Shown one piece after another: positions 1 through 64,000 of a stretch of DNA of 64,000 nt; position 1 is the first letter of the stretch, and the number at the start of each line of letters is the position of its first letter. Source of the DNA: Christiangramia crocea (lineage in GTDB: Bacteria > Bacteroidota > Bacteroidia > Flavobacteriales > Flavobacteriaceae); assembly GCF_022410465.1 (NCBI RefSeq), contig NZ_JAJSON010000025.1:186001-250000 (forward strand), written 5' to 3'. The notes under the pieces are model-generated. The model was given only the letters and a program-made list of their open reading frames with translations. It was not told where the DNA came from and made no database searches. Both the position numbers and the translations under genes were made by a program.

Positions 1-99
1 ATCCGGAATTCTTCAGCCCTGAATAAACGAATGATGAATATTGTAAAAGAAAGGCTTCAGGCCAATATTCAGCTTTTAGAACGCGACCTGGCGTACTAA
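1..99 (+). CDS. C-terminal end of an unidentified protein (partial)
   Basis: An open frame runs in from the left edge and stops with TAA at 97-99. It encodes only the last 32 residues, a charged and probably helical tail ending in ERDLAY. This is too little to name a family. The end overlaps the convergent DUF3307 gene by 24 bases, which is acceptable in such compact DNA. It could in principle be chance, but the frame is open from the first base and has normal codon use. Confidence 0.45.
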   Translation: MRNSSALNKRMMNIVKERLQANIQLLERDLAY

Positions 100-807
100 A
101 AAACCTATCAGGATAGTAATGGTAAAGCTCATAAGGGTTCCTATGAGCACGTACTCGGTTTGCTTTCTGGCACCAGTTTCAGATTTATCGCTGAAACGCA
201 GAATTGATTTTGCTGCGATCAAAAACCCTATTGCCGAAAAATTGAGGGTAAGTATAAAGGTTAGAACTAAAACCCTTTCAAAAATTCCAATATATCTGCC
301 GGCAGCATCCAGACTGTTTCGCCTAAGATCATCTTCTACTTCGTTTTGCCATCTCTGGGTTGCTTTCCCTATAAGGAAACCGGCAGGAAAAATTATAACC
401 AGATAACCTATGAGTATTGCCATTATGGTTTCCGAACTTAGCAGATCAGATAGATATGGGATTATACTCTGAAAATTAGATGTGATCCAGAGCCAGGCCA
501 GGACTATCGCAAAGAGATGCAGAATCTGGTCTGATAAAAATATTTTCAGACTGTCCCGGTGGAACTGTAGTTTCCATAGGTCAGTAAAAAAGTGCGTGAA
601 GCTTATAAAAACAGCCACATACCAGTACTCTATCCTCATCAGGAAAATAAGGGTAAGCACCCCGGCAATTATCGCATGCAGGTAAAGGAATTTAGATTTT
701 GCTTTATGTCTTCGCTTGTGCTGAACCCATCTGGTAGGCTGTATCACAAAATCAGTGATCACATGGGCAAGCAATAATTGTAAGAGAATGAGTATACTAT
801 TTTCCAT
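76..807 (-). CDS. DUF3307 family integral membrane protein
   Basis: This is a polytopic membrane protein of about 243 residues, recognised as DUF3307 from the N-terminal pattern AHVITDFVIQP and the spaced His/Asp pairs in its first four membrane helices. Roughly seven hydrophobic segments are visible. His and Asp sit four residues apart in HVITD, HFFTD and DQILH, which could form a metal site inside the membrane; that is inference. The function of the family is not established. I chose the ATG at 807 (MENSILILL); an in-frame ATG at 822 would add five residues and lengthen the overlap with satD from 11 to 26 bases. It is co-transcribed behind the SatD gene, and the pairing suggests a joint function. 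Confidence 0.8.
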   Translation of the reverse strand: MENSILILLQLLLAHVITDFVIQPTRWVQHKRRHKAKSKFLYLHAIIAGVLTLIFLMRIEYWYVAVFISFTHFFTDLWKLQFHRDSLKIFLSDQILHLFAIVLAWLWITSNFQSIIPYLSDLLSSETIMAILIGYLVIIFPAGFLIGKATQRWQNEVEDDLRRNSLDAAGRYIGIFERVLVLTFILTLNFSAIGFLIAAKSILRFSDKSETGARKQTEYVLIGTLMSFTITILIGFLVRQVAF

Positions 808-1468
808 TAGAGAAATGTTCATTTATTACGTTCCTATAACGCTGTAACAAAACGTCGATTGCATCCCACCCCGCCGCTTTTTTTCTCTGGTTGACGGCAG
901 ACTGACTAATCCCCAGTTCAGTAGCAATTTCAGTTTCCTTGAATCCTTTCAAAAGATAATAAATTACTTCGGCAGATGCAGTACTCCATTTATCAGATAT
1001 AGTATCAAAAAGTAAAAATGAGGTATCAAACTCTTCATTTATATTATCTGAAGGAGTCTTAAGCTTTAATTTGCGATTTTCTTTTTTGATTTCATCCAGG
1101 GTTCTCCCTGAAAACTGAAAAGCCTGACCATTGGATTCCAGAATTGAATCCCTTTGAAAGTCGTAGGTGCCAATACCAATTGCCAGTCTTAGATCGGCCA
1201 CCCGTTTAAAGGCCTTATTGCTTTCACTATCATTAAGGTGCAGCCTGTTAATCGCCGTCTTTATTCGCAATGCAAAAAGCAGCGCTTCTTCAGGAGAATA
1301 AACTATCCCCTGAAAACTATCTCCCCTGTAGATCTTGAACTCAGAGTTGGGTTTAGTGAGCCGTTCCAGCTCCCTGAATTCCTTATTTAGGGTAGTAATG
1401 GTTTTCTCCAGCAATTCCTTTGGATAACTGGAAGAAGACAATAGATCGGCTGAAATAACTGCTATCAT
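797..1468 (-). CDS. SatD family protein with C-terminal helix-turn-helix
   Basis: The protein has 223 residues and resembles the SatD family. It has two parts. Residues 1-130 have an alpha/beta pattern like a class III nucleotidyl cyclase core: Asp8 in strand one (VISADLLSS), Asp50 in RGDSF, then RLAIGIGTYD and GQAFQFSGR, with Gln118 and Arg122 where cyclases carry Asn and Arg. Residues 173-201 form a helix-turn-helix (TEIATELGISQSAVNQR). It is the first gene of an operon with the DUF3307 gene, which it overlaps. A TATATTTG box lies four bases before the ATG, and CTTATAAG palindromes lie just upstream, so autoregulation is plausible. The cyclase resemblance is my own reading; catalytic activity is not shown and the Asn to Gln change may mean a binding role only. 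Confidence 0.75.
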   Translation of the reverse strand: MIAVISADLLSSSSYPKELLEKTITTLNKEFRELERLTKPNSEFKIYRGDSFQGIVYSPEEALLFALRIKTAINRLHLNDSESNKAFKRVADLRLAIGIGTYDFQRDSILESNGQAFQFSGRTLDEIKKENRKLKLKTPSDNINEEFDTSFLLFDTISDKWSTASAEVIYYLLKGFKETEIATELGISQSAVNQRKKAAGWDAIDVLLQRYRNVINEHFSNGK

Positions 1469-1472
1469 ACTT

Positions 1473-1480
1473 CAAATATA
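1473..1480 (-). promoter_or_regulatory. Probable -7 promoter element for satD
   Basis: The minus strand reads TATATTTG, a perfect match to the Bacteroidota -7 consensus TAnnTTTG, ending four bases before the satD ATG. No TTG is found at the usual -33 distance; the CTTATAAG repeats occupy that place. Transcription would start at or next to the start codon. Confidence 0.4.
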
Positions 1481-1496
1481 CAAAAATAAGTTTAAA

Positions 1497-1620
1497 ACCT
1501 TATAAGTATACCTTATAAGTCTTAAGGCTTATTTAATATAAATATAAGCTTATAACCTTATTTAAAGTTTTCATATTAAATATTTCCTAAATCTTAGCTA
1601 AGCCGATAAAGCTTATTTAA
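1497..1620. repeat. CTTATAAG / GCTTATTTAA repeat cluster upstream of satD
   Basis: ACCTTATAAG occurs at 1497-1506 and again at 1510-1519, a spacing of 13 bases; each contains the perfect palindrome CTTATAAG. Related copies follow: AAGGCTTATTTAA at 1524-1536, AAGCTTATAACC at about 1546-1557, CCTTATTTAAA at about 1556-1566 and AAAGCTTATTTAA at 1608-1620. They fill the divergent gap between satD and the Gre-like gene and look like binding sites for a dimeric regulator, perhaps the SatD helix-turn-helix itself. The function is inferred. Confidence 0.5.
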
Positions 1621-1650
1621 TTTTAGAATTCTAATGAGAAAAATTAAAAA

Positions 1651-2103
1651 ATGGTAGCTAATAAAGAAGAATTATTTTTCAAATGTCTGGATGTGGTGAA
1701 CAGGCAGATTGATAAATATCAAAATGAAATGGATCAGATAAAGGAATCCATGGAGAATAATGATGCTCATACAGATTATGACGAAGATGATAGTAAAGGC
1801 CAACTCCTTGGAGATTTTGAAAAATATGCCGAATATCTGGATAACTCCAGGAAAATGAAGGAGAAGTTAAGCCGAATAGATCAAAAGCATTACAGTGAGC
1901 AGATCGATTTTGGAAGCATTGTGGAAACTTCTGAAAATTATTATTTCATTTCAGTTGCCGTGGGCAAGATTGTCTTAGATGAAGGCAGTACTGTATTTGC
2001 CATTTCAACCGAAGCCCCTATCTATCAGGAAATGAAAGGTAAAAAAGCCGGAGACAGTTTCACCTTTAACGGCAAGGAACATAAGATCCTGGAAGTTCAC
2101 TAA
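1651..2103 (+). CDS. GreA/GreB-like transcription factor family protein
   Basis: A protein of 150 residues with the layout of the Gre family. The first 85 residues are helical and charged with an acidic tip (HTDYDEDDSKG), as in the coiled coil that enters the RNA polymerase secondary channel. Residues 86-150 resemble the FKBP-like C-terminal domain: IDFGSIVETSENYYFISVA, then ISTEAPIYQEMKGKKAGDSF and a final strand. Known Gre factors rescue backtracked polymerase. Whether this one does so, or acts like Rnk or DksA, cannot be told from sequence. It is divergent from satD and convergent with the pgpH-like gene, whose stop abuts its own. Confidence 0.7.
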   Translation: MVANKEELFFKCLDVVNRQIDKYQNEMDQIKESMENNDAHTDYDEDDSKGQLLGDFEKYAEYLDNSRKMKEKLSRIDQKHYSEQIDFGSIVETSENYYFISVAVGKIVLDEGSTVFAISTEAPIYQEMKGKKAGDSFTFNGKEHKILEVH

Positions 2104-4149
2104 TCACTCAGGGTATTCAATTCGTAAATGGTAAATGTTCTTGAGCTTGCGCTTAAGTATTTTTTTCACCATCTGAATTTCCTTGAAGGTAATATTCGAG
2201 TTTAGGAACTGACCCTCTTCCATTTGTTTATCAATGATCTTTTCTACAAAATTATCAATAAGTACAGCGGTTGGTTCCTTTAAACTCTTACTTGCCGCCT
2301 CAACACTGTCACACATCATCAAAATAGCGGTTTCCTTACTGAAAGGGATAGGCCCTGGGTACCTGAAGTCTTCGGAAGGTGCATTTTCATTGATCTCTTT
2401 TTCCTTCATATAGAAATAATACACGGTAGTAGTTCCATGATGGGTCCTTATAAAATCTATTACCCTGTCTGGGAGATTGTTCTTTTTAGCAATCTCTATT
2501 CCTTTAATAACATGCTCAATAATTATCTGGGCACTTTCGCGTGGAGACAGTTCATCGTGAGAATTGACTGAAGTGGTCTGGTTTTCGGTAAAATAAGTAG
2601 GGTTATGCATTTTCCCAATATCATGATAAAGGGCCCCTACCCTGGCAAGCATCGCATTTGCATTTATCTCATTTGCCGCTGCCTCGGCAAGATTAGCAAC
2701 ATTCAGGCTATGATGAAAGGTTCCGGGAGCCTTTTCTGCAAGCTCTTTCAATAATTTAGAATTGGTATCTGACAGCTCAAGAAGAGACATATCGCTTACC
2801 ATTCCAAAAATCTTCTCATAGACATAAATCAGCGGCTGAACAAAAAGAGTTGCCAGGCCTCCCAGAATAAAGGTCAGGAAGATCTCTGGTTTCATATCAT
2901 TTATATCACCTTCCTGAATCACAGTGAACGCAAAATAGGCTACTATATAGACAAGGGTAATCTGTCCAACCGAAATGAAAAGGTTTGCTCTTTTATATAG
3001 CTCACTCACTGTTAGTATCGTAACTATACCTGCAATGATCTGAAGGAACATATATTCATAACTGTTGGGCACAATGAAGCCCAGTAACAACACCGTAATA
3101 ACATGAGTGAACAAGCCTAACCGGGCATCAAAGAAAGCCTTTAACGTGAGCGGAAGTATACACAAAGGCACTACATATACATAGTCTATGTTGAAGTTAA
3201 CTACCAAAGTGGTAAGCATCACCATAAAAATGATATTGAAGAATATGAATGTGACCTTTACGTTATTCTCAAAAACATGGGAGCGATATTTTCTCATGAA
3301 GAGAAGCAACATCAGTAATGCCAGTGCCACCAGGGCACTATAACCTACAATTATCCAGTTATAATTAGACTGGCTCCAAACCTGGGACTCGTATTCGGCC
3401 TTCAGGGAACGCAGGATGTGGTATTTGTTCCCTTCAACCACTTCACCTTTAGCTATAATACGACTCCCCTGCTCGATGATCCCCCGTGTATAGGATATGT
3501 TATTTAGTTTACTCTCAAGTTCTTTCTGGGTAAGGTTATTATTGAAAGTGACATTTGGTTCAACCGAATTGAAAAAGACTTCCAGTAACTCAGTTTTAAA
3601 AGATGAGAAACCGGCATTAGAAATCTGGTCACTTAAAAAACTTCTGATCTCACCCTGTTTTAAAATTCTCCGGTAGGCAACTTCGGAAGCTTCGTTTCCT
3701 TTCAGTAAATAGACCAGCTGATCAGGTTCCAGTCTTTCACTCTCCTGTAGCAAGCCAAATTCATAAATTTTATCTACTGTCTCTTCAATAAAATCATCAA
3801 TGATTGTTTCGTATACATTCAATGTAGAATCAGCAAAAACATTCTGAACTTCCACCAAGGCATCTTCTTTTACTTTGTCCGGTTTTTCAGTATCAAAGTT
3901 ATAATAAGGGATATGAGAGCCTGTAATATCCTGTTTTTCAGCTGCAATCTCCTCATCGGTCTTCAGAATGGCAAAATCAAAGGGCGCATATAGATTTTCA
4001 TACTGCCATGGTTTTCCTTTAGGGATATCATATTTGAATTTGCCTCCTTTTGGAAGAAGGTAAACGATTAAAACTGAGGTAAGCACAAACAGGAAAACCT
4101 TGTAAAAAAGCGCCTGATTTTTGTATAGCTTATTAATGAAATCGCTCAT
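2104..4149 (-). CDS. pgpH: 7TM receptor-HD family protein, PgpH-type cyclic dinucleotide phosphodiesterase
   Basis: A membrane-bound HD-domain phosphodiesterase of 681 residues. One N-terminal helix (about 14-33) is followed by an external domain (about 40-260) of the 7TMR-HDED type, seven membrane helices (about 265-445), and a cytoplasmic HD domain (about 470-680). The metal-binding motif is clear: HHSLNVANLAEAAA (His479-His480) and HDIGK at 509-513, with a later THHGTT. In Listeria, PgpH degrades cyclic di-AMP, and this architecture is the same, so that activity is likely here. It is a single-gene unit between a convergent Gre-like gene and the divergent thiolase. Confidence is high for family, moderate for substrate. 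Confidence 0.88.
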   Translation of the reverse strand: MSDFINKLYKNQALFYKVFLFVLTSVLIVYLLPKGGKFKYDIPKGKPWQYENLYAPFDFAILKTDEEIAAEKQDITGSHIPYYNFDTEKPDKVKEDALVEVQNVFADSTLNVYETIIDDFIEETVDKIYEFGLLQESERLEPDQLVYLLKGNEASEVAYRRILKQGEIRSFLSDQISNAGFSSFKTELLEVFFNSVEPNVTFNNNLTQKELESKLNNISYTRGIIEQGSRIIAKGEVVEGNKYHILRSLKAEYESQVWSQSNYNWIIVGYSALVALALLMLLLFMRKYRSHVFENNVKVTFIFFNIIFMVMLTTLVVNFNIDYVYVVPLCILPLTLKAFFDARLGLFTHVITVLLLGFIVPNSYEYMFLQIIAGIVTILTVSELYKRANLFISVGQITLVYIVAYFAFTVIQEGDINDMKPEIFLTFILGGLATLFVQPLIYVYEKIFGMVSDMSLLELSDTNSKLLKELAEKAPGTFHHSLNVANLAEAAANEINANAMLARVGALYHDIGKMHNPTYFTENQTTSVNSHDELSPRESAQIIIEHVIKGIEIAKKNNLPDRVIDFIRTHHGTTTVYYFYMKEKEINENAPSEDFRYPGPIPFSKETAILMMCDSVEAASKSLKEPTAVLIDNFVEKIIDKQMEEGQFLNSNITFKEIQMVKKILKRKLKNIYHLRIEYPE

Positions 4150-4259
4150 AAATGTTCAGGTAATGCTCAAATGTAGTAAAAATAGGTCTGAATAAGCTTA
4201 GGTTATTTAATTCCTTATAAAATCACTAACTTCGCAACACCTCAATTAATAAAACTTAG

Positions 4260-5444
4260 ATGATGAATAAAGAAGTAGTAATAGTAAGCGCCGCAAGGAC
4301 TCCAATTGGCAGTTTTTTAGGTAGTTTATCTACAATTCCTGCTACAAAATTAGGGTCTGTTGCGATTAAAGGCGCCCTTGAAAAAATCAATCTGAAACCA
4401 GAGATGGTAGAGGAAGTACTGATGGGTAATGTGGTCCAGGCTGGTGTTGGGCAGGCTCCTGCCAGACAGGCCGCTTTGGATGCTGGAATACCTGATACGG
4501 TTCCCTGTACTACCGTGAATAAGGTTTGCGCCAGTGGAATGAAAGCCGTTATGCAGGGTGCACAATCTATCATGTTGGGAGACACCTCTATTGTTGTAGC
4601 CGGCGGCATGGAAAACATGAGCCTTATTCCGCATTATTTGTATTTAAGAAAAGGACAAAAATTTGGTCCCGCCAGCATGGAAGATGGGATGCAGAAAGAT
4701 GGGCTTGTAGATGCTTATGATCATAATGCGATGGGAGTTTGTGCTGATCTTTGTGCAAGCGAGCATAATTTCTCCAGGGAAGATCAGGATAAATTCGCTA
4801 TCCAGTCTTACGAAAGATCTGCTAAGGCTTGGAAAGAAGGCAAATTCGATAATGAAGTTGTACCAGTAGAAGTACCACAAAGAAAAGGCGATCCGATAAT
4901 CGTTAAGGAGGATGAAGAATACAAGAATGTTCGCATGGATAAGATCTCTTCTTTAAGACCGGCATTCTCCAAAGAAGGTACAGTTACAGCTGCCAATGCC
5001 TCAACCATTAACGATGGCGCAGGCGCCATGGTATTGATGAGCAGGGAAAAGGCGGATGAGCTTGGTATTAAACCCCTGGCAACTATTAGAAGTTATGCTG
5101 ATGCTGCTACCGAACCAAAATGGTTCACTATCGCACCATCCAAAGCGCTGCCGAAAGCAATCGCAAAAGCAGAAATTAAAATGGAAGAAGTTGATTTCTT
5201 TGAATTTAATGAAGCCTTTTCTGTGGTTGGTCTGGCTAATATGAAGATTTTAGGATTAAGCGATAAGAATACAAATGTAAATGGTGGTGCCGTTTCTCTT
5301 GGCCACCCTCTTGGTTGCAGTGGTGTAAGGATACTTATAACCCTGCTAAATGTTCTTGAACAGAATAATGCAAAAATAGGTGCTGCTGCGATCTGTAATG
5401 GAGGTGGCGGAGCATCGGCAATGGTAATAGAACGTAATGCCTAA
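4260..5444 (+). CDS. Acetyl-CoA C-acyltransferase (thiolase)
   Basis: A thiolase of 394 residues, the usual length for this family. It condenses or cleaves acyl-CoA: acetyl-CoA acetyltransferase if biosynthetic, 3-ketoacyl-CoA thiolase if degradative. Key residues are present: the nucleophile Cys90 in VNKVCASGMKA, the GGMENMS motif, NEAFSVVG, the histidine in GGAVSLGHPLGCSG, and the second cysteine in AICNGGGGASAM. Two ATG codons stand in tandem at 4260 and 4263; either could be used. The AtoB-like short-chain type seems most likely. The NlpC/P60 gene follows 16 bases later and may be co-transcribed without sharing its job. Confidence 0.9.
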   Translation: MMNKEVVIVSAARTPIGSFLGSLSTIPATKLGSVAIKGALEKINLKPEMVEEVLMGNVVQAGVGQAPARQAALDAGIPDTVPCTTVNKVCASGMKAVMQGAQSIMLGDTSIVVAGGMENMSLIPHYLYLRKGQKFGPASMEDGMQKDGLVDAYDHNAMGVCADLCASEHNFSREDQDKFAIQSYERSAKAWKEGKFDNEVVPVEVPQRKGDPIIVKEDEEYKNVRMDKISSLRPAFSKEGTVTAANASTINDGAGAMVLMSREKADELGIKPLATIRSYADAATEPKWFTIAPSKALPKAIAKAEIKMEEVDFFEFNEAFSVVGLANMKILGLSDKNTNVNGGAVSLGHPLGCSGVRILITLLNVLEQNNAKIGAAAICNGGGGASAMVIERNA

Positions 5445-5460
5445 ATTTGAATAGAAGTTA

Positions 5461-6213
5461 ATGCAATACGGTATTTGCCATTTAAGTATAGTACCGCTAA
5501 GAGCCTCGTCATCTCATGAAAGTGAAATGACTTCCCAGCTCTTATATGGTGAACACTTCAAAATCCTGGAAGAACGGGCCCAATGGAGCCGGATAAGGAA
5601 TGCATTTGATGGATTTGAAGCCTGGATAGACAAAAAGCAATACAGGAAAATCGAGGAGGAAGAATATTATTCCCTTGAAGATACTGATTATCAGCTTTCT
5701 TCAGACCTTATAGAATATGTTACCGATAACAGTGGTCTGCTAATGCCAGTAGCTCTGGGCTCGGTGGTGAATTTCAGCCAGAAGCTGGCTCATAAATTCG
5801 AAGGACATCTCACAGAACCGCAACGTGGTACAAAGGATAAAATAGTAGATACTGCCCTGCTATATCTTAATTCACCTCATATCTGGGGAGGAAAATCACC
5901 TTTTGGAATAGATTGTAGTGGATTCACTCAAATGGTCTATAAACTAAACGGTGAAAGAATAAAACGAAGTGCTGCCGAACAGGCCAAACAGGGTGAGGCT
6001 TTGAGTTTTATTGAAGAGAGCGAGCCTGGCGATCTAGCTTTTTTTGATGACAACGAAGGTGTTATCAACCATGTGGGGATCATCATGCAGGATAATTATA
6101 TAATTCACGTAGATGGCAAAGTTAGGATAGACCGTATAGATCATTCGGGAATATTCAGTGCCGAATTACGCAAGCATACTCATAAACTTAGAGTAATCAA
6201 GAAGATCATTTAA
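5461..6213 (+). CDS. NlpC/P60 family cell-wall peptidase (C40) with SH3-like N-terminus
   Basis: A 250-residue C40 cysteine peptidase, close to the dipeptidyl-peptidase VI type that cuts gamma-D-glutamyl bonds in wall peptides. Residues 1-65 look like a bacterial SH3 domain and residues 80-115 a second linker or SH3 unit. The catalytic domain begins near 125, with Cys152 in GIDCSGFTQMVY, His204 in NHVGIIM and His216 in IIHVDGK. No signal peptide is visible, which fits a cytosolic role in recycling imported muropeptides. It starts 16 bases after the thiolase and ends before a strong two-way terminator. Confidence 0.85.
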   Translation: MQYGICHLSIVPLRASSSHESEMTSQLLYGEHFKILEERAQWSRIRNAFDGFEAWIDKKQYRKIEEEEYYSLEDTDYQLSSDLIEYVTDNSGLLMPVALGSVVNFSQKLAHKFEGHLTEPQRGTKDKIVDTALLYLNSPHIWGGKSPFGIDCSGFTQMVYKLNGERIKRSAAEQAKQGEALSFIEESEPGDLAFFDDNEGVINHVGIIMQDNYIIHVDGKVRIDRIDHSGIFSAELRKHTHKLRVIKKII

Positions 6214-6243
6214 TTATTCTAGACTACCATAAGTATTATAATT

Positions 6244-6276
6244 AAAAAACCCCGCTGAATCATCAGCGGGGTTTTT
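6244..6276. terminator. Bidirectional terminator between the NlpC/P60 and TPR genes
   Basis: A perfect 9-bp stem CCCCGCTGA / TCAGCGGGG (6250-6258 with 6263-6271) and a 4-base loop is flanked by A-run and T-run, so it can stop transcription on both strands of this convergent pair. Confidence 0.9.
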
Positions 6277-6306
6277 AGTATATCTATTAGTAAGATTAAT
6301 TACTAA

Positions 6307-7545
6307 TTACTGATTAAGCTTAGCTTTCATTTCCTCTACCTTTTCCTGATTTCCAAGATTCGAGTAAATATTCATTGCAGTCTTTATTGCATCTGTATTA
6401 TTAGGCTCAATCTCAATGGCCTTTTCAAGAATTGGAACTACTTCTTTATAAAGTTCTTTTCTATCGGCGTCCAATTCCTCGTAACGTTCACTATCGGCTT
6501 TACTCATTCCAAGACCATTCATCTCGTCGATAATTTCTCTTTCCTTGGCCAGGATAGCTGCTACCTTATTGATTCTGGCATTATTCATTTCTTCATCAAT
6601 AGCAAGGGCTTTATTGTAAAATTCTACAGCCTTTTCATTATCCCCTATTTCAGCGTACATCAGGCCAATGTTATTCATGGTATCTGCATCATTTGGGTCC
6701 TTTTCGGCAAGTTCTTCAAGTAAGGTTCTTGCTTTATCTTTTTCACCCATCTGATAGTACATATTAGCTTCAGCTTTCAGCAGGCTCATATCCTCAGGAT
6801 TTGTAGCTTTTGCTTTATCCATAGCTGCTATAGCCTTGTCATAATCTTTCTGACTGATATATATACGGGCTATAAGTTGTGCTATATCACCTTTCTTAGA
6901 AGGAATTTTCCTTACAGAAGGTTCTTTATACTCATCTGTCTTAACCATAAGATCTCTTTGCTCCTTAGAGCCAAAAACTTCAACTTCACCAGTTTCAGCA
7001 TTTACGGCTACGAATTCCTTTCCGGAACCGTCATAATCCATCTCGTTAAGCATCTCAAGATATTCAACAGCCTTGGTATAATCCTGTGCCTGCACAAGGT
7101 TATTGGCAGCATAATAAAGATAAATTGTATCCTGCTTACTTAGTTCATAACTTGTATAAAGCTTTTCTGCTGCAGACGCAAAATCTTCCTTGTTCTGGTC
7201 ATCTATAGCGCTTTGAATAAGATTATTTTTCAAAGCCATTAAGCTTTCTGTAGCATCCTCATTTCCCATTTCAGCGGCTTTCTGAAATGCCTCCGCCGCA
7301 ATTTTAAGATCTGCTGCTGAAGAATTTCCGCTTCCCATATAGGCTTTACCTTTATAGAAGTAGAAATTCTCTGTCCATTTGTCGTTAAGTTCTCCTAGGT
7401 TTTGTTCTGCTATCTTAAGCTGGGCTTTTGCTTCTGCATAATTACCATCATCAATGGCGTCTTCTGCATTTTTTACTTGATCTTTCTGGGCAAAAGCTGT
7501 CATAGAAAGAAGCGACAGACCCAGCATAATAATATTCGTTCTCAT
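6307..7545 (-). CDS. Secreted tetratricopeptide-repeat protein
   Basis: A 412-residue protein with a signal peptide (MRTNIIMLGLSLLSMTAFA, then Q) and a solenoid of TPR helices throughout. The clearest repeats are at about 255-320 (AEKDPNDADTMNNIGLMYAE followed by GDNEKAVEFYNKALAIDE), and another near the C-terminus around 360-410. TPR domains bind other proteins, so a periplasmic or surface scaffold is likely; the exact partner is unknown. It lies 25 bases downstream of gyrA on the same strand and is probably read through from it. Confidence 0.8.
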   Translation of the reverse strand: MRTNIIMLGLSLLSMTAFAQKDQVKNAEDAIDDGNYAEAKAQLKIAEQNLGELNDKWTENFYFYKGKAYMGSGNSSAADLKIAAEAFQKAAEMGNEDATESLMALKNNLIQSAIDDQNKEDFASAAEKLYTSYELSKQDTIYLYYAANNLVQAQDYTKAVEYLEMLNEMDYDGSGKEFVAVNAETGEVEVFGSKEQRDLMVKTDEYKEPSVRKIPSKKGDIAQLIARIYISQKDYDKAIAAMDKAKATNPEDMSLLKAEANMYYQMGEKDKARTLLEELAEKDPNDADTMNNIGLMYAEIGDNEKAVEFYNKALAIDEEMNNARINKVAAILAKEREIIDEMNGLGMSKADSERYEELDADRKELYKEVVPILEKAIEIEPNNTDAIKTAMNIYSNLGNQEKVEEMKAKLNQ

Positions 7546-7570
7546 TGTTGTTTTGGTTTAAGTATATTTT

Positions 7571-10102
7571 TTATTCCTCACTATCATCTGCAATAGTTGT
7601 GCCATTCGCCGGCTCTTCACCACCTACAGGCTTTTCGGCGTCTTCCATACTTTCAACATCGTCCTCATCATGGAGTACCTTGGCAACTGCTGCGATAGCA
7701 TCATTACCTTTAAGATTAATAAGTCTAACACCCTGGGTTGCACGGCCCATAACCCTAAGATCTTCAACCGCCATACGAATGGCAATACCTGATTTGTTGA
7801 TGATCATCAGGTCATCATCATCACTAACATTTTTTATTGCGACAAGTTGTCCTGTCTTTTCAGTTACTGAAATCGTCTTAACTCCTTTTCCGCCACGGTT
7901 GGTAATTCGGTAATCTTCAAGGCTTGATCGCTTTCCGTACCCGTTTTCAGAAACAACGAGTATATCTGAATCAAACTCATCTACCGCAACCATTCCTACA
8001 ACTTCGTCATTATCATCAGCCAAAGTAATACCTCTTACACCAGAAGCATTTCTTCCCATAGGCCGTGTCTTGCTTTCTTCAAACCGGATGGCCTTTCCGC
8101 TCTTAACCGCAAGCATTACCTGACTGTTTCCTGTAGTAAGTTTCGCTTCAAGCAGCTCATCTCCTTCTTTTATGGTTATTGCATTGATACCATTCGTTCT
8201 CGGCCGTGAATATTTCTCCAGTCTGGTCTTTTTCACCTGACCTTTTTTAGTGGCCATGATCACAAAATGATTGTTGACATATTCCTCATCTTTGAGATCC
8301 TGAGTACAAATGAAGGCATGCACCTTATCTTCAGGTTCAATATTGATCAGGTTCTGAATTGCCCTTCCTTTTGAGGCCTTACTTCCTTCAGGAATTTCAT
8401 AAACCCTCATCCAGTAACACTTACCATTCTGGGTAAAGAATAGCATGTACTGGTGATTTGTTCCAACGAACAGATATTCAAGGAAGTCTTCATTTCTTGT
8501 AGTGGAACCTTTTTGTCCCACTCCTCCTCTATTCTGTTTTTTATATTCGCTTAATGAAGTCCTTTTAATATAACCTGCATGAGAAATGGTGATAACCACT
8601 CTCTCATCGGGGATCATATCTTCTATACTAAGGTCTCCACCAGAATATTCAATTTCTGAACGTCTTTCATCCCCATATTTCTCTTTAACTTCAATAAGTT
8701 CATCCTTAATAACCTGCATTCTGCGCTCTTTACGGGCAAGGATGTCTTCAAGATCTTCTATGGTCTTTAAAATTTCATCATACTCAGCTCTCAGCTTGTC
8801 CTGTTCCAGACCTGTAAGCTGTCTTAGCCTCATTTCAACGATTGCCTTTGCCTGAACTTCAGATAGCTCAAATCGCTCCATCAATTTAGTTCTGGCTTCA
8901 TCTGCATTAGAAGATGCTCTAATTAAAGCAATAACTTCATCAATATTATCTGAAGCTATAATTAAACCTTCCAGGATATGAGCACGATCTTTTGCTTTAC
9001 GTAATTCAAACTCTGTCCTGCGAACTACAACATCGTGCCTGTGTTCAACGAAATGATATATAAGATCCTTAAGATTCAGCATCTCCGGTCTGCCATTTAC
9101 CAGTGCAATATTATTTACGCTGAAAGATGACTGAAGTGCCGTATGTTTAAATAAGGTATTAAGTACAATATTAGGAATTGCATCTCTCTTAAGCTGGTAT
9201 ACAATTCGCATCCCGTTACGATCAGATTCGTCCCTGATAAGACTGATTCCTTCGATCTTTTTCTCATTAACAAGATCGGCAGTTTTCTTAATCATATCGG
9301 CCTTATTAACCTGATATGGAATTTCGGTCACTACAAGATATTCTCTACCGTTGATTTCTTCCATATGAGATTTGGCTCTCATGACTATCCTTCCACGACC
9401 CGTTTTAAAAGCTTCTTTTACACCATCATAACCATAAATGATTCCGCCGGTAGGAAAATCCGGAGCTTTTATATGCTGGATAAGCTCGTCTATCTCAATA
9501 TCATGATTATCAATATATGCTATCGTCCCGTCAATCACTTCTGAAAGATTATGGGGAGGCATATTGGTAGCCATACCTACGGCAATACCGCTGGCTCCGT
9601 TAACCAAAAGGTTTGGAACTCTTGTTGGCATTACAACAGGCTCACTTAATGAATCATCAAAGTTTAACTGGGTATCTACTGTTTCTTTATCAATATCAGC
9701 AAGCATATCCTCACTGATCTTACGCATACGCGCCTCAGTATAACGCATAGCCGCAGGACTATCACCGTCAACAGACCCAAAGTTACCCTGACCGTCCACA
9801 AGCATATACCTCATGCTCCAGTGTTGTGCCATTCTAACCATAGTGTCATATACCGATGAATCTCCATGGGGGTGATACTTACCTAATACCTCTCCTACAA
9901 TTCTTGCCGATTTCTTATAGGCTCTATTGGAAAGAACCCCGAGTTCATACATTCCATACAAAACCCTTCTATGAACCGGTTTCAATCCGTCCCTTACATC
10001 TGGCAAGGCACGTGACACAATGACCGACATCGAATAATCGATATAGGCCGACTTCATTTCATCTTCAATGTTGATAGGAATTAGCTTTTCTCCTTCAGCC
10101 AT
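7571..10102 (-). CDS. gyrA: DNA gyrase subunit A
   Basis: The A subunit of DNA gyrase, 843 residues, which with GyrB introduces negative supercoils into DNA. The breakage-rejoining domain occupies about 1-500, with catalytic Tyr121 in AAMRYTEAR. The C-terminal part is the beta-pinwheel that wraps DNA, and its GyrA box is visible as [10 protein letters not shown]; the extreme end is an acidic tail. The quinolone-determining region reads [10 protein letters not shown], with Ser82 and Asp86 at the positions of E. coli Ser83 and Asp87, so the common resistance changes are absent. gyrB is not in this window. The TPR gene follows in the same direction. Confidence 0.97.
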
Positions 10103-10261
10103 ATTTAAAATTTTAATTTATCTCAAAAAATCTAAGGGGCAATTTACATATTTTATCCCTCTTTAAGGGCATTCAGCGCCGGAATAGCCTTATTTTTATT
10201 AACAAATTTTTATTGTGATTTGGTTAATAAGTTCACTATTTTACACTTTGAAATATGAAAG

Positions 10262-10269
10262 TAATTTTG
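10262..10269 (+). promoter_or_regulatory. Possible -7 element for clpC
   Basis: TAATTTTG matches TAnnTTTG exactly, in the gap between gyrA and clpC and about 80 bases before the clpC ATG. A convincing -33 partner is not present, so this is tentative. The rest of the 248-base gap shows nothing else I can support. Confidence 0.3.
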
Positions 10270-10350
10270 TCTATTAGCTACTAACTCCCTATTAGGTACA
10301 GTTTTTGACCAAATTCGTAGTGAAAATAAATTTTGAGAAAGGAAGATAAA

Positions 10351-12906
10351 ATGGATGATAATTTTTCACCAAGAGTAAAAGATGTAATTGCTTACAGCAA
10401 GGAGGAAGCATTAAGACTTGGCCACGATTTTATCGGGACAGAGCATCTTATGCTTGGTTTGCTGAGAGATGGAGATGGAAAAGCTATAGAAATACTGAAT
10501 GCACTGGAAATAGATCTTAGTCATTTAAGACGTAAAGTTGAAATTCTTAGCCCCGCAAATCCGAATACAGTTACGATTAATAACGAGAAGAAAAACCTGC
10601 ATTTAACCAGGCAGGCAGAGCGTGCTTTGAAAACAACTTTTCTGGAAGCTAAACTATTCCAGAGTTCGTCTATAAATACCGCTCACCTTCTGTTATGCAT
10701 TTTAAGAAATGAGAACGACCCTACAACTAAATTGCTGAACAAATTGAAAATAGATTACGACGGAGTAAAAGATCAGTTTAAATACATGATCGCTAGTGAT
10801 GAGAATGATTTCTCTGACAGTCCTTCAGCTGAATCTTTTTCAGATGATGACGGTGGTGATGAAACTACCAGAGAGAACCCGTTTAGCAGTAGTGGTAGCA
10901 CGGGAAAAACTTCTAAAAAGTCTAAAACTCCTGTTTTGGATAATTTCGGAAGGGACCTTACTGCCCTTGCAGAAGCAGATAAGCTGGATCCGGTTGTAGG
11001 AAGGGAAAAGGAGATCGAAAGGGTTTCTCAGATCCTTAGTCGAAGAAAAAAGAACAACCCTCTTCTTATAGGAGAACCAGGTGTAGGTAAATCGGCCATT
11101 GCTGAAGGTCTTGCATTGAGAATTGTAAAACGAAAAGTTTCACGAATTCTTTTTGATAAAAGGGTTGTGACACTTGACCTGGCAAGTCTTGTTGCGGGTA
11201 CCAAATACCGTGGCCAGTTCGAAGAAAGGATGAAAGCGGTGATGAACGAACTTGAAAAGAATGACGATATCATCCTTTTCATAGATGAGATCCATACGAT
11301 CGTTGGTGCCGGTGGCGCAACTGGAAGTCTGGATGCAAGTAACATGTTTAAACCTGCACTGGCTAGAGGTGAAATACAATGTATTGGAGCCACGACCCTG
11401 GATGAATACAGGCAGTACATCGAAAAGGACGGAGCTCTTGAACGTAGATTCCAGAAGGTGATCGTTGAACCTACCACAGTAGAGGAAACAATCGAGATCC
11501 TGAACAATATAAAGAATAAGTATGAAGAACATCATAACGTGGTTTACACAGATGAGGCTATCCTGGCCTGTGTGAAACTCACTAACAGGTATATGACCGA
11601 CAGATTCCTTCCAGACAAGGCTATAGACGCCCTGGATGAAGCAGGGTCCCGTGTTCATATAACCAATATTGATGTTCCTAAGCAGATCCTTGATCTGGAG
11701 AGAAAACTCGAAGAGGTTAGAGAGAATAAGAATTCTGTAGTTAAAAAACAGAAATATGAAGAGGCCGCAAAATTAAGGGATGATGAAAAGAACCTTGAAA
11801 AGGAATTAAGTATAGCTCAGGAAAAATGGGAAGAAGAGTCTAAAAAACATAAGGAAACGGTTTCGGAAGAAAGTGTTGCCGATGTAGTTTCAATGATGAC
11901 CGGTATTCCTGTAAACAGAATTGCTCAGACAGAAAGCAATAAGCTTGTGGAATTACCTATGAAGATCAAAGGCAAGGTCATTGGTCAGGATGAAGCAGTT
12001 GGCAAGGTAGTGAAAGCTATCCAGCGTAACCGGGCCGGACTTAAGGATCCTAATAAGCCAATTGGTTCCTTTATTTTCTTAGGTCAAACAGGGGTTGGTA
12101 AAACCCAGCTAGCAAAAGTTCTTGCTCGCGAGCTATTCGATAATGAAGACACGCTTATCCGTATCGACATGAGCGAATACATGGAAAAATTTGCAGTTTC
12201 TCGCTTGGTCGGTGCACCTCCGGGATATGTTGGCTATGAAGAAGGTGGTCAGCTAACCGAAAAGGTTAGAAGAAAACCCTATGCGGTAGTACTGCTGGAC
12301 GAGGTTGAAAAAGCACATCCGGATGTATTCAATATGCTACTGCAGGTACTGGATGATGGTTATTTGACTGATAGTCTCGGAAGAAAGATCGATTTCAGGA
12401 ATACAATAATTATCATGACTTCAAATATCGGGGCAAGAAAGCTTAAAGATTTTGGTCAGGGAGTTGGATTCGGAACTTCTGCCCAGAAATCCCAGGCAGA
12501 TGATAACACAAGAAGTGTGATCGAAAATGCCCTGAAGAAAGCCTTTGCACCAGAATTCCTGAACCGTATTGATGATGTTGTGATCTTTAACAGTCTGGAA
12601 AGAGATGATATTCATAAGATCATAGACATCGAGCTTGCGAAATTGTTCGAAAGAATCCATGGCCTTGGCTACAACCTGAGCCTTACTGATAAAGCGAAAG
12701 ACTTTATAGCAGAGAAAGGTTTTGACAAGCAATACGGAGCACGTCCACTAAACAGAGCGATCCAAAAGTATATTGAAGATGCCCTGGCGGAAGAGATCAT
12801 TACCTCAAAGCTTAAAGAAGGTGATACTATAATTATGGACCTGGACGAAGATAAAAATGAATTAACGATCGATATAAAGAATTCAGTAAAAGAAACTGAA
12901 TCTTAA
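10351..12906 (+). CDS. clpC: ATP-dependent Clp protease ATP-binding subunit ClpC
   Basis: An AAA+ unfoldase of 851 residues that feeds proteins to ClpP. It has the Clp N-domain (about 1-145), a first ATPase with Walker A GEPGVGKS at 241-248, a UVR-type coiled middle (KQKYEEAAKLRDDEK near 465), and a second ATPase with Walker A GQTGVGKT at 578-585. The UVR motif and short middle region mark ClpC rather than ClpB. I place the start at ATG 10351, preceded by AGGAAG; an upstream in-frame TTG at 10333 would add six residues unlike the family. It stands alone, ending at a strong terminator. Confidence 0.95.
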   Translation: MDDNFSPRVKDVIAYSKEEALRLGHDFIGTEHLMLGLLRDGDGKAIEILNALEIDLSHLRRKVEILSPANPNTVTINNEKKNLHLTRQAERALKTTFLEAKLFQSSSINTAHLLLCILRNENDPTTKLLNKLKIDYDGVKDQFKYMIASDENDFSDSPSAESFSDDDGGDETTRENPFSSSGSTGKTSKKSKTPVLDNFGRDLTALAEADKLDPVVGREKEIERVSQILSRRKKNNPLLIGEPGVGKSAIAEGLALRIVKRKVSRILFDKRVVTLDLASLVAGTKYRGQFEERMKAVMNELEKNDDIILFIDEIHTIVGAGGATGSLDASNMFKPALARGEIQCIGATTLDEYRQYIEKDGALERRFQKVIVEPTTVEETIEILNNIKNKYEEHHNVVYTDEAILACVKLTNRYMTDRFLPDKAIDALDEAGSRVHITNIDVPKQILDLERKLEEVRENKNSVVKKQKYEEAAKLRDDEKNLEKELSIAQEKWEEESKKHKETVSEESVADVVSMMTGIPVNRIAQTESNKLVELPMKIKGKVIGQDEAVGKVVKAIQRNRAGLKDPNKPIGSFIFLGQTGVGKTQLAKVLARELFDNEDTLIRIDMSEYMEKFAVSRLVGAPPGYVGYEEGGQLTEKVRRKPYAVVLLDEVEKAHPDVFNMLLQVLDDGYLTDSLGRKIDFRNTIIIMTSNIGARKLKDFGQGVGFGTSAQKSQADDNTRSVIENALKKAFAPEFLNRIDDVVIFNSLERDDIHKIIDIELAKLFERIHGLGYNLSLTDKAKDFIAEKGFDKQYGARPLNRAIQKYIEDALAEEIITSKLKEGDTIIMDLDEDKNELTIDIKNSVKETES

Positions 12907-12925
12907 GTAGTTATAAATAATTGAT

Positions 12926-12958
12926 AAAAAAAGCCGCTTTTTCAAAGCGGCTTTTTTA
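12926..12958 (+). terminator. Rho-independent terminator of clpC
   Basis: A perfect 10-bp stem AAGCCGCTTT / AAAGCGGCTT (12931-12940 with 12944-12953) with a three-base loop, followed by a T-run; an A-run precedes it. Confidence 0.92.
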
Positions 12959-13018
12959 TTTTATTTTTTTACAATCGTTCAATTTCATCTAAATTAGTAG
13001 GTCTTAAGCCCCTACTCA

Positions 13019-13393
13019 ATGCTAACAAAAAATATTGAACTTGACTTTGGAAAAGTCACTATTCATGAGAATATCATAATAGCAAAACTTAATGAAGGTA
13101 TATTATTTGATGTTGAAAATAACAAGAAACTCCTTGAACTTGGTAAAGAAATCTTCAACCAAAAAAATTACGGATATATTTCCCACAGAGTAAATTCCTA
13201 TGCTGTAGATCCTATGGTCTATTTCGAATCGGCAAATACAAAAAATCTAAAAGCAATAGCGGTGGTAAGCGAGAACGAAATGACCCGCCGCAATGCAGAT
13301 CAGGTTGAAAGAAAATTCTATAAAGGCAATAATTCTTTTGAAGTCTTTCAAACACTGGAAGAAGCTGTTCAATGGATCAGAACCAGGATCTAA
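13019..13393 (+). CDS. Small STAS/SpoIIAA-like protein
   Basis: A soluble protein of 124 residues without signal peptide. Its alternating strands and helices (an initial beta hairpin with KVTIHENIIIAKL, a helix with NKKLLELGKEIF, then LKAIAVVSEN and a final helix EEAVQWIRTRI) suggest the STAS/SpoIIAA-like fold common in flavobacteria. No catalytic residues are evident and the function is unknown. It starts after the clpC terminator and its last four bases overlap the end of hutH on the other strand. The fold assignment is inference. Confidence 0.6.
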   Translation: MLTKNIELDFGKVTIHENIIIAKLNEGILFDVENNKKLLELGKEIFNQKNYGYISHRVNSYAVDPMVYFESANTKNLKAIAVVSENEMTRRNADQVERKFYKGNNSFEVFQTLEEAVQWIRTRI

Positions 13394-14895
13394 TCTGCGA
13401 AATCCTCAATTTCGAAATTCTCTATAAAAATTTTAGCTTTCCTTATGTAAGGAGCCATAGTTCTGTCTTCGGTAAGCACCGGAACACTTTCCCTGAATTT
13501 CTCAAGCACTTCGCTAAGTTGTACGGAAGTCTTCGCCGGCTCCCTGAAATGAATTGCCTGGGACGCATTAAAAAGCTCGATCGCCAGTACTGTATTCAAG
13601 TTTTCAACCACTTTCAGCAGCTTGGTGGCGCTATTAGCTCCCATACTTACGTGATCTTCCTGTCCGTTAGAAGAGACAATGGAGTCTGTAGATGCCGGGA
13701 CAGATAATTGTTTATTCTGACTAACAATACTTGCAGCTGTATACTGTGGGATCATAAAACCACTGTTAAGACCAGGATTCTCGACCAGGAAGTTAGGTAG
13801 TCCCCTTAACCCCGAGACCAGTTGAAAAGTCCTTCTCTCAGAAATATTGGCAAGTTCAGAAAGGGCTATCGCCAGGTAATCCAGCCCTAATGCCAGTGGC
13901 TGTCCATGAAAATTTCCTCCTGAAATGATCTTATCGGCATCAATAAAAATATTGGGATTATCGGTCACAGAATTTATCTCAGTCTTCACGGTTTTCCTTA
14001 CAAATGAAAGAGTGTCTTTGGAAGCTCCATGAACCTGAGGAATACACCTAAAAGAATAAGGATCCTGAACATTTTCCTTTTCGGTCTGTGCAATTTCACT
14101 GTCTTCAAGAAAATTTCGAATTCTTTCAGCAGTCTTTATCTGCCCCCTGTGAGGTCTTACCAGGTGCACAAGTTCGTCATATGGCGAAAGATTACAATCA
14201 AAAGCGTCAATAGAGATCGCCCCGATAAGATCGGCCATATAAGAAAGCTTATAAGACTGAAGCAATGCATAAACCCCATGGGCACTCATAAACTGGGTAC
14301 CGTTCAATAAGGCAAGGCCTTCCTTGCTTTGAAGTTTCACCGGCTCCCAGCCTTTTATCTCCAGTAATTCTTTCCCAGAGATCAGTCTGTCTTCAAAATA
14401 CACCTCTCCATCGCCTATAAGAGGGAGGGCCAGATGCGCCAAAGGAGCCAGGTCTCCTGAAGCTCCAAGGGAACCCTGTTCATAAACAACAGGGAGTATA
14501 TCATCGTTGTAAAAATCGATCAGCCTTTCAACAGTTTGAAGTGCCACTCCCGAATTCCCATAGCTAAGAGACTGGATCTTCAATAAAAGCATCAGTTTAA
14601 CAACGGGTTTGGAAACAGCATCGCCGGTTCCACAGGCATGTGACCTTACCAGGTTCTCCTGAAGTTCGGTAAGTTTTTCGGAAGTGATCTTCACATTGCA
14701 AAGCGCACCAAACCCAGTATTTATTCCGTAGACCGGAGTATCACTCTCCTTTATCTTTTTGTCAAGATACTTTCTGGATTTTTCGATATTCAACCTGGCT
14801 TCATCACTTAAGGCTAGTTTCTTTCCCGTTTTAATAAGATCATGAATAACTTCAATGTCTAAAACTGCAGAACTTATATAATGATGGCTTTGCAT
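13390..14895 (-). CDS. hutH: Histidine ammonia-lyase
   Basis: An aromatic amino acid ammonia-lyase of 501 residues that turns histidine into urocanate and ammonia. The Ala145-Ser146-Gly147 triad in GSLGASGDLAPLAHL forms the MIO cofactor. Tyr56 (YGINTGFG) and the SHACG segment at 85-89 fit histidine as substrate rather than tyrosine or phenylalanine. Other family motifs are QVHGASKDTLSF, DNPNIF and GGNFHGQP. No hutU, hutI or hutG lies next to it, so either they are elsewhere or the enzyme serves another purpose. Name is secure; substrate is probable. Confidence 0.92.
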   Translation of the reverse strand: MQSHHYISSAVLDIEVIHDLIKTGKKLALSDEARLNIEKSRKYLDKKIKESDTPVYGINTGFGALCNVKITSEKLTELQENLVRSHACGTGDAVSKPVVKLMLLLKIQSLSYGNSGVALQTVERLIDFYNDDILPVVYEQGSLGASGDLAPLAHLALPLIGDGEVYFEDRLISGKELLEIKGWEPVKLQSKEGLALLNGTQFMSAHGVYALLQSYKLSYMADLIGAISIDAFDCNLSPYDELVHLVRPHRGQIKTAERIRNFLEDSEIAQTEKENVQDPYSFRCIPQVHGASKDTLSFVRKTVKTEINSVTDNPNIFIDADKIISGGNFHGQPLALGLDYLAIALSELANISERRTFQLVSGLRGLPNFLVENPGLNSGFMIPQYTAASIVSQNKQLSVPASTDSIVSSNGQEDHVSMGANSATKLLKVVENLNTVLAIELFNASQAIHFREPAKTSVQLSEVLEKFRESVPVLTEDRTMAPYIRKAKIFIENFEIEDFAD

Positions 14896-14992
14896 TTTAA
14901 TGATTTGGTTTTATGGAATGCAAAAATCTTACTTCATGAATAAGATTCCAAATAATAAAGGCTTTAAATAAAGATATTTTCAAAAACTCCTG

Positions 14993-16534
14993 TCAATATT
15001 CCGGATCTTTAATTTCGCTCCGAAACAATTCCTTAATCGCCCTGCCCATATTCCTGGCAATATCTCCTGCTATTACACCTTCGTACCCCAGATCTTCTGA
15101 GGCAATATCTCCTGAAAGACCATGAATAAAAACTCCCAGGACCGCTGCAGATATAGGTTCATAGGCCTGCCCGATCAGCGAGGTGATTACACCGGAAAGG
15201 ACATCACCACTTCCAGCTGTTGCCATTCCCGGATTCCCTGAATTATTTATGAAAATCTCATCCCTGTTAATAGTAAAAGTATGTGCTCCCTTAAGAACTA
15301 TGATAACTTTGTATTTCTTACTGAAATCTTTTACAAGCTGCAGTTTATGAAAATCATCTTTCCATTCCCCTATCAGCCTTTTTAATTCTCCGGGATGCGG
15401 GGTAAGAACAGAATTCTCAGGAAGCATAGACAAAAACTCTTTATTTGCCGATATAATATTGAGACCATCGGCATCTATAACCAGTGGAGAATTTGAAGAC
15501 TCAAGAAGCTTCTTTAAAGCATTCACCGATTTTTCTTGGGTTCCCGCTCCCATTCCAAAACAAACAACATCGGCCTCAAAATCTGCCGGAAAGTCACTTA
15601 ATAATTCATTTTCGGGATCGGTAATTACCATAGCTTCGGGAAGACCGGTTTGAATGATCTCATATCCACATTTGGGTATATATAAACTACACAAGCCTGT
15701 ACCTGTTCTCAGCGCAGCGGTAGCCGTTAGCAGCACACTCCCCATCTTACCATAACTACCTCCGGCTATCAAGGCATGACCATAATCACCTTTATGAGAA
15801 TTCTTTTTTCTATGCTTGTAAAGTGCTAAAACGGTATCCCTGTCTGTCAGAAAAATTTTTGAGGACACCCCTGCCAGAAACTCCCTGTCCAGTCCTATAT
15901 CAATAATCTGCAGGTCACCTGCATAGTCCATTGTTCCAGGAAGAAAAAATACAAGTTTGGGAGCCTGAAAGCTCAATGTATAATCAGCTTTGATCACCGC
16001 TGCATCTTTTCCTGGCGTTTTATCAGAAAATAATCCGCTGGGCATATCTACCGAAAGAGTGAAAGCCCGGGACTCATTCATTAGGTTTACAAGCCTGGCC
16101 ACCCATCCTTCTATTGGTCGGTTAAGACCTATCCCAAACATGGCATCTATCAGAAAATCACCGGTGTCGATCATGGGAAAATCAGCCTCTCCTTTTATGA
16201 GGTGTGGCCAATCATTGGTTATTTCCTTTAATCGTTCATAATTGGAAAGAAAATCATCAGATCTTTTATCGCTATAATTCACTACAAAAACGGTAACCTG
16301 ATACCCATGCTGAATTAAATGCCGGGCTACCACAAGTCCATCCCCTCCATTATTCCCAATCCCACAAAAAATCTTTATTGGAATGGGCGCAGCCTGCAAC
16401 CTTTTATGAATTTCATTAAAAACCAGAGTTGCGGCTCGCTCCATTAGCTCTACGGAAGTTATTTTCTGCTTTTCGATACTTATTTTATCGGCTTCGGAAA
16501 GTTGTTCTGCAGAAAGTATTTTCATAGGAGTCAT
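14993..16534 (-). CDS. nnr: Bifunctional NAD(P)HX epimerase / ADP-dependent NAD(P)HX dehydratase
   Basis: A 513-residue repair enzyme for hydrated NADH and NADPH. The N-terminal YjeF_N domain (about 1-220) epimerises R-NAD(P)HX; its motif GNNGGDGLVVARHL is at about 63-76. The C-terminal carbohydrate-kinase-like domain (about 230-505) dehydrates the S form using ADP; it shows GGSYGKMGSVLLTATAALR, TPHPGELKRL and the nucleotide-site motif GNPGMATAGSGDVLSG. The fused arrangement is the standard bacterial one. The start may be ATG 16534 or ATG 16525, three residues later. It is upstream of hutH on the same strand with a 97-base gap. Confidence 0.93.
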   Translation of the reverse strand: MTPMKILSAEQLSEADKISIEKQKITSVELMERAATLVFNEIHKRLQAAPIPIKIFCGIGNNGGDGLVVARHLIQHGYQVTVFVVNYSDKRSDDFLSNYERLKEITNDWPHLIKGEADFPMIDTGDFLIDAMFGIGLNRPIEGWVARLVNLMNESRAFTLSVDMPSGLFSDKTPGKDAAVIKADYTLSFQAPKLVFFLPGTMDYAGDLQIIDIGLDREFLAGVSSKIFLTDRDTVLALYKHRKKNSHKGDYGHALIAGGSYGKMGSVLLTATAALRTGTGLCSLYIPKCGYEIIQTGLPEAMVITDPENELLSDFPADFEADVVCFGMGAGTQEKSVNALKKLLESSNSPLVIDADGLNIISANKEFLSMLPENSVLTPHPGELKRLIGEWKDDFHKLQLVKDFSKKYKVIIVLKGAHTFTINRDEIFINNSGNPGMATAGSGDVLSGVITSLIGQAYEPISAAVLGVFIHGLSGDIASEDLGYEGVIAGDIARNMGRAIKELFRSEIKDPEY

Positions 16535-16611
16535 TTTGTTTTTTGGTCTCTCTCAAAGATAAACTTAAAGAATGATTTGGCATAATCTCCCATAAAAAGC
16601 CTAAATAAATA

Positions 16612-16640
16612 TTGTATTCTTTTCGAATTGAATAAATTTG
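16612..16640 (+). promoter_or_regulatory. Promoter of gcvT (TTG-N18-TAAATTTG)
   Basis: TTG at 16612-16614 and TAAATTTG at 16633-16640 match the Bacteroidota -33/-7 consensus with an 18-base spacer. The predicted start of transcription, near 16645, lies after the TTG codon at 16638 and before the ATG at 16659, which settles the start of gcvT. Confidence 0.55.
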
Positions 16641-16658
16641 GGCAAATTTTTGAAAAAA

Positions 16659-17741
16659 ATGAAAGAAATAGCCCTGTCTGAAAAGCATAAAGAACTTAAC
16701 GCCAAAATGGTTCCCTTTGCCGGTTTTAATATGCCGGTTTCTTATGAAGGTGTGAATATTGAACACGAAACGGTTAGAGGAAAACTGGGAGTGTTTGATG
16801 TCTCACATATGGGTGAATTTCTTATCTCCGGGGAAAATGCCCTTGAGCTTATTCAAAAGATAAGTTCTAATGACGCCTCTAAACTGGTTGATGGTAAGGC
16901 TCAGTACTCCTGCATGCCTAACAATGACGGCGGAATTGTTGATGACCTGATTATCTACCGGATAGATGCTGAAAAATATCTACTGGTGGTGAATGCTTCC
17001 AATATTGAAAAAGACTGGAACTGGATAGCTCATCACAACACAATGGATGCTACTATGCGCGACATGAGTGATGATATGTCCCTACTTGCAATTCAGGGCC
17101 CTAAAGCCGCGGAGGCAATGCAATCCCTAACCGATATTAACCTAAAAAACATGAAATTCTATACTTTTCAGGTAGGAACTTTTGCAGATGTAGACAAAGT
17201 TATAGTATCAGCAACCGGATATACAGGAAGCGGTGGTTTTGAGATCTATTTCAGGAATGAAGATGCAGAACAGATATGGGATGCAGTAATGGAAGCAGGG
17301 AAGGAATTTGGCATAAAACCTATTGGCCTGGCAGCTCGTGACACACTGAGACTGGAAATGGGCTACTGCCTTTACGGTAATGATATAGACGATACTACCT
17401 CCCCTATTGAGGCTGGTCTTGGATGGATCACAAAATTCACAAAAGATTTCATAAATAGTGAAGCTCTGAAAGAAGAAAAGGAAAAGGGGCCAAAGCGTAA
17501 ACTTATCGCCTTTGAACTTGATGAAAGAGGAATTCCCCGTCAGGGATATGATATCGTTGACGAGAATGGTAAGGTAATTGGAGAGGTAACTTCGGGCACC
17601 ATGTCCCCTTCCCTTGAAAAAGGAATAGGTCTGGGATATGTACCTACAGAGATCGCAGGTGTTGGAAACAAAATCTTTATTCAAATAAGAAAAAAAGCTG
17701 TTCCTGCGACTCAGGTAAAACTGCCCTTTTATAAAGGCTAA
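16659..17741 (+). CDS. gcvT: Aminomethyltransferase (glycine cleavage system T protein)
   Basis: The T protein of the glycine cleavage system, 360 residues. It moves the methylene unit from the H protein's aminomethyl-lipoyl arm to tetrahydrofolate, releasing ammonia. Family signatures include FDVSHMGEF near the N-terminus, [36 protein letters not shown], and the C-terminal barrel with [22 protein letters not shown] chose ATG 16659; a TTG codon 21 bases upstream lies inside the promoter. The epimerase-like gene follows five bases after the stop and is co-transcribed. gcvH and gcvP are not here. Confidence 0.95.
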
Positions 17742-17746
17742 TTTAT

Positions 17747-18562
17747 TTGAAAAAGATACTCATTTTAGGAGCTAGCGGATTTATAGGCAACGCCTTATAT
17801 AAAGAGCTGCGCTCCTATTTTGATACCCATGGCACCTATCGTACGGCTACTGAATTCTTCAGTACCAACCATCAGTTCCATCATTTTGACATGGAGACTG
17901 AAAATATCGAGATCCTTCTTGAAAACTTAAAGCCAGATATTATCATTTCTGCCGTGAGAGGGAATTTTGATGCGCAAATCGCCACTCATTTTTCAATAAT
18001 CAATTACATACTAAGACACAACAGCAAGCTGATATTCATCAGTTCTGCAAATGTATTTGATGCTTTTACGAATTACCCGTCTTATGAATACGACAAGACT
18101 TTGAGCCAGAGTATATATGGGCGGTTTAAGATCAAAATCGAGAATGCGTTATTAAGGCTTCCTAACCGCCAGTACAACATTGTAAGACTGCCAATGGTAT
18201 TTGGAAAATCCTCTCCACGTATTAAGGAAATAAAAACCATCATTGATCTTGGGGAGCCTTTAGAGGTCTTTCCCAATGTGGTGATAAATACTACAGAAAT
18301 CCAAAAGGTGACTCAGCAATTACATTATATCATCAACAGGAACAGGCAGGGAGTATTTCATCTTGGAAGTTCAGACCTAACCCATCAAAAAGATTTTATA
18401 GAAGAAATTTGCGAGGGACTGGGTTTTGAAAATCCGCTTTTTAAAAACGTGTATGATTCAAATTACGACAGGTTCCTGGCTGTCTTACCTAAGGACAATA
18501 AACTGCCAAAGAATCTGGAGATCACGATCAGTCAGGTTGTCGAGGCATCTACGAAGAAATAG
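17747..18562 (+). CDS. NAD-dependent epimerase/dehydratase (RmlD-like, extended SDR)
   Basis: A 271-residue short-chain dehydrogenase of the sugar-nucleotide epimerase/reductase type. The Rossmann motif GASGFIGNAL begins at residue 8, followed by LIFISSANVFD (active-site serine strand) and the catalytic YGRFK, a YxxxK-type pair. The C-terminal half would bind the substrate, resembling RmlD, but the sugar is unknown. The start is TTG 17747, five bases after the gcvT stop; no ATG fits before the Rossmann motif, so the rare codon is probably genuine and translation is coupled. Confidence 0.8.
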   Translation: MKKILILGASGFIGNALYKELRSYFDTHGTYRTATEFFSTNHQFHHFDMETENIEILLENLKPDIIISAVRGNFDAQIATHFSIINYILRHNSKLIFISSANVFDAFTNYPSYEYDKTLSQSIYGRFKIKIENALLRLPNRQYNIVRLPMVFGKSSPRIKEIKTIIDLGEPLEVFPNVVINTTEIQKVTQQLHYIINRNRQGVFHLGSSDLTHQKDFIEEICEGLGFENPLFKNVYDSNYDRFLAVLPKDNKLPKNLEITISQVVEASTKK

Positions 18563-18649
18563 CTGTTAATCTTATATTAAAGCAAACATCTCTCCCAGTT
18601 ATTCCTAGCTTAATGTCTAAATTTAAGTAAAACCAGAAAAAATAAACTG

Positions 18650-18940
18650 ATGAAAAAATTAAGTGAAGACGAAATTCAGAATAAATTAAAAGATCTTGAA
18701 GGGTGGACCTATGCAAAGAAAGCTATACATACTTCCTTTCAATTTGAAAACTTCAAAGAGGCTTTTACGGTTATGACCCGCATAGCTTTTGAAGCTGAGG
18801 CGCAGCAGCACCATCCCAACTGGGGGAATGTGTACAACCAACTGGAGATATCACTTTCCACACATGATGCCGATGGCGTAACCGAAAAAGACTTTAAAAT
18901 GGCCAGTGCAATAGAGCAAATAGTTGATCCTTCAAATTGA
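18650..18940 (+). CDS. phhB: 4a-hydroxytetrahydrobiopterin dehydratase
   Basis: A pterin-4a-carbinolamine dehydratase of 96 residues, typical length. It dehydrates 4a-hydroxytetrahydropterin to the quinonoid form, which regenerates pterin cofactor after aromatic amino acid hydroxylation. The active-site motif EAQQHHPNWGNVYN with a later STHDADGVTEKD is intact. No phenylalanine hydroxylase gene lies next to it, so a role with another pterin enzyme is possible. folE, the first enzyme of pterin synthesis, is elsewhere in the window at 56 kb. Confidence 0.92.
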   Translation: MKKLSEDEIQNKLKDLEGWTYAKKAIHTSFQFENFKEAFTVMTRIAFEAEAQQHHPNWGNVYNQLEISLSTHDADGVTEKDFKMASAIEQIVDPSN

Positions 18941-18963
18941 AAAGAGATTTAAACTCAATGCAG

Positions 18964-19000
18964 GCTCCTAATGTTTTTCAAAATATTAGGAGCTTTTTTT
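18964..19000 (+). terminator. Terminator after the pterin dehydratase gene
   Basis: A 9-bp stem GCTCCTAAT / ATTAGGAGC (18964-18972 with 18985-18993) and a 12-base loop, then TTTTTTT. Confidence 0.85.
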
Positions 19001-19001
19001 A

Positions 19002-19009
19002 TACTTTTG
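19002..19009 (+). promoter_or_regulatory. Probable -7 element of the YebC-type gene
   Basis: TACTTTTG matches TAnnTTTG exactly, 23 bases before the ATG at 19033 and overlapping the end of the preceding terminator's T-run. A TTG at the -33 distance is not obvious. Confidence 0.4.
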
Positions 19010-19032
19010 CCCGGATATTATTTTAATCTATC

Positions 19033-19752
19033 ATGGGAAGAGCATTTGAATTTCGTAAAGCACGTAAGATGAAACGCTGGTCGGCAATGGCCAAGGCGTT
19101 TACCAGAATAGGCAAGGATATTGTTATGGCTGTGAAGGAAGGCGGCCCCGATCCTGACACCAATGCCAAGTTACGCGCAGTAATTCAGAATGCCAAGAGC
19201 GTTAATATGCCTAAGGATAACATTGAACGTGCCATAAAACGTGCTTCAGATAAATCCCAGGGTGATTATAAGGTTGTTCTATTTGAAGGTTATGCACCTC
19301 ATGGGATCGCCGTACTCGTGGAAACCGCGACAGATAATAACAACCGTACCGTAGCTAATATCCGGTCACACTTCAATAAATGTGACGGGAACCTTGGTAC
19401 TTCGGGCTCTGTGGAATTCATGTTTGATCATACCTGTAATTTCAGGATAAACAGTGAAGGCATAGATCCTGAAGAACTAGAACTTGAATTAATAGATTTT
19501 GGAGCCGAAGAAGTTTTTGAAGATGAAGACGGCATTCATATCTATGCTCCTTTTGAGAATTTTGGAAGTATTCAGAAAGAACTCGAAAATCGTCAGATTG
19601 AAATTATATCTTCAGGTTTTGAAAGGATCCCGCAGGTAACCAAAAGTCTTAATGAAGAACAGACTGCCGATGTGGAAAAACTTTTAGAAAGGCTGGAAGA
19701 AGACGATGATGTGCAGAACGTTTACCACACCATGGAAGTTTCTGAAGAATAA
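19033..19752 (+). CDS. YebC/PmpR family DNA-binding regulatory protein
   Basis: A 239-residue YebC/TACO1 family protein. Some members are transcription regulators; others, including TACO1 and bacterial YebC, help ribosomes through proline stretches. Diagnostic parts are the N-terminal MGRAFEFRKARKMKRWSAMAK, the IVMAVKEGGPDPDTNAKLR segment, PKDNIERAIKRA, and YEGYAPHG-like text (FEGYAPHGIAVLVE). The acidic C-terminal domain ends at the residue after ME VSEE. It is a single-gene unit, convergent with the acyltransferase, whose stop codon lies directly against its own. No terminator hairpin is seen between the two. Confidence 0.92.
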   Translation: MGRAFEFRKARKMKRWSAMAKAFTRIGKDIVMAVKEGGPDPDTNAKLRAVIQNAKSVNMPKDNIERAIKRASDKSQGDYKVVLFEGYAPHGIAVLVETATDNNNRTVANIRSHFNKCDGNLGTSGSVEFMFDHTCNFRINSEGIDPEELELELIDFGAEEVFEDEDGIHIYAPFENFGSIQKELENRQIEIISSGFERIPQVTKSLNEEQTADVEKLLERLEEDDDVQNVYHTMEVSEE

Positions 19753-20292
19753 TCAGAAATTCTCTGGAATCTTCCCCTCTACACCCTTATATAAACTCTG
19801 AATTTCCTTCAGGTCCTTTTCAAAATTTCCCGTTGGATAAAAAGGTGAATGTATTGTAACGGTTTTTGTTCCGTAGTCAAAGACAACAGGAATAACAGGC
19901 ACTTTAGCCTTTATAGCAATAAAATAGAAACCTGTTTTCCATCTTTCGGTTTTCTTTCTGGTTCCTTCAGGAGAAAGTGCCAGCCGAAAGACATCTTTTC
20001 GTTCAAACATTTCGGCGATGGCATCCACTTTTTTCTGATTTCCTGTGCGATCTAAGGGAGAGCCTCCAACCATCCTGAAATACCACCCAAAGGGTGGCCT
20101 GAAAAGTTCTTTCTTGCCTACAAAATCTATATGAACTCTCATGATCTTTCTCACCAGTATTCCGATGAAAAAATCATAAGAACTCGTGTGCGGTGCAACG
20201 ATCACTACACATTTCTTGATAGCCGGATCGAAGGAATTCTTGAGTTTCCAGCCTAAAATTCTGAAAAAAATAAGCTTTGTCAGCAAGCGCAT
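19753..20292 (-). CDS. 1-acyl-sn-glycerol-3-phosphate acyltransferase family protein
   Basis: A 179-residue PlsC-type acyltransferase. The catalytic HxxxxD motif is present as APHTSSYDFFIG, followed by PPFGWYFRMVGGSPLDR and the glycerophosphate-binding SPEGTRKKTERWKTGFYFIA. It is short compared with the 240-residue PlsC and lacks an obvious N-terminal membrane helix, resembling the small flavobacterial members whose acceptor is uncertain. It is six bases downstream of the proline dehydrogenase gene on the same strand. Confidence 0.85.
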   Translation of the reverse strand: MRLLTKLIFFRILGWKLKNSFDPAIKKCVVIVAPHTSSYDFFIGILVRKIMRVHIDFVGKKELFRPPFGWYFRMVGGSPLDRTGNQKKVDAIAEMFERKDVFRLALSPEGTRKKTERWKTGFYFIAIKAKVPVIPVVFDYGTKTVTIHSPFYPTGNFEKDLKEIQSLYKGVEGKIPENF

Positions 20293-20298
20293 ACGATG

Positions 20299-21498
20299 CT
20301 ATTCCCGGGCGTACTTGACCGATTCATCCCCTTTTCTCCTTTTTCTTTCTTCTCTCAAAAGAGAAAGTTCCCGTCCAGTTTGTCCTTTTACGGAAGTATT
20401 TTCCTCGGCTCTTCGCAGCAAATAGGGAACCACATCACGTACAGGGCCAAATGGCACCAGTTTTACTGCATTATACCCCTTTCTGGCCAGATTGTAACTT
20501 ATGTGATCACTCATGCCGAATAACTGACTGAACCATATCCTATCGTCATCAATAGCCAGGCCTTTATCCTCAATGATCTGAAGAGCCAGGTAACTGCTTA
20601 CCTCATTATGAGTTCCTATAAACACCGAAATATCTTCAAGGTGATTCAAACAATAGGAAAGCACACTATTAAAGTTAACATCAGTAGCTTCCTTGTTTTC
20701 ACAAATTGGCGTTGGATATCCCATTTTCTTAGCCCGGGCATTTTCCTTTTCCATATAGGCCCCGCGAACGATTTTTGCTCCGATTTTAAAACCTTCTGCC
20801 TTTCCTTTTTCGTGAAGGTCTTTCAAATAGGTAAGGCGATCCCATCTATAACACTGGAGCGTATTAAAAATAAGCACTTCTTCTTTATTATACTTTCGCA
20901 TCATTTCCTCCATGAGGTCATCGGCGGCTGTTTGCATCCAGGTCTCTTCGGCATCGGCATATAATCTTACCTTAAGTTCATAAGCACGATTACAAAGGCT
21001 ATCCACTCTCTTTTTTACTCTCTCCCATTCCTCTTTTTCATCATCAGTAAGGCTTATCTTCTCACTTACCTTTTCCCATATCTCAAACCTTCCGATCCCG
21101 GTTGGTTTGAACATAGCGAAAGTAATTTCCTCGCTTTTTTTAGCATAATCTATAAGACTTAGCTTTTTTTCCATTGCAGCATCAAATTCGGCTTCGGTCT
21201 CCTTTCCTTCAACCGAATAATCCAGTATGCTGTGAAGATTCTCATCATACATTTCCTTAGTAACCGGTTTGCAGTCTTCTTCAGTGACTCCTCCGCAAAA
21301 TTGCTCAAAGATCGTTTTCTTGATAAGGGTTTCCACCGGAAGGTGAAGTTTTAAGGAAAATTTGGTTAAAAAAGTACCGATTTTCACGAAGGTTTGCCGG
21401 TTCATTAATCCAAATAAAAAAAGTGCTCTGTCAAGTTCGGCATTTGATTTTAACTTGAAGGCAGCTTTAGTGTTGTTGAAGATTTTTTTTCTAATCAT
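20299..21498 (-). CDS. putA: Proline dehydrogenase
   Basis: A monofunctional flavin-dependent proline dehydrogenase of 399 residues, oxidising proline to pyrroline-5-carboxylate at the membrane. Family motifs include GRFEIWEKVSEK, KIVRGAYMEKENARA, VFIGTHNEVSSYLA, the FGMSDH segment and the C-terminal PYLLRRAEENTS. The P5C dehydrogenase partner is not present, so this is the split rather than the fused PutA type. An in-frame ATG at 21600 would overlap aroB and add residues unlike the family; MIRKKIFNNTK at 21498 is the better start. The acyltransferase gene follows. Confidence 0.9.
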   Translation of the reverse strand: MIRKKIFNNTKAAFKLKSNAELDRALFLFGLMNRQTFVKIGTFLTKFSLKLHLPVETLIKKTIFEQFCGGVTEEDCKPVTKEMYDENLHSILDYSVEGKETEAEFDAAMEKKLSLIDYAKKSEEITFAMFKPTGIGRFEIWEKVSEKISLTDDEKEEWERVKKRVDSLCNRAYELKVRLYADAEETWMQTAADDLMEEMMRKYNKEEVLIFNTLQCYRWDRLTYLKDLHEKGKAEGFKIGAKIVRGAYMEKENARAKKMGYPTPICENKEATDVNFNSVLSYCLNHLEDISVFIGTHNEVSSYLALQIIEDKGLAIDDDRIWFSQLFGMSDHISYNLARKGYNAVKLVPFGPVRDVVPYLLRRAEENTSVKGQTGRELSLLREERKRRKGDESVKYARE

Positions 21499-21536
21499 GG
21501 TGTGGTAGTACTTATGGCAAATATAATTATTGAAAC

Positions 21537-21568
21537 TTGATTTAATTAATATTTTCTCTTTAATTTCG
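21537..21568 (+). promoter_or_regulatory. Promoter of aroB (TTG-N21-TAATTTCG)
   Basis: TTG at 21537-21539 and TAATTTCG at 21561-21568 give the -33/-7 pair with 21 bases between and one mismatch in the -7 box. The ATG is 19 bases further on. Confidence 0.45.
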
Positions 21569-21587
21569 GGGTTTAAAACCATGTAAA

Positions 21588-22658
21588 ATGATTGATTCAA
21601 CAGCCTCTTTGAACCCTGTTCTCTACGCTGAAAACGCTTACCGAAAACTCAACGACTTTCTCGCTGATAATGACCCTACTAAGATCTTTATTCTGGTAGA
21701 TGGCAACACTCATGAACATTGCCTGGCGAAATTCATGCAAAGACTGGAAAGCAATCCTGAAACAGAAGTAATTGAGATAGAAGCCGGAGAAGAATTCAAG
21801 AATCTGGAAACCTGTGAAGGCGTTTGGAACGCTTTATCTGAACTGGAAGCTGACCGGAAAAGCCTCATGATCAATCTTGGTGGAGGCGTTGTGACCGATC
21901 TGGGTGGATTTGTGGCTTCTGCATTTAAACGTGGTATCAGCTTCATAAACATCCCCACTACCCTTCTTGCTATGGTAGATGCATCGGTTGGAGGTAAAAC
22001 CGGCGTAGATCTGGGAAATTTAAAGAACCAGATAGGAGTAATCAACCAGCCGGAAATGGTTCTCATAGATACCCAATTCCTTTCTACGCTTCCGCAGGAA
22101 GAAATGCGCAGCGGTCTGGCAGAAATTTTAAAGCATGGTTTGATTGCCAGTGAGGCTTACTGGGAGAAAGTTTCTAAACTCGATGAACTTGATCTTGCCG
22201 ATCTTGAGGATATAATCCGGGAATCTGTAGATATTAAAAAGAATATTGTTACCAGGGATCCTTTTGAAAAAAACATTCGAAAGACGCTTAATTTTGGACA
22301 TACCCTGGGCCATGCCATAGAGTCTTACTGCCTCACCCATCCTGAGAAGAAACGTCTTCTCCATGGTGAAGCTATCGCAGCAGGCATGATCCTGGAAACC
22401 TATATCTCTACCCAATTACAGAGTTTTCCGAAGGATAAATTTGAAAATATAAATCAGATAATTAAGGGTATATATGGCCAGGAAACATTTTCTGAAGATG
22501 ATATTGTTCAAATAAAGGATCTTATGAAATTCGACAAGAAAAATGAACGTGGAAATATCAATTTCGTTCTGTTGAAGGATATTGGAAAACCCGTGATAGA
22601 TATAGTGGTTCCCGATGAACTTATTCAAAAGGCATTTGACAGATATTTAAGTAATTGA
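21588..22658 (+). CDS. aroB: 3-dehydroquinate synthase
   Basis: The second enzyme of the shikimate pathway, 356 residues, converting DAHP to 3-dehydroquinate with NAD and a divalent metal. The NAD-binding stretch NLGGGVVTDLGGFVAS is at about 96-111, followed by FINIPTTLLAMVDASVGGKTGVD; metal ligands are Glu in GLAEILKHG and the histidines in NFGHTLGHAIES and LLHGEAIAAGM. It is divergent from the proline dehydrogenase gene, from which it is separated by 89 bases containing its promoter. Other aro genes are not in the window. Confidence 0.96.
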   Translation: MIDSTASLNPVLYAENAYRKLNDFLADNDPTKIFILVDGNTHEHCLAKFMQRLESNPETEVIEIEAGEEFKNLETCEGVWNALSELEADRKSLMINLGGGVVTDLGGFVASAFKRGISFINIPTTLLAMVDASVGGKTGVDLGNLKNQIGVINQPEMVLIDTQFLSTLPQEEMRSGLAEILKHGLIASEAYWEKVSKLDELDLADLEDIIRESVDIKKNIVTRDPFEKNIRKTLNFGHTLGHAIESYCLTHPEKKRLLHGEAIAAGMILETYISTQLQSFPKDKFENINQIIKGIYGQETFSEDDIVQIKDLMKFDKKNERGNINFVLLKDIGKPVIDIVVPDELIQKAFDRYLSN

Positions 22659-22698
22659 TTTTTAACCTCTTAAAAATAAATATAAATAGCCTTAATGT

Positions 22699-22731
22699 TT
22701 TGTATGCAATTTATTTTTTTATTTATACTTG
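22699..22731 (+). promoter_or_regulatory. Promoter of the small acidic protein gene (TTTG-N21-TATACTTG)
   Basis: TTTG at 22699-22702 and TATACTTG at 22724-22731 are spaced by 21 bases with one mismatch in the -7 box. The ATG is 17 bases downstream. Confidence 0.5.
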
Positions 22732-22748
22732 CATAAATCATTCAAACT

Positions 22749-23057
22749 ATGAAAAGGATAATCGTAGACTACAAAAAGCTCACTCCCGAAATTCTTGGCC
22801 TGTTGGTAGAAAAATACCCCGACGGTTATGATGATGGTCAGATCATTTCATTTAAAAATGCAAAAAATGAAACTGTAGACGCTGTTGAGGTTCGTACAGA
22901 TGATACAGTTTACCTTGTAAAGGTTAGTACCCGTCTTGAAAATACCATGGCGAATTTTGATGAGGATGACTACGATGATTCAGAATTCAATGATCCTATT
23001 GTGGAAATTCCCGAGAAAGACGATGAAGAATCTGAGGAAGAAGATCTCGATAAATAA
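22749..23057 (+). CDS. Small acidic conserved protein of unknown function
   Basis: A protein of 102 residues. The first 65 residues look like a small alpha/beta domain (MKRIIVDYKKLTPEILGLL, then KNETVDAVEVRTDDTVYLVKV). The last 35 residues are almost wholly acidic (DEDDYDDSEFNDP and a run of Asp and Glu to the end), probably disordered. Similar short proteins occur in flavobacteria, as I recall, without a proven function. It has its own promoter and a strong terminator, so it is an independent unit. The acidic tail suggests binding to a basic partner, but that is a guess. Confidence 0.7.
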   Translation: MKRIIVDYKKLTPEILGLLVEKYPDGYDDGQIISFKNAKNETVDAVEVRTDDTVYLVKVSTRLENTMANFDEDDYDDSEFNDPIVEIPEKDDEESEEEDLDK

Positions 23058-23071
23058 AAAAATATAAGTAA

Positions 23072-23106
23072 AAAAGAAAGGAATGCGAATCGCATTCCTT
23101 TCTTTT
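23072..23106. terminator. Long bidirectional terminator
   Basis: A perfect 16-bp stem (23072-23087 with 23091-23106) with an AAT loop; its core is GGAATGCG / CGCATTCC flanked by A and T runs, so it serves both this small gene and the convergent PfpI-like gene. Confidence 0.93.
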
Positions 23107-23125
23107 TTAATCAAAATTTATTTTG

Positions 23126-23674
23126 TTAAGCATGTTGCAGATCGTGCTTACCTTCTTTTATCTCTTCAATAACTTTAGCATTGAAAGCGGGAAGATCACC
23201 AGGATTCCTGCTGGTCACCAGGGCCTCATCCACAACTACTTCTTCATCTACCCAAAGAGCTCCTGCGTTCTCCACATCTTTTCTTATCGAGTGGAAAGAC
23301 GTCATGGTTCTTCCTTTCACAACCTCTGCACTTATCAAAGTCCAGGCTGCATGGCATATCGCTGCTACTGGTTTACTTTGTTTAAAGAAATCCCTTACGA
23401 AAATAAGTGCAGATTCCTCTCTTCTTAATTTATCCGGATTTATCACCCCTCCGGGCAGGACCAGGGCATTATAATCTTTTGCTGAAACCTCGTCCAGTGT
23501 ATAATCTACCTTATATTCTTTTCCCCAGTCATTCTTATCCCAGGCTTTTATCTTTCCTTTTTCAAGGCTAACTATATCAACTTTAAAACCTTCTTTCTCC
23601 ATTGCTTCTTTTGGAGAAGCCAGTTCGCTCTCTTCAAAGCCATGAGTGGCCAAAATTGCAATTCTCTTTTCCAT
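23126..23674 (-). CDS. DJ-1/PfpI family protein
   Basis: A 182-residue member of the PfpI/YhbO branch of the DJ-1 family, often called general stress protein 18 or intracellular protease. The glutamate of the active site is in THGFEESELA and the nucleophilic cysteine in PVAAICHAAWTL, followed by the histidine that forms the dyad. Family members act on glyoxal damage or as peptidases; which applies is unknown. The start is ATG 23674 (MEKRIAILATHG); an ATG 24 bases upstream adds residues not found in the family. It stands alone. Confidence 0.88.
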   Translation of the reverse strand: MEKRIAILATHGFEESELASPKEAMEKEGFKVDIVSLEKGKIKAWDKNDWGKEYKVDYTLDEVSAKDYNALVLPGGVINPDKLRREESALIFVRDFFKQSKPVAAICHAAWTLISAEVVKGRTMTSFHSIRKDVENAGALWVDEEVVVDEALVTSRNPGDLPAFNAKVIEEIKEGKHDLQHA

Positions 23675-23800
23675 AATAAAGTTTATTTTTGAGTTCACCT
23701 AAAGGTAAAGAGGACTTAAGGTAATTTCTATTAAGGCTCTACTAAAACTGGGAAGCATTAAGTTAAACCTTTATTAAGTTGAGGAGTTGCCATCCCTGGC

Positions 23801-24787
23801 TTATTCTTTTTCTTCAATATCCAGATGGGATTTCAACCTGTCTATTATATGCTTTTCTTCCTTTAGCTGAACCCGTCTTTGTTCAAGCTTTTTCATTTCC
23901 TGATAAATTGCCGGTTCTCCAAAACGGTTTGGCTCAACCTTCTCTTTTTTCAGCAAAGCATACTGCACAGTGAATTCTGCACCGAAGAACAGTATGAGAC
24001 AGGTATAATAAACCCAAAGTAGAATAAGCACCACAGAAGATGCTCCCCCGTAAACAGAAGCCGGTTCACTCTGGCCAAAATAGAAACTGATAAGATACTC
24101 ACCTATAAGGAACAGCGCCGTAGTCAGTGCAGCTCCCATAAAAGTGGTTCTTAACCTGATATTTATATCAGGGAGCAGCTTGAATATCATTGCAAATAAT
24201 GTGGTTATGAAGAAAAAGGACAGTGCATAATTACCAATTATCAAAACAAACTCAGTGATATTAGGCAAGAACTCCTCCACTTTGTCAGCAACAAGTTTCA
24301 GGACGGTAGAGATCACCATTGCGATCAGTAACAAAAGTCCAAGTACCAGCACCATCCCAAGTGATATAATACGGTCCAACACCAGTCTCAGGAAATTAGT
24401 CTTTTTTGCTGCTACATTCCAGATATTGTTCATTGCTATTTTAAGCTGAAAAAATACCCCGGTAGCCCCAAAGATGAGTGTCGCCAGTCCAAATATAATA
24501 GCCAGGGTAGAATCTTGCGAAAGCGCAGCATTTTCAATCATCTTTTCGATCGCATCCGCGGTGTCCCGACCTATAAATTCAGAAATCTCACCCATTAAAC
24601 GGCCACGAACGGCTTCCCTGCCAAAAAAATAGCCAGCTATACTTACAACTATAATTAAAAGTGATGGAAGGGAAAAAAGAGCATAATAAGCTATGGTTGC
24701 GCTTCGGGCATAAGGTTCATTTTTGTTCCAGCTTACATAGGATTTTTTGAAAAGTTTGAAGAATATTTTAATGGTCTTCCACATCAA
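23801..24787 (-). CDS. YihY/virulence factor BrkB family membrane protein
   Basis: An inner-membrane protein of 328 residues with about six helices, the architecture of the YihY/BrkB family (earlier misnamed ribonuclease BN). Typical segments are ATIAYYALFSLPSLLIIVVS at about 28-47, a central helix with IFGATGVFFQLKIAMNNIWNV, and YGGASSVVLILLWVYYTCLILFFGAEFT. A charged helical tail (about 285-328) faces the cytoplasm. Function is not established. It overlaps the DinB-like gene by four bases, so the two are translationally coupled, and it ends the ppc operon. Confidence 0.88.
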   Translation of the reverse strand: MMWKTIKIFFKLFKKSYVSWNKNEPYARSATIAYYALFSLPSLLIIVVSIAGYFFGREAVRGRLMGEISEFIGRDTADAIEKMIENAALSQDSTLAIIFGLATLIFGATGVFFQLKIAMNNIWNVAAKKTNFLRLVLDRIISLGMVLVLGLLLLIAMVISTVLKLVADKVEEFLPNITEFVLIIGNYALSFFFITTLFAMIFKLLPDINIRLRTTFMGAALTTALFLIGEYLISFYFGQSEPASVYGGASSVVLILLWVYYTCLILFFGAEFTVQYALLKKEKVEPNRFGEPAIYQEMKKLEQRRVQLKEEKHIIDRLKSHLDIEEKE

Positions 24788-25302
24788 AGATATCTTTTGC
24801 TAATGATATCTTTATGATGCAACGCATGCCCGGCCATTATAAAGCCAATGGCCCGGGCAGTTGCTGTCATATCATTCATAATCCCTTTTCTTGCAAGCAT
24901 ATCATCTGTAAAGCTTCTGAACAAATGAAGACCGGACTCTCTTACTGCTCTGAATTCATTGATCAAATCTGAAGGAGTACGCTTTTCAGCACCAGAGTTC
25001 AGCACATATAAATCATGATCAAAACCCGGAAGTGATTTGCTTTCATTTCTCGTAAAAGATAGTGCACGGTATTGAAAGATACGATCTGTATCGATAAGGT
25101 GCTGCACGATCTCGAGAACACTCCATTTCCCTGGCGCATAGCTATACCGCCATTTTTCATCGGGCAGTGACTTCAGAAATTTACTTATTTCCTCGGTGTT
25201 CTTCTCCAAGGTATCTGTCAGCTCTGCATCTTCCGGGATCAGATTAATATAAGCCCAGTAAAAATCGCCGATTTCGCCTTTCGTAAGTTCAGACTTTTTC
25301 AT
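24784..25302 (-). CDS. DinB-like (DinB_2) family protein
   Basis: A 172-residue four-helix-bundle protein of the DinB/YfiT-like superfamily. The conserved histidines that hold a metal are visible in VLEIVQHLIDTDRIFQYRAL and at the C-terminus in GHALHHKDII. Family members include thiol-transferases and enzymes of unknown substrate; this one cannot be assigned. It sits between ppc (five bases upstream) and the YihY gene (four-base overlap) in a single operon. Confidence 0.85.
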   Translation of the reverse strand: MKKSELTKGEIGDFYWAYINLIPEDAELTDTLEKNTEEISKFLKSLPDEKWRYSYAPGKWSVLEIVQHLIDTDRIFQYRALSFTRNESKSLPGFDHDLYVLNSGAEKRTPSDLINEFRAVRESGLHLFRSFTDDMLARKGIMNDMTATARAIGFIMAGHALHHKDIISKRYL

Positions 25303-25307
25303 CTAAA

Positions 25308-27890
25308 TTATGCTGAATTCCTACTTGCATTAATATTTCCATATAGTGAACGGGTCACCATTTTCTCATAGATTTCAAGCTTTTCTCCCGCTTGTTCAGA
25401 ATCCCTGCTTAGCTCCTGCACTTTTCTGAGCGCATGCTGCTGTATGGTAAGCAGTGGTAAAACAATTCGCTCCCGTGCCTGTATTGAAGCTCTCATCGCC
25501 GGCTGATTCTGCATCAGGTTCTTATATCCGGTTACTTTCAAGAGCATCTTATTCGATCTTTGAAACTCTTCATGAATAAGCTGCCAGAATTCACCAAATT
25601 CAGGATCATTCTTCATATAAGCAGTTAAAGGGAAGAAAGACTTGGTAAGGCTCATCATGCTGTTTTCCAGCAGAGTCCTGAAAAATTCAGAATTCTCATA
25701 GAGTTTTTTAACCCTGTCAAATTCTCCTTTCTTTTCCAATTCTTCCATTGCAGTTCCCACTCCATAGAACCCGGGTACATTCTGTTTCAACTGGCTCCAG
25801 CTTCCTACGAAAGGGATCGCCCTTAGGTCAGAAAGATTCAGTTCAGCAGATTTATTCCTCTTGGAAGGCCTACTACCAATATTGGTTTTAGCGTAATACT
25901 TAAGAGTACTCATTTTTTCCAGATAAGGAATAAATCTTGGGTGTTTTTTAAAGTCCATATAGGTATTATAGCTAATCTCTGCCAGCTCTATCATGGTCTT
26001 CCTGTCTTCATCGCTCAAAATGTTCTCTCCGTCACTAAAAATTTCATTGGAAACCCCTGAACTTAATAATTGCTCAAGATTATAGGTACATGAGTCTTTT
26101 GTTCCGAAATTAGAACTGATCGTTTGCCCCTGTACTGTAATCTGGATTTCTTCATTCTCAATGGTAGGTCCTAATGAAGCATAGAACTGGTGAGTTTTTC
26201 CTCCACCTCTGGCCGGTGGACCTCCTCTACCGTCAAAAAACACTACTTTGATTCCATATTCTCTGGAAATTTTGGTAAGGGATTCTTTGGCTTTATATAT
26301 ACTCCAGTTAGCCATCAGATAACCCCCGTCTTTGGTACCATCACTAAAACCTAACATAATGGTTTGTTTATTCCCCCTTCTTTCCAGATGCTCTTTATAT
26401 ACCGGATTCTTGTATAATTTCTCCATGACATTATGAGCATCCTGGAGGTCTGGAACCGTTTCAAATAAAGGAATCACATCTACAGTCGGCTTGTCCCAGC
26501 CACACATTCTTAAAAATGCGAATGGCTGAAGTACGCCCTGAACGCTTCCACAGTTACTTATAATATATCGGTTAGCACCCTCTTCACCACTTTTTTCCTG
26601 GATCTCCTGCATGGCATAGATGGAAGAAATAGTGGCTTTACCCATTCCTTCTTCAAAATCCTCCGGATCAAGTTTACCCTGAACATTACTAAGCAGCTCA
26701 ATCTGCTTGTCGTTATCAAGCTCAGAGAAATCAGAAGGAAGTAGTTTATCTGACTTGGAAGTGACCTCAACCACTTCATTTAAAACATCCTGATGAATCC
26801 CGGAATCCTGACGGATATCCAGAGTCGCAAAATGATATCCGAAAAGATTCACTTTATTCAGCATATCATTTACTTCATCAATAAATAAGGACTGATGATC
26901 TCTTTCCAGTATACTCTTGATATTTTGAAGCTTGGACTTGAATTCTTCAAGTGGAAGTTTAACCTCTCCTGTTTTGGAAATTGCAGAATCATACAAACCT
27001 CTTTCAAGATCTCCCATGAGTTCATCTACGCCTCTGAAAGTAAGTCTGCGTTTAAGCTTACGTATATCGCGATAATAATTAAGAAATATAGTCCTTCTTA
27101 AGCGCTTTGCAACCCTCAAAGTAATATCGGTTGTTACAAACGGATTTCCGTCACGGTCACCGCCCGGCCAGAATCCAAGATTAATCACCTGGTTCCCAAT
27201 TTCTTCACCATCAAAAATATTTTGTTGGAGATAATTATGGATCTTACTGGCACTCTGATAAAACACATTTTCGAAATACCAGATAAGGTTCACCGCTTCA
27301 TCATAAGGGGTCGGCTTCTCTTTTTTAAAGAAAGGCGTCTTCCCTAGTTGAGCCAGCAATTGTTTGATCTTAATCAGATCATTTTTCTGAATTGCCTTAT
27401 CCAGGTCTGTAATAATTCCCAGTACACTACCAGGATAGAACTGCGTTGGGTGAGCTGTTAAGGTAGGCCGCACTTTGAACCTTCTCAAATACTCCTTCAA
27501 CTCCTCCAGTTTTTGCTTGGCCTCAGCTGCTTCCTTAACACTTCTTAAGGTTCCGCGGCCGTCCATGTTATTTACTATAGGGAAAGATGCGTCTTCAATG
27601 GCATCAAAAAGCACCACCTGTCTTTCTATATACTGAATAAAACGAAAAAGGAGATTAATTTTTTCTTCTTCTGAAGGGTTTTCGCCGTATTTGTCGAAAA
27701 AACGCTCCACGATCTCTGAAGGGTTTTTATTCTCTTCAAAACCTTTTTCACAAATCTCCTGAAAAAGTGGTAACAGAGCACCTGTTTTCTTAATCTCGTC
27801 ATATGGCAAGGTCAAAAAGATACTGTTGTATACCTGATATTTTGCGAGTACATTATCATTAAATCTATCCAATCTTGGTTCTCTTTGCAT
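25308..27890 (-). CDS. ppc: Phosphoenolpyruvate carboxylase
   Basis: An 860-residue enzyme that fixes bicarbonate onto phosphoenolpyruvate to give oxaloacetate for the TCA cycle. His147 in TLTAHPTQ is the first catalytic histidine. The second signature appears as GFSDGTKDGGYLMANW, and the glycine-rich loop as FDGRGGPPARGGG, slightly different from the E. coli type (GRGGSIGRGG). The C-terminus ends in NASRNSA rather than the usual RNTG. Both differences may be a feature of the Bacteroidota branch, which I cannot check here. It leads an operon with the DinB-like and YihY genes. Confidence 0.95.
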   Translation of the reverse strand: MQREPRLDRFNDNVLAKYQVYNSIFLTLPYDEIKKTGALLPLFQEICEKGFEENKNPSEIVERFFDKYGENPSEEEKINLLFRFIQYIERQVVLFDAIEDASFPIVNNMDGRGTLRSVKEAAEAKQKLEELKEYLRRFKVRPTLTAHPTQFYPGSVLGIITDLDKAIQKNDLIKIKQLLAQLGKTPFFKKEKPTPYDEAVNLIWYFENVFYQSASKIHNYLQQNIFDGEEIGNQVINLGFWPGGDRDGNPFVTTDITLRVAKRLRRTIFLNYYRDIRKLKRRLTFRGVDELMGDLERGLYDSAISKTGEVKLPLEEFKSKLQNIKSILERDHQSLFIDEVNDMLNKVNLFGYHFATLDIRQDSGIHQDVLNEVVEVTSKSDKLLPSDFSELDNDKQIELLSNVQGKLDPEDFEEGMGKATISSIYAMQEIQEKSGEEGANRYIISNCGSVQGVLQPFAFLRMCGWDKPTVDVIPLFETVPDLQDAHNVMEKLYKNPVYKEHLERRGNKQTIMLGFSDGTKDGGYLMANWSIYKAKESLTKISREYGIKVVFFDGRGGPPARGGGKTHQFYASLGPTIENEEIQITVQGQTISSNFGTKDSCTYNLEQLLSSGVSNEIFSDGENILSDEDRKTMIELAEISYNTYMDFKKHPRFIPYLEKMSTLKYYAKTNIGSRPSKRNKSAELNLSDLRAIPFVGSWSQLKQNVPGFYGVGTAMEELEKKGEFDRVKKLYENSEFFRTLLENSMMSLTKSFFPLTAYMKNDPEFGEFWQLIHEEFQRSNKMLLKVTGYKNLMQNQPAMRASIQARERIVLPLLTIQQHALRKVQELSRDSEQAGEKLEIYEKMVTRSLYGNINASRNSA

Positions 27891-27919
27891 AATTAAGTTT
27901 TAGCGTATTCGATTCTTTT

Positions 27920-27962
27920 AAAATTATAAAAAAACCCTTTAAACGAAACAGTCTAAAGGGCC
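27920..27962 (-). terminator. Terminator of the Lrp-type regulator gene
   Basis: On the minus strand CCCTTTA and TAAAGGG (27954-27960 with 27935-27941) form a 7-bp stem with a 12-base loop, followed by TTTTTTTATAATTTT. Confidence 0.7.
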
Positions 27963-27984
27963 TTTAATAAAAGTTTAGGACTGT

Positions 27985-28464
27985 TTACAACTCTTTAAAG
28001 ATGGAATGCATCAGCCGTTTTTTATCATTAATACTTTCCTCCAGGGAAATCATTGTTTCGGTACGGTAAACACCTTCAATATCGTCCAGCTGGAATATAA
28101 TTTCCTTGGCGTGCTGTGTATTTCTCGCTCTTATTTTACAAAAGACATTGAATTTACCCGTGGTTACGTGAGCAACAGTCACAAAGGGAATTTCATTTAT
28201 CCTTTCCAGAACGAATTTGGTTTGTGAAGTATTCTTCAAGAATACACCAACATACGCAATAAAAGCATATCCAAGCTTCTTATAATCAAGTGTTAATGAG
28301 GAACCAATAATGATCCCTGCTTCTTCCATTTTTTTCACCCTTACATGAACGGTTCCTGCAGAAATAAGCAGTTTTTTGGCGATATCGGTAAATGGAGTTC
28401 TCGTATTCTCGATAAGCATATCAAGAATCTGGTGGTCTGTTTCGTCTAATTTGAACTTGGCCAT
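27985..28464 (-). CDS. Lrp/AsnC family transcriptional regulator
   Basis: A 159-residue regulator with an N-terminal winged helix-turn-helix (about 8-60; TPFTDIAKKLLISAGTVHVRVKKMEEAG) and a C-terminal RAM effector domain (about 70-150; TGKFNVFCKIRARNTQHAKEIIF). Lrp/AsnC proteins respond to amino acids and assemble as octamers; the ligand here is unknown. It is a single-gene unit with its own terminator, and ppc lies beyond on the same strand. The TAATTTTG box on the minus strand at 28491-28498 is a likely promoter. Confidence 0.9.
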   Translation of the reverse strand: MAKFKLDETDHQILDMLIENTRTPFTDIAKKLLISAGTVHVRVKKMEEAGIIIGSSLTLDYKKLGYAFIAYVGVFLKNTSQTKFVLERINEIPFVTVAHVTTGKFNVFCKIRARNTQHAKEIIFQLDDIEGVYRTETMISLEESINDKKRLMHSIFKEL

Positions 28465-28490
28465 TTTTAAACTTCTTTTTTAATGAACCT

Positions 28491-28498
28491 CAAAATTA
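28491..28498 (-). promoter_or_regulatory. Probable -7 element of the Lrp-type gene
   Basis: The minus strand reads TAATTTTG, an exact TAnnTTTG match, 26 bases before the ATG. No good -33 partner is found. Confidence 0.35.
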
Positions 28499-28536
28499 AG
28501 ACAAAATCATTGAATTATTGATAATTAATTTGATAA

Positions 28537-29700
28537 TTATCCATATTTAACCTGTAATTCTGCAGTATTTAAGATAATTTTATTAACTATAACGTTTTCG
28601 GCCACTTTTTCCTCACCCGGAAGCTTCAGTTTTCTCCTCTTTCCTTCGATCTCACGGTGCCCAAATTTGTGGATGCTTTCAGCAATATTTTCCACCACCG
28701 GCTCAAATTCAATCCTTTTATTGCTCAAAACCTCCCTGAACTGTATGGCCACATCCCTCAATTGACCATCTATTTCTACTTCTCTTATAATAATATCGTT
28801 GAATAACTTTTGATTCTCCGGTATCTTAAAGTAGTCTTCGTAATCAACAGAAACATCTTCTTTATTTGAAATCTGATACAAACAGGACAGCAAAGCTCTG
28901 AAAACATATTTACGAGTCTTTTCTCGCTCATAATCATTAGGATAATGCCCGGCCTCAAATAGTAAAGTGGGTGTAGATAGATTTTGAAAGGTATCGCCGG
29001 CGCAATTGATATTGAAAGCATCATCATATCTTCCAATTTGCCCCGGCAGCTGATCTTTTAGATCTTTCTCAATACCGGCAATAAGCCCCATACTCTTCCT
29101 ACGGGCTTCATCAATGCTTCGTTCCTCATCTTTGGAAGGAGTGAGGAAAGACAAGGTAGCGGGGCTGGCTTTATTTCCCGCGCTAAAAATGGTTCTCTGG
29201 TCATGCAGGTTAAGACAGTAATCAGGCTGAAGCTCCTCATACTGCTGTCTTAAGATTTTACTCTCTGGTTGACTCAAATTTCGAAGATCACGGTTAAGAT
29301 CTACAGAATTGGCATTAATACGGGTATAAGCCTCAGCTCCGTCGGGATTAAGCATCGGGATAATATAAAGACTACAATTTTCCAGAATTCCGGAAATAAT
29401 CTTATGAGACGCCTTTTTGAATACATTTAACAGGTCAATTATAGCCTTGGTAGTTGTAGATTCATTGCCATGCATCTGAGACCAGGCCAGAACTTTGGTT
29501 TTCCCGGTACCCAGTTTATATATATATATAGGTCTGTTTTGAACAGATTTCCCAATTTCAACAATCTCAAAATCTTTTTCAAACTCCTTTTTTATCAGTT
29601 CAATATCTGATATGGTCACATATCTACCAGTGATCTTTTCAAATTTAATCCCGGCATAAGACTTATCAGTAAACAGATCTATAAGCATTTTGTTTTCCAT
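28537..29700 (-). CDS. M14 family zinc carboxypeptidase
   Basis: A metallocarboxypeptidase-like protein of 387 residues. The zinc ligands are HxxE in WSQMHGNEST and a later histidine in NLHDQRTIF, with the typical YIIPMLNPDGAEAYTR and SVDLNRD between; the catalytic glutamate lies in LLFEAGHY. No signal peptide is visible, so it may act in the cytoplasm. A short C-terminal extension (about 290-387) is not part of the core fold. The start is ATG 29700 (MENKMLID); an upstream in-frame ATG at 29754 would run through the operator region. It is divergent from the XRE regulator and shares its control region. Confidence 0.87.
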   Translation of the reverse strand: MENKMLIDLFTDKSYAGIKFEKITGRYVTISDIELIKKEFEKDFEIVEIGKSVQNRPIYIYKLGTGKTKVLAWSQMHGNESTTTKAIIDLLNVFKKASHKIISGILENCSLYIIPMLNPDGAEAYTRINANSVDLNRDLRNLSQPESKILRQQYEELQPDYCLNLHDQRTIFSAGNKASPATLSFLTPSKDEERSIDEARRKSMGLIAGIEKDLKDQLPGQIGRYDDAFNINCAGDTFQNLSTPTLLFEAGHYPNDYEREKTRKYVFRALLSCLYQISNKEDVSVDYEDYFKIPENQKLFNDIIIREVEIDGQLRDVAIQFREVLSNKRIEFEPVVENIAESIHKFGHREIEGKRRKLKLPGEEKVAENVIVNKIILNTAELQVKYG

Positions 29701-29989
29701 GTTTACAAAACTAAACAATGTATATTTTACAATTGTAAACAAGTGAAATTGCAAATTGTGTATACAACTGTGAACACTAATTATACATCAGTATCTGCTA
29801 AGGCTGGAAAAATTCCATATACAAGTATTTTTACATATAATACGTTGTATTTTAGATATTAACAATATTTTACTTGTACCTTTTATTTAATACTTAAATT
29901 AAAGTTTACAAATGTAACAGGATTGTTTTGTAAATATTATTTACATTTGTAACTTAAGTTAACTCTTTATTTGTGTTACAATGGTAAAC
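29701..29989. promoter_or_regulatory. Array of TTACAnnTGTAA operators between the M14 and XRE genes
   Basis: Palindromic copies of GTTTACAnnTGTAAAC are spread through this divergent gap. The best is the perfect TTTACAATTGTAAA at 29726-29739. Others are GTTTACAAATGTAAC at 29904-29918, TTACATTTGTAA at 29941-29952 and GTTACAATGGTAAAC at 29975-29989. The last covers the ATG of the XRE gene. Weaker versions are at 29701-29716, next to the M14 start codon, and around 29761-29775. The most likely ligand is the XRE protein encoded alongside. This is inference from position and symmetry. Confidence 0.7.
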
Positions 29990-30388
29990 ACTGAGAAATT
30001 CGCTTCGAGACTCAATAAAATCCTGGATTATTACGATTTGTCTGCTGCTTCCTTTGCTGATAAAATTGAAGTTGGGCGCTCATCTATCTCTCACATTCTT
30101 TCAGGAAGAAATAAACCAAGCCTGGATTTTGTAATGAAGGTTGTAACTAATTTCCCAGAGGTCGAGCTCTACTGGCTTTTAAATGGAAAGGGGAAATTTC
30201 CGGCAGATTCAGAAACTCCAAAAAATGCTGGCGTAGTTTCCAAACAGGAAGATACACCTGCACCTCCCGCGTATGATAAAAATCCATCTTCAGTACCTCC
30301 TGTTCTACCTTCCAGTTCTCCCGGCAAGAAAATTCAGAGGATCGTTATTTTTTATACAGATGGTAGTTTTGATGCTTTTGAAAATTGA
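29981..30388 (+). CDS. XRE-family helix-turn-helix transcriptional regulator
   Basis: A 135-residue regulator. Residues 5-65 form an HTH_3/XRE domain (SAASFADKIEVGRSSISHILSGRNKPSLDF), with an aligned pocket ending WLLNGKGKFP. A proline-rich linker (about 85-115) leads to a C-terminal strand IQRIVIFYTDGSFDAFE, a pattern I recall from many flavobacterial regulators. It probably represses itself and perhaps the divergent M14 gene through the TTACAnnTGTAA sites, one of which spans its start codon. The lipoprotein gene follows 31 bases later. Confidence 0.88.
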   Translation: MVNTEKFASRLNKILDYYDLSAASFADKIEVGRSSISHILSGRNKPSLDFVMKVVTNFPEVELYWLLNGKGKFPADSETPKNAGVVSKQEDTPAPPAYDKNPSSVPPVLPSSSPGKKIQRIVIFYTDGSFDAFEN

Positions 30389-30415
30389 TTATCCCGGATA
30401 AATTGGATTATTTTG
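30385..30415 (+). promoter_or_regulatory. Possible promoter of the lipoprotein gene (TTG-N20-TTATTTTG)
   Basis: TTG at 30385-30387 and TTATTTTG at 30408-30415 (one mismatch to TAnnTTTG) are 20 bases apart. The box ends only four bases before the ATG at 30420. Confidence 0.35.
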
Positions 30416-30419
30416 CGAT

Positions 30420-30797
30420 ATGAAAAAATTACTGGGTTTAATTAGTCTGTTACTTTTAGCATCCTGTTTTAATGTTGAAAGAAATTGTGAAGATTTCCGT
30501 ACAGGGACCTTTAAATTTGAGACCTATTTAAATGGTGAACTGGTCACCTCAACTTTTATAAGGAACGACAGTATTGAGATCGAGAAATTCCAGGGAAAGA
30601 CCGACACATCTTCCGTAAGATGGATCAACGATTGTGAATACATTCTGAAAAATCTTCATCCGAAAGGGATGTCAGAAGAAAAAGCCATTCATATGAAAAT
30701 ACTCACCACTAACAAGAATGGATATACCTTCGAGTACGGAGAGGTTGGCCAGGCTAAGAAAGCCAAAGGAAAGGTTATTAAAGTCTCTGGAGATTAA
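30420..30797 (+). CDS. Small lipoprotein of unknown function
   Basis: A 125-residue lipoprotein. The signal peptide ends in a lipobox (LLLLASC), giving a mature start at Cys16. The mature part is rich in beta strands (GTFKFETYLNGELVTSTFIRN, then a domain with EYILKNLHPK and GYTFEYGEVGQAKKAKGKVIKV) and could be a small lipocalin-like or DUF-type barrel. Related proteins in flavobacteria sit near parC and have been mislabelled as topoisomerase IV, if I recall correctly; nothing here supports that. Its last four bases overlap the end of mscL on the opposite strand. Confidence 0.75.
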   Translation: MKKLLGLISLLLLASCFNVERNCEDFRTGTFKFETYLNGELVTSTFIRNDSIEIEKFQGKTDTSSVRWINDCEYILKNLHPKGMSEEKAIHMKILTTNKNGYTFEYGEVGQAKKAKGKVIKVSGD

Positions 30798-31240
30798 TTC
30801 TGTCTTTCACGAAGGAGATTATTCTGTTCTTCCATAAGATCATTTAAATTGGACAGCAATTCAATGTCTTTAGGAGTGACCACTTTTTCATTTTTCGGAT
30901 CCTGTGCTTTATTCCTGAATCGATTCATGAATTTTACTACGATAAAGACTACGAAACCTATAACAAGAAAATCGATAAGCGTTTCTATCAGCAACCCGTA
31001 TCCAATAGAAACTTCTTTAATGAAGTCTGCGCTTCCCTCAGTACCGACTTCTTCTCTCAGGACCAGCTTGCGATCAGCATAATTAATACCATCGGTCATA
31101 AGGCTTAGCGGGGGCATGATGACCTGTTTCACCAGTACATCTACCACGCTGTTAAATGCGGTACCAATAATGATACCTACAGCCATATCTACCATATTGC
31201 CCTTAACGGCAAATTCCTTGAACTCTTTAATTAATCCCAT
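30794..31240 (-). CDS. mscL: Large-conductance mechanosensitive channel
   Basis: A homopentameric inner-membrane channel of 148 residues that opens under extreme membrane tension to release solutes after osmotic downshock. The N-terminal helix and first membrane helix are typical: FKEFAVKGNMVDMAVGIIIG, AFNSVVDVLVKQVIMPPLS. The second helix (about 78-102; YGLLIETLIDFLVIGFVVFIVV) precedes the charged cytoplasmic bundle. Its start codon overlaps the parC stop by one base (TAATG), so it is translated from the topoisomerase IV transcript. Confidence 0.95.
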   Translation of the reverse strand: MGLIKEFKEFAVKGNMVDMAVGIIIGTAFNSVVDVLVKQVIMPPLSLMTDGINYADRKLVLREEVGTEGSADFIKEVSIGYGLLIETLIDFLVIGFVVFIVVKFMNRFRNKAQDPKNEKVVTPKDIELLSNLNDLMEEQNNLLRERQN

Positions 31241-33891
31241 TATTCGTCAAATAAGGATGCCTGACCTTCAGAGTTAGATTTTTTTTCAGGTACTATAATC
31301 TCACCTGATACTATATCTTCCCCACTGATTTTTTCGTCATTGGAGCTTTTGTCTTTTTCCGTTTCCGCATCACCTTCCTCCTGCTCCTCGTAAGGCACGG
31401 GATCAAGAAGATTTATCTGGTTTACTTTTTCTGTAGTTAATTGATTTCCAAGGGCTTTAATCCCCTTTACTGAAATAAAATCTTCAATGTTTATTTCATC
31501 GTTTTCACGACGCTCTTTACCCTTAGGTTTTGTATAAACTATTTCGGCTCTGGGATAATAATCTGTAGAAACAACCTCTAGAAAGGAATCTTCATGATCA
31601 CTTATGAATTTCTCTTCTTTATCGGGATGTTCAATAAGGAATCGCTTTACATAATAGCGCTCCTTTTCAGGCTCCCAGTAAATTGCCGAGATAGGCTTGT
31701 CTTTAACCCATTTTTCCAGAACTACCATTTCATCATCAAACCTGGTAGTAAGTTCAGGCTTGATGGTTTTCACCATTCCGTCCTGGGTGACAATAAGCAG
31801 CCTGTCGTCTCCTTTAAATTCACCGAGCAATTCGCCTCTTTCATCTACATTCAGTCTTTTTACCGTTTCATCAAACCAGATCCTTCTTGGCTTTAAAGTA
31901 GAAACACCTTCTTCTTTAAGCTCTATGCGTTTTACAGAATATTTTGTAACGATATTTCCTTTAACATTGCGTCCCTTGATCAGTACATCGGCAAAGTCAA
32001 GATCAAACTTCAGTTTTCTTATGCTCCCCACCTGGCGAAGCAATACAGTTACCACTTCTGCCTCACCATTAGGATTAGCCGAAAAGTAGAGCACCGAAGA
32101 ATCTTTTTTACCCTGGGTCAAATCATATTCGCGATCCCGGGTTACCGAAGTAACTGAAAATCGCTTAACATAGGTCTTACCGCCTTTTCCATCACGGTAG
32201 ACCATATTATAGATAGTTCGTTTGTCTTTTTTCTTGAATATGGCAACGTGGATGATATCTTTACCTATGAAGGTCTTGGAATCCACCTTGGTCACCATCA
32301 TTTTTCCGTCTGCTGTAAAACAGATAACATCATCTATATCCGAACAATCGGTGACGTATTCATCTTTTTTAAGGGAAGTACCTACAAAACCTTCAGTTCT
32401 ATTCACATACAGCTTCGTATTTCTTATCACTACCTTGGTAGCTTCTATATCCTCGAAAAGTCGAAGTTCGGTTTTGCGATCTCTGCCTGCGCCATAATCC
32501 TTCTTCAGTTTTTTGAAATAATCCACCGCAAAATCTACAATATTGTCCAGATGATGTTTTACCTGAGCTATCTCACCTTCCAGGGCATCGATCTTCTGCT
32601 GAGCCTTGTCTATATCGAATTTCGAAATCCGCTTAATACGGATTTCGGTCAGTCTCACGATATCATCTTCCGTCACTTCACGCTTAAGGTGGCGGGTATG
32701 GGGTTTCAGGCCTTTATCAATAGCCTGGATCACTCCTTCCCAGGTCTCCTCTTCTTCTATATCCCGGTATATACGGTTTTCGATAAAAATTCTTTCCAGA
32801 GAGGCGAAATGCCATTGTTCTTCAAGCTCTCCCAGTTTTATTTCGAGTTCATTCTTAAGGAGTTGAAGTGTATGGTCTGTAGACCTTCGAAGAATATCAG
32901 AAACCCCAAGGAAAATCGGTTTATGATCAATGATCACACAGCCCAGCGGTGCCAATGAATTCTCGCACTGCGTGAAAGCATACAGTGCATCGATGGTCTT
33001 ATCTGGCGAAATATTATTGGGTAAGTGGATGAGTATCTCTACTTCCGCCGCCGTATTATCTTCGATTTTCTTGATCTTAATTTTACCCTTATCATTTGCC
33101 TTTAAAACAGAATCGATCAAACTGGAAGTAGTGGTGCCATAAGGAACCTCAGTTATTGCCAAAGTATTTTTGTCGACCTGACTTATCTTGGCTCTGACCC
33201 TAACACGACCTCCTCGTTTCCCGTCATTATAGTTGCTAATATCAGCAATACCTCCTGTTGGGAAATCAGGAAAAATTTTAAATTTCTTTCCTTTCAAATG
33301 CTGAATAGAAGCCTCTATTAATTCATTGAAATTATGCGGAAGTATCCTGGTACTTAGCCCTACCGCGATACCTTCAGCGCCCTGCGCCAATAGCAACGGG
33401 AACTTTACCGGCAGGTTTACCGGCTCATTCTTTCTGCCGTCGTATGAAAGTTGCCATTCAGTAAGTTTAGGGCTGTATAAAACCTCTAAAGCAAATTTAG
33501 ACAGTCTTGCTTCAATATAACGCGGTGCAGCCGCACGGTCCCCGGTAAGAATATTCCCCCAGTTACCCTGTGTATCTATAAGCAGTTCCTTCTGACCAAT
33601 CTGAACCATGGCATCGCCTATACTTGCATCACCATGAGGGTGATACTGCATGGTATGTCCCACAATATTGGCTACCTTATTATAACGACCGTCATCCAGG
33701 TCTTTCATAGAATGCATAATACGGCGCTGCACGGGTTTGAATCCGTCTTCTATTGCAGGTACCGCCCGTTCCAGGATTACGTATGAAGCATAATCCAGGA
33801 ACCAGTCTTTATACATTCCAGTTATCTTTATAAGTTCTTCCTTATTTTCTTCAAACTGCTCTTCCTGAGCTCCTTCTAGGTTTTCTTCCAT
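31240..33891 (-). CDS. parC: DNA topoisomerase IV subunit A
   Basis: The A subunit of topoisomerase IV, 883 residues, which separates linked chromosomes. The breakage-rejoining domain covers about 20-500, with catalytic Tyr125 in RAAAPRYIEARL. The region equivalent to the quinolone-determining loop is HPHGDASIGD, lacking the usual Ser. The C-terminal half is a pinwheel of the ParC kind without the GyrA box, and ends with an acidic, disordered tail (about 830-883). It is preceded by the membrane protein gene with a one-base overlap and followed by mscL, again with a one-base overlap. Confidence 0.95.
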   Translation of the reverse strand: MEENLEGAQEEQFEENKEELIKITGMYKDWFLDYASYVILERAVPAIEDGFKPVQRRIMHSMKDLDDGRYNKVANIVGHTMQYHPHGDASIGDAMVQIGQKELLIDTQGNWGNILTGDRAAAPRYIEARLSKFALEVLYSPKLTEWQLSYDGRKNEPVNLPVKFPLLLAQGAEGIAVGLSTRILPHNFNELIEASIQHLKGKKFKIFPDFPTGGIADISNYNDGKRGGRVRVRAKISQVDKNTLAITEVPYGTTTSSLIDSVLKANDKGKIKIKKIEDNTAAEVEILIHLPNNISPDKTIDALYAFTQCENSLAPLGCVIIDHKPIFLGVSDILRRSTDHTLQLLKNELEIKLGELEEQWHFASLERIFIENRIYRDIEEEETWEGVIQAIDKGLKPHTRHLKREVTEDDIVRLTEIRIKRISKFDIDKAQQKIDALEGEIAQVKHHLDNIVDFAVDYFKKLKKDYGAGRDRKTELRLFEDIEATKVVIRNTKLYVNRTEGFVGTSLKKDEYVTDCSDIDDVICFTADGKMMVTKVDSKTFIGKDIIHVAIFKKKDKRTIYNMVYRDGKGGKTYVKRFSVTSVTRDREYDLTQGKKDSSVLYFSANPNGEAEVVTVLLRQVGSIRKLKFDLDFADVLIKGRNVKGNIVTKYSVKRIELKEEGVSTLKPRRIWFDETVKRLNVDERGELLGEFKGDDRLLIVTQDGMVKTIKPELTTRFDDEMVVLEKWVKDKPISAIYWEPEKERYYVKRFLIEHPDKEEKFISDHEDSFLEVVSTDYYPRAEIVYTKPKGKERRENDEINIEDFISVKGIKALGNQLTTEKVNQINLLDPVPYEEQEEGDAETEKDKSSNDEKISGEDIVSGEIIVPEKKSNSEGQASLFDE

Positions 33892-34382
33892 TAGGCAGTA
33901 GGTTTAGGTATGGTTTCCAGGACTTTTTGAAGTGAGGCCACCATCCCCTTTTTCTTTTTTCGGGTTAAAAATGTAGTATTAAATGTATATTTTCTATATC
34001 CTTTCTTTCTTCTTGATCTAATATAAATGGTCAGTGCCGAATATATCCCGTAATCCACAAACCTGAATTTACCCAATTTCCTTTTAGGGAATTCAGCTTT
34101 TTGAACCCGGTACTCCATGAATTTAGAGAAAAACACCCCGTTATTCTTGAAATTCAGCGTTTCTCCATCACTGTCAAAATCAAAAGACTGACCAATCCTG
34201 TGAACATACAACCCCAGCAGCAATGTGACTATATTTGGTAAAAAATGACTGAACCCGATTTCCTGTTCGGAATCTGAAGCCATAATTTCAATATTCACAA
34301 AAACATTAGTGATAAATACCGCTATTAAAACGATATAAATTGAAGGGACTATCTTGATCTCAGTTCTATTGGTAAATCTCAT
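33891..34382 (-). CDS. Membrane protein of unknown function between parE and parC
   Basis: A 163-residue protein with two N-terminal membrane helices (about 11-33 and 46-66) and a C-terminal cytoplasmic domain rich in beta strands and basic residues ([29 protein letters not shown]), which resembles a small bacterial PH-like domain. No catalytic motif is seen. It overlaps parE by four bases and parC by one base, so it is firmly inside the topoisomerase IV operon. Its position, rather than its sequence, is the only hint at function. Family unknown to me. Confidence 0.75.
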
Positions 34383-36241
34383 ACGCCAAGTTCTTCTACC
34401 AGATCAAGTTCTACTTTCAGATTGTCTATAATAAATTCCTGTCTGTCTGGAGTATTCTTACCCATATAGAAACTTAACATTTCTTCTATAGATTTATCTT
34501 TATCCAGCATTACAGGGTCCAAACGAATATCGTCACCTATAAAATGCTTGAATTCATCAGGTGAAATTTCACCAAGCCCCTTAAAGCGGGTAATCTCAAC
34601 TTTTCCTGAAAGTTTCTGGATCGCCTGCTTACGCTCCATTTCACTGTAACAATAGATCGTTTCTTTCTTATTACGAACCCGGAATAAAGGAGTTTGAAGA
34701 ATATAAAGATGGTTTTCCTTGATCAGCTCAGGGAAGAACTGAAGGAAGAATGTGATGAGCAATAACCTAATATGCATACCATCCACATCGGCATCGGTCG
34801 CTATCACGATATTATGATACCTGAGATCTTCTAACGAATCTTCAATATTTAAAGCAGCTTGAAGAAGGTTGAATTCTTCATTTTCATAGACTATCTTTTT
34901 AGAGAGTCCGTAACTGTTCAAAGGTTTTCCTTTAAGACTGAAAACAGCCTGTGTTACAACATCACGGCTTTTTGTGATGGAGCCACTTGCTGAATCTCCC
35001 TCGGTAATGAACAAGGTTGTCTCTAAACAGCGTTCATGTTTACTATCACCAAGATGCACACGACAATCTCTTAGTTTTTTATTATGAAGACTGGCTTTTT
35101 TTGCTCTGTCTTTAGCAAGCTTTCTAATTCCTGAAAGATCCTTACGTTCTCTTTCGGCCTGAAGTATCTTGCGCTGAAGATTTTCAGCCGTTTCCGGATT
35201 TTTATGCAAATAATTATCAAGATTTCTTTTTACAAAATCATTGATATACGTTCTCACGGTTGGCAACTTGCCACCCATATCTGTAGAACCTAGTTTTGTT
35301 TTGGTCTGACTCTCAAAAACAGGTTCCATTACTTTTATACTGATGGCCGCAACAATGGATTTCCTTATGTCGCTAGCCTCATAGTTCTTTCCGTAGAATT
35401 CACGAACAGTTTTAACCACAGCCTCTCGAAATGCCAAAAGGTGTGTCCCTCCCTGGGAAGTGTTCTGCCCGTTGACAAAAGAGTGATATTCCTCGCTATA
35501 CTGTGATTTACTATGAGTAATAGCTACTTCAATATCATTACCTCTAAGGTGAACAATTGGATAAAGCATATCATCCTTACTGATGCTGTCACCAAGAAGA
35601 TCTTTTAATCCATTCTCTGAATAGAATTTTTCCCCATTAAAAACTATGGTAAGTCCCGGGTTGAGATATACATAGTTCTTAAGCATTTTCTCTATATATT
35701 CATTTCTGAACTTATAGTTCTTGAAAATAACCTCATCAGGAATAAAAGTGATCTTGGTACCTCTTCGACGCGAAGTTTCTTCAAGATGTTCTTCATCTTT
35801 TAATTCTCCCTGTTCAAATTCTGCAGCGTGACTTTTTGAATCTCTTGAGGATTCAACACGGAAGTAGGAAGAAAGTGCATTCACAGCCTTGGTACCAACA
35901 CCATTTAGTCCTACCGATTTTTTGAAGGCTCTGGTATCATACTTACCACCAGTGTTCATTTTGGAAACAACATCCACCACTTTTCCAAGCGGAATACCCC
36001 TACCAAAGTCCCGTACGATAACTCGCTGGTTCTGCACGGAAATTTCGATAGTCTTTCCGGCTCCCATTACGAACTCATCAATACTGTTATCAATAACTTC
36101 TTTAAGTAGAATATATATCCCGTCATCCTGACTGGAGCCATCTCCTAATTTCCCGATATACATTCCGGGACGCATGCGGATGTGTTCTTTCCAGTCTAAC
36201 GACCGAATATTATCTTCGGTATATTTTGTATTCTCGCTCAT
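34379..36241 (-). CDS. parE: DNA topoisomerase IV subunit B
   Basis: The ATPase subunit of topoisomerase IV, 620 residues. It has the GHKL ATP-binding domain (Asn in VIDNSIDEF, then DFGRGIPLG and [14 protein letters not shown]), the transducer domain, and a Toprim domain with [17 protein letters not shown] and [10 protein letters not shown]. The C-terminal [12 protein letters not shown] segment is present ([13 protein letters not shown]). As the first gene of the operon it sets the expression of the membrane protein, parC and mscL. Confidence 0.95.
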
Positions 36242-36303
36242 AAGTAGTCATGGAGTTATGCCCCTAATATAAGGCAATACCTAAAAAACTGAAATAAATC
36301 GAG

Positions 36304-36329
36304 CCTAATTTAATTAACAAATAATTAGG
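36304..36329. repeat. Inverted repeat in the parE-ychF gap
   Basis: CCTAATT and AATTAGG (36304-36310 with 36323-36329) form a 7-bp inverted repeat. Nearby, TTAATTAAC and GTTAATTAAG form another pair. No T-run follows, so it is not a standard terminator. The remaining 283 bases of the gap show no gene or tRNA. Confidence 0.35.
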
Positions 36330-36525
36330 AAGTAATGTTAATTAAGAAAGATGAAGATAGAAGTATGAATTACAAACCCCATATCCTCTATATGGAAAGA
36401 AATTTTAACATATGATTATTCGTCTTACTCTAAATAAGTTCATACAGTTGTATCAAGGTTAAAGGCTTGAATAAAAAGGAAGAATTAAAACGAGCTTGAC
36501 CTTGTATTTCTAGATTCCAATTTCA

Positions 36526-37620
36526 CTAGACATTGAAACGGAAGTGCATCACATCACCATCCTGCACTATATAATCCTTTCCTTCCACTCTCATCTTTCC
36601 GGCTTCTTTCACCTTAGCCTCACTGCCATAATTTACATAGTCGTCATAAGCTATCACTTCCGCACGAATAAAACCTTTTTCAAAGTCGGTATGAATAACC
36701 CCGGCAGCTTGCGGAGCAGAGGCACCTACCTTTACCGTCCAGGCGCGGACTTCCTTTTCACCTGCTGTAAAGTAAGTTTGAAGATCAAGAAGTTTGTATG
36801 CCCCCCTAATTAACTTAGCAGAACCTGGTTCATCAAGACCTATATCCTGAAGGAACATCTTGCGTTCCTCATAATCTTCCAGTTCGGTGATATCAGCTTC
36901 GGTCCCTACAGCCAGAACTAATACCTCAGCATTTTCATCCTTAACAGCCTCCTTTACCTTTTCTACATGCTCATTTCCATCAACAGCCGCATCTTCATTT
37001 ACATTACAAACATACATCACTGGCTTGTCTGTAATGAACTGTAAAGGTTTGATGAATTCCTTTCTCTCATCTTCGGTAAGATCTATAGCACGGACTGATC
37101 TTCCTTCTTCAAGACCTTTTTTCACCTTTAACAGGGCAGTTTCTTCTTTCTGAGCTTCCTTATTTCCGGTCTTGGCAGCACGCTTTACCTTATCGAGTTT
37201 TTTCTCAACGGTTTCCAGATCTTTTAGCTGAAGCTCCATATCTATGGTTTCCTTATCCCTGATAGGGTCTATTGAACCATCAACGTGGACTATATTATCA
37301 TTTTCAAAGCATCTAAGCACATGCAGGATGGCATCAGTTTCGCGGATGTTACCGAGAAACTGGTTTCCCAAACCTTCACCCTTGCTGGCTCCCTTTACAA
37401 GCCCGGCAATATCAACGATCTCTACGGTTGCAGGAATCACGCGTTCCGGGTTTACGAGCTCACCTAATTTAGTAAGCCTTGGATCCGGAACGTTTACCAC
37501 TCCAATATTAGGTTCTATGGTACAAAACGGAAAGTTAGCACTCTGAGCCTTCGCGTTACTTAAACAATTAAAAAGTGTTGATTTTCCAACATTGGGAAGT
37601 CCTACAATTCCGGCTTTCAT
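36526..37620 (-). CDS. ychF: Redox-regulated ATPase YchF (Obg family)
   Basis: A 364-residue Obg-family P-loop protein that binds ATP rather than GTP and associates with ribosomes. G1 is [12 protein letters not shown] at about 7-18, G3 is [16 protein letters not shown], and the fourth motif reads NVNED instead of NKxD, which explains the ATP preference. The C-terminal TGS domain (about 280-364) ends with the conserved [20 protein letters not shown]. Its length matches the family. It is monocistronic with a TATCTTTG box upstream. Confidence 0.95.
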
Positions 37621-37654
37621 AAACTAAAATTTAGATGCTTGTTTTTTGCGGCTG

Positions 37655-37662
37655 CAAAGATA
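37655..37662 (-). promoter_or_regulatory. Probable -7 element of ychF
   Basis: The minus strand reads TATCTTTG, an exact match to TAnnTTTG, 34 bases before the ychF ATG. A -33 TTG is not found at the usual distance. Confidence 0.4.
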
Positions 37663-37833
37663 GGTATTAGAATTGAAACTATAGCTTTGACAGGAACAAG
37701 CTTTAGTAATTTATTAGTTCAGTTATTATCAAAAACATAAGCTTGCGTGCTTTAGTATTTTTTTAACTCAAGAGGGCTACTTATTTTATAATTTTAATCG
37801 GAACACTGATCTTCTTACTCTAAAAGCTATTAT

Positions 37834-40800
37834 ATGTCCTCAAAATCCAATTCGAACGAAAACAACTGGTATAAAGATGCTATCATCTATGAACTTCATA
37901 TAAAGGCTTTCTTCGACAGTAATGGTGACGGGATCGGTGATTTTCAAGGACTCCTGCAAAAACTGGATTACCTGGAAGACCTGGGAGTTACAGCCATCTG
38001 GCTACTTCCCTTCTATCCTTCTCCATTAAAGGATGATGGTTATGATATCGCCGACTATTATTCGATCAATCCATCCTATGGAAATGTAGAAGATTTTAAA
38101 CGATTTATCAGGGAAGCTCATGACAGAGGACTTAAGGTTATTACTGAGCTGGTCATTAATCATACTTCAGATCAGCATCCCTGGTTTCAAAAGGCACGAA
38201 AGGCTCCGGCAGGATCTGATGAAAGAAATTACTATGTTTGGAGCGATGATCCTCAGAAATATAAGGATGCCCGAATCATCTTTACCGATACTGAACCGTC
38301 TAACTGGAGCTGGGATGCCGAAGCCCAGGCATATTACTGGCACAGGTTCTTCTCGCACCAGCCAGACCTGAATTTCGATAATCCGCAGGTTCAGCAGGAA
38401 GTTTTCGATCTCCTTGATTACTGGTGTAAAATGGGCGTGGATGGCTTCAGGCTGGATGCTATTCCCTATTTATTTGAAAGGGATGGTACTAATTGCGAAA
38501 ATCTCCCCGAGACCCATACTTTCCTGAAAAAATTGAGAGCACATGTAGATAAGAACTATGATGACAAACTTTTACTAGCCGAAGCAAATATGTGGCCCGA
38601 AGATTCGGCGGCTTATTTCGGGGATGGAGACGAATGCCATATGAACTATCACTTCCCTATAATGCCCAGGATGTTCATGGCAGTAAAAATGGAAGACCGC
38701 TACCCTATTATCGATATCATAGATCAAACACCCGAAATACCAGAAAACTGCCAGTGGGGAATCTTCTTAAGAAATCATGATGAATTAACCCTGGAGATGG
38801 TCACCGACGAGGAAAGGGATTATATGTATAAAGTTTATACCAAGGACCCACAAGCCAAGATCAATGTAGGTATCAGGCATCGCCTTGCACCGCTACTTGA
38901 TAATAACAGGAGTAAGATCGAACTTATGAACGTTCTTTTATTCTCCCTGCCAGGAACTCCTATCATCTATTATGGGGATGAAATAGGAATGGGAGATAAT
39001 TTCTACCTGGGAGACCGTGATGGTGTAAGAACTCCAATGCAGTGGACTGCCGATCGTAATGCCGGCTTTTCACTTGCCAATCCTCAGAAATTATATCTGC
39101 CACTAATAATTGACCCGGAATATAAGTACGAGTCTATTAATGTAGAGACCCAGCAAATGATCTCTTCCTCTCTTTTGTGGTGGATGAAGAGGATCATTGG
39201 AATGCGAAAAAAATTCAAAGCCTTTGGCCGTGGTGATATCGAGTTTCTCTCTCCTTCCAATTCAAAGATCCTTGCATTTACGCGGTCATTTGAAGAAGAA
39301 AAGATTCTTGTTCTTGCCAACCTTTCTAGATTCTCACAACCTGCAGAGCTCGATCTGGAAGAGTTTAAAGGTTATACTCCTATAGAAGCTTTTAGTCATA
39401 ATAAGTTTCCCGAAATCAGTGAAAGGCCTTATTTATTTACCCTTTCTCCTTATGGTTATTACTGGTTTGTTCTGGAAAAGGAAAGAGAAAGAGTTAAAGG
39501 AGAAAGCAAAATTCCTATTCTTAAGGTTGATAAATGGCCAAATCTTTTAAAGAACCGAACCCTTCAGAAACTTTCTGCTCAAATATTACCTCCCTATCTT
39601 AATAATAGAAGATGGTTTGAAAGCGGAGGAAGAATCTTGCAGGAAATCTCGGTAAAAGAATCAGTAGAAATAAAGATCAAAGACCTGCCTACAAGGATCC
39701 TGATTCTTGAAGTGGTTTATAACGAAGGCTTGCCAGAACTCTATCAGCTACCGGTTTCTTTTGTCGCGGAGGAAAATGAGAACGTCCTAAATGAAATTCC
39801 AAAGAGAGGTATTATTGCTGAACTAAGAATAGGAAAGGAAAAAGGATATTTGTTCGATTCTGTTTATTCTGAAGATTTCCGTAATTACCTGATCGAAGGA
39901 TTCCGTTCCTCTAAAAGATCAAAATCTGCTTCAGGTGAACTGGAATTCTCTTCTGAAAAAGCGGCCCTGAAAGAACTTGAAGAAGATCCGCGCTCAGATC
40001 TGGTAAATACCGAACATAGACAAACCATTATCACTTACAACAATCAGTTTATATTAAAACTATACCGAAGACTGGATACGACCTTTAATCCGGATGTTGA
40101 GACCATTAAATTCCTTACCACTAAAACTGATTTTACCAAGATTTCAAATTATGCCGGTGCTATTAAATTCAGCCAGAAATCAGGCAAACCATACATTTTT
40201 GCAATGCTTCAGCATGTGGTGGAAAATCAGGGAGAGGTTTGGGATCATGTAAAGGATTCCCTGGACAGGTATTTTGAAAATGTCCTCACTACTACAAGAA
40301 ATATTGAATTTGAGAAGCCTTCCAATCATATCCTGGAGCCTTTGGGCTATGAAAACTTCCCTCAGCCTATTCAGGAGTTGTTTGGCATCATTCTACCCGA
40401 AAGAATGTATCAGTTGGGTGAGTTCACTGCTGAACTGCATACGGCACTATCACGACATTCCTCAGATAAGGATTTTGATAAAGAAGAATCATCACTGCAT
40501 TACCAGAGGTCCTTATATTCAGGACTTCAAACACTTACAAGAACAAGTCTGGAAAAACTTAAATCTGTACTTAAAGACCTCCCTGAGGACATTCGTGAAG
40601 AAGCCAGAGAAGTTCTTGGTTTAAAACAGGAAATTTTAAAATGCTTTAAAAGCATCTATAAGCATAAAATCCCGGTAATGAAAATACGCACACATGGCGA
40701 TTATCATTTAAAACAGATCTTATGGACAGGCAGGGAGTATATTATGAACAGTTTTGAAGGTGACCCCTCCAAATCATTCAGTGAAAGAAGAATAAGAAGA

Positions 40801-41148
40801 TCGGCGATGCGGGATCTGGCGGCAATGATCAGATCTCTTCATTATTCGGCATACAGCAATATACTTTCGCCCGAATACAATCAGCAACGAAGAGAAGGAA
40901 ATCTTGAAGAATGGGCTGAAACCTGGCATTATTATATCAGCCGTTTATATATAAAAGGCTATTTTGACAAAGCCGGCCAGAGCGATTATATTCCTGAAGA
41001 TCCTGAAGATTTCAAGATCCTGATGCATACTTTCCTTTTAGAAAAAGCATTGTATGAGCTCAATTTTGAGATCGATAACCGTCCCGAATGGATCATTATT
41101 CCGATTCGCGGAATAAAAGCCGTGGTTCAGTATTATAATAAGAACTGA
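37834..41148 (+). CDS. treS: Maltose alpha-D-glucosyltransferase (trehalose synthase) fused to a maltokinase-like domain
   Basis: A 1104-residue fusion. Residues 1-550 are a GH13 trehalose synthase that interconverts maltose and trehalose: nucleophile Asp208 (GVDGFRLDAIPY), acid/base Glu250 (LLAEANMWPED) and Asp316 (FLRNHDEL). Residues about 570-1104 are a maltokinase-type domain that would phosphorylate maltose for the GlgE glucan route. Its ATP lysine is in FILKLYRRL and the catalytic Asp956 in THGDYHL. At the second metal site the family has IDFEGEP, but here it reads MNSFEGDP, with Ser973 in place of Asp; the frame is clear, so this is not an obvious sequencing slip. Kinase activity is therefore doubtful. 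glgE and glgB are not adjacent. Confidence 0.9.
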   Translation: MSSKSNSNENNWYKDAIIYELHIKAFFDSNGDGIGDFQGLLQKLDYLEDLGVTAIWLLPFYPSPLKDDGYDIADYYSINPSYGNVEDFKRFIREAHDRGLKVITELVINHTSDQHPWFQKARKAPAGSDERNYYVWSDDPQKYKDARIIFTDTEPSNWSWDAEAQAYYWHRFFSHQPDLNFDNPQVQQEVFDLLDYWCKMGVDGFRLDAIPYLFERDGTNCENLPETHTFLKKLRAHVDKNYDDKLLLAEANMWPEDSAAYFGDGDECHMNYHFPIMPRMFMAVKMEDRYPIIDIIDQTPEIPENCQWGIFLRNHDELTLEMVTDEERDYMYKVYTKDPQAKINVGIRHRLAPLLDNNRSKIELMNVLLFSLPGTPIIYYGDEIGMGDNFYLGDRDGVRTPMQWTADRNAGFSLANPQKLYLPLIIDPEYKYESINVETQQMISSSLLWWMKRIIGMRKKFKAFGRGDIEFLSPSNSKILAFTRSFEEEKILVLANLSRFSQPAELDLEEFKGYTPIEAFSHNKFPEISERPYLFTLSPYGYYWFVLEKERERVKGESKIPILKVDKWPNLLKNRTLQKLSAQILPPYLNNRRWFESGGRILQEISVKESVEIKIKDLPTRILILEVVYNEGLPELYQLPVSFVAEENENVLNEIPKRGIIAELRIGKEKGYLFDSVYSEDFRNYLIEGFRSSKRSKSASGELEFSSEKAALKELEEDPRSDLVNTEHRQTIITYNNQFILKLYRRLDTTFNPDVETIKFLTTKTDFTKISNYAGAIKFSQKSGKPYIFAMLQHVVENQGEVWDHVKDSLDRYFENVLTTTRNIEFEKPSNHILEPLGYENFPQPIQELFGIILPERMYQLGEFTAELHTALSRHSSDKDFDKEESSLHYQRSLYSGLQTLTRTSLEKLKSVLKDLPEDIREEAREVLGLKQEILKCFKSIYKHKIPVMKIRTHGDYHLKQILWTGREYIMNSFEGDPSKSFSERRIRRSAMRDLAAMIRSLHYSAYSNILSPEYNQQRREGNLEEWAETWHYYISRLYIKGYFDKAGQSDYIPEDPEDFKILMHTFLLEKALYELNFEIDNRPEWIIIPIRGIKAVVQYYNKN

Positions 41149-41149
41149 T

Positions 41150-42346
41150 TTATTCCACTATATACATCTCGTTGGATGCCTTAATATATTCCTGCGGATT
41201 GAAGGTAGATTCAAAACTGTTCCTTACAAGATCCAGTTTTAATTTCAGATTCTTCATTTCATCTTTCAGGAAAGGATCATTCTGATATTTCTGAATAAGT
41301 TTTTCATATTTAGAAAGGTTTTCCAGTATCCTGAAAGTTAGCATACCGAACCTTATCTTAAGATTCTGAACCCTCAGCATCTGGTCGTGATATTCCTGTT
41401 TCCAGTTTTCGGGATTGCTATTGCGTTCTTCCACAATCTTGTTTTCTGCAATTTTGGAAATATCAAGAATATACTGAGTTCTCTTCTTGGCATCGGTCTC
41501 ATCGGTAAAGCGCTCATTGAACTCTTTTTTTGAAATTCCGAGCATCTCAACAAGATTATCTTCCATCGCTTTATTCTGAAGTTCCTTTAATTCATTCAGG
41601 CTCTTATTGATAGCCTCCCATTCTGTTTCGATAAGATCCTTATCATGTGTGAACTGGGAAATGGAAGTAGTAAGCTTTAACATTTTAATGCTCTGCTCCC
41701 TTAATTCCCTGTCTCTACGGTTAAGTGAGCCTATAAACTGGCTAATTCCGTCAAAAAGACTTCCCGCAAACATCCCGGTAAAAGGAGTTCCCTTAGCAAG
41801 GTCTCCAGTTACCTGAAGCATATGATTCAGGGCCTGCAACCGGGCATTGTCCTCTTGCTCTTCAGCAATATATTGTTTGAATTTTCCAAACCATTCCTGG
41901 TAACCTTCATAGTTCATGGGATTGCTTACGGCATCAAGCGTAGAATAGAATTCCCGTGAAGCATTAAACAAATTCAAGGGTTTAATTTCTCTTTCCATAG
42001 AGGCCAGGTTCAGCACTGCCGAACTATAGTTATATTTATAAACGCTAATTGCATTCTTATCTATTTCCTCCTGCCGCTCTTCAAGATATTTTACTCTTTC
42101 GAGCAGTTTTTCCACTTTTTCTGAAGCAGAATTGGTGTTCTGAATACTTTCGTCCAGGGAGTTGATCTTTGAATCGATCTCCTTGATGCGGAATTCGAGA
42201 TTCTGACTCAATAGCGAGCGTTCCCGGTTAAGTTCCTTCAGCACCTGTTCAGTAACGCTTGTAGTTTGATTATCTGAATATATCTGCGCACTTGAACTCA
42301 GGCTACATATTGTTATAGCTAAAAAAAAGAAGAAGGTCTTCTTCAT
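41150..42346 (-). CDS. Exported coiled-coil protein of unknown function
   Basis: A protein of 398 residues with a signal peptide (MKKTFFFFLAITICSLSSSA, then Q) and long helices throughout. Two coiled-coil stretches stand out, at about 30-90 (KELNRERSLLSQNLEFRIKE and onward) and about 200-280. Between them is a small hydrophobic segment AKGTPFTGMFAGSLFDGISQ. There are no catalytic motifs and I do not recognise the family. It is convergent with treS, whose stop lies one base away. I start at ATG 42346 because the signal peptide begins there; an ATG 21 bases upstream is less likely. Confidence 0.7.
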   Translation of the reverse strand: MKKTFFFFLAITICSLSSSAQIYSDNQTTSVTEQVLKELNRERSLLSQNLEFRIKEIDSKINSLDESIQNTNSASEKVEKLLERVKYLEERQEEIDKNAISVYKYNYSSAVLNLASMEREIKPLNLFNASREFYSTLDAVSNPMNYEGYQEWFGKFKQYIAEEQEDNARLQALNHMLQVTGDLAKGTPFTGMFAGSLFDGISQFIGSLNRRDRELREQSIKMLKLTTSISQFTHDKDLIETEWEAINKSLNELKELQNKAMEDNLVEMLGISKKEFNERFTDETDAKKRTQYILDISKIAENKIVEERNSNPENWKQEYHDQMLRVQNLKIRFGMLTFRILENLSKYEKLIQKYQNDPFLKDEMKNLKLKLDLVRNSFESTFNPQEYIKASNEMYIVE

Positions 42347-42478
42347 AATACACTGGTTTTTAGTCAATATTATTAACGATGGTGTAATGCATCATATTTC
42401 ATGCCACCAGAAAATAACTCCCAAAAGTAAGCATCCTGGCCTTTGGTAAGATTCAAATGCTGTAGATTTAATAAACAT

Positions 42479-43210
42479 TTAAGTAAGTTTCCCCAATCTG
42501 AATAAAATAGGAAAAGTCACTTCATTTATATTCCCAAAGGCTTTCCGCAAATCCTTATCTATAAATTGTAAGGGATCATCATGATTTACCTTCTCAAAAT
42601 GCTTCACTGCAGACCATGTTCGCAGATAGCCCAGCAGCTGACCAATTTTCCAATTGTACTTCTGATCGAATTCGGGTGTCTCAATCTCTGAAAAAGGAAA
42701 TGGAATAGATCTGTAATTATCTTCGAGATATTTTCTTTCGGAATCCCAAAAAGGTCCAATGATATTATCATAAAAATGGCCGATTATCTTATTGGTTTCC
42801 GGGTTACTGGAGAACAATCCATATCCCAGAATCGCAAATAGTCCATCAGGTTTTAAACATCTTTTTACTTCAGAATAAAACTCATTGAAATTAAACCAGT
42901 GTATCGCCTGAGCGGTAATTATTAAATCAAAATAATTATCAGGAAAATCAGTCTTTTCCGCAGGTTGAACCGAGTAATGGATATTCTCTCTTTTTACTGC
43001 ATTTTTGATCTGATTGGAACTGATATCGGTCCCTTCCACCTTATTAAAATAAGAAGAGATTTCCCCTGCTACCTGACCGCTCCCGGTTCCACAGTCCCAG
43101 GCTTTCTCATGACCATTGAGCTGGGCTTTTAAAAATTCGTATACCTCTGGCGGGTATTTTGGCCTGTACCTTGAATAAGCTTCAGATCGGGATGAGAAAT
43201 TATCTTTCAA
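42479..43210 (-). CDS. Class I SAM-dependent methyltransferase
   Basis: A methyltransferase of 243 residues of the Methyltransf_11/25 type. The SAM-binding motif I is AWDCGTGSGQVAGEIS at about 38-53, motif II EGTDISSNQIKNA, and the post-II FDLIITAQAIHWF, where HWF is characteristic of the yeast Tmt1/trans-aconitate-like branch. Substrate cannot be inferred. It starts three bases after the serine hydrolase stop, on the same strand, so the two form an operon. Confidence 0.85.
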   Translation of the reverse strand: MKDNFSSRSEAYSRYRPKYPPEVYEFLKAQLNGHEKAWDCGTGSGQVAGEISSYFNKVEGTDISSNQIKNAVKRENIHYSVQPAEKTDFPDNYFDLIITAQAIHWFNFNEFYSEVKRCLKPDGLFAILGYGLFSSNPETNKIIGHFYDNIIGPFWDSERKYLEDNYRSIPFPFSEIETPEFDQKYNWKIGQLLGYLRTWSAVKHFEKVNHDDPLQFIDKDLRKAFGNINEVTFPILFRLGKLT

Positions 43211-43213
43211 AAC

Positions 43214-44491
43214 CTATTCTATCATACTTGCAAAAACCATTTGTCTGAATTTCCAGCCGGTTTCGTCATTTACAGGTCCTCTGGTTTGTTTCAGAAGGAT
43301 CCCGATAACATCGGTAACAGGATCGGCAAAATACTGGGTATTGAAATATCCACCCCAATCAAAAGTACCTTCACTTCCCTGTCCTCCTTTTTCTTCTCCT
43401 TGTCTGGAAACTATACCGAATGCCAGTCCGTAAAAATTTTCCGGCCCGCCAAATAAATCTTCTGTATGATTGCTAAGCACCATCTTTACGGTAAGCGGAC
43501 TCAATAATCTATTACCATTGTAAGTCCCGCCATTGAGATACATCTGAAGGAATTTAGCATAATCCATAGCTGTGCTTGAGAGCCCTGCTCCGCCGGAAAA
43601 GAATGTTTTTGCACCCTTCACCGGATACTGAGGATCGTAAAAAGTGACAGGGAATGCTTTCCATTTATCCCCTTCCTTATGCTGAACCTGTACGAGCCGT
43701 TCTGTCTTGGAAGCTGGCAAATAGAAATAAGTGTCATCCATATCCAAAGGCTCGAAAATCCTTTCCTGAAGAAATTCATCAAAATCCTTACCCGACACTA
43801 TTTCTATAAAATAACCGAGAACATCAAGACCTTCAGAATAAGTGAACTTCTTTCCGGGTTTATGATGTAAGGGTAGTTTTGCCAGTTTTTTTACACTTTC
43901 TTCAATTGTTACATTCTTAGTTGTAAAGAGATCGGTTATCCCCGCCTTCGCATAGATTTTTTTAAACCTTTCATCACCGTCTATTGCTCCATAACCAATC
44001 CCTGAAGTATGGGTTAGCAGATGACGTATTGTAATTTCCTTATCTGCCGGAATAGTTTTAAAAGTAGAATCGGCTTCATTGAACGATGCCAGAAGCTGCG
44101 GATCCTTGAATTCAGGAATGTAATTTGAAATAGGATCATCCAGTCGAAATTTTCCTTCTTCCCATAACATCATCACTGCGGTTGCTGTAATAGCTTTAGA
44201 CTGGGAAGCTATTCTGAAAATATCATTCTTTTCAAGGTCTTCCCCATCGGCACTGGCATCTCCAAAAGCTTTATGAAAAACAATCTTACCATCCTTTGCG
44301 ATAAGGGCTACCGCTCCCGGTATTTCTCCATTTTCAACAGAGGTTTGAAGCATATTGCCAATTTTTTCAAGTCTTTCCGAAGATATTCCTACACTTTCGG
44401 GTGGTGCTTCAGTTAAAACAGAATTCTTTTTCTGGGCATTAAGACCTAAACAGATAAAAAGAATGACTAACAGACTTATTCTTGAGTACAT
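43214..44491 (-). CDS. Secreted serine hydrolase of the beta-lactamase/EstB family
   Basis: A 425-residue exported hydrolase of the class C beta-lactamase-like fold. The signal peptide is MYSRISLLVILFICLGLNA (cut before QKK). The nucleophile is in IASQSKAITATAVMM (SxxK motif), the tyrosine in YSEGLDVLGYFIE (YxE rather than YxN), and the third region near KGAKTFFSGGAGL. Such proteins are usually esterases or D-peptidases; real beta-lactamase activity is not indicated. The chosen start is ATG 44491; the ATG at 44542 would precede the signal peptide. The methyltransferase gene follows. Confidence 0.85.
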   Translation of the reverse strand: MYSRISLLVILFICLGLNAQKKNSVLTEAPPESVGISSERLEKIGNMLQTSVENGEIPGAVALIAKDGKIVFHKAFGDASADGEDLEKNDIFRIASQSKAITATAVMMLWEEGKFRLDDPISNYIPEFKDPQLLASFNEADSTFKTIPADKEITIRHLLTHTSGIGYGAIDGDERFKKIYAKAGITDLFTTKNVTIEESVKKLAKLPLHHKPGKKFTYSEGLDVLGYFIEIVSGKDFDEFLQERIFEPLDMDDTYFYLPASKTERLVQVQHKEGDKWKAFPVTFYDPQYPVKGAKTFFSGGAGLSSTAMDYAKFLQMYLNGGTYNGNRLLSPLTVKMVLSNHTEDLFGGPENFYGLAFGIVSRQGEEKGGQGSEGTFDWGGYFNTQYFADPVTDVIGILLKQTRGPVNDETGWKFRQMVFASMIE

Positions 44492-44681
44492 ACAGATGGT
44501 TGGGTTAGTTGATTTAAGGTAAATAATATAATTATATCTCAAATTTAGAAATTTTCAGCATATAGCACAGGTATCAGTAAAAATCATAATAACTTACATC
44601 AAAATCTATATGATTCACATCAAACTAAGCCTTAAATTCATTATATTGTATAAGTTTATTTAAACTTAAAATAATTCTGTC

Positions 44682-45962
44682 ATGAGAAATCCTAAAACAT
44701 TTTTGAATGGCTATACTAGAACCCTTCTTCTGATATTCAGCATGCTTTTTATTGCTGCAGAGAGCTTTGCTTTTCAGCCTGCCGATATCAAATATGTAGA
44801 ATATAAAGGAGAAGTAGTAAATGCCAGAAACGGAAGGCCAATTTCTTCCGCTTATTTAGCTTTGAACAATAGCAATATTTCCACAATTACTAATTCAGAC
44901 GGTGAATTCTCCTTAAAAGTTCCGGAAGATCTTATAGAGGCGACCGTAACTATTTCTGTACTTGGTTTTCAAAGCAAGACATTGCCCCTTACCTATTTCA
45001 AGGGACAGGGAACCAGAATTGAACTGGAGGAAACCGTGGAAGAACTTACCGAGGTAAACCTTTATAAAGCTACAAATCCTAGGCTACTGGTAGAAGAAAT
45101 GCTGGCAAAAAAAGACGAGAACTATCTTTCAGACCAAAGCCTTATGACCTCGTTCTACAGAGAAACCATCAAAAAAGGATGGAGCAATGTGAGCCTGTCT
45201 GAAGCTGTCGTAAAGATTTTCAAAAGCCCATATAATTCACCAAGAAAGGACCTTGTCTCCATATACAAGGCAAGGAAAAGTACAGATTATGATAAACTGG
45301 ATACCGTAGCCGTTAAGCTTAAAGGAGGCCCTTTCAATACATTATATCTCGATATGATGAAATACACTGAATATGTGCTTAGACCGGAAATGGTGGATAG
45401 TTATGAATTCACCTTTGACGATCCTACCAAGATAAACGATCGTTTTACATATGTGGTGGATTTTAAAGAACTGGATGAATCAGATCCTTGGTATTACGGT
45501 AAGCTGTTTATCGATGCAGAGACTTCAACCCTGGTAAAAGCTGATTACAGTCTGAATGTTGACGACAGGAATGCTGCTGCCAAGATGTTTGTTAAGAAGA
45601 AACCGGGAGGCGCAAAGGTATATCCCGTAGAGCTCAATTATCAGGTAGATTATGCACAGGATGATGGAAAATGGCACTATGCCTATGGTAAAGCTCAGAT
45701 GGATTATGTAGTGAACTGGAAAAGGAAGATCTTCAACTCCAGATATAAGATAAACAGCGAAATGGTAGTAACTGACTGGCAGGAGTATGTCAGCGAAGAC
45801 TGGAAGAAATCGGTAGACCTTATAAATCCTAACATTGTGATGGTAGATGATGTATCAGGTTTTTATGATGCCGAGTTCTGGGGAAGTAATAATATAATTG
45901 AGCCAGAAAAATCAATTCAGAACGCTATAGATAAGATAAAACGGAAAATGAAAGACGAATAA
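44682..45962 (+). CDS. Exported protein with carboxypeptidase-like regulatory domain
   Basis: A 426-residue protein with a signal peptide (about 1-32, ending ESFAFQ) and a CarboxypepD_reg-like beta domain at about 38-125 (YKGEVVNARNGRPISSAYLA, then TNSDGEFSLKVPE). The remaining 300 residues form a beta-rich domain with outer-membrane-like segments such as TYVVDFKELDESDPWYYGKLF. The whole resembles flavobacterial proteins that lack a TonB barrel and are of unknown function. It is a single-gene unit, followed by a terminator. Confidence 0.75.
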   Translation: MRNPKTFLNGYTRTLLLIFSMLFIAAESFAFQPADIKYVEYKGEVVNARNGRPISSAYLALNNSNISTITNSDGEFSLKVPEDLIEATVTISVLGFQSKTLPLTYFKGQGTRIELEETVEELTEVNLYKATNPRLLVEEMLAKKDENYLSDQSLMTSFYRETIKKGWSNVSLSEAVVKIFKSPYNSPRKDLVSIYKARKSTDYDKLDTVAVKLKGGPFNTLYLDMMKYTEYVLRPEMVDSYEFTFDDPTKINDRFTYVVDFKELDESDPWYYGKLFIDAETSTLVKADYSLNVDDRNAAAKMFVKKKPGGAKVYPVELNYQVDYAQDDGKWHYAYGKAQMDYVVNWKRKIFNSRYKINSEMVVTDWQEYVSEDWKKSVDLINPNIVMVDDVSGFYDAEFWGSNNIIEPEKSIQNAIDKIKRKMKDE

Positions 45963-45969
45963 AGGATAA

Positions 45970-45996
45970 AGTCCCGCTGATGAAGCGGGACTTTTG
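45970..45996. terminator. Terminator after the carboxypeptidase-like domain gene
   Basis: A 10-bp stem AAGTCCCGCT / AGCGGGACTT (45970-45979 with 45985-45994) with a five-base loop, then a short TTTT. Confidence 0.8.
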
Positions 45997-46019
45997 GTTT
46001 GAATTAGTCTGGATTCAGG

Positions 46020-46604
46020 TTACCCAACAGTAAAAGTCTTCGTGAAACTGTTCCTTTTAGTTTTAATAGTCACTTTATAGGTGCCAGCCGGCACGTTTGA
46101 GAAGTCCAGCGAACGTTTCAAAATAAGATCATTGCACTTAAAGAATCCTACCGGTTCCCCATATTTATCAAATATTTCTACCTGCATAGTAGTCTCCTCA
46201 GGATTTACCAGGTGAAGAGCTACTCTACTCCCAGATACCTTTATTATTGGTTTATACACAAAGGAATATCCTTTCTTAACGATACTTATATCTTTACCTT
46301 TCTTTTTAATTACTGAGGTTGAAATACTATATTCCTTATCCAGTTTAAGGGAATAGGTCCCGTCAGGCAAATTTTCAAAGTCAAGGATCTTTGAGTAAGG
46401 ACTCTCGTTAAAGAACCGGTCTTTGAATAAGACTTCTCCGGTTTCATCCAGAAGGCTTAATACAGCTCCTTTTTCGATACTCTGCAGTTCAATAATCAGG
46501 TTTTGCTGATCATTGATTCTGATATCAAGCTCGTCGGCTGCTTTTACGTTAATAGACACCAGTAATAATAGTGCCATTCCAAGGGTTGTGATTGCTGTTT
46601 TCAT
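46020..46604 (-). CDS. Exported beta-sandwich protein of unknown function
   Basis: A 194-residue protein with a signal peptide (MKTAITTLGMALLLLVSINVKA, cut before ADEL). The mature part looks like two tandem beta-sandwich domains: about 23-105, with LDIRINDQQNLIIELQSIEKG and LPDGTYSLKLDKEYSISTSV, and about 106-194, with NVPAGTYKVTIKTKRNSFTKTFTVG. The repeated G-T-Y-S/K-L/V strand is like the secretion-type C-terminal beta domains of flavobacterial surface proteins, but a T9SS sorting domain is not clear. Function unknown. It faces the preceding gene convergently. Confidence 0.65.
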   Translation of the reverse strand: MKTAITTLGMALLLLVSINVKAADELDIRINDQQNLIIELQSIEKGAVLSLLDETGEVLFKDRFFNESPYSKILDFENLPDGTYSLKLDKEYSISTSVIKKKGKDISIVKKGYSFVYKPIIKVSGSRVALHLVNPEETTMQVEIFDKYGEPVGFFKCNDLILKRSLDFSNVPAGTYKVTIKTKRNSFTKTFTVG

Positions 46605-46728
46605 AATCTTAAGTTTTAAAAGGTTAGAACTGCGATTAAAGATTAAACCAAACTTAGGCTATAAAAAGCTTTCAGAATAGAAGCCAATAAACCAATATAT
46701 GTGATAAATTAACACCAAAATTGACTAT

Positions 46729-46740
46729 GAAAACGTTTTC
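46729..46740. promoter_or_regulatory. GAAAACGTTTTC palindrome upstream of the AraC-type gene
   Basis: A perfect 12-bp palindrome, within the larger TGAAAACGTTTTCGC, lying 75 bases before the AraC start and 125 bases before the divergent beta-sandwich gene. The form is that of a LacI-family operator. No LacI gene is in the window, so its ligand is unknown. Confidence 0.4.
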
Positions 46741-46814
46741 GCATAATTTTGAACATATTATTGGTAATTTAGTATAGTTTCGTAAAATTTGAGTAGGTTA
46801 ACTTTAGGGGAAAT

Positions 46815-47702
46815 ATGACAAATATGGGAACCGGCCACAAACCTACTTTGGAAAAGATCGAACCAGGATTTGGAAGCTCTTTCTCCTACAGAACCTATTA
46901 CCGAAACCTTAGAGATAAAAATCCCACCTTCTGGCATTATCATCCTGAGATAGAACTTGTATATGTAAATGGCGGTTGCGGAAAGCGGCAAATCGGCAGT
47001 CACATCTCCTACTATAGAAATGGTGATCTGATTTTAATAGGCTCACACCTTCCACATTGCTCTTTCACTGACAGCCTAACCGAACATGAATGCGAATCTG
47101 TTATTCAGTTCAAACCCGATTTTATTGGAACTGGATTCTTTGAGATTGTTGAAATGAAGGGTATAAAGAATCTACTGGAACGTGCCAAGAAAGGTATAGT
47201 ATTTCACGGGGACACAAAACGACGGATTGGTGCTGAAGTTGAAAAGTTAAGGGATCTTGAACCTTTTGCCCGCTTGCTGGGATTAATGGAAGTTCTCAAA
47301 CAACTTGAAAAAGCAAACAATTATACCCTACTAAATGCACACGGGTTTATTCTGGAGACGGCCATACAGGATAACGACAGGATTAATGTAATATTCAATT
47401 TTGTAAAGGAAGAATTTACCAGACCTATCAGCCTGGACGAAATAAGTGAAAAGGTAAGTATGACCAATCCTGCTTTTTGCAGATATTTTAAAAAGATTAC
47501 CGGAAAGACATTCACGAGATTCGTGAATGAATACAGGCTGGCCCATGCAGCTAAACTACTGCACGAAAAGCAAATAAGCATTACTGAAGTTTGTTATGAA
47601 AGTGGTTTTAACAACTTCAGTCACTTCAATAAACTCTTTAAATCGTTCACAGGTAAATCGCCGTCTACATACAGGAACGAATTAAAGTTCAGTGTTTCAT
47701 AA
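46815..47702 (+). CDS. AraC family transcriptional regulator with cupin sensor
   Basis: A 295-residue regulator. The N-terminal half (about 20-120) is a cupin-like sensor (FWHYHPEIELVYVNGG and GSHISYYRNGDLILIGSHLPH). The C-terminal 100 residues contain two helix-turn-helix units of the AraC type (ISLDEISEKVSMTNPAFCRYF; ISITEVCYESGFNNFSHFNK). The ligand is unknown; sugar or stress signals are usual. AGGGGAAAT just before the ATG is a plausible ribosome site. The stop codon runs straight into a two-way terminator. Confidence 0.88.
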   Translation: MTNMGTGHKPTLEKIEPGFGSSFSYRTYYRNLRDKNPTFWHYHPEIELVYVNGGCGKRQIGSHISYYRNGDLILIGSHLPHCSFTDSLTEHECESVIQFKPDFIGTGFFEIVEMKGIKNLLERAKKGIVFHGDTKRRIGAEVEKLRDLEPFARLLGLMEVLKQLEKANNYTLLNAHGFILETAIQDNDRINVIFNFVKEEFTRPISLDEISEKVSMTNPAFCRYFKKITGKTFTRFVNEYRLAHAAKLLHEKQISITEVCYESGFNNFSHFNKLFKSFTGKSPSTYRNELKFSVS

Positions 47703-47703
47703 A

Positions 47704-47731
47704 AAAATCCCGTTCTCCAGAACGGGATTTA
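47704..47731. terminator. Bidirectional terminator between the AraC and ferredoxin genes
   Basis: A perfect 12-bp stem AAATCCCGTTCT / AGAACGGGATTT (47705-47716 with 47719-47730) and a two-base loop, with an A-run before and T-rich sequence after. Confidence 0.9.
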
Positions 47732-47751
47732 TATCTGGGATCATATCCTTT

Positions 47752-48180
<429 letters not shown>

Positions 48181-48244
48181 CTACGGAAACTTTAATTTCG
48201 CTGCACAAATTTAACATGCACACCACTCATAACCAAATAAGACA

Positions 48245-49303
48245 ATGACAATCGACGACCATAAATCGCATCTGGTAAGCCTGGGGAAATTTCTGAATCA
48301 GTTTCAGGTTGTGGAATCTATTAAAGATGAATCTCTGCCTTCAAATGATTCATTCTTTAACCAGATGGAAGAGAAAATAGATAATGCGGTGCATTATAAT
48401 GGCTGGTTTAACCGGGAAAATGTGATCTTCTCCCTACAGCAGTGGAGTAAGGCCCTCACAGAACAAAACCTGAAATTATGGCTGGCAGATTACGATCTGT
48501 CCAGAAGTGGTGGTAAAACTGTGGGGATCGTTATGGCAGGGAATATCCCTATGGTAGGTTTCCACGATTTTATTTCGGTTTTGGTTTCCGGACATAAAGT
48601 ACTGGTTAAGCAATCCTCCAATGATCAGCAGTTATTACCTGTAATAGCCAGTTACCTTATGCAGCTTGACAGTCGTTATGAAGAACGGATAAAATTCACC
48701 AAAGAGAAACTTGAAGATTTTGATGCCATTATCGCCACAGGCAGTAATAACACTGCCCGGTATTTTGAATATTATTTCAAGGACAAGCCCAGTATTATAA
48801 GAAAGAACCGGAACTCGGTTGCCGTGCTAACCGGTAATGAAACTAAAGAAGAACTTTCAAAACTGGGAGAAGATATTTTTAGATACTACGGCCTCGGTTG
48901 CAGAAATGTTTCCAAGCTGTATGTTCCTGAAAATTATGATTTTGATATGTTTTTCAAGGCTATCTACGATTGGAATCCGATAATCCACAGAGACAAGTAT
49001 GCCAATAATTATGATTATAACAAGGCGGTTTATCTAATGAGTGAATTCAAATTACTTGAAAATGGCTTTCTGATCTTAAAAGAAGATAAAAGTTTTGGCT
49101 CTCCCATTGCTACTTTATTTTATGAGACCTACAAGAATGAAGATCAGTTAAACAGGGCCCTTCAAAAGAATAAAGACAGGATACAGTGCATAGTAAAAAA
49201 TGAGCCGGAAAATTCTGAAGTAAGATTCGGCCATACCCAAAAACCACAGTTATGGGATTACGCTGACAATATTGATACTATTGAGTTCCTTTTAAATTTA
49301 TAG
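48245..49303 (+). CDS. Acyl-CoA reductase (LuxC-like)
   Basis: A 352-residue aldehyde-dehydrogenase-superfamily protein of the LuxC/acyl-CoA reductase family, which reduces acyl-CoA or acyl thioesters to aldehyde with NADPH. Visible signatures are GKTVGIVMAGNIPMVGFHDF (the nucleotide-binding strand), LVKQSSNDQQLLP, IIATGSNNTARYFEYYF and the likely active-site cysteine in YYGLGCRNVSKLYVP. It is shorter than LuxC (about 480). It lies before serC (77 bases apart) and opposite a ferredoxin gene. In bacteria without luciferase such proteins have no known role; a link with the ferredoxin is only positional. Confidence 0.85.
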   Translation: MTIDDHKSHLVSLGKFLNQFQVVESIKDESLPSNDSFFNQMEEKIDNAVHYNGWFNRENVIFSLQQWSKALTEQNLKLWLADYDLSRSGGKTVGIVMAGNIPMVGFHDFISVLVSGHKVLVKQSSNDQQLLPVIASYLMQLDSRYEERIKFTKEKLEDFDAIIATGSNNTARYFEYYFKDKPSIIRKNRNSVAVLTGNETKEELSKLGEDIFRYYGLGCRNVSKLYVPENYDFDMFFKAIYDWNPIIHRDKYANNYDYNKAVYLMSEFKLLENGFLILKEDKSFGSPIATLFYETYKNEDQLNRALQKNKDRIQCIVKNEPENSEVRFGHTQKPQLWDYADNIDTIEFLLNL

Positions 49304-49380
49304 ACCTACTATTATAATTTTAATAACAGCATTTACTCTCAATTTTAGCATCTTTGTTAACCATAAACAACTAAAATTTT

Positions 49381-50445
49381 ATGAAAAAACATAATTTCAG
49401 TGCAGGCCCCTGTATTTTACCTCAAGAGGTATTTCAGGAAGCCTCTCAGGCTATATTAGATTTTAATGACTCAGGTTTATCAATCCTGGAAATATCACAT
49501 CGTAGTCCGGCTTTTGTTTCAGTAATGGAAGAGGCCAGGTCTCTGGCACTGGAACTTCTTGGATTAAAAAATAAGGATTATAAGGCCTTATTCCTTCAGG
49601 GTGGTGCGAGCACACAGTTTTTAATGGCTGCATACAATCTACTGGAGAAAAAAGCAGCGTATCTAAACACCGGTACCTGGTCTACAAAAGCAATCAAGGA
49701 AGCGAAATTATTTGGTGAAGTTGTAGAAGTTGCTTCTTCAAAAGATAAAAATTTCAATTATATCCCAAAATTCTTCAGCGTTCCAGATGATGCTGATTAC
49801 TTCCACTGCACCAGTAATAATACCATTTTTGGTACACAGATAAAGGAATTCCCTTCTACTTCCAAACCATTGGTTTGTGACATGAGCAGCGATATTTTCT
49901 CCAGAGAGCTGGACTTTTCTAAATTTGATCTTATCTATGCGGGTGCTCAAAAGAATATGGGCCCGGCAGGAACTACACTTGTTGTGGTAAAGGAAGATAT
50001 CCTCGGAAAGGTTTCGAGAGAGATCCCATCTATGATGAACTATTCAACACATATTGGTAAAGACAGTATGTTCAATACACCGGCGGTTTATGCTGTGTAT
50101 GTATCCATGCTAACTCTTCGCTGGATCAAGGCCAAAGGTGGGATAAAAGCCATGGAAGATCTTAATAATAAAAAAGCTGAACTGATATATGCCGAAATTG
50201 ACAGGAATCCACTGTTCAGGGGATTTGCCGCTAAAGAAGACCGGTCTCCGATGAATGCGACTTTTAATCTTACAGACGAATCCCATAAAGAGACTTTCGA
50301 TAAACTTTGGAAAGATGCCGGAGTTAATGGTCTTAATGGTCACCGTAGTGTTGGTGGATACAGGGCATCCATGTATAATGCGCTTTCTCTTGAAAGTGTA
50401 CAGGTGGTGGTAGACTGCATGCAGGAACTGGAAAGAAAAATTTAA
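49381..50445 (+). CDS. serC: Phosphoserine aminotransferase
   Basis: A PLP-dependent class V aminotransferase of 354 residues that makes phosphoserine from phosphohydroxypyruvate and glutamate, and also serves pyridoxal synthesis in some bacteria. The N-terminal [23 protein letters not shown] and the PLP lysine Lys191 in [14 protein letters not shown] are clear; the C-terminal [14 protein letters not shown] is typical. serA follows 18 bases later, so the two form an operon. serB is absent from the window. Confidence 0.96.
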
Positions 50446-50463
50446 ACCTAGATCATTTCAAGA

Positions 50464-51426
50464 ATGAAAGTATTAGCAAATGATGGCATCTCAAATAGCG
50501 GAGTGAAAGCTCTGGAAAATGCTGGATTTGAGGTCATCATCAAAAAAGTTTCTCAGGAACAGCTTAAAGACTATATAAACGATAAAGGTATAAACGTACT
50601 TCTGGTTAGAAGTGCTACCAAGGTAAGAAAGGATATCATTGACAATTGTCCTGGACTCAAACTGATAGGACGTGGTGGGGTTGGTATGGATAATATCGAT
50701 GTGGAATATGCCAGGCAAAAAGGAATCCATGTGATCAACACCCCTGCTGCATCGTCAAGTTCTGTAGCCGAGCTGGTTTTTGCACATCTTTTTGGCGGTG
50801 TACGCCAGCTATATCATTCCAACAGGAATATGCCTCTGGAAGGAGAGACAAAATTCAAAGATCTAAAGAAATTATATGCCGGTGGGGTTGAATTAAGAGG
50901 AAAAACCCTTGGAATTATTGGGTTCGGAAAGATTGGGCGCGAAGTGGCAAAGATCGCTCTGGGTGTTGGCATGAAGGTCATCGCCAGTGATCATGAAGTT
51001 GGTGAAGCTGAAATAGAACTCGAATTTTATAATCACCAGAGCATCAGGATTCCCATTAAGACGGAACCTGTAGACATGCTTATAAAGCATGCCGATTTTA
51101 TCACAATCCATGTGCCCGCACAGAAAAAGCCCGTGATAGGAAGCAAAGAGATTAAGAAAATGAAAGATGGTGTGGGTATCATCAATGCCGCCCGTGGCGG
51201 TGTACTGGACGAAGAGGCCGTACTGGAAGCCATAGATACCGGAAAAGTATCATTTGCAGCCTTCGATACTTATGAGAATGAACCGAACCCCGCAATAAAA
51301 CTTCTTATGAACGAAAGTGTTTCCTTAAGTCCTCATATTGGCGGTTCCACCCATGAGGCCCAGGAAAGGATTGGAGCTGAACTGGCCGAACAGGTAATTT
51401 CCCTTCTTAAAACCGAAAAAATATAA
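50464..51426 (+). CDS. serA: D-3-phosphoglycerate dehydrogenase (short form)
   Basis: A 320-residue D-isomer-specific 2-hydroxyacid dehydrogenase that starts serine synthesis by oxidising 3-phosphoglycerate. The Rossmann motif is GFGKIG, the catalytic region reads INAARGGVLDEEAVLEAID, and the histidine is in LSPHIGGSTHEAQERIG. It lacks the C-terminal ACT domain and so probably the serine feedback control of longer forms; the family includes other hydroxyacid dehydrogenases, and the serC neighbour decides the name. A terminator follows. Confidence 0.93.
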   Translation: MKVLANDGISNSGVKALENAGFEVIIKKVSQEQLKDYINDKGINVLLVRSATKVRKDIIDNCPGLKLIGRGGVGMDNIDVEYARQKGIHVINTPAASSSSVAELVFAHLFGGVRQLYHSNRNMPLEGETKFKDLKKLYAGGVELRGKTLGIIGFGKIGREVAKIALGVGMKVIASDHEVGEAEIELEFYNHQSIRIPIKTEPVDMLIKHADFITIHVPAQKKPVIGSKEIKKMKDGVGIINAARGGVLDEEAVLEAIDTGKVSFAAFDTYENEPNPAIKLLMNESVSLSPHIGGSTHEAQERIGAELAEQVISLLKTEKI

Positions 51427-51444
51427 ACAAAGATGTTTTGTGAA

Positions 51445-51479
51445 GAGGCTGTCTAAAAATAACAGACAGTCTCTTTTTT
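51445..51479 (+). terminator. Terminator of the serCA operon
   Basis: A 10-bp stem with one G-T wobble (GAGGCTGTCT at 51445-51454 with AGACAGTCTC at 51464-51473) and a nine-base loop, then TTTTTT. Confidence 0.85.
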
Positions 51480-51545
51480 ATTATTTCATTAGGAAACTTC
51501 CATGATAAACTTGCTAACTTGAACTTAGATTAATTCAAGGATAAA

Positions 51546-52115
51546 ATGGCCAATCTATTAGATATTTTCAGGACACATAGCGGCGAAAGACTCATGGAGA
51601 AAACAGAGGAACTCACGTCACAGGACAGATCTAAAATCCAGAGAACCTTTACTTTCACACTTCCCGCATTACTTTCTGTTTTTCAAAAAAACGAGGCCCT
51701 TCTATTGAAAGACTTTCAAGATCTTATTTCTTTTATTGAGCAAGCCGACCTTATTTCAGAAGGAAATAATATTATAGTCCACCAGTTAGATCCGGATCAG
51801 ATTGAGTTACTGGAAAATTGTAGTGACTTGCAGAAAATGGATAAAGAAAGCTTTCAGAAAATCTTAAAGATAAGTGCTGGTTTTATAGCTGCTATTATTA
51901 CACAGATGAAGAAAAAGGAAGAAAATGCTCAAATTTCTGATCTCATTCAAAGCCTTAACGGACAAGGTGTGGAATACGATAAAGTTTTCATAAGGACACT
52001 GGTCAAAAATGAAGACAGCCCGGATCTTATAGACAGTAGTGAAGAAATCGCACTGGGTAAAAAAAATAATAATGATGACCAAAGTATTCTTGGTGGCTAC
52101 TCAGGAGGGCGCTAA
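51546..52115 (+). CDS. DUF937-like protein of unknown function
   Basis: A 189-residue helical protein. The N-terminal NLLDIFRTHSGERLMEK, with a short helical repeat following (TFTFTLPALLSVFQ), resembles the start of DUF937 proteins. There is no signal peptide and no catalytic motif. The last 20 residues are polar and glycine-rich (ending in LGGYSGGR), probably disordered. It precedes the DUF6146 lipoprotein by 45 bases and could share its transcript. Family assignment is tentative. Confidence 0.55.
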   Translation: MANLLDIFRTHSGERLMEKTEELTSQDRSKIQRTFTFTLPALLSVFQKNEALLLKDFQDLISFIEQADLISEGNNIIVHQLDPDQIELLENCSDLQKMDKESFQKILKISAGFIAAIITQMKKKEENAQISDLIQSLNGQGVEYDKVFIRTLVKNEDSPDLIDSSEEIALGKKNNNDDQSILGGYSGGR

Positions 52116-52160
52116 TAGAGGAACAATATTTGTGAATTCTTATATTATAATTCCAATAAA

Positions 52161-52589
52161 ATGAAAAACATATTATACATATTTCTACTAGCATTATTTG
52201 TTTATAGTTGTGGTTCCACAGGAGGAAAAAGATTCCCTTCAGACAGGATTGCGAATGCTGAAAATGATACGGTTCGTATCGCCAATGATAGTCTGGAGTA
52301 TGAAATTATCATTATTGAACCGGGTTTTGACTTATTCATTAATACCTATGCCAAACCCAGGGGTTATTATTCCCAGAACTATTTAGAGAACAAGAACCAA
52401 TTCCTGGTGACGGAATATAACCAGAGGGTTAGACAACCTATGGTTTATAACCCTAACCTGTACCTTAATGAGATAAATTATGATCCCAATATTGATTATG
52501 GATACGAGGTGAATTATCTCCTTTATAATTATTTTGTCTACTTCAGTCATCAGTACAATCAGCGATTTAGTGTTCCTACAAGGATTTGA
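52161..52589 (+). CDS. DUF6146 family lipoprotein
   Basis: A 142-residue lipoprotein with a lipobox ending at Cys17 (ALFVYSC). The mature part has a mixed fold with IIIIEPGFDLFINTYAKP and many aromatic residues toward the end (YNPNLYLNEINYDPNIDYG). I recognise it as DUF6146, which in flavobacteria usually stands before a DUF6787 gene as here. Function unknown. Confidence 0.75.
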   Translation: MKNILYIFLLALFVYSCGSTGGKRFPSDRIANAENDTVRIANDSLEYEIIIIEPGFDLFINTYAKPRGYYSQNYLENKNQFLVTEYNQRVRQPMVYNPNLYLNEINYDPNIDYGYEVNYLLYNYFVYFSHQYNQRFSVPTRI

Positions 52590-52614
52590 TTCTTTAATCA
52601 AATCCCTATATTTG
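52585..52614 (+). promoter_or_regulatory. Promoter of the DUF6787 / His-rich / TonB receptor operon (TTTG-N18-TATATTTG)
   Basis: TTTG at 52585-52588 and TATATTTG at 52607-52614 match the -33 and -7 consensus exactly with an 18-base spacer. The -7 box ends four bases before the ATG at 52619, so the messenger may lack a leader. Confidence 0.6.
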
Positions 52615-52618
52615 CAAC

Positions 52619-52924
52619 ATGAAAAAGTTGAAAAATCGCTGGGGAATAGAGTCTAACTGGCAGCTATTTGTCATATTTCTGGTTTTTGCTATCACTGGTT
52701 CTTCCGCTGCGAAACTTGCCAGCCCTGTTTGCGAGGTTTTAGGCATTACCCAGGAAACAACCCACTGGAGCCTGTACTGGCTTGCAAGGATTTTTTTGAT
52801 CTTCCCTATTTACCAGGTCCTGCTGGTCACTTTCGGCTGGGTATTCGGGCAATTCCAGTTTTTTTGGTCTTTTGAAAAACGAATGTTAACCAGAATTGGA
52901 CTGGCTAAATTTTTCAGAACCTAA
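52619..52924 (+). CDS. DUF6787 family small membrane protein
   Basis: A 101-residue protein with two membrane helices (about 16-36 and 50-82). The pattern RWGIESNWQLFVIFLVFAI, then TGSSAAKLASPVCE and the C-terminal FWSFEKRMLTRI, is that of DUF6787. No function is known. Its stop is only two bases from the TTG start of the His-rich gene, so translation is coupled. Confidence 0.8.
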   Translation: MKKLKNRWGIESNWQLFVIFLVFAITGSSAAKLASPVCEVLGITQETTHWSLYWLARIFLIFPIYQVLLVTFGWVFGQFQFFWSFEKRMLTRIGLAKFFRT

Positions 52925-52926
52925 AA

Positions 52927-53244
52927 TTGAAGGAATTAAAGGACATATTCTTCGTCTTTACGGCGATATTAATCCTACTGCCATCTGCGGTAAGTTTCTC
53001 CCATATTTTTCTCGACCATAGCCATAAGCTTTGTGAGAATTATTCTGAATACCATTATCACAAGAAATCTATAGATTGTGAGCTCCATACATTTCATAAG
53101 AATCCTGCTCTCCAAATAACTTTCCCTGAATATAACATTGTTTCGGAAGTTACTAAGGAAAGGGGTATTTTTGAATATTACCAGTTTTTGAATGATTTCG
53201 AACCTCTTGCCTTTGACCTAAGAGGACCACCCTCAATTGCCTGA
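52927..53244 (+). CDS. Small His-rich exported protein, possible metal-binding
   Basis: A 105-residue protein with an N-terminal hydrophobic segment (KELKDIFFVFTAILILLPSAVSF) that acts as signal peptide or anchor. After it come closely spaced histidines and cysteines (SHIFLDHSHKLCENYSEYHYHKK), suited to bind zinc, copper or nickel, and another Cys and His pair in CELHTFHK. The start must be TTG 52927 because no ATG is available before the signal segment. It lies between DUF6787 and the TonB receptor, 44 bases from the latter. Confidence 0.65.
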   Translation: MKELKDIFFVFTAILILLPSAVSFSHIFLDHSHKLCENYSEYHYHKKSIDCELHTFHKNPALQITFPEYNIVSEVTKERGIFEYYQFLNDFEPLAFDLRGPPSIA

Positions 53245-53288
53245 CATTCAATTTTATCAAGCGATTATAAATCATTTAAAGTACTTTA

Positions 53289-55547
53289 ATGCGAAACATA
53301 TTTTTAATTACACTGCTATTTGCGGTGAATACGGCTTTATTTAGCCAGAATAATATTTCCGGGATAATTAGGAACGCTGAAACCAGTGAACCAGTTTTCA
53401 GCGCCAATATCTACTTCCCTCAATTAGAAAAGGGAACGATGACCAATACCGAAGGAGAATTCAGTATTTCCAACCTGCCACAGGGAAATTATAAAATGGT
53501 GGTATCATCTATAGGTTTTGCCAGTTTTACACAAGAAATAAGCATTCCTTCCGGAGAGATCGAAATCAGTCTGAAACCATCGGCCATTGAAATGGAGGAA
53601 GTAATAGTTTCTACTCCTTTCCATCAGCTACAAAGCGAAAATGTAATGAAGGTTGAACGTGAAAGCGTTTCAGAACTTAACCGGAAAGGAGCAGTGACAC
53701 TATCTGATGGGATCTCGCAAATCGCGGGAGTTGACAACCTTAGCACGGGTGCCGGCATCGGAAAACCTGTGATTAGAGGCTTAAGTTCAAACCGGGTACT
53801 TGTATATACGCAAGGTGTAAGACTTGAAAACCAGCAATATGGGGACGAACACGGCTTAGGTGTAAATTCAAAAGGAATTGGAAGTGTGGAGGTGATAAAA
53901 GGTCCGGCATCATTGCTTTATGGTAGCGATGCCATTGGGGGCGTTCTATATTTGAATCCCGAAAAATATGCCCCGGCAAATTCAACAGGTGCAGCAGTTG
54001 AATCAGATTATTTCAGTAACAGCCTTGGCTATCAGGCCAGTTTAATGGCAAAGACCTCAACTGAAAAATTAAAATTCCTGGTAAGGGGAAGCCAGGCATA
54101 TCATAGCGACTATAAAAGTGGAGATGATGTCCGGATTACGAACACCCGGTTTAATGAAAGAGACCTGAAAGCCGGGATAGGATTCCAGCACAATAAATAC
54201 AAGGGGGATCTTAGATACAACTTCAACCGAAGTGAAATTGGGATCCCTGAAGAGATCGGTATCCAGTCTACTGAAAAAGAACCACTTCTTCCCTATCAAA
54301 ACATAGATAATCATGTTCTGAGCCTGGACAATAAACTCTATTTCGCTAAATCCAGTCTGGACCTGAAGGTCGGTTATCAATTCAATAACCGGAAAGAATT
54401 TGAGGAACATAATGAAGAAGGTCATGATGAAGGTCACGAAGAAGGTGAAGAAGTTTCAGGAGAAGAGCCTGAACCCGCTCTGGAGATGCATCTTGAAACC
54501 CTGAATTATAATTTCAAATATAATCTACCCAAAATAGGCAATTTCGAGACTATCGCGGGAGTACAGGGAATGTACCAGACCAATAAGAATTTTGGAGAAG
54601 AACTGCTTATCCCCGATGCCGAAACCGTCGATTTTGGTGTATTTGCCACTACCCATTACCATCTTGAAAACTGGGATTTCCAGGGAGGTTTAAGGTTCGA
54701 TAATCGCTCTCTGAATTCTAATTCCTATCTAACCGAAGAGGGGTCTACCGTTGAGAGTATAGATCGCAATTTTAATAGTTTCAACGGAGCAATTGGTGCC
54801 AAATACCAGTATGATCAGAAGTTCATTGCAAGACTCAATCTTGCCAGTGGTTTCCGTGCTCCAAACCTTTCAGAGCTTACTTCAGACGGAGAACACCATG
54901 GAGCCAACAGATATGAAAAGGGCAATTCACAACTTAAGAATGAACAAAATTTTCAGGTTGATCTGGCTTTGGAATTGAGGACCCCCCATTTTGAAACATT
55001 TATAAATGCATTTAATAATTCCGTAAACGATTATATTTTTATCAGTCCTACGGGAGAAACTATAGATTCCAGCCCCGTTTTCCAGTATGTCCAGGAGAAT
55101 GCTAATCTCTATGGGGGCGAAATTGGTATTCATATTCATCCCCATCCTCTTGACTGGTTACATCTGGAAAGTAGTTTTGAGACCGTTACGGGTAAGTTGA
55201 CCAGTGGATCTTATCTTCCTCTAATCCCGGCAAATTCTCTCACCAACACATTCAGAGTAGAACTTGAAGAAGGAAAGACCTTTAGCGGGAAGTATGCTTT
55301 TATCAGGCTTAAGAATGTTTTTGACCAGAATAATCCCGGAATGTTTGAGACAAGAACTGGAGGTTATGGTTTACTGGGAGCCGGTTTTGGTACCAGTATC
55401 AATTTTGGAGACTCGGTACTAGAGTTGGGAATAAACGGAAATAACCTGCTTGATAAAGCATATATTTCTCATCTTTCCCGGCTAAAACCCGATAACATAC
55501 ATAATATTGGTAGAAATTTCATGATCTCAGCCTCATGGAAGATATAA
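53289..55547 (+). CDS. TonB-dependent receptor, probably for a divalent metal
   Basis: A 752-residue outer-membrane receptor. A signal peptide (about 1-19) precedes a CarboxypepD_reg-like domain (about 22-100), then the plug (about 105-220, with LSDGISQIAGVDNLSTGAGIGKPVIRG cut short here to PVIRGLSSNRVLVYTQG and IEVIKGPASLLYGSDAIGG) and a 22-strand barrel to the end. An external loop at about 372-400 is packed with His, Glu and Asp (NEEGHDEGHEEGEEV). This recalls ZnuD-type zinc receptors. The preceding His-rich gene strengthens the metal case. The ligand itself is inferred. Confidence 0.85.
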   Translation: MRNIFLITLLFAVNTALFSQNNISGIIRNAETSEPVFSANIYFPQLEKGTMTNTEGEFSISNLPQGNYKMVVSSIGFASFTQEISIPSGEIEISLKPSAIEMEEVIVSTPFHQLQSENVMKVERESVSELNRKGAVTLSDGISQIAGVDNLSTGAGIGKPVIRGLSSNRVLVYTQGVRLENQQYGDEHGLGVNSKGIGSVEVIKGPASLLYGSDAIGGVLYLNPEKYAPANSTGAAVESDYFSNSLGYQASLMAKTSTEKLKFLVRGSQAYHSDYKSGDDVRITNTRFNERDLKAGIGFQHNKYKGDLRYNFNRSEIGIPEEIGIQSTEKEPLLPYQNIDNHVLSLDNKLYFAKSSLDLKVGYQFNNRKEFEEHNEEGHDEGHEEGEEVSGEEPEPALEMHLETLNYNFKYNLPKIGNFETIAGVQGMYQTNKNFGEELLIPDAETVDFGVFATTHYHLENWDFQGGLRFDNRSLNSNSYLTEEGSTVESIDRNFNSFNGAIGAKYQYDQKFIARLNLASGFRAPNLSELTSDGEHHGANRYEKGNSQLKNEQNFQVDLALELRTPHFETFINAFNNSVNDYIFISPTGETIDSSPVFQYVQENANLYGGEIGIHIHPHPLDWLHLESSFETVTGKLTSGSYLPLIPANSLTNTFRVELEEGKTFSGKYAFIRLKNVFDQNNPGMFETRTGGYGLLGAGFGTSINFGDSVLELGINGNNLLDKAYISHLSRLKPDNIHNIGRNFMISASWKI

Positions 55548-55552
55548 ATAAT

Positions 55553-55583
55553 AAAGGCTGCCAGAATACCGGCAGCCTTTCCT
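55553..55583. terminator. Terminator after the TonB receptor gene
   Basis: A 10-bp stem AAAGGCTGCC / GGCAGCCTTT (55553-55562 with 55571-55580) with an eight-base loop; the T-run is short (CCTTT). Confidence 0.75.
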
Positions 55584-55602
55584 TTAACTAATTAAGAAAA
55601 CA

Positions 55603-55905
55603 TCAATAACTCTTAACTTCAATAACCTGAGGCCTTAAAGGTTCTTTCTTCCAAACATATGTATACAGATACATTAATGTAAAGGTTGGTATGAAATCGG
55701 TTCCTGGAAGTATCTCTTCGATAAATACCAGCACCGAAGCCAGTTTTCCTTTTCTCCCCGGATACATTTCACTCATTTTCTTTGCAGCATAAGGTGCCCA
55801 GACAAGGTCCAGAAAAGGACCAATGACCGGAATCGCCATGGTGGCCATACCCGCAAGGTCAAAAGCCAGGCCTTTTATAAAAGTTTTATTTCTGAATAAT
55901 TCCAT
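55603..55905 (-). CDS. Small hydrophobic protein of unknown function
   Basis: A 100-residue protein without a signal peptide but with hydrophobic helices at about 12-40 (LAFDLAGMATMAIPVIGPFL) and 57-90 (VLVFIEEILPGTDFIPTFTL), so it is probably a small membrane protein. I do not recognise the family. It faces the TonB receptor across the terminator and follows folE on the same strand by 44 bases, so it may be co-transcribed with folE. Confidence 0.65.
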   Translation of the reverse strand: MELFRNKTFIKGLAFDLAGMATMAIPVIGPFLDLVWAPYAAKKMSEMYPGRKGKLASVLVFIEEILPGTDFIPTFTLMYLYTYVWKKEPLRPQVIEVKSY

Positions 55906-55949
55906 CTTTTGATTTTTAGCTTTTTAAAATCAAATAAGATGCCAGAATT

Positions 55950-56546
55950 CTATCTCAGGTCTGAGCTTATAAGTTTCAGGAATTCTTCACGAGTCTCAAT
56001 CTTCTTAAACTGACCTCTGAAACCTGAGGTAGTGGTTGCACTGTTCTGTTTCTGAACCCCTCGCATCATCATGCACATATGCACCGCTTCAATAACCACA
56101 GCTACTCCCTGTGGTTTAAGGGTTTTATTCAAACACTCAAGAATATCATGGGTGAGTCTCTCCTGGACCTGAAGTCGCCTTGCAAAAATATCCACCACCC
56201 GCGGCAGCTTGCTTAGGCCAATTATCTTACCATTTGGAATATACGCAATATGAGCTTTTCCGAAGAATGGCAACATATGATGTTCGCAAAGCGAATAAAG
56301 TTCAATATCCTTAACCACGACCATTTCATCATAGCTCTCTTCGAAAATTGCCTTTTTCAGGATCTTTTCGGCATCCATCGCATAACCCTGGGTTAGGAAC
56401 TGCATCGCCTTGGCCGCCCTTTCAGGGGTCTTTACGACACCTTCCCGCTCCGGGTCCTCTCCCACTCCCTGAATAATCTCACGAAAATTATCCTTTAGCT
56501 TTTCTGTGGTTTTATGATTGTATTCTTCGAAATATTTATATGCCAT
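55950..56546 (-). CDS. folE: GTP cyclohydrolase I
   Basis: The 198-residue FolE type I enzyme, which opens GTP to dihydroneopterin triphosphate at the start of folate and pterin synthesis. Zinc ligands are in [19 protein letters not shown] and in [10 protein letters not shown]. The region [17 protein letters not shown] is also diagnostic. Its start overlaps the msrA end by 11 bases, so the two are coupled; the biochemical link between them is unclear. Confidence 0.96.
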
Positions 56547-57099
56547 TCTTGCCGGTTTGTTTTAATTTATCTGAAAATAATTTTTTCAACTTAGTGATCT
56601 TAGGATCTATGATATATTGACAATAGGGTTGCTCCCGGTGACGATTATAGAAATCCTGGTGCTCCTTTTCGGCCTCGTAGAAGCCAGAGGCTTCCGTCAC
56701 TTCGGTCACAATTGGATCCTTAAATGCCTTCTGCTGCTCTAGTAACTTTATTACCTCTTCGGCTGTTTCCTTTTGCTGTTCATCATGGTAAAAGATCGCG
56801 CTTCGGTATTGGGTTCCAACATCGTTTTGCTGCCTGTTAAGCGTTGTAGGGTCATGAGTTGCAAAGAATACCAGCAGGATATCCTTAAAATTGATCCTTT
56901 CCGGATCAAAAAGTATTTCTATAGCTTCTGCATGCCCGGTTCTGCCACTAATAACCTCCCGGTATGGCGGATTTTTGATAACGCCACCGGTAAAACCGGA
57001 CCTGACTTTTTCAACTCCTTCCAGTTTCTGAAAAACCGCTTCAGTACACCAAAAACATCCTCCAGCTAAAGTGGCTTTTTTCAAATTTTTATTTTCCAT
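56536..57099 (-). CDS. msrA: Peptide-methionine (S)-S-oxide reductase
   Basis: A 187-residue MsrA that repairs oxidised methionine. The catalytic motif is [12 protein letters not shown] at about 14-25; the conserved [21 protein letters not shown] and [21 protein letters not shown] follow. No MsrB domain is fused. A resolving Cys is present in PYCQYIIDP. It leads the operon with folE. Confidence 0.96.
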
Positions 57100-57183
57100 A
57101 GACTTCTTACAAACTTTTGTTTATCTAATTTAGGTTTTAAATAAACAAAATAAAGTCGGTTTAACGTGATTTTATAGAATTCT

Positions 57184-57215
57184 TTTGTCCATATTAATGA
57201 ACAATAATACATTTG
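57184..57215 (+). promoter_or_regulatory. Promoter of the DUF5916 gene (TTTG-N20-TACATTTG)
   Basis: TTTG at 57184-57187 and TACATTTG at 57208-57215 match both consensus boxes with a 20-base spacer. An in-frame TTG at 57213 falls within the -7 box, so translation must begin at ATG 57246. Confidence 0.6.
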
Positions 57216-57245
57216 TGTGGTTTGCTAAGAGCAATTCATCAATCC

Positions 57246-59681
57246 ATGCCTAAAAAATACTACCTTTTTTATATATTTTTTATTTTTAGCCTCTTTTCAT
57301 TCTCTCAAAATCAACAAAAAAGAAAGGTTTATACTACTCAAAAAATTGAAAATCCACCAGAAATTGACGGAAATCTGAATGAGCCCATCTGGGGTAAAGC
57401 AAATATTGCTTCAGATTTTGTAATGGTGGAACCGGGCGACGGGGATCCCATCCCCGGCTCTCATGAGACCAGCGTAAAGCTAGTCTATGACAATGAAGCA
57501 ATCTACATAGCTGCATACCTCATGGAGGATAATCCTGAGCAAATCATTAAGCAATTCACTCAGAGAGATAATTTGCAACAAACAGAATTCTTCCTTATAG
57601 ATATCAACACCTATGATGACGGGGAGAACCAAACCCGATTTATAGTAACCGCAGCTGGCACTCAGGCTGACGCCAGGATGACAGGCGATAATGAGGACTA
57701 CAGTTATAACGTGGTATGGGAATCGGCCGTATCTCAGGACGAAGAGGGCTGGTATGTAGAAATGAAAATCCCCTACTCTGCACTTAGGTTTCCGGATAAA
57801 CCGGTCCAGCAATGGGGAATACAATTCTATCGTGAAATAAGCCATCTCAATGAAGGCTATGTATGGAATTACGTTGATAAGTCTCTTGGCCAGTTAAGTC
57901 AGTATACCGGCCTTTTAGAAGGAATCTCAAATATTGACCCACCTGGAAGACTTAGCCTGTATCCATATATCTCAACGGCAGCCGACCAGTATGACGGGAA
58001 CGATGATTTTAATTTTAATGCGGGGATGGACCTGAAATATGGGATTAATGATTCATTTACCCTTGATATGACCCTGGTTCCCGATTTCGGGCAGACCGCT
58101 TATGATGAAGTGGAACTGAACCTCGGACCTTTTGAACAGGTTTTTGGAGAGAACCGTGCTTTCTTTACCGAAGGAACCGAACTCTTCAACAAGGGAGAGC
58201 TCTTCTATTCAAGACGTGTAGGGAGTACTCCTATTGGTTATAATGATGCACAAAAGGATTTACTGGAGAACGAGGAGATCATCGACAATCCCGAAAAAAC
58301 AGATCTTATCAATGCCCTGAAGGTTTCTGGAAGAACAGATCGAGGCCTTGGGGTTGGGTTTTTTAACGCTATCACAAATAAGGAAGAAGCCGTATTCCGG
58401 GATACCATCACTGGCAACAGGCGCCGCTGGATTACGGAGCCAGTAGCGAATTATAATATTCTTGTGCTGGATCAGCGTTTTAATAAAAATTCTTCGATAA
58501 CCCTCGTAAATACGAATGTTACAAGAAATGGTAATTTCAGGGATGGAAATGTTACCGCCTTCCTTTTTGATATCTTCAATAAAGAGAATTCATTCAATTT
58601 TGAAGGCCAGGCGAAAATGAGCAATGTGAATCTTCCCGGCCAGAATAAAACTGGTTTCGCCTCTCAGTTTTCAGTAGAAAGAACTAAAGGGAATTTTAGA
58701 TATGAAATGGGGCATGAATTTGCCAATGAGACCTACGATATAAACGATCTGGGGATAAGTTTTATCAATAATTACAATAATTTTTCCTGGGGAGGTTCAT
58801 ACCAGATCTTTGAACCAAAAGGCATTTATAATAATTACCAGATCAAGATATATGGTCAGCATCTCAGGAGATACCGGCCAGACATTTCTGTGAACACGGG
58901 TATGGGAGGAAGTTTCTTCGCCATGACCCGAAAGAGATTTGCCTTCGGTGGTGCTCTGGAGATAAATTCAGAATTCAGAGATTTTTTCGAACCAAGGGCT
59001 GAAAACGCCTATGTGCTATATAAACCCTTCGGTGGAAGCAGGTTCTTTGTTTCTTCAGATTACCGGAAGAGATTCGCTTATGATGTAAGGATATATTATG
59101 AGGAGTATTATAAATCGACCCAAAACAGCTTTAGTCTGAATATCGAGCCGCGTTTCAGGTTTAATGACAAATTCAATATGATTTATGAATTTGAATATAA
59201 ATATGAGAATGACCGGCCAAGTTATGTTGATCAAACTCAGGAGATGATCATTTTCGGGAACAGAGATCAAAAAAGCCTTGAGAATTCTATAAGCGCAAGT
59301 TATAATTTTAACACCAAACAGGGACTTAATTTGAGTTTCAGGCATTTCTGGTCTACAGCTAACTTTACTGAAGACCAATTCTCCCGGCTCATTGAAGATG
59401 GTGCATTGGAACCAATTATTTATAGGAAAGATCAGGACGGAAATCCCGATGCCAACTTTAATATCTGGAATCTGGATTTAAGCTACAGGTGGCAGTTCGC
59501 ACCGGGAAGTGAGGCCGTATTACTCTATAGAAATGCTATTTTTAATCAGGATAAACTAAGCCACCTTGGATTTGACGAAAGTCTTGACAATTTATTCGCG
59601 CAGCCATCCAGACACAATTTAAGCCTCAGAGTGGTTTATTTTATAGATTACAACAGGGTTAAGAACTTATTCCGAAGTTAA
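57246..59681 (+). CDS. DUF5916 family outer-membrane-type protein with CBM9-like N-terminus
   Basis: An 811-residue exported protein. The signal peptide is at about 1-21 (PKKYYLFYIFFIFSLFSFS). Residues 25-215 look like the CBM9-like domain (IENPPEIDGNLNEPIWGKA, then VKLVYDNEAIYIAAYL and EGWYVEMKIPYSALRFP). The rest matches DUF5916, an outer-membrane beta barrel with repeated amphipathic strands such as FRYEMGHEFANETYDIND. Members are thought to be outer-membrane proteins that may process or bind glycans or peptides; no activity is proven. It is a single-gene unit; a LolD-type gene follows 53 bases later. Confidence 0.85.
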   Translation: MPKKYYLFYIFFIFSLFSFSQNQQKRKVYTTQKIENPPEIDGNLNEPIWGKANIASDFVMVEPGDGDPIPGSHETSVKLVYDNEAIYIAAYLMEDNPEQIIKQFTQRDNLQQTEFFLIDINTYDDGENQTRFIVTAAGTQADARMTGDNEDYSYNVVWESAVSQDEEGWYVEMKIPYSALRFPDKPVQQWGIQFYREISHLNEGYVWNYVDKSLGQLSQYTGLLEGISNIDPPGRLSLYPYISTAADQYDGNDDFNFNAGMDLKYGINDSFTLDMTLVPDFGQTAYDEVELNLGPFEQVFGENRAFFTEGTELFNKGELFYSRRVGSTPIGYNDAQKDLLENEEIIDNPEKTDLINALKVSGRTDRGLGVGFFNAITNKEEAVFRDTITGNRRRWITEPVANYNILVLDQRFNKNSSITLVNTNVTRNGNFRDGNVTAFLFDIFNKENSFNFEGQAKMSNVNLPGQNKTGFASQFSVERTKGNFRYEMGHEFANETYDINDLGISFINNYNNFSWGGSYQIFEPKGIYNNYQIKIYGQHLRRYRPDISVNTGMGGSFFAMTRKRFAFGGALEINSEFRDFFEPRAENAYVLYKPFGGSRFFVSSDYRKRFAYDVRIYYEEYYKSTQNSFSLNIEPRFRFNDKFNMIYEFEYKYENDRPSYVDQTQEMIIFGNRDQKSLENSISASYNFNTKQGLNLSFRHFWSTANFTEDQFSRLIEDGALEPIIYRKDQDGNPDANFNIWNLDLSYRWQFAPGSEAVLLYRNAIFNQDKLSHLGFDESLDNLFAQPSRHNLSLRVVYFIDYNRVKNLFRS

Positions 59682-59734
59682 GCTTGGGGAATCACCCTAA
59701 TTTGGCTATTTTCGGAGCTCTTATTTTGCGATAA

Positions 59735-60400
59735 ATGATCATTGCCCAGAATATTCATAAATACTACGGAGACCTACATGTTCTAAAGGCTGTGGATCTT
59801 CATATAAAAAAGAGTGAAATAGTTTCCATTGTTGGAGCTTCAGGTGCAGGAAAGACCACCTTGCTGCAAATCCTGGGAACTCTGGACCGCCCGTCAAAAG
59901 GAGAAGATTCAAAACTTGAAATAAACGGCACCGATATATATGGGCTTTCATCCCGTGAACTCTCACGTTTCAGGAATAAGCATATAGGTTTTATTTTTCA
60001 ATTTCACCAGTTACTACCAGAGTTTACAGCCTTAGAGAACATTTGTATCCCGGCTTTTATTCAGAATATACCTAGGAAGGATGCTGAAAAGAGAGCTATG
60101 GAACTTCTAAGCTTTTTAGGACTTACAAACAGGGCGTCTCACAAGCCCGGGGAATTAAGTGGTGGTGAGCAGCAAAGGATCGCGGTTGCCAGAAGCCTTA
60201 TTAATAATCCTGCCGTAGTATTTGCCGATGAACCTTCCGGAAATCTTGACAGCGAATCGGCTGAAAACTTACACCAATTGTTCTTCAGGCTGCGTGATGA
60301 ATTTCAGCAGACTTTCGTTATAGTGACTCATAATGAAGAGCTGGCAGATATGGCCGACCGGAAACTTACAATGGTGGATGGTGAAATCATTCACGATTAA
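59735..60400 (+). CDS. lolD: ABC transporter ATP-binding protein, LolD-like
   Basis: A 221-residue ATPase of the LolD/MacB type. Walker A is GASGAGKT at 34-41, the signature LSGGEQQR at 141-148, and Walker [13 protein letters not shown], with the [17 protein letters not shown] segment typical of the LolD branch. It would power extraction of lipoproteins for the outer membrane or a related FtsX-type permease. No permease gene is adjacent; in flavobacteria lolD commonly stands apart. The TTATTTTG box ends six bases before its ATG. Confidence 0.88.
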
Positions 60401-60420
60401 ATGAACCTGTTTCAGGATTT

Positions 60421-62793
60421 TTAAACCCTTCTTTTTATAAAACAACTGGACATTGTAATCAAATAAGCTACTGCCCCCAGAAAGATCAATACTGAAAATC
60501 CAGCCTCAATAGCTAAAATAGTGGCCAGAGAAGTACTCAATACCGAAAAACAACCATTTATCCCCCATGCCCATGGCACTTCCTGTTCATTTTTTTCAGA
60601 AAGATAACGCAGTCCCAGTGGAAAAGGCATTCCCATAAAAAAAGCGGGCAGGCCGATGAACACCAGAGATAGAAATACTTTTACTCCGAATCCCTGCGCC
60701 ATTCCCCTTTCCAGGACCCATGGAAGTCCAAAGGTGTAGAGCACTAAAATTCCCACAATAATCAGAAGTATCTTTTGTATTCCGCCAAGACCCATTTGTA
60801 AATTTGAAGACAGCCAACTCCCGAGTCCTGACAGTAATAGCATTGCACTGATCACGGCAGCTACCGAATAGACCGGATGTCCAAGAAAGAGAATAAACCT
60901 TTGTATGAGTACAATCTCCACGAACATGAATCCTATGCCGATTCCAGCAAAGTAAAGCAGGGTCCAGCTTTTATTTTTCATCCTCCTTTTTAGCAGGAAT
61001 AAAGGCAGAATGATAAGGATTATAGCCAGCAAAAATGACTGAACAAAGGTCACCCCTACTATTAGGTATCCCAGTTCAAAAAAGGAAGCCGACTGATCTC
61101 CAAAAAGCTCCTGCAAACGCGAAAAATTCTTCCATTTCAGAAATTGTGAAAAATATGGCCGGTCATCGGTTGCCGGTCTCAGGTTGAAATCATAGGTTCT
61201 GTATAAGCTTTTCCTATCTCCTGACAATAGCTGATCTGTAAGTCTAAAAAGGCTTTCATCCTCCAGGCTGTTATATTTACTTCTTTCTGCTGAAGAAATT
61301 CCAGGAAGAATTAAAGGATCAAAGGAAAGTCGGTCACAAAAATCCCTCACAGCCTGAATCTCGGAATCTGAAAATGGATTTTTTTTCAATAAATAAGTTA
61401 TAGTATTCCAGCTTCGCACCGCGACCAGATGTTCAGCCGGATCGTTAATTCCTTTTTTATCCAGAGTTTCTGCAAAGCTCGCAGTAATCTTCAGAGGATT
61501 TCTGTAAGGATAATCCATCCATACTTTGAGGATAAGCATTCCATCTTTTTCGAGCCGATCAAAGATCATTGAGAAGCTATCGGTTGTAAAGAGATATTCC
61601 TCCTGAATGGCCTGTAAACCTGCAGTACCGCCAAAGGTTCCTATATCGGGGAGACTTATAAGTTGATATTGCTGCCGGGATTCAGCAAGAAAGGAACGGG
61701 CGTCCTGCTGATATAGCTGAACGTTCTCTCCAAACCGGACTGTTTCCGTGGAAAAGTCTGAAATTAATGGATGAGGCTCCACGTTATCAATTTGTGAAAC
61801 TCCATGCCGACTGTAATATTGAGTTCTTATTCCCGTCCCGGCATTCAGCACCAGGATATTCTGAGGTTGAAAAATTTCCAGGGCCAGTGCCGAAGTAGTA
61901 TGGTCCAGGATCTCACTGTCTTCGGTTGAATTAAGAACTGCACCGGCCCATTCTCCGTTATTGAAAATGGCATCGGTCACAGGTATATCACCGGTATATG
62001 ACAAACTAAGACCGGGAGCATAGCGAAGTACTGGTGAAGAAACATACTGTAACCATCCATAGGGACTATTTTCAGAGGTCTCTATTTTTGTATCAGGCAG
62101 ATCCAGGGTCCGGCTAAGGCTTTTATATTGGGAGACCTCAAGCCTTAAAGGAGAATGCAGGACAAGAAACAACATGGTAATGACAGAAAGAGAAGTTGCT
62201 CCTATCCACCAATGTCTTTTTTTTGATGGAAGTATAAAACCCGAAGACAAGATTGCCAATACACCAGTAATAAAAGGTATCTGACCAGGCGAAGCCGTCC
62301 AGAAAAGAAATATTGCCACCAGACCTCCCAATCCTGATCCTGCCAGGTTACTAAAATATAATTGCCCTATCCTGCCAGTATATTTAATAAATATCATTCC
62401 TATGGCGAGGGCACAAAAAAAGAAAGGAACAAAAAAAAGCAATTCAAACAGCAATAATCGCCAAACCTCCTTTTGCTCAACGAACAGTAAATAGGTATCA
62501 AAACTTGCAAAAGGTTGTCCTGACATCCATATGCTTAAAGGCATAAAAATACCTGAAAGAGCCATAAATAAGGGAAGGAGAGTTTCTATTTTCCTGATAA
62601 GGGTTTTCCGGAATACCGCCAGAAAAGTGCCGGCTCCTCCAAATCCGAGTAAAGCGATAGCAATCACCATATAGGCAAAATGATACCATTGTACGATAGA
62701 AAGATATTGCATCAGGCTTAACTGATATGCAATCATGGAAACCGAAAGAAGCCCAATTGAAAAAAGCAGCCGGATAAAAAACGAAGATCCCAT
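60421..62793 (-). CDS. Membrane protein with spermidine-synthase-like SAM domain
   Basis: A 790-residue protein made of an N-terminal block of about seven membrane helices (to about 215), a spermidine-synthase-like Rossmann domain (about 290-460, with ILVLNAGTGIRTQYYSRHG and a later FGENVQLYQQDARSFL), and a second group of helices (about 570-785). It resembles fused-MFS/spermidine-synthase proteins of Bacteroidota whose product is unknown. The motif-I glycine loop is retained (NAGTGIRT in place of GxGxG). The start overlaps the pcm stop by one base, so it is in the same operon. Confidence 0.8.
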   Translation of the reverse strand: MGSSFFIRLLFSIGLLSVSMIAYQLSLMQYLSIVQWYHFAYMVIAIALLGFGGAGTFLAVFRKTLIRKIETLLPLFMALSGIFMPLSIWMSGQPFASFDTYLLFVEQKEVWRLLLFELLFFVPFFFCALAIGMIFIKYTGRIGQLYFSNLAGSGLGGLVAIFLFWTASPGQIPFITGVLAILSSGFILPSKKRHWWIGATSLSVITMLFLVLHSPLRLEVSQYKSLSRTLDLPDTKIETSENSPYGWLQYVSSPVLRYAPGLSLSYTGDIPVTDAIFNNGEWAGAVLNSTEDSEILDHTTSALALEIFQPQNILVLNAGTGIRTQYYSRHGVSQIDNVEPHPLISDFSTETVRFGENVQLYQQDARSFLAESRQQYQLISLPDIGTFGGTAGLQAIQEEYLFTTDSFSMIFDRLEKDGMLILKVWMDYPYRNPLKITASFAETLDKKGINDPAEHLVAVRSWNTITYLLKKNPFSDSEIQAVRDFCDRLSFDPLILPGISSAERSKYNSLEDESLFRLTDQLLSGDRKSLYRTYDFNLRPATDDRPYFSQFLKWKNFSRLQELFGDQSASFFELGYLIVGVTFVQSFLLAIILIILPLFLLKRRMKNKSWTLLYFAGIGIGFMFVEIVLIQRFILFLGHPVYSVAAVISAMLLLSGLGSWLSSNLQMGLGGIQKILLIIVGILVLYTFGLPWVLERGMAQGFGVKVFLSLVFIGLPAFFMGMPFPLGLRYLSEKNEQEVPWAWGINGCFSVLSTSLATILAIEAGFSVLIFLGAVAYLITMSSCFIKRRV

Positions 62794-63488
62794 CAGTTAC
62801 GTGTAAAGGGAACAAAACGCACTGGAAGGAGGTTTTTGGTCTTCCATTTCCCGTCCTTCTTTTTCTCCACAAGCATAAGATGCTGAGTAGTGAAAGGAGC
62901 ACCTACGGGAATTACCATTTTACCGCCTTCTTTCAACTGTTCTATGAGAGGAGGCGGAATGAATTCGGAAGCTGCAGTAACTACAATGGCATCAAAGGGA
63001 GCATGCTCTTCCCAGCCATAAAAGCCATCGGCCACTTTTGTATATATGTTGTCATAACCAAGTTTATTAAGCTTCTCTTCAGCACTCTTACCCAAAGACT
63101 CAATGATTTCTATAGTATAGACCTCATCTACTGCCTCTGCAAGCACCGCAGCCTGGTATCCCGAACCGGTACCAATTTCCAGAACTTTCATCCCGGGACC
63201 CGGCCGGATAATTTCAGTCATATAAGCTACCATATATGGCTGGGAAATGGTTTGGCCGTGGCCAATGGGAAGTGGGCGGTCCTGATAAGCATTCTTCACC
63301 TGTTCTTTTGGAACCAGCCTGTGTCGTTCTACCTTTCGCATGGCACTGAGTGTTGCCTTATTGGTTATACCGCGAGCTTCGATCTGTCGATCTACCATTT
63401 GCTGGCGATCACGCTCATATTTATCCTGACCAGAAGCGAAAAAAAAGAAATACAGAAAAAACCAAAGTATGTAGAAACTGATTTTCAT
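62793..63488 (-). CDS. pcm: Protein-L-isoaspartate O-methyltransferase with signal peptide
   Basis: A 231-residue PCMT-family methyltransferase that repairs isoaspartyl residues. The SAM motif is EIGTGSGYQAAVLAE, preceded by the conserved QTISQPYMVAYMTE, and the AFDAIVVTAA segment follows. The first 20 residues (MKISFYILWFFLYFFFFASG) form an unusual hydrophobic leader not present in cytosolic enzymes, so the protein is probably exported or membrane-anchored; whether SAM is available outside the cytoplasm is an open problem. It leads the operon with the spermidine-synthase-like gene. Confidence 0.9.
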   Translation of the reverse strand: MKISFYILWFFLYFFFFASGQDKYERDRQQMVDRQIEARGITNKATLSAMRKVERHRLVPKEQVKNAYQDRPLPIGHGQTISQPYMVAYMTEIIRPGPGMKVLEIGTGSGYQAAVLAEAVDEVYTIEIIESLGKSAEEKLNKLGYDNIYTKVADGFYGWEEHAPFDAIVVTAASEFIPPPLIEQLKEGGKMVIPVGAPFTTQHLMLVEKKKDGKWKTKNLLPVRFVPFTRN

Positions 63489-63644
63489 TTCACCTCACTT
63501 AACTCATTATCAATTAAATATACATAAAATGAGCATGATAAACAGGTTTCATACACTTCGAATTTCATTAGAGAAAGACCGGAAGTTAAAAAGCATCCTG
63601 TTTTGGAAATCATATATTTACAATCTCAAAAATTTAAGATATAT

Positions 63645-64000
63645 ATGACAATCTCGCAGGCAGAGCTAAAGGAATTCTTAGATGAGAAAGTTGCAGAATA
63701 TAATACCCCACACTTCATCGAATCTGACCCTGTTCAGATCCCTCATTTATTTCAGAAAAAAGAAGATATAGAGATCTCCGGGTTTCTTACAGCCACCATC
63801 GCCTGGGGAAACAGGAAAAGTATCCTTAAAAATGCTGAAAAACTGGTGAAGATGATGGATATGAGTCCATATGATTTCGTTCTTCATCATGAACAGAGCG
63901 ACCTTGAGGCCCTGAACGGATTTGTTCACAGGACCTTTAACTCGACAGACCTAAGGTTTTTTATCAAATCTTTGAGGAATATTTATACACAACATGCAGG
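63645..64000 (+). CDS. TIGR02757 family protein (partial, DUF2400)
   Basis: The first 118 residues of a protein that runs off the right edge. The start MTISQAELKEFLDEKV and the segment EISGFLTATIAWGNRKSILKNAEKLVKMM with DMSPYDFVL match the TIGR02757 (DUF2400) family, typically about 250 residues. The function of the family is unknown. Start at ATG 63645 fits the family. Confidence 0.85.
   Translation, partial: MTISQAELKEFLDEKVAEYNTPHFIESDPVQIPHLFQKKEDIEISGFLTATIAWGNRKSILKNAEKLVKMMDMSPYDFVLHHEQSDLEALNGFVHRTFNSTDLRFFIKSLRNIYTQHA

Follow-up and report, generated by a model that had tools for sequence, protein, structure and literature searches.

Panoptes is a two-gene operon that encodes a palm synthase, OptS, and a transmembrane protein, OptE; in the excerpt of its description cited here, Asp6 and Asp57 are given as the putative active-site residues of KpOptS (PMC12657218). 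The satD-DUF3307 locus resembles it in being a palm and transmembrane operon of two genes with two putative active-site Asp residues. Unlike Panoptes, it has no mCpol match, no 2TM-beta effector was seen, and it has a helix-turn-helix (HTH) and an operator array. A further comparison is offered by DUF2652, an uncharacterised bacterial family that has been placed in the class III cyclases; the mycobacterial members lack the Asn, as do some established cyclases (PMC4886424, in excerpt). SatD is likewise uncharacterised and has a cyclase-type fold, whereas the DUF2652 proteins are single-domain except for one protein and, in the same excerpt, no link to an HTH or to DUF3307 was seen. The satD gene itself is described in a study of S. 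pyogenes, where it is accessory (178/249 genomes) yet seemingly essential in the strains and conditions tested (PMC11323703). No report of a SatD-DUF3307 signalling system was found in a search of an open-access library.

The satD gene analysed here lies in a stretch of 64,000 nucleotides from Christiangramia crocea (contig NZ_JAJSON010000025.1, positions 186,001 to 250,000), hereafter the window; its features are listed in Table 1. The original prediction, made from the letters of the DNA, named the product a SatD-family protein. This name fits, but the window protein (E 2.4e-6, 27.8 bits) scores under the curated cut-off of PF16264 (29 bits). The model matches 74 of the 81 members of alignment A2 at E<=0.01 and is above its cut-off in 69 of 395 Bacteroidota genomes. 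The ORF is on the minus strand, a point that the original prediction left unstated. Its translation contains VISADLLSS with Asp8 and RGDSF with Asp50, 42 residues apart, as well as RLAIGIGTYD and GQAFQFSGR, the last of which carries Gln118 and Arg122. Our preferred reading, to which we give a probability of roughly 60%, is that SatD is a nucleotide-binding, possibly nucleotide-making, autoregulator with a DUF3307 membrane partner.

Table 1. Features of the satD-DUF3307 locus, in positions of the window
Feature	Position	Strand	Basis or remark
satD gene, 223 aa: cyclase/GGDEF-type palm domain, then HTH	797..1468	-	ORF, Pfam, model, Foldseek
Palm domain, residues 1-140	1049..1468	-	AF2 model, Foldseek, VIA-align
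Asp8 codon, first acidic residue	1445..1447	-	D in 157/157 distinct relatives
Asp50 codon in GDSF (GDEF in other members)	1319..1321	-	D in 157/157
Lys128 codon	1085..1087	-	K in 139/157; aligned to Lys of GGDEF C-terminal helix (LYxAK)
HTH region, residues 163-198	875..982	-	Pfam, model
DUF3307 membrane protein, partner gene	76..822	-	PF11750, E 1.8e-23
C-terminal module of DUF3307 partner, residues about 165-248	79..330	-	part retained by short partners
TATATTTG, matches -7 promoter box TAnnTTTG	1473..1480	-	4 nt before satD start codon
Palindromic site ATAAG-N8-CTTAT, unit 1 (closest to satD)	1486..1503	.	
Palindromic site ATAAG-N8-CTTAT, unit 2	1515..1532	.	29 bp from unit 1
Palindromic site ATAAG-N8-CTTAT, unit 3	1544..1561	.	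29 bp from unit 2

What kind of domain precedes the HTH? The AF2 model of SatD (pLDDT 94.1, pTM 0.92) contains a palm with strands at residues 2-9, 43-47, 51-56, 93-100, and 134-137 and helices at 17-35, 59-74, and 115-130. Foldseek returned 56 PDB matches at E<=0.001, the best 50 of which are class III cyclases, GGDEF-containing proteins (DosP included) or GTP cyclohydrolase III; TM-scores over the whole model were modest (TMq 0.32-0.45, rmsd 2.8-7.4). With VIA-align, Z reached 10.4 and was near-equal for the GGDEF protein DosC of E. coli (4zvg; 10.4, rmsd 3.0 over 128 residues), archaeal GTP cyclohydrolase III (2qv6; 10.4, rmsd 2.9 over 115 residues), and the class III cyclase Rv1625c (7yz9; 10.1, rmsd 3.2 over 141 residues). 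Z values of 9.5-10.0 came from type III-B CRISPR chains, among them Cmr2/Cas10, a likeness to the Panoptes synthase OptS (mCpol). Unlike SatD, GTP cyclohydrolase III is not known to have an HTH or a membrane partner. In a viral structure library a single entry matched at E<=0.001; this Pandoravirus protein, annotated as a kinase, was not used, and the next rows include some cyclase and GGDEF proteins.

Profile comparison with hhalign points to the same families. The SatD palm profile pairs with class III cyclases at 82% probability and with GGDEF at 66%, and six control pairings in the same test gave 0.8% or less; class III is the higher of the two families compared, but the closeness of SatD to either is not rankable because the class III and GGDEF profiles pair with each other at only 2.3%. 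The profiles left out 3 of 30 class III loci and 4 of 30 GGDEF loci, which had no single open reading. The predicted nucleotidyl-cyclase-type fold is thus borne out by a confident model, Foldseek, VIA-align, and hhalign. The assignment to class III holds for the fold but not for singling out that class, since the VIA-align scores tie with DosC and GTP cyclohydrolase III; SatD has both the cyclase homology fold of class III and the GGDEF fold. A different topology and variable Asp8 and Asp50 had been named beforehand as refuting the idea, and neither occurred. Within the cyclase/GGDEF palm superfamily, we give SatD a branch of its own.

Asp8 aligns with the first Asp of the GGDEF DxD and of the class III FAD(I/V), and Asp50 with the third residue of GG(D/E)EF and the Asp of the class III GD. 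As had been expected of a metal-type acidic pair, both are Asp in all 157 distinct SatD proteins, a count in which the conservation of residues 47-53 is partly built in for 80 proteins (those kept of 579 confirmed relatives found by a pattern fixing (Y/N)RGD(S/E)FQ) and less so for the other 77. Gly114 is also invariant (157/157), and Ser12 is found in 155 of 157. The Lys of the GGDEF C-terminal helix binds phosphate, and its counterpart is present in SatD as Lys128. Like GGDEF proteins, SatD has a GD(E/S)F turn with an aligned acid and an aligned Lys in the C-terminal helix; unlike them, it has a C-terminal HTH and lacks the first Gly of the signature (GDSF in 99 and GDEF in 43 of 157; position 48 is R, L, K or Q, never Gly). 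With class III it shares two aligned Asp, the GD turn, and an aligned R-x-x-I strand, and differs in its joined HTH, its DUF3307 partner, and the absence of a conserved Asn/Arg pair. The original prediction had taken Gln118 and Arg122 as the counterparts of this pair, with GQAFQFSGR lying on GDxVNxAxR. This did not hold up: hhalign does not align the two motifs, and N118, Q118, and R122 are found in 0, 69, and 73 of the 157 relatives, counts that rule the pair out as a family feature. SatD is therefore not a canonical class III cyclase.

The DNA-binding domain said to be joined to the palm is found by Pfam and in the model, with helices at 163-173, 178-185, and 189-198 compared with the claimed 173-201. 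This HTH resembles sigma-70 region 4; SatD gave only a weak match to PADLOC 2.0.0, over the HTH (E 0.021). Could the palm be a dead structural dimerisation domain and SatD an ordinary repressor? The sigma-like HTH and the missing Asn/Arg pair would be in keeping with this. However, palm identity among relatives has a median of 34% over 3000 sampled pairs and falls to 13% in the lowest, and the invariance of Asp8 and Asp50 across such distances is unexpected for a dead site, so we regard a dead palm as quite improbable. For the autoregulator reading we infer nucleotide binding: the ligand of the palm is most likely a metal-nucleotide, bound through Asp8, Asp50, and Lys128, and the palm may turn this nucleotide over as well.

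The satD gene and the DUF3307 gene that follows it form a nearly obligate pair. Of 81 Bacteroidota rows, 78 have a DUF3307 relative downstream of the satD gene; here the partner was scored by its presence in the locus and its downstream, same-strand position was taken from coordinates; the rows are 61 loci plus 20 picked by hand, L001 and L002 are both the window's own gene, and further Bacteroidota matches stand outside the count. L063, for example, has its DUF3307 gene 289 bases away. The pair misses L066 and L057 are shorter loci that were probably cut at a contig end, L074 has a DUF3307 module in a 69-aa ORF (E 3e-14), and L109 has no more than a DUF3307 trace (E 0.025). Among named-contig loci the partner is present in 79 of 80 (75 within 150 nt, four more by eye from coordinates), and the commonest gap, -4, is a tight overlap. 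Both genes are present in all 16 plasmid-collection or viral loci that were opened, 11 found via SatD and 5 via DUF3307 (L192-L195 are also in the DUF3307 model); the plasmid records opened were 10 of 19 with SatD and 5 of 18 with DUF3307, and one viral contig carries the pair. Conversely, 20 DUF3307 genes were hand-picked in genomes that lack a PF16264 match, and 19 of them have a SatD beside them, the miss being L257.

The mechanical DUF3307 ORF overlaps satD by 26 bp. Translation more likely begins at Met6 (position 807), since 144-150 of the 156 aligned relatives have gaps at residues 1-5. Of the 79 contig partners, 76 are in alignment A3, which leaves out L091, L121, and L142. In the C-terminal module, Gly179 and Glu182 are conserved in 156 of 156 relatives, Arg183, Lys205, and Gly228 in 155 each, and Arg209 in 154. 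The structure model is all-helical, and its fold has no PDB match at E below 0.7; matches to NavAb and a TRP channel were weak (E 0.76 and worse) and were not used.

The locus also has an array upstream of satD. Three exact ATAAG-N8-CTTAT sites precede the satD gene of the window, where 0.15 are expected and three were reached in 0 of 100 shuffles. The case for an array in the window rests on these sites, because the self-match test was not significant (26 of 60 shuffles were equally good); Tandem Repeats Finder did not detect the 29-bp array in the window. The tandem form has no second exact match in the genome. Across the family, the best upstream repeat period is 28 or 29 bp in 137 of 158 satD loci (160 minus two that were short or contained N), compared with 12 of 200 control upstreams sampled from 233, and in 33 of 41 loci after thinning to <50% identity. 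The same period is found in 29 of 35 further loci, near-twins L194/L195 and L226/L228 included, and 21 of these 29 exceed all 60 shuffles. In 45 upstreams of the Gramella/Salegentibacter type, neighbouring exact sites are spaced by 29 bp in 36 of 36 cases. Another best period is found in 21 of the 158 loci, which include the archaeal and other-phylum loci L101, L104, L105, and L118, and in 4 of 16 plasmid-type loci. A dyad reached by at most 2 of 200 column shuffles is present in 64 of 113 arrays, and so not in all.

Does SatD itself bind this array? Across 111 arrays, site sequence tracks the identity of the HTH (residues 162-200) beyond that of the palm, with a partial rho of 0.286 that was reached in 0 of 500 permutations (largest 0.119); relatedness is not wholly removed from this value, because the control segment 201-220 still gives 0.108, near the permutation maximum. 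The array could instead bind another regulator. Between array and gene, the window has a match to TAnnTTTG, the consensus of the Bacteroidota -7 promoter box. Within 60 nt, TANNTTTG is found in 54 of 160 satD upstreams against 10.3 expected by single-base shuffling. A scan for sigma-70-type promoters was not above shuffles.

PF16264 matches are found in 79 of 395 and PF11750 matches in 94 of 390 Bacteroidota genomes. Relatives of SatD are also present in archaea, Gamma- and Alphaproteobacteria, an Arthrobacter, an Omnitrophus, Fusobacterium, and a planctomycete candidate. The pEC34A-type pair has no near match in 5,426 complete E. coli genomes. When 50,697 phage records were queried by tblastn, neither two SatD proteins nor the DUF3307 protein of the window gave a hit, an absence that holds only at tblastn sensitivity because a jumbo Ralstonia phage is listed with an ORF containing a DUF3307 domain (PMC8504454, in excerpt). 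Some plasmid copies lie near Pycsar, DUF4365 or HEPN genes; these examples are anecdotal, and a defence role for SatD-DUF3307 is therefore a possibility that is not claimed.

A toxin-antitoxin-like arrangement, in which DUF3307 harms the membrane unless silenced by SatD, through either repression or direct binding, and the nucleotide pool acts as trigger, seems to us unlikely. It would account for the tight overlap of the genes and for a 3.77 kb plasmid whose main cargo is the pair, its other genes being Rop, MobA, and a small hypothetical one. An accessory yet seemingly essential gene, as described for satD alone in S. pyogenes, is also what antitoxin loss would be expected to produce (PMC11323703, in excerpt). 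SatD is, however, present in 23 of 24 genomes of the window's genus, the single miss being 67% complete. Most toxin-antitoxin modules are not nearly fixed in a genus.

Carriage on plasmids would suit a partition-like tether, with the array as a centromere-like site, SatD as the DNA-binding protein, and DUF3307 as the membrane anchor. The array is iteron-like and adjoins the operon, and the window's genome has one such array at 0 mismatches. However, SatD is mostly found once per genome and not once per replicon, and the pair is carried by the small Rop plasmid, on which partition is not expected to be needed; we consider a tether very improbable.

Is SatD then an active second-messenger synthase with DUF3307 as its membrane effector, as in Panoptes or Pycsar, and do the HTH and array only set the level of expression? 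The two invariant acids and the conserved Lys, the conserved basic and acidic positions of the short membrane module, the operon layout shared with Panoptes (PMC12657218, in excerpt), and one plasmid copy that adjoins a Pycsar system would all be consistent with this. By contrast, PADLOC 2.0.0 models matched 0 of 77 DUF3307 proteins at E<=0.001, the partner's model shows nothing resembling the soluble nucleotide-binding domain of OptE, and the class III Asn/Arg residues are missing. Membership of SatD in mCpol was rejected, PF18182 being absent from the window-protein hits up to E 10 (HMMER filters drop most matches above about 0.1); mCpol is found in 1 of 198 Bacteroidota genomes, too rare for a profile, whereas SatD is found in 79 of 395. 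One neighbour from each of ten hand-picked loci outside Flavobacteriia gave no PADLOC match at E<=1e-5 (10/10), and nine of the ten match other, mixed Pfam families (ribosomal protein S6e, radical SAM, glycosyltransferase, thioesterase, GAF, and others), for which reason a defence-island reading was rejected. A synthase of this kind is possible, although we think it improbable.

The autoregulator reading can be put together as follows. SatD would act as a transcriptional autoregulator under nucleotide control, with the divergent cyclase/GGDEF-type palm as its ligand-binding part. Most likely, SatD dimers occupy neighbouring sites of the 28-29 bp palindrome array at the satD promoter, and from there would control satD and the co-directional DUF3307 gene. 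The fold, the invariant residues, the pairing, and the array are computational findings, to which DNA binding, repression, and coupling to the membrane protein are added by inference. DUF3307 would be an obligate functional partner, and for the role of the membrane protein we can offer a guess: judging by the helix ends, the conserved charged residues of its universal C-terminal module (Glu182, Arg183, Lys205, Arg209, and Glu223) could share one membrane face and receive SatD or its nucleotide. It is tempting to speculate, more tentatively still than for an active synthase, that SatD-DUF3307 is an undescribed prokaryote-wide signalling system, common to bacteria and archaea, with Panoptes-like logic. 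In it a palm-HTH enzyme would make or read a nucleotide, form an ordered multimer on the phased array at its own promoter, and govern a membrane protein that does harm once the signal disappears; transcription and second messenger would thus be joined in one protein.

Both SatD, which is poorly studied, and DUF3307, which is unstudied, are widespread, and the fold, the acids, the partner, and the array make them one testable system; together they point to an uncharacterised signalling system. The fusion of a cyclase-type domain with an HTH would let a single small protein combine signal with control of transcription. The findings may also help to explain how satD can be accessory and yet seemingly essential in S. 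pyogenes (PMC11323703).

The satD product has the fold of a nucleotidyl cyclase joined to a helix-turn-helix (HTH), as the original prediction had proposed, and the residues named there are all found in the translation. The protein scores just below the cut-off of the Pfam SatD profile (PF16264; E 2.4e-6, 27.8 bits against 29), and its residues 166-200 match several HTH profiles in Pfam. An AlphaFold2 model from 81 sequences (pLDDT 94.1, pTM 0.92) runs strand 2-9, helix 17-35, strands 43-47 and 51-56, helix 59-74, strand 93-100, helix 115-130, strand 134-137 and helix 141-159, followed by the HTH helices. With this model Foldseek returned 56 PDB matches at E<=0.001, at TM-scores of 0.32-0.45 for the whole model, HTH included; by title, the best 50 of the 56 are class III cyclases, GGDEF-containing proteins (among which two DosP entries are counted) or GTP cyclohydrolase III. 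VIA-align gave Z-scores of 10.4 for the GGDEF protein DosC and for GTP cyclohydrolase III, 10.1 for Rv1625c and 9.5-10.0 for type III-B CRISPR chains including Cmr2 (Cas10), where gaps below 1 are ties. In a sequence-only comparison, hhalign paired the SatD palm (residues 1-140, 157 sequences) with 27 class III domains at 82% (E 1e-5) and with 26 GGDEF domains at 66% (E 5.6e-5); six control pairings, using reversed alignments and the HTH part of SatD, reached at most 0.8%. Because the class III and GGDEF profiles score only 2.3% against each other in the same test, these values indicate kinship without ranking.

To which branch of the palm superfamily does SatD belong? D8, D50 and G114 are invariant in all 157 distinct sequences, with S12 in 155 and K128 in 139, across palms whose identity in 3000 sampled pairs has a median of 34% and a minimum of 13%. 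A pattern fixing (Y/N)RGD(S/E)FQ had found 80 of the 157; D50 is also invariant in the other 77, which came from whole-protein or Pfam searches. D8 corresponds in the alignments to the first Asp of DxD in GGDEF domains and of FAD(I/V) in class III cyclases, and the SatD GD turn aligns with the cyclase GD and with GG(D/E)EF, residues 49-52 reading GDSF in 99/157 and GDEF in 43/157. Lys128 is aligned with the Lys of the GGDEF C-terminal helix, a residue that binds phosphate in GGDEF enzymes. The original prediction had further matched GQAFQFSGR to the class III motif GDxVNxAxR, with Gln118 and Arg122 in place of the cyclase Asn and Arg. This pair is not a feature of the family: Gln stands at 118 in 69 of 157 sequences and Asn in none, Arg at 122 in 73, and GDEF-type members commonly have the Arg one position earlier (R121 in 28/157). 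Nor does hhalign place the two motifs on each other; by element order, each sits where the equivalent helix begins. On these grounds SatD is placed in a separate branch of the superfamily, as neither a class III cyclase nor a GGDEF enzyme. The window's own genome has two class III cyclase matches (PF00211) and no GGDEF match.

Features at the satD locus
Feature	Window position	Strand	Remarks
DUF3307 protein	76-822	minus	profile E 1.8e-23; directly downstream of satD, same strand
satD	797-1468	minus	encodes 223 aa
Three ATAAG-N8-CTTAT sites	1486, 1515, 1544		spaced by exactly 29 bp, in the region that separates satD from its divergent neighbour
150-aa protein	1651-2103	plus	divergent from satD; weak GreA/GreB C-terminal match (E 0.0031, below cut-off)
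7TM-HD protein	2104-4149	minus	7TM-7TMR_HD E 1e-42, HD E 2e-17; two genes from satD

The sites upstream of satD form a tandem array. They are the only ATAAG-N8-CTTAT sites of the 64-kb window, where 0.15 would be expected and none of 100 shuffles contains as many. Elsewhere in the 3.9 Mb genome the tandem form is not matched exactly; at one mismatch it is found at two more places, and a backward control pattern at two. Of 45 upstream regions of the Gramella/Salegentibacter type, 29 carry two or more exact sites, and every one of the 36 distances from one exact site to the next measures 29 bp. When the 150 bases before satD were scanned blind for periods of 20-45 and set against 60 dinucleotide shuffles, 28 or 29 came out best in 137 of 158 loci; all shuffles were beaten in 114 loci, 112 of which had one of these two periods. 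Among 200 sampled control upstreams of other genes on the same contigs, 12 had a best period of 28 or 29, and the six that beat the shuffles did so at other periods. The period remained in 57/72, 33/41 and 14/21 loci after thinning to below 60%, 50% and 40% identity (47, 26 and 10, respectively, also beating all shuffles), and in 29 of 35 further loci, 21 of which beat all shuffles.

Across lineages the period is constant while the site sequences vary. ATAAG half-sites 29 apart are also present in two archaeal loci (L109 and L124) and a planctomycete candidate (L105); in the blind scan L109 and L124 are not significant, and L105 and three other loci (L101, L104 and L118) show other periods. 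The window's own upstream region is not significant in a self-match test (26 of 60 shuffles as good), probably owing to its very AT-rich sequence. A median of 18 bases separates the end of the sites from the satD start codon, and the sites are often palindromic (in 64 of 113 arrays, no more than 2 of 200 column shuffles are as good). With palm identity allowed for, array similarity tracks HTH identity (partial rho 0.286 over 111 arrays, reached by 0/500 permutations) more closely than it tracks the control segments, residues 141-161 (0.024) and 201-220 (0.108); since permutations go up to 0.119, close to the last value, relatedness is removed in part only. The array may also control the divergent neighbour, because the start of that gene faces it. 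The 7TM-HD kind of protein encoded nearby includes c-di-AMP phosphodiesterases.

The closest named relatives of SatD are in Gramella/Christiangramia, Gillisia and Salegentibacter, which marks the window as flavobacterial. Relatives occur in 74 of 149 related genomes, the window's own counted, and are near fixation in its genus (23/24); across the phylum, 79 of 395 genomes have a PF16264 match. A DUF3307 relative accompanies satD in 78 of 81 Bacteroidota rows. Contig ends have probably truncated two of the three misses, both short loci; in the third, a 69-aa ORF encodes the C-terminal module of the partner. The commonest gap between the two genes is an overlap of 4 bases. On named contigs the pair is found in 79 of 80 loci (75 within 150 nt, 4 more from the listed coordinates), including methanogenic archaea, Kangiella, an Omnitrophus and a planctomycete candidate. 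Conversely, a SatD relative adjoins 19 of 20 hand-picked DUF3307 genes from genomes without a Pfam SatD match.

Which part of the partner is shared? Short partners of about 105-150 aa lack the region that Pfam defines (none of five tried matches PF11750) and retain the C-terminal module (about residues 165-248), in which G179 and E182 are conserved in 156/156, R183, K205 and G228 in 155 and R209 in 154. It is the module that is the universal partner of SatD, rather than the region after which Pfam named the family. The whole DUF3307 protein is modelled as all-helical (pLDDT 93.3), with no significant match in the PDB; our reading of the helix ends would put the conserved charged residues of the module on one membrane face. 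Two alphaproteobacterial plasmids (L227 and L229, at about 3000-4080) encode a short partner consisting of the module alone, without a DUF3307 call by Pfam.

Both genes are present in all 16 loci examined from the plasmid collection or the viral contigs (11 found by SatD, 5 by DUF3307). Plasmid carriage speaks for mobility of the pair, which occurs on large plasmids typed as conjugative. It is the main cargo (1792-3481) of the 3770-bp E. coli plasmid NC_019077.1, which otherwise encodes Rop, MobA and one small hypothetical protein, and whose satD upstream region is periodic at 29 bp. Klebsiella has similar records, and there is no near match to this pair among 5,426 complete E. coli genomes. 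On a Sphingomonas plasmid (NZ_CP048421.1, 2201-6651) the pair directly adjoins a Pycsar effector, an E2-associated protein and a cyclase gene. ORF187 of the jumbo Ralstonia phage RsoM2USA is described as a DUF3307-domain protein of 134 aa (PMC8504454). Some observations speak against a defence role for the pair: 10 neighbours, each from a different locus outside Flavobacteriia, had no PADLOC match (10/10), nor did 77 DUF3307 proteins, and almost every genome of the window's genus has SatD.

In full-text searches of an open-access library, outside which most subscription papers and bioRxiv preprints fall, we recognised no report of the fold of SatD, of its pairing with DUF3307 or of the array. 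In the passages concerned, satD figures as an acid-tolerance gene, DNA-binding protein, small-RNA target or proteomics hit (PMC10326533, PMC11323703, PMC10210942, PMC12005413), and it is DUF2652, not SatD, that was assigned to class III cyclases (PMC4886424). For Streptococcus pyogenes, satD is described as accessory (178/249 genomes) yet, across the strains and conditions tried to date, apparently essential (PMC11323703). A role of SatD as silencer of a harmful partner, should S. pyogenes have one, would explain this combination. A second-messenger role is a live rival by analogy with Panoptes, described as a palm synthase with a membrane effector (PMC12657218), because the invariant acids of SatD argue for real metal-nucleotide chemistry.

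In the mechanism that we propose, the palm of SatD would bind a metal-nucleotide and the protein would dimerise. The dimers would line up along the array beside the TATATTTG promoter box and so set the expression of satD and the DUF3307 gene, and the membrane module would receive SatD or its nucleotide.
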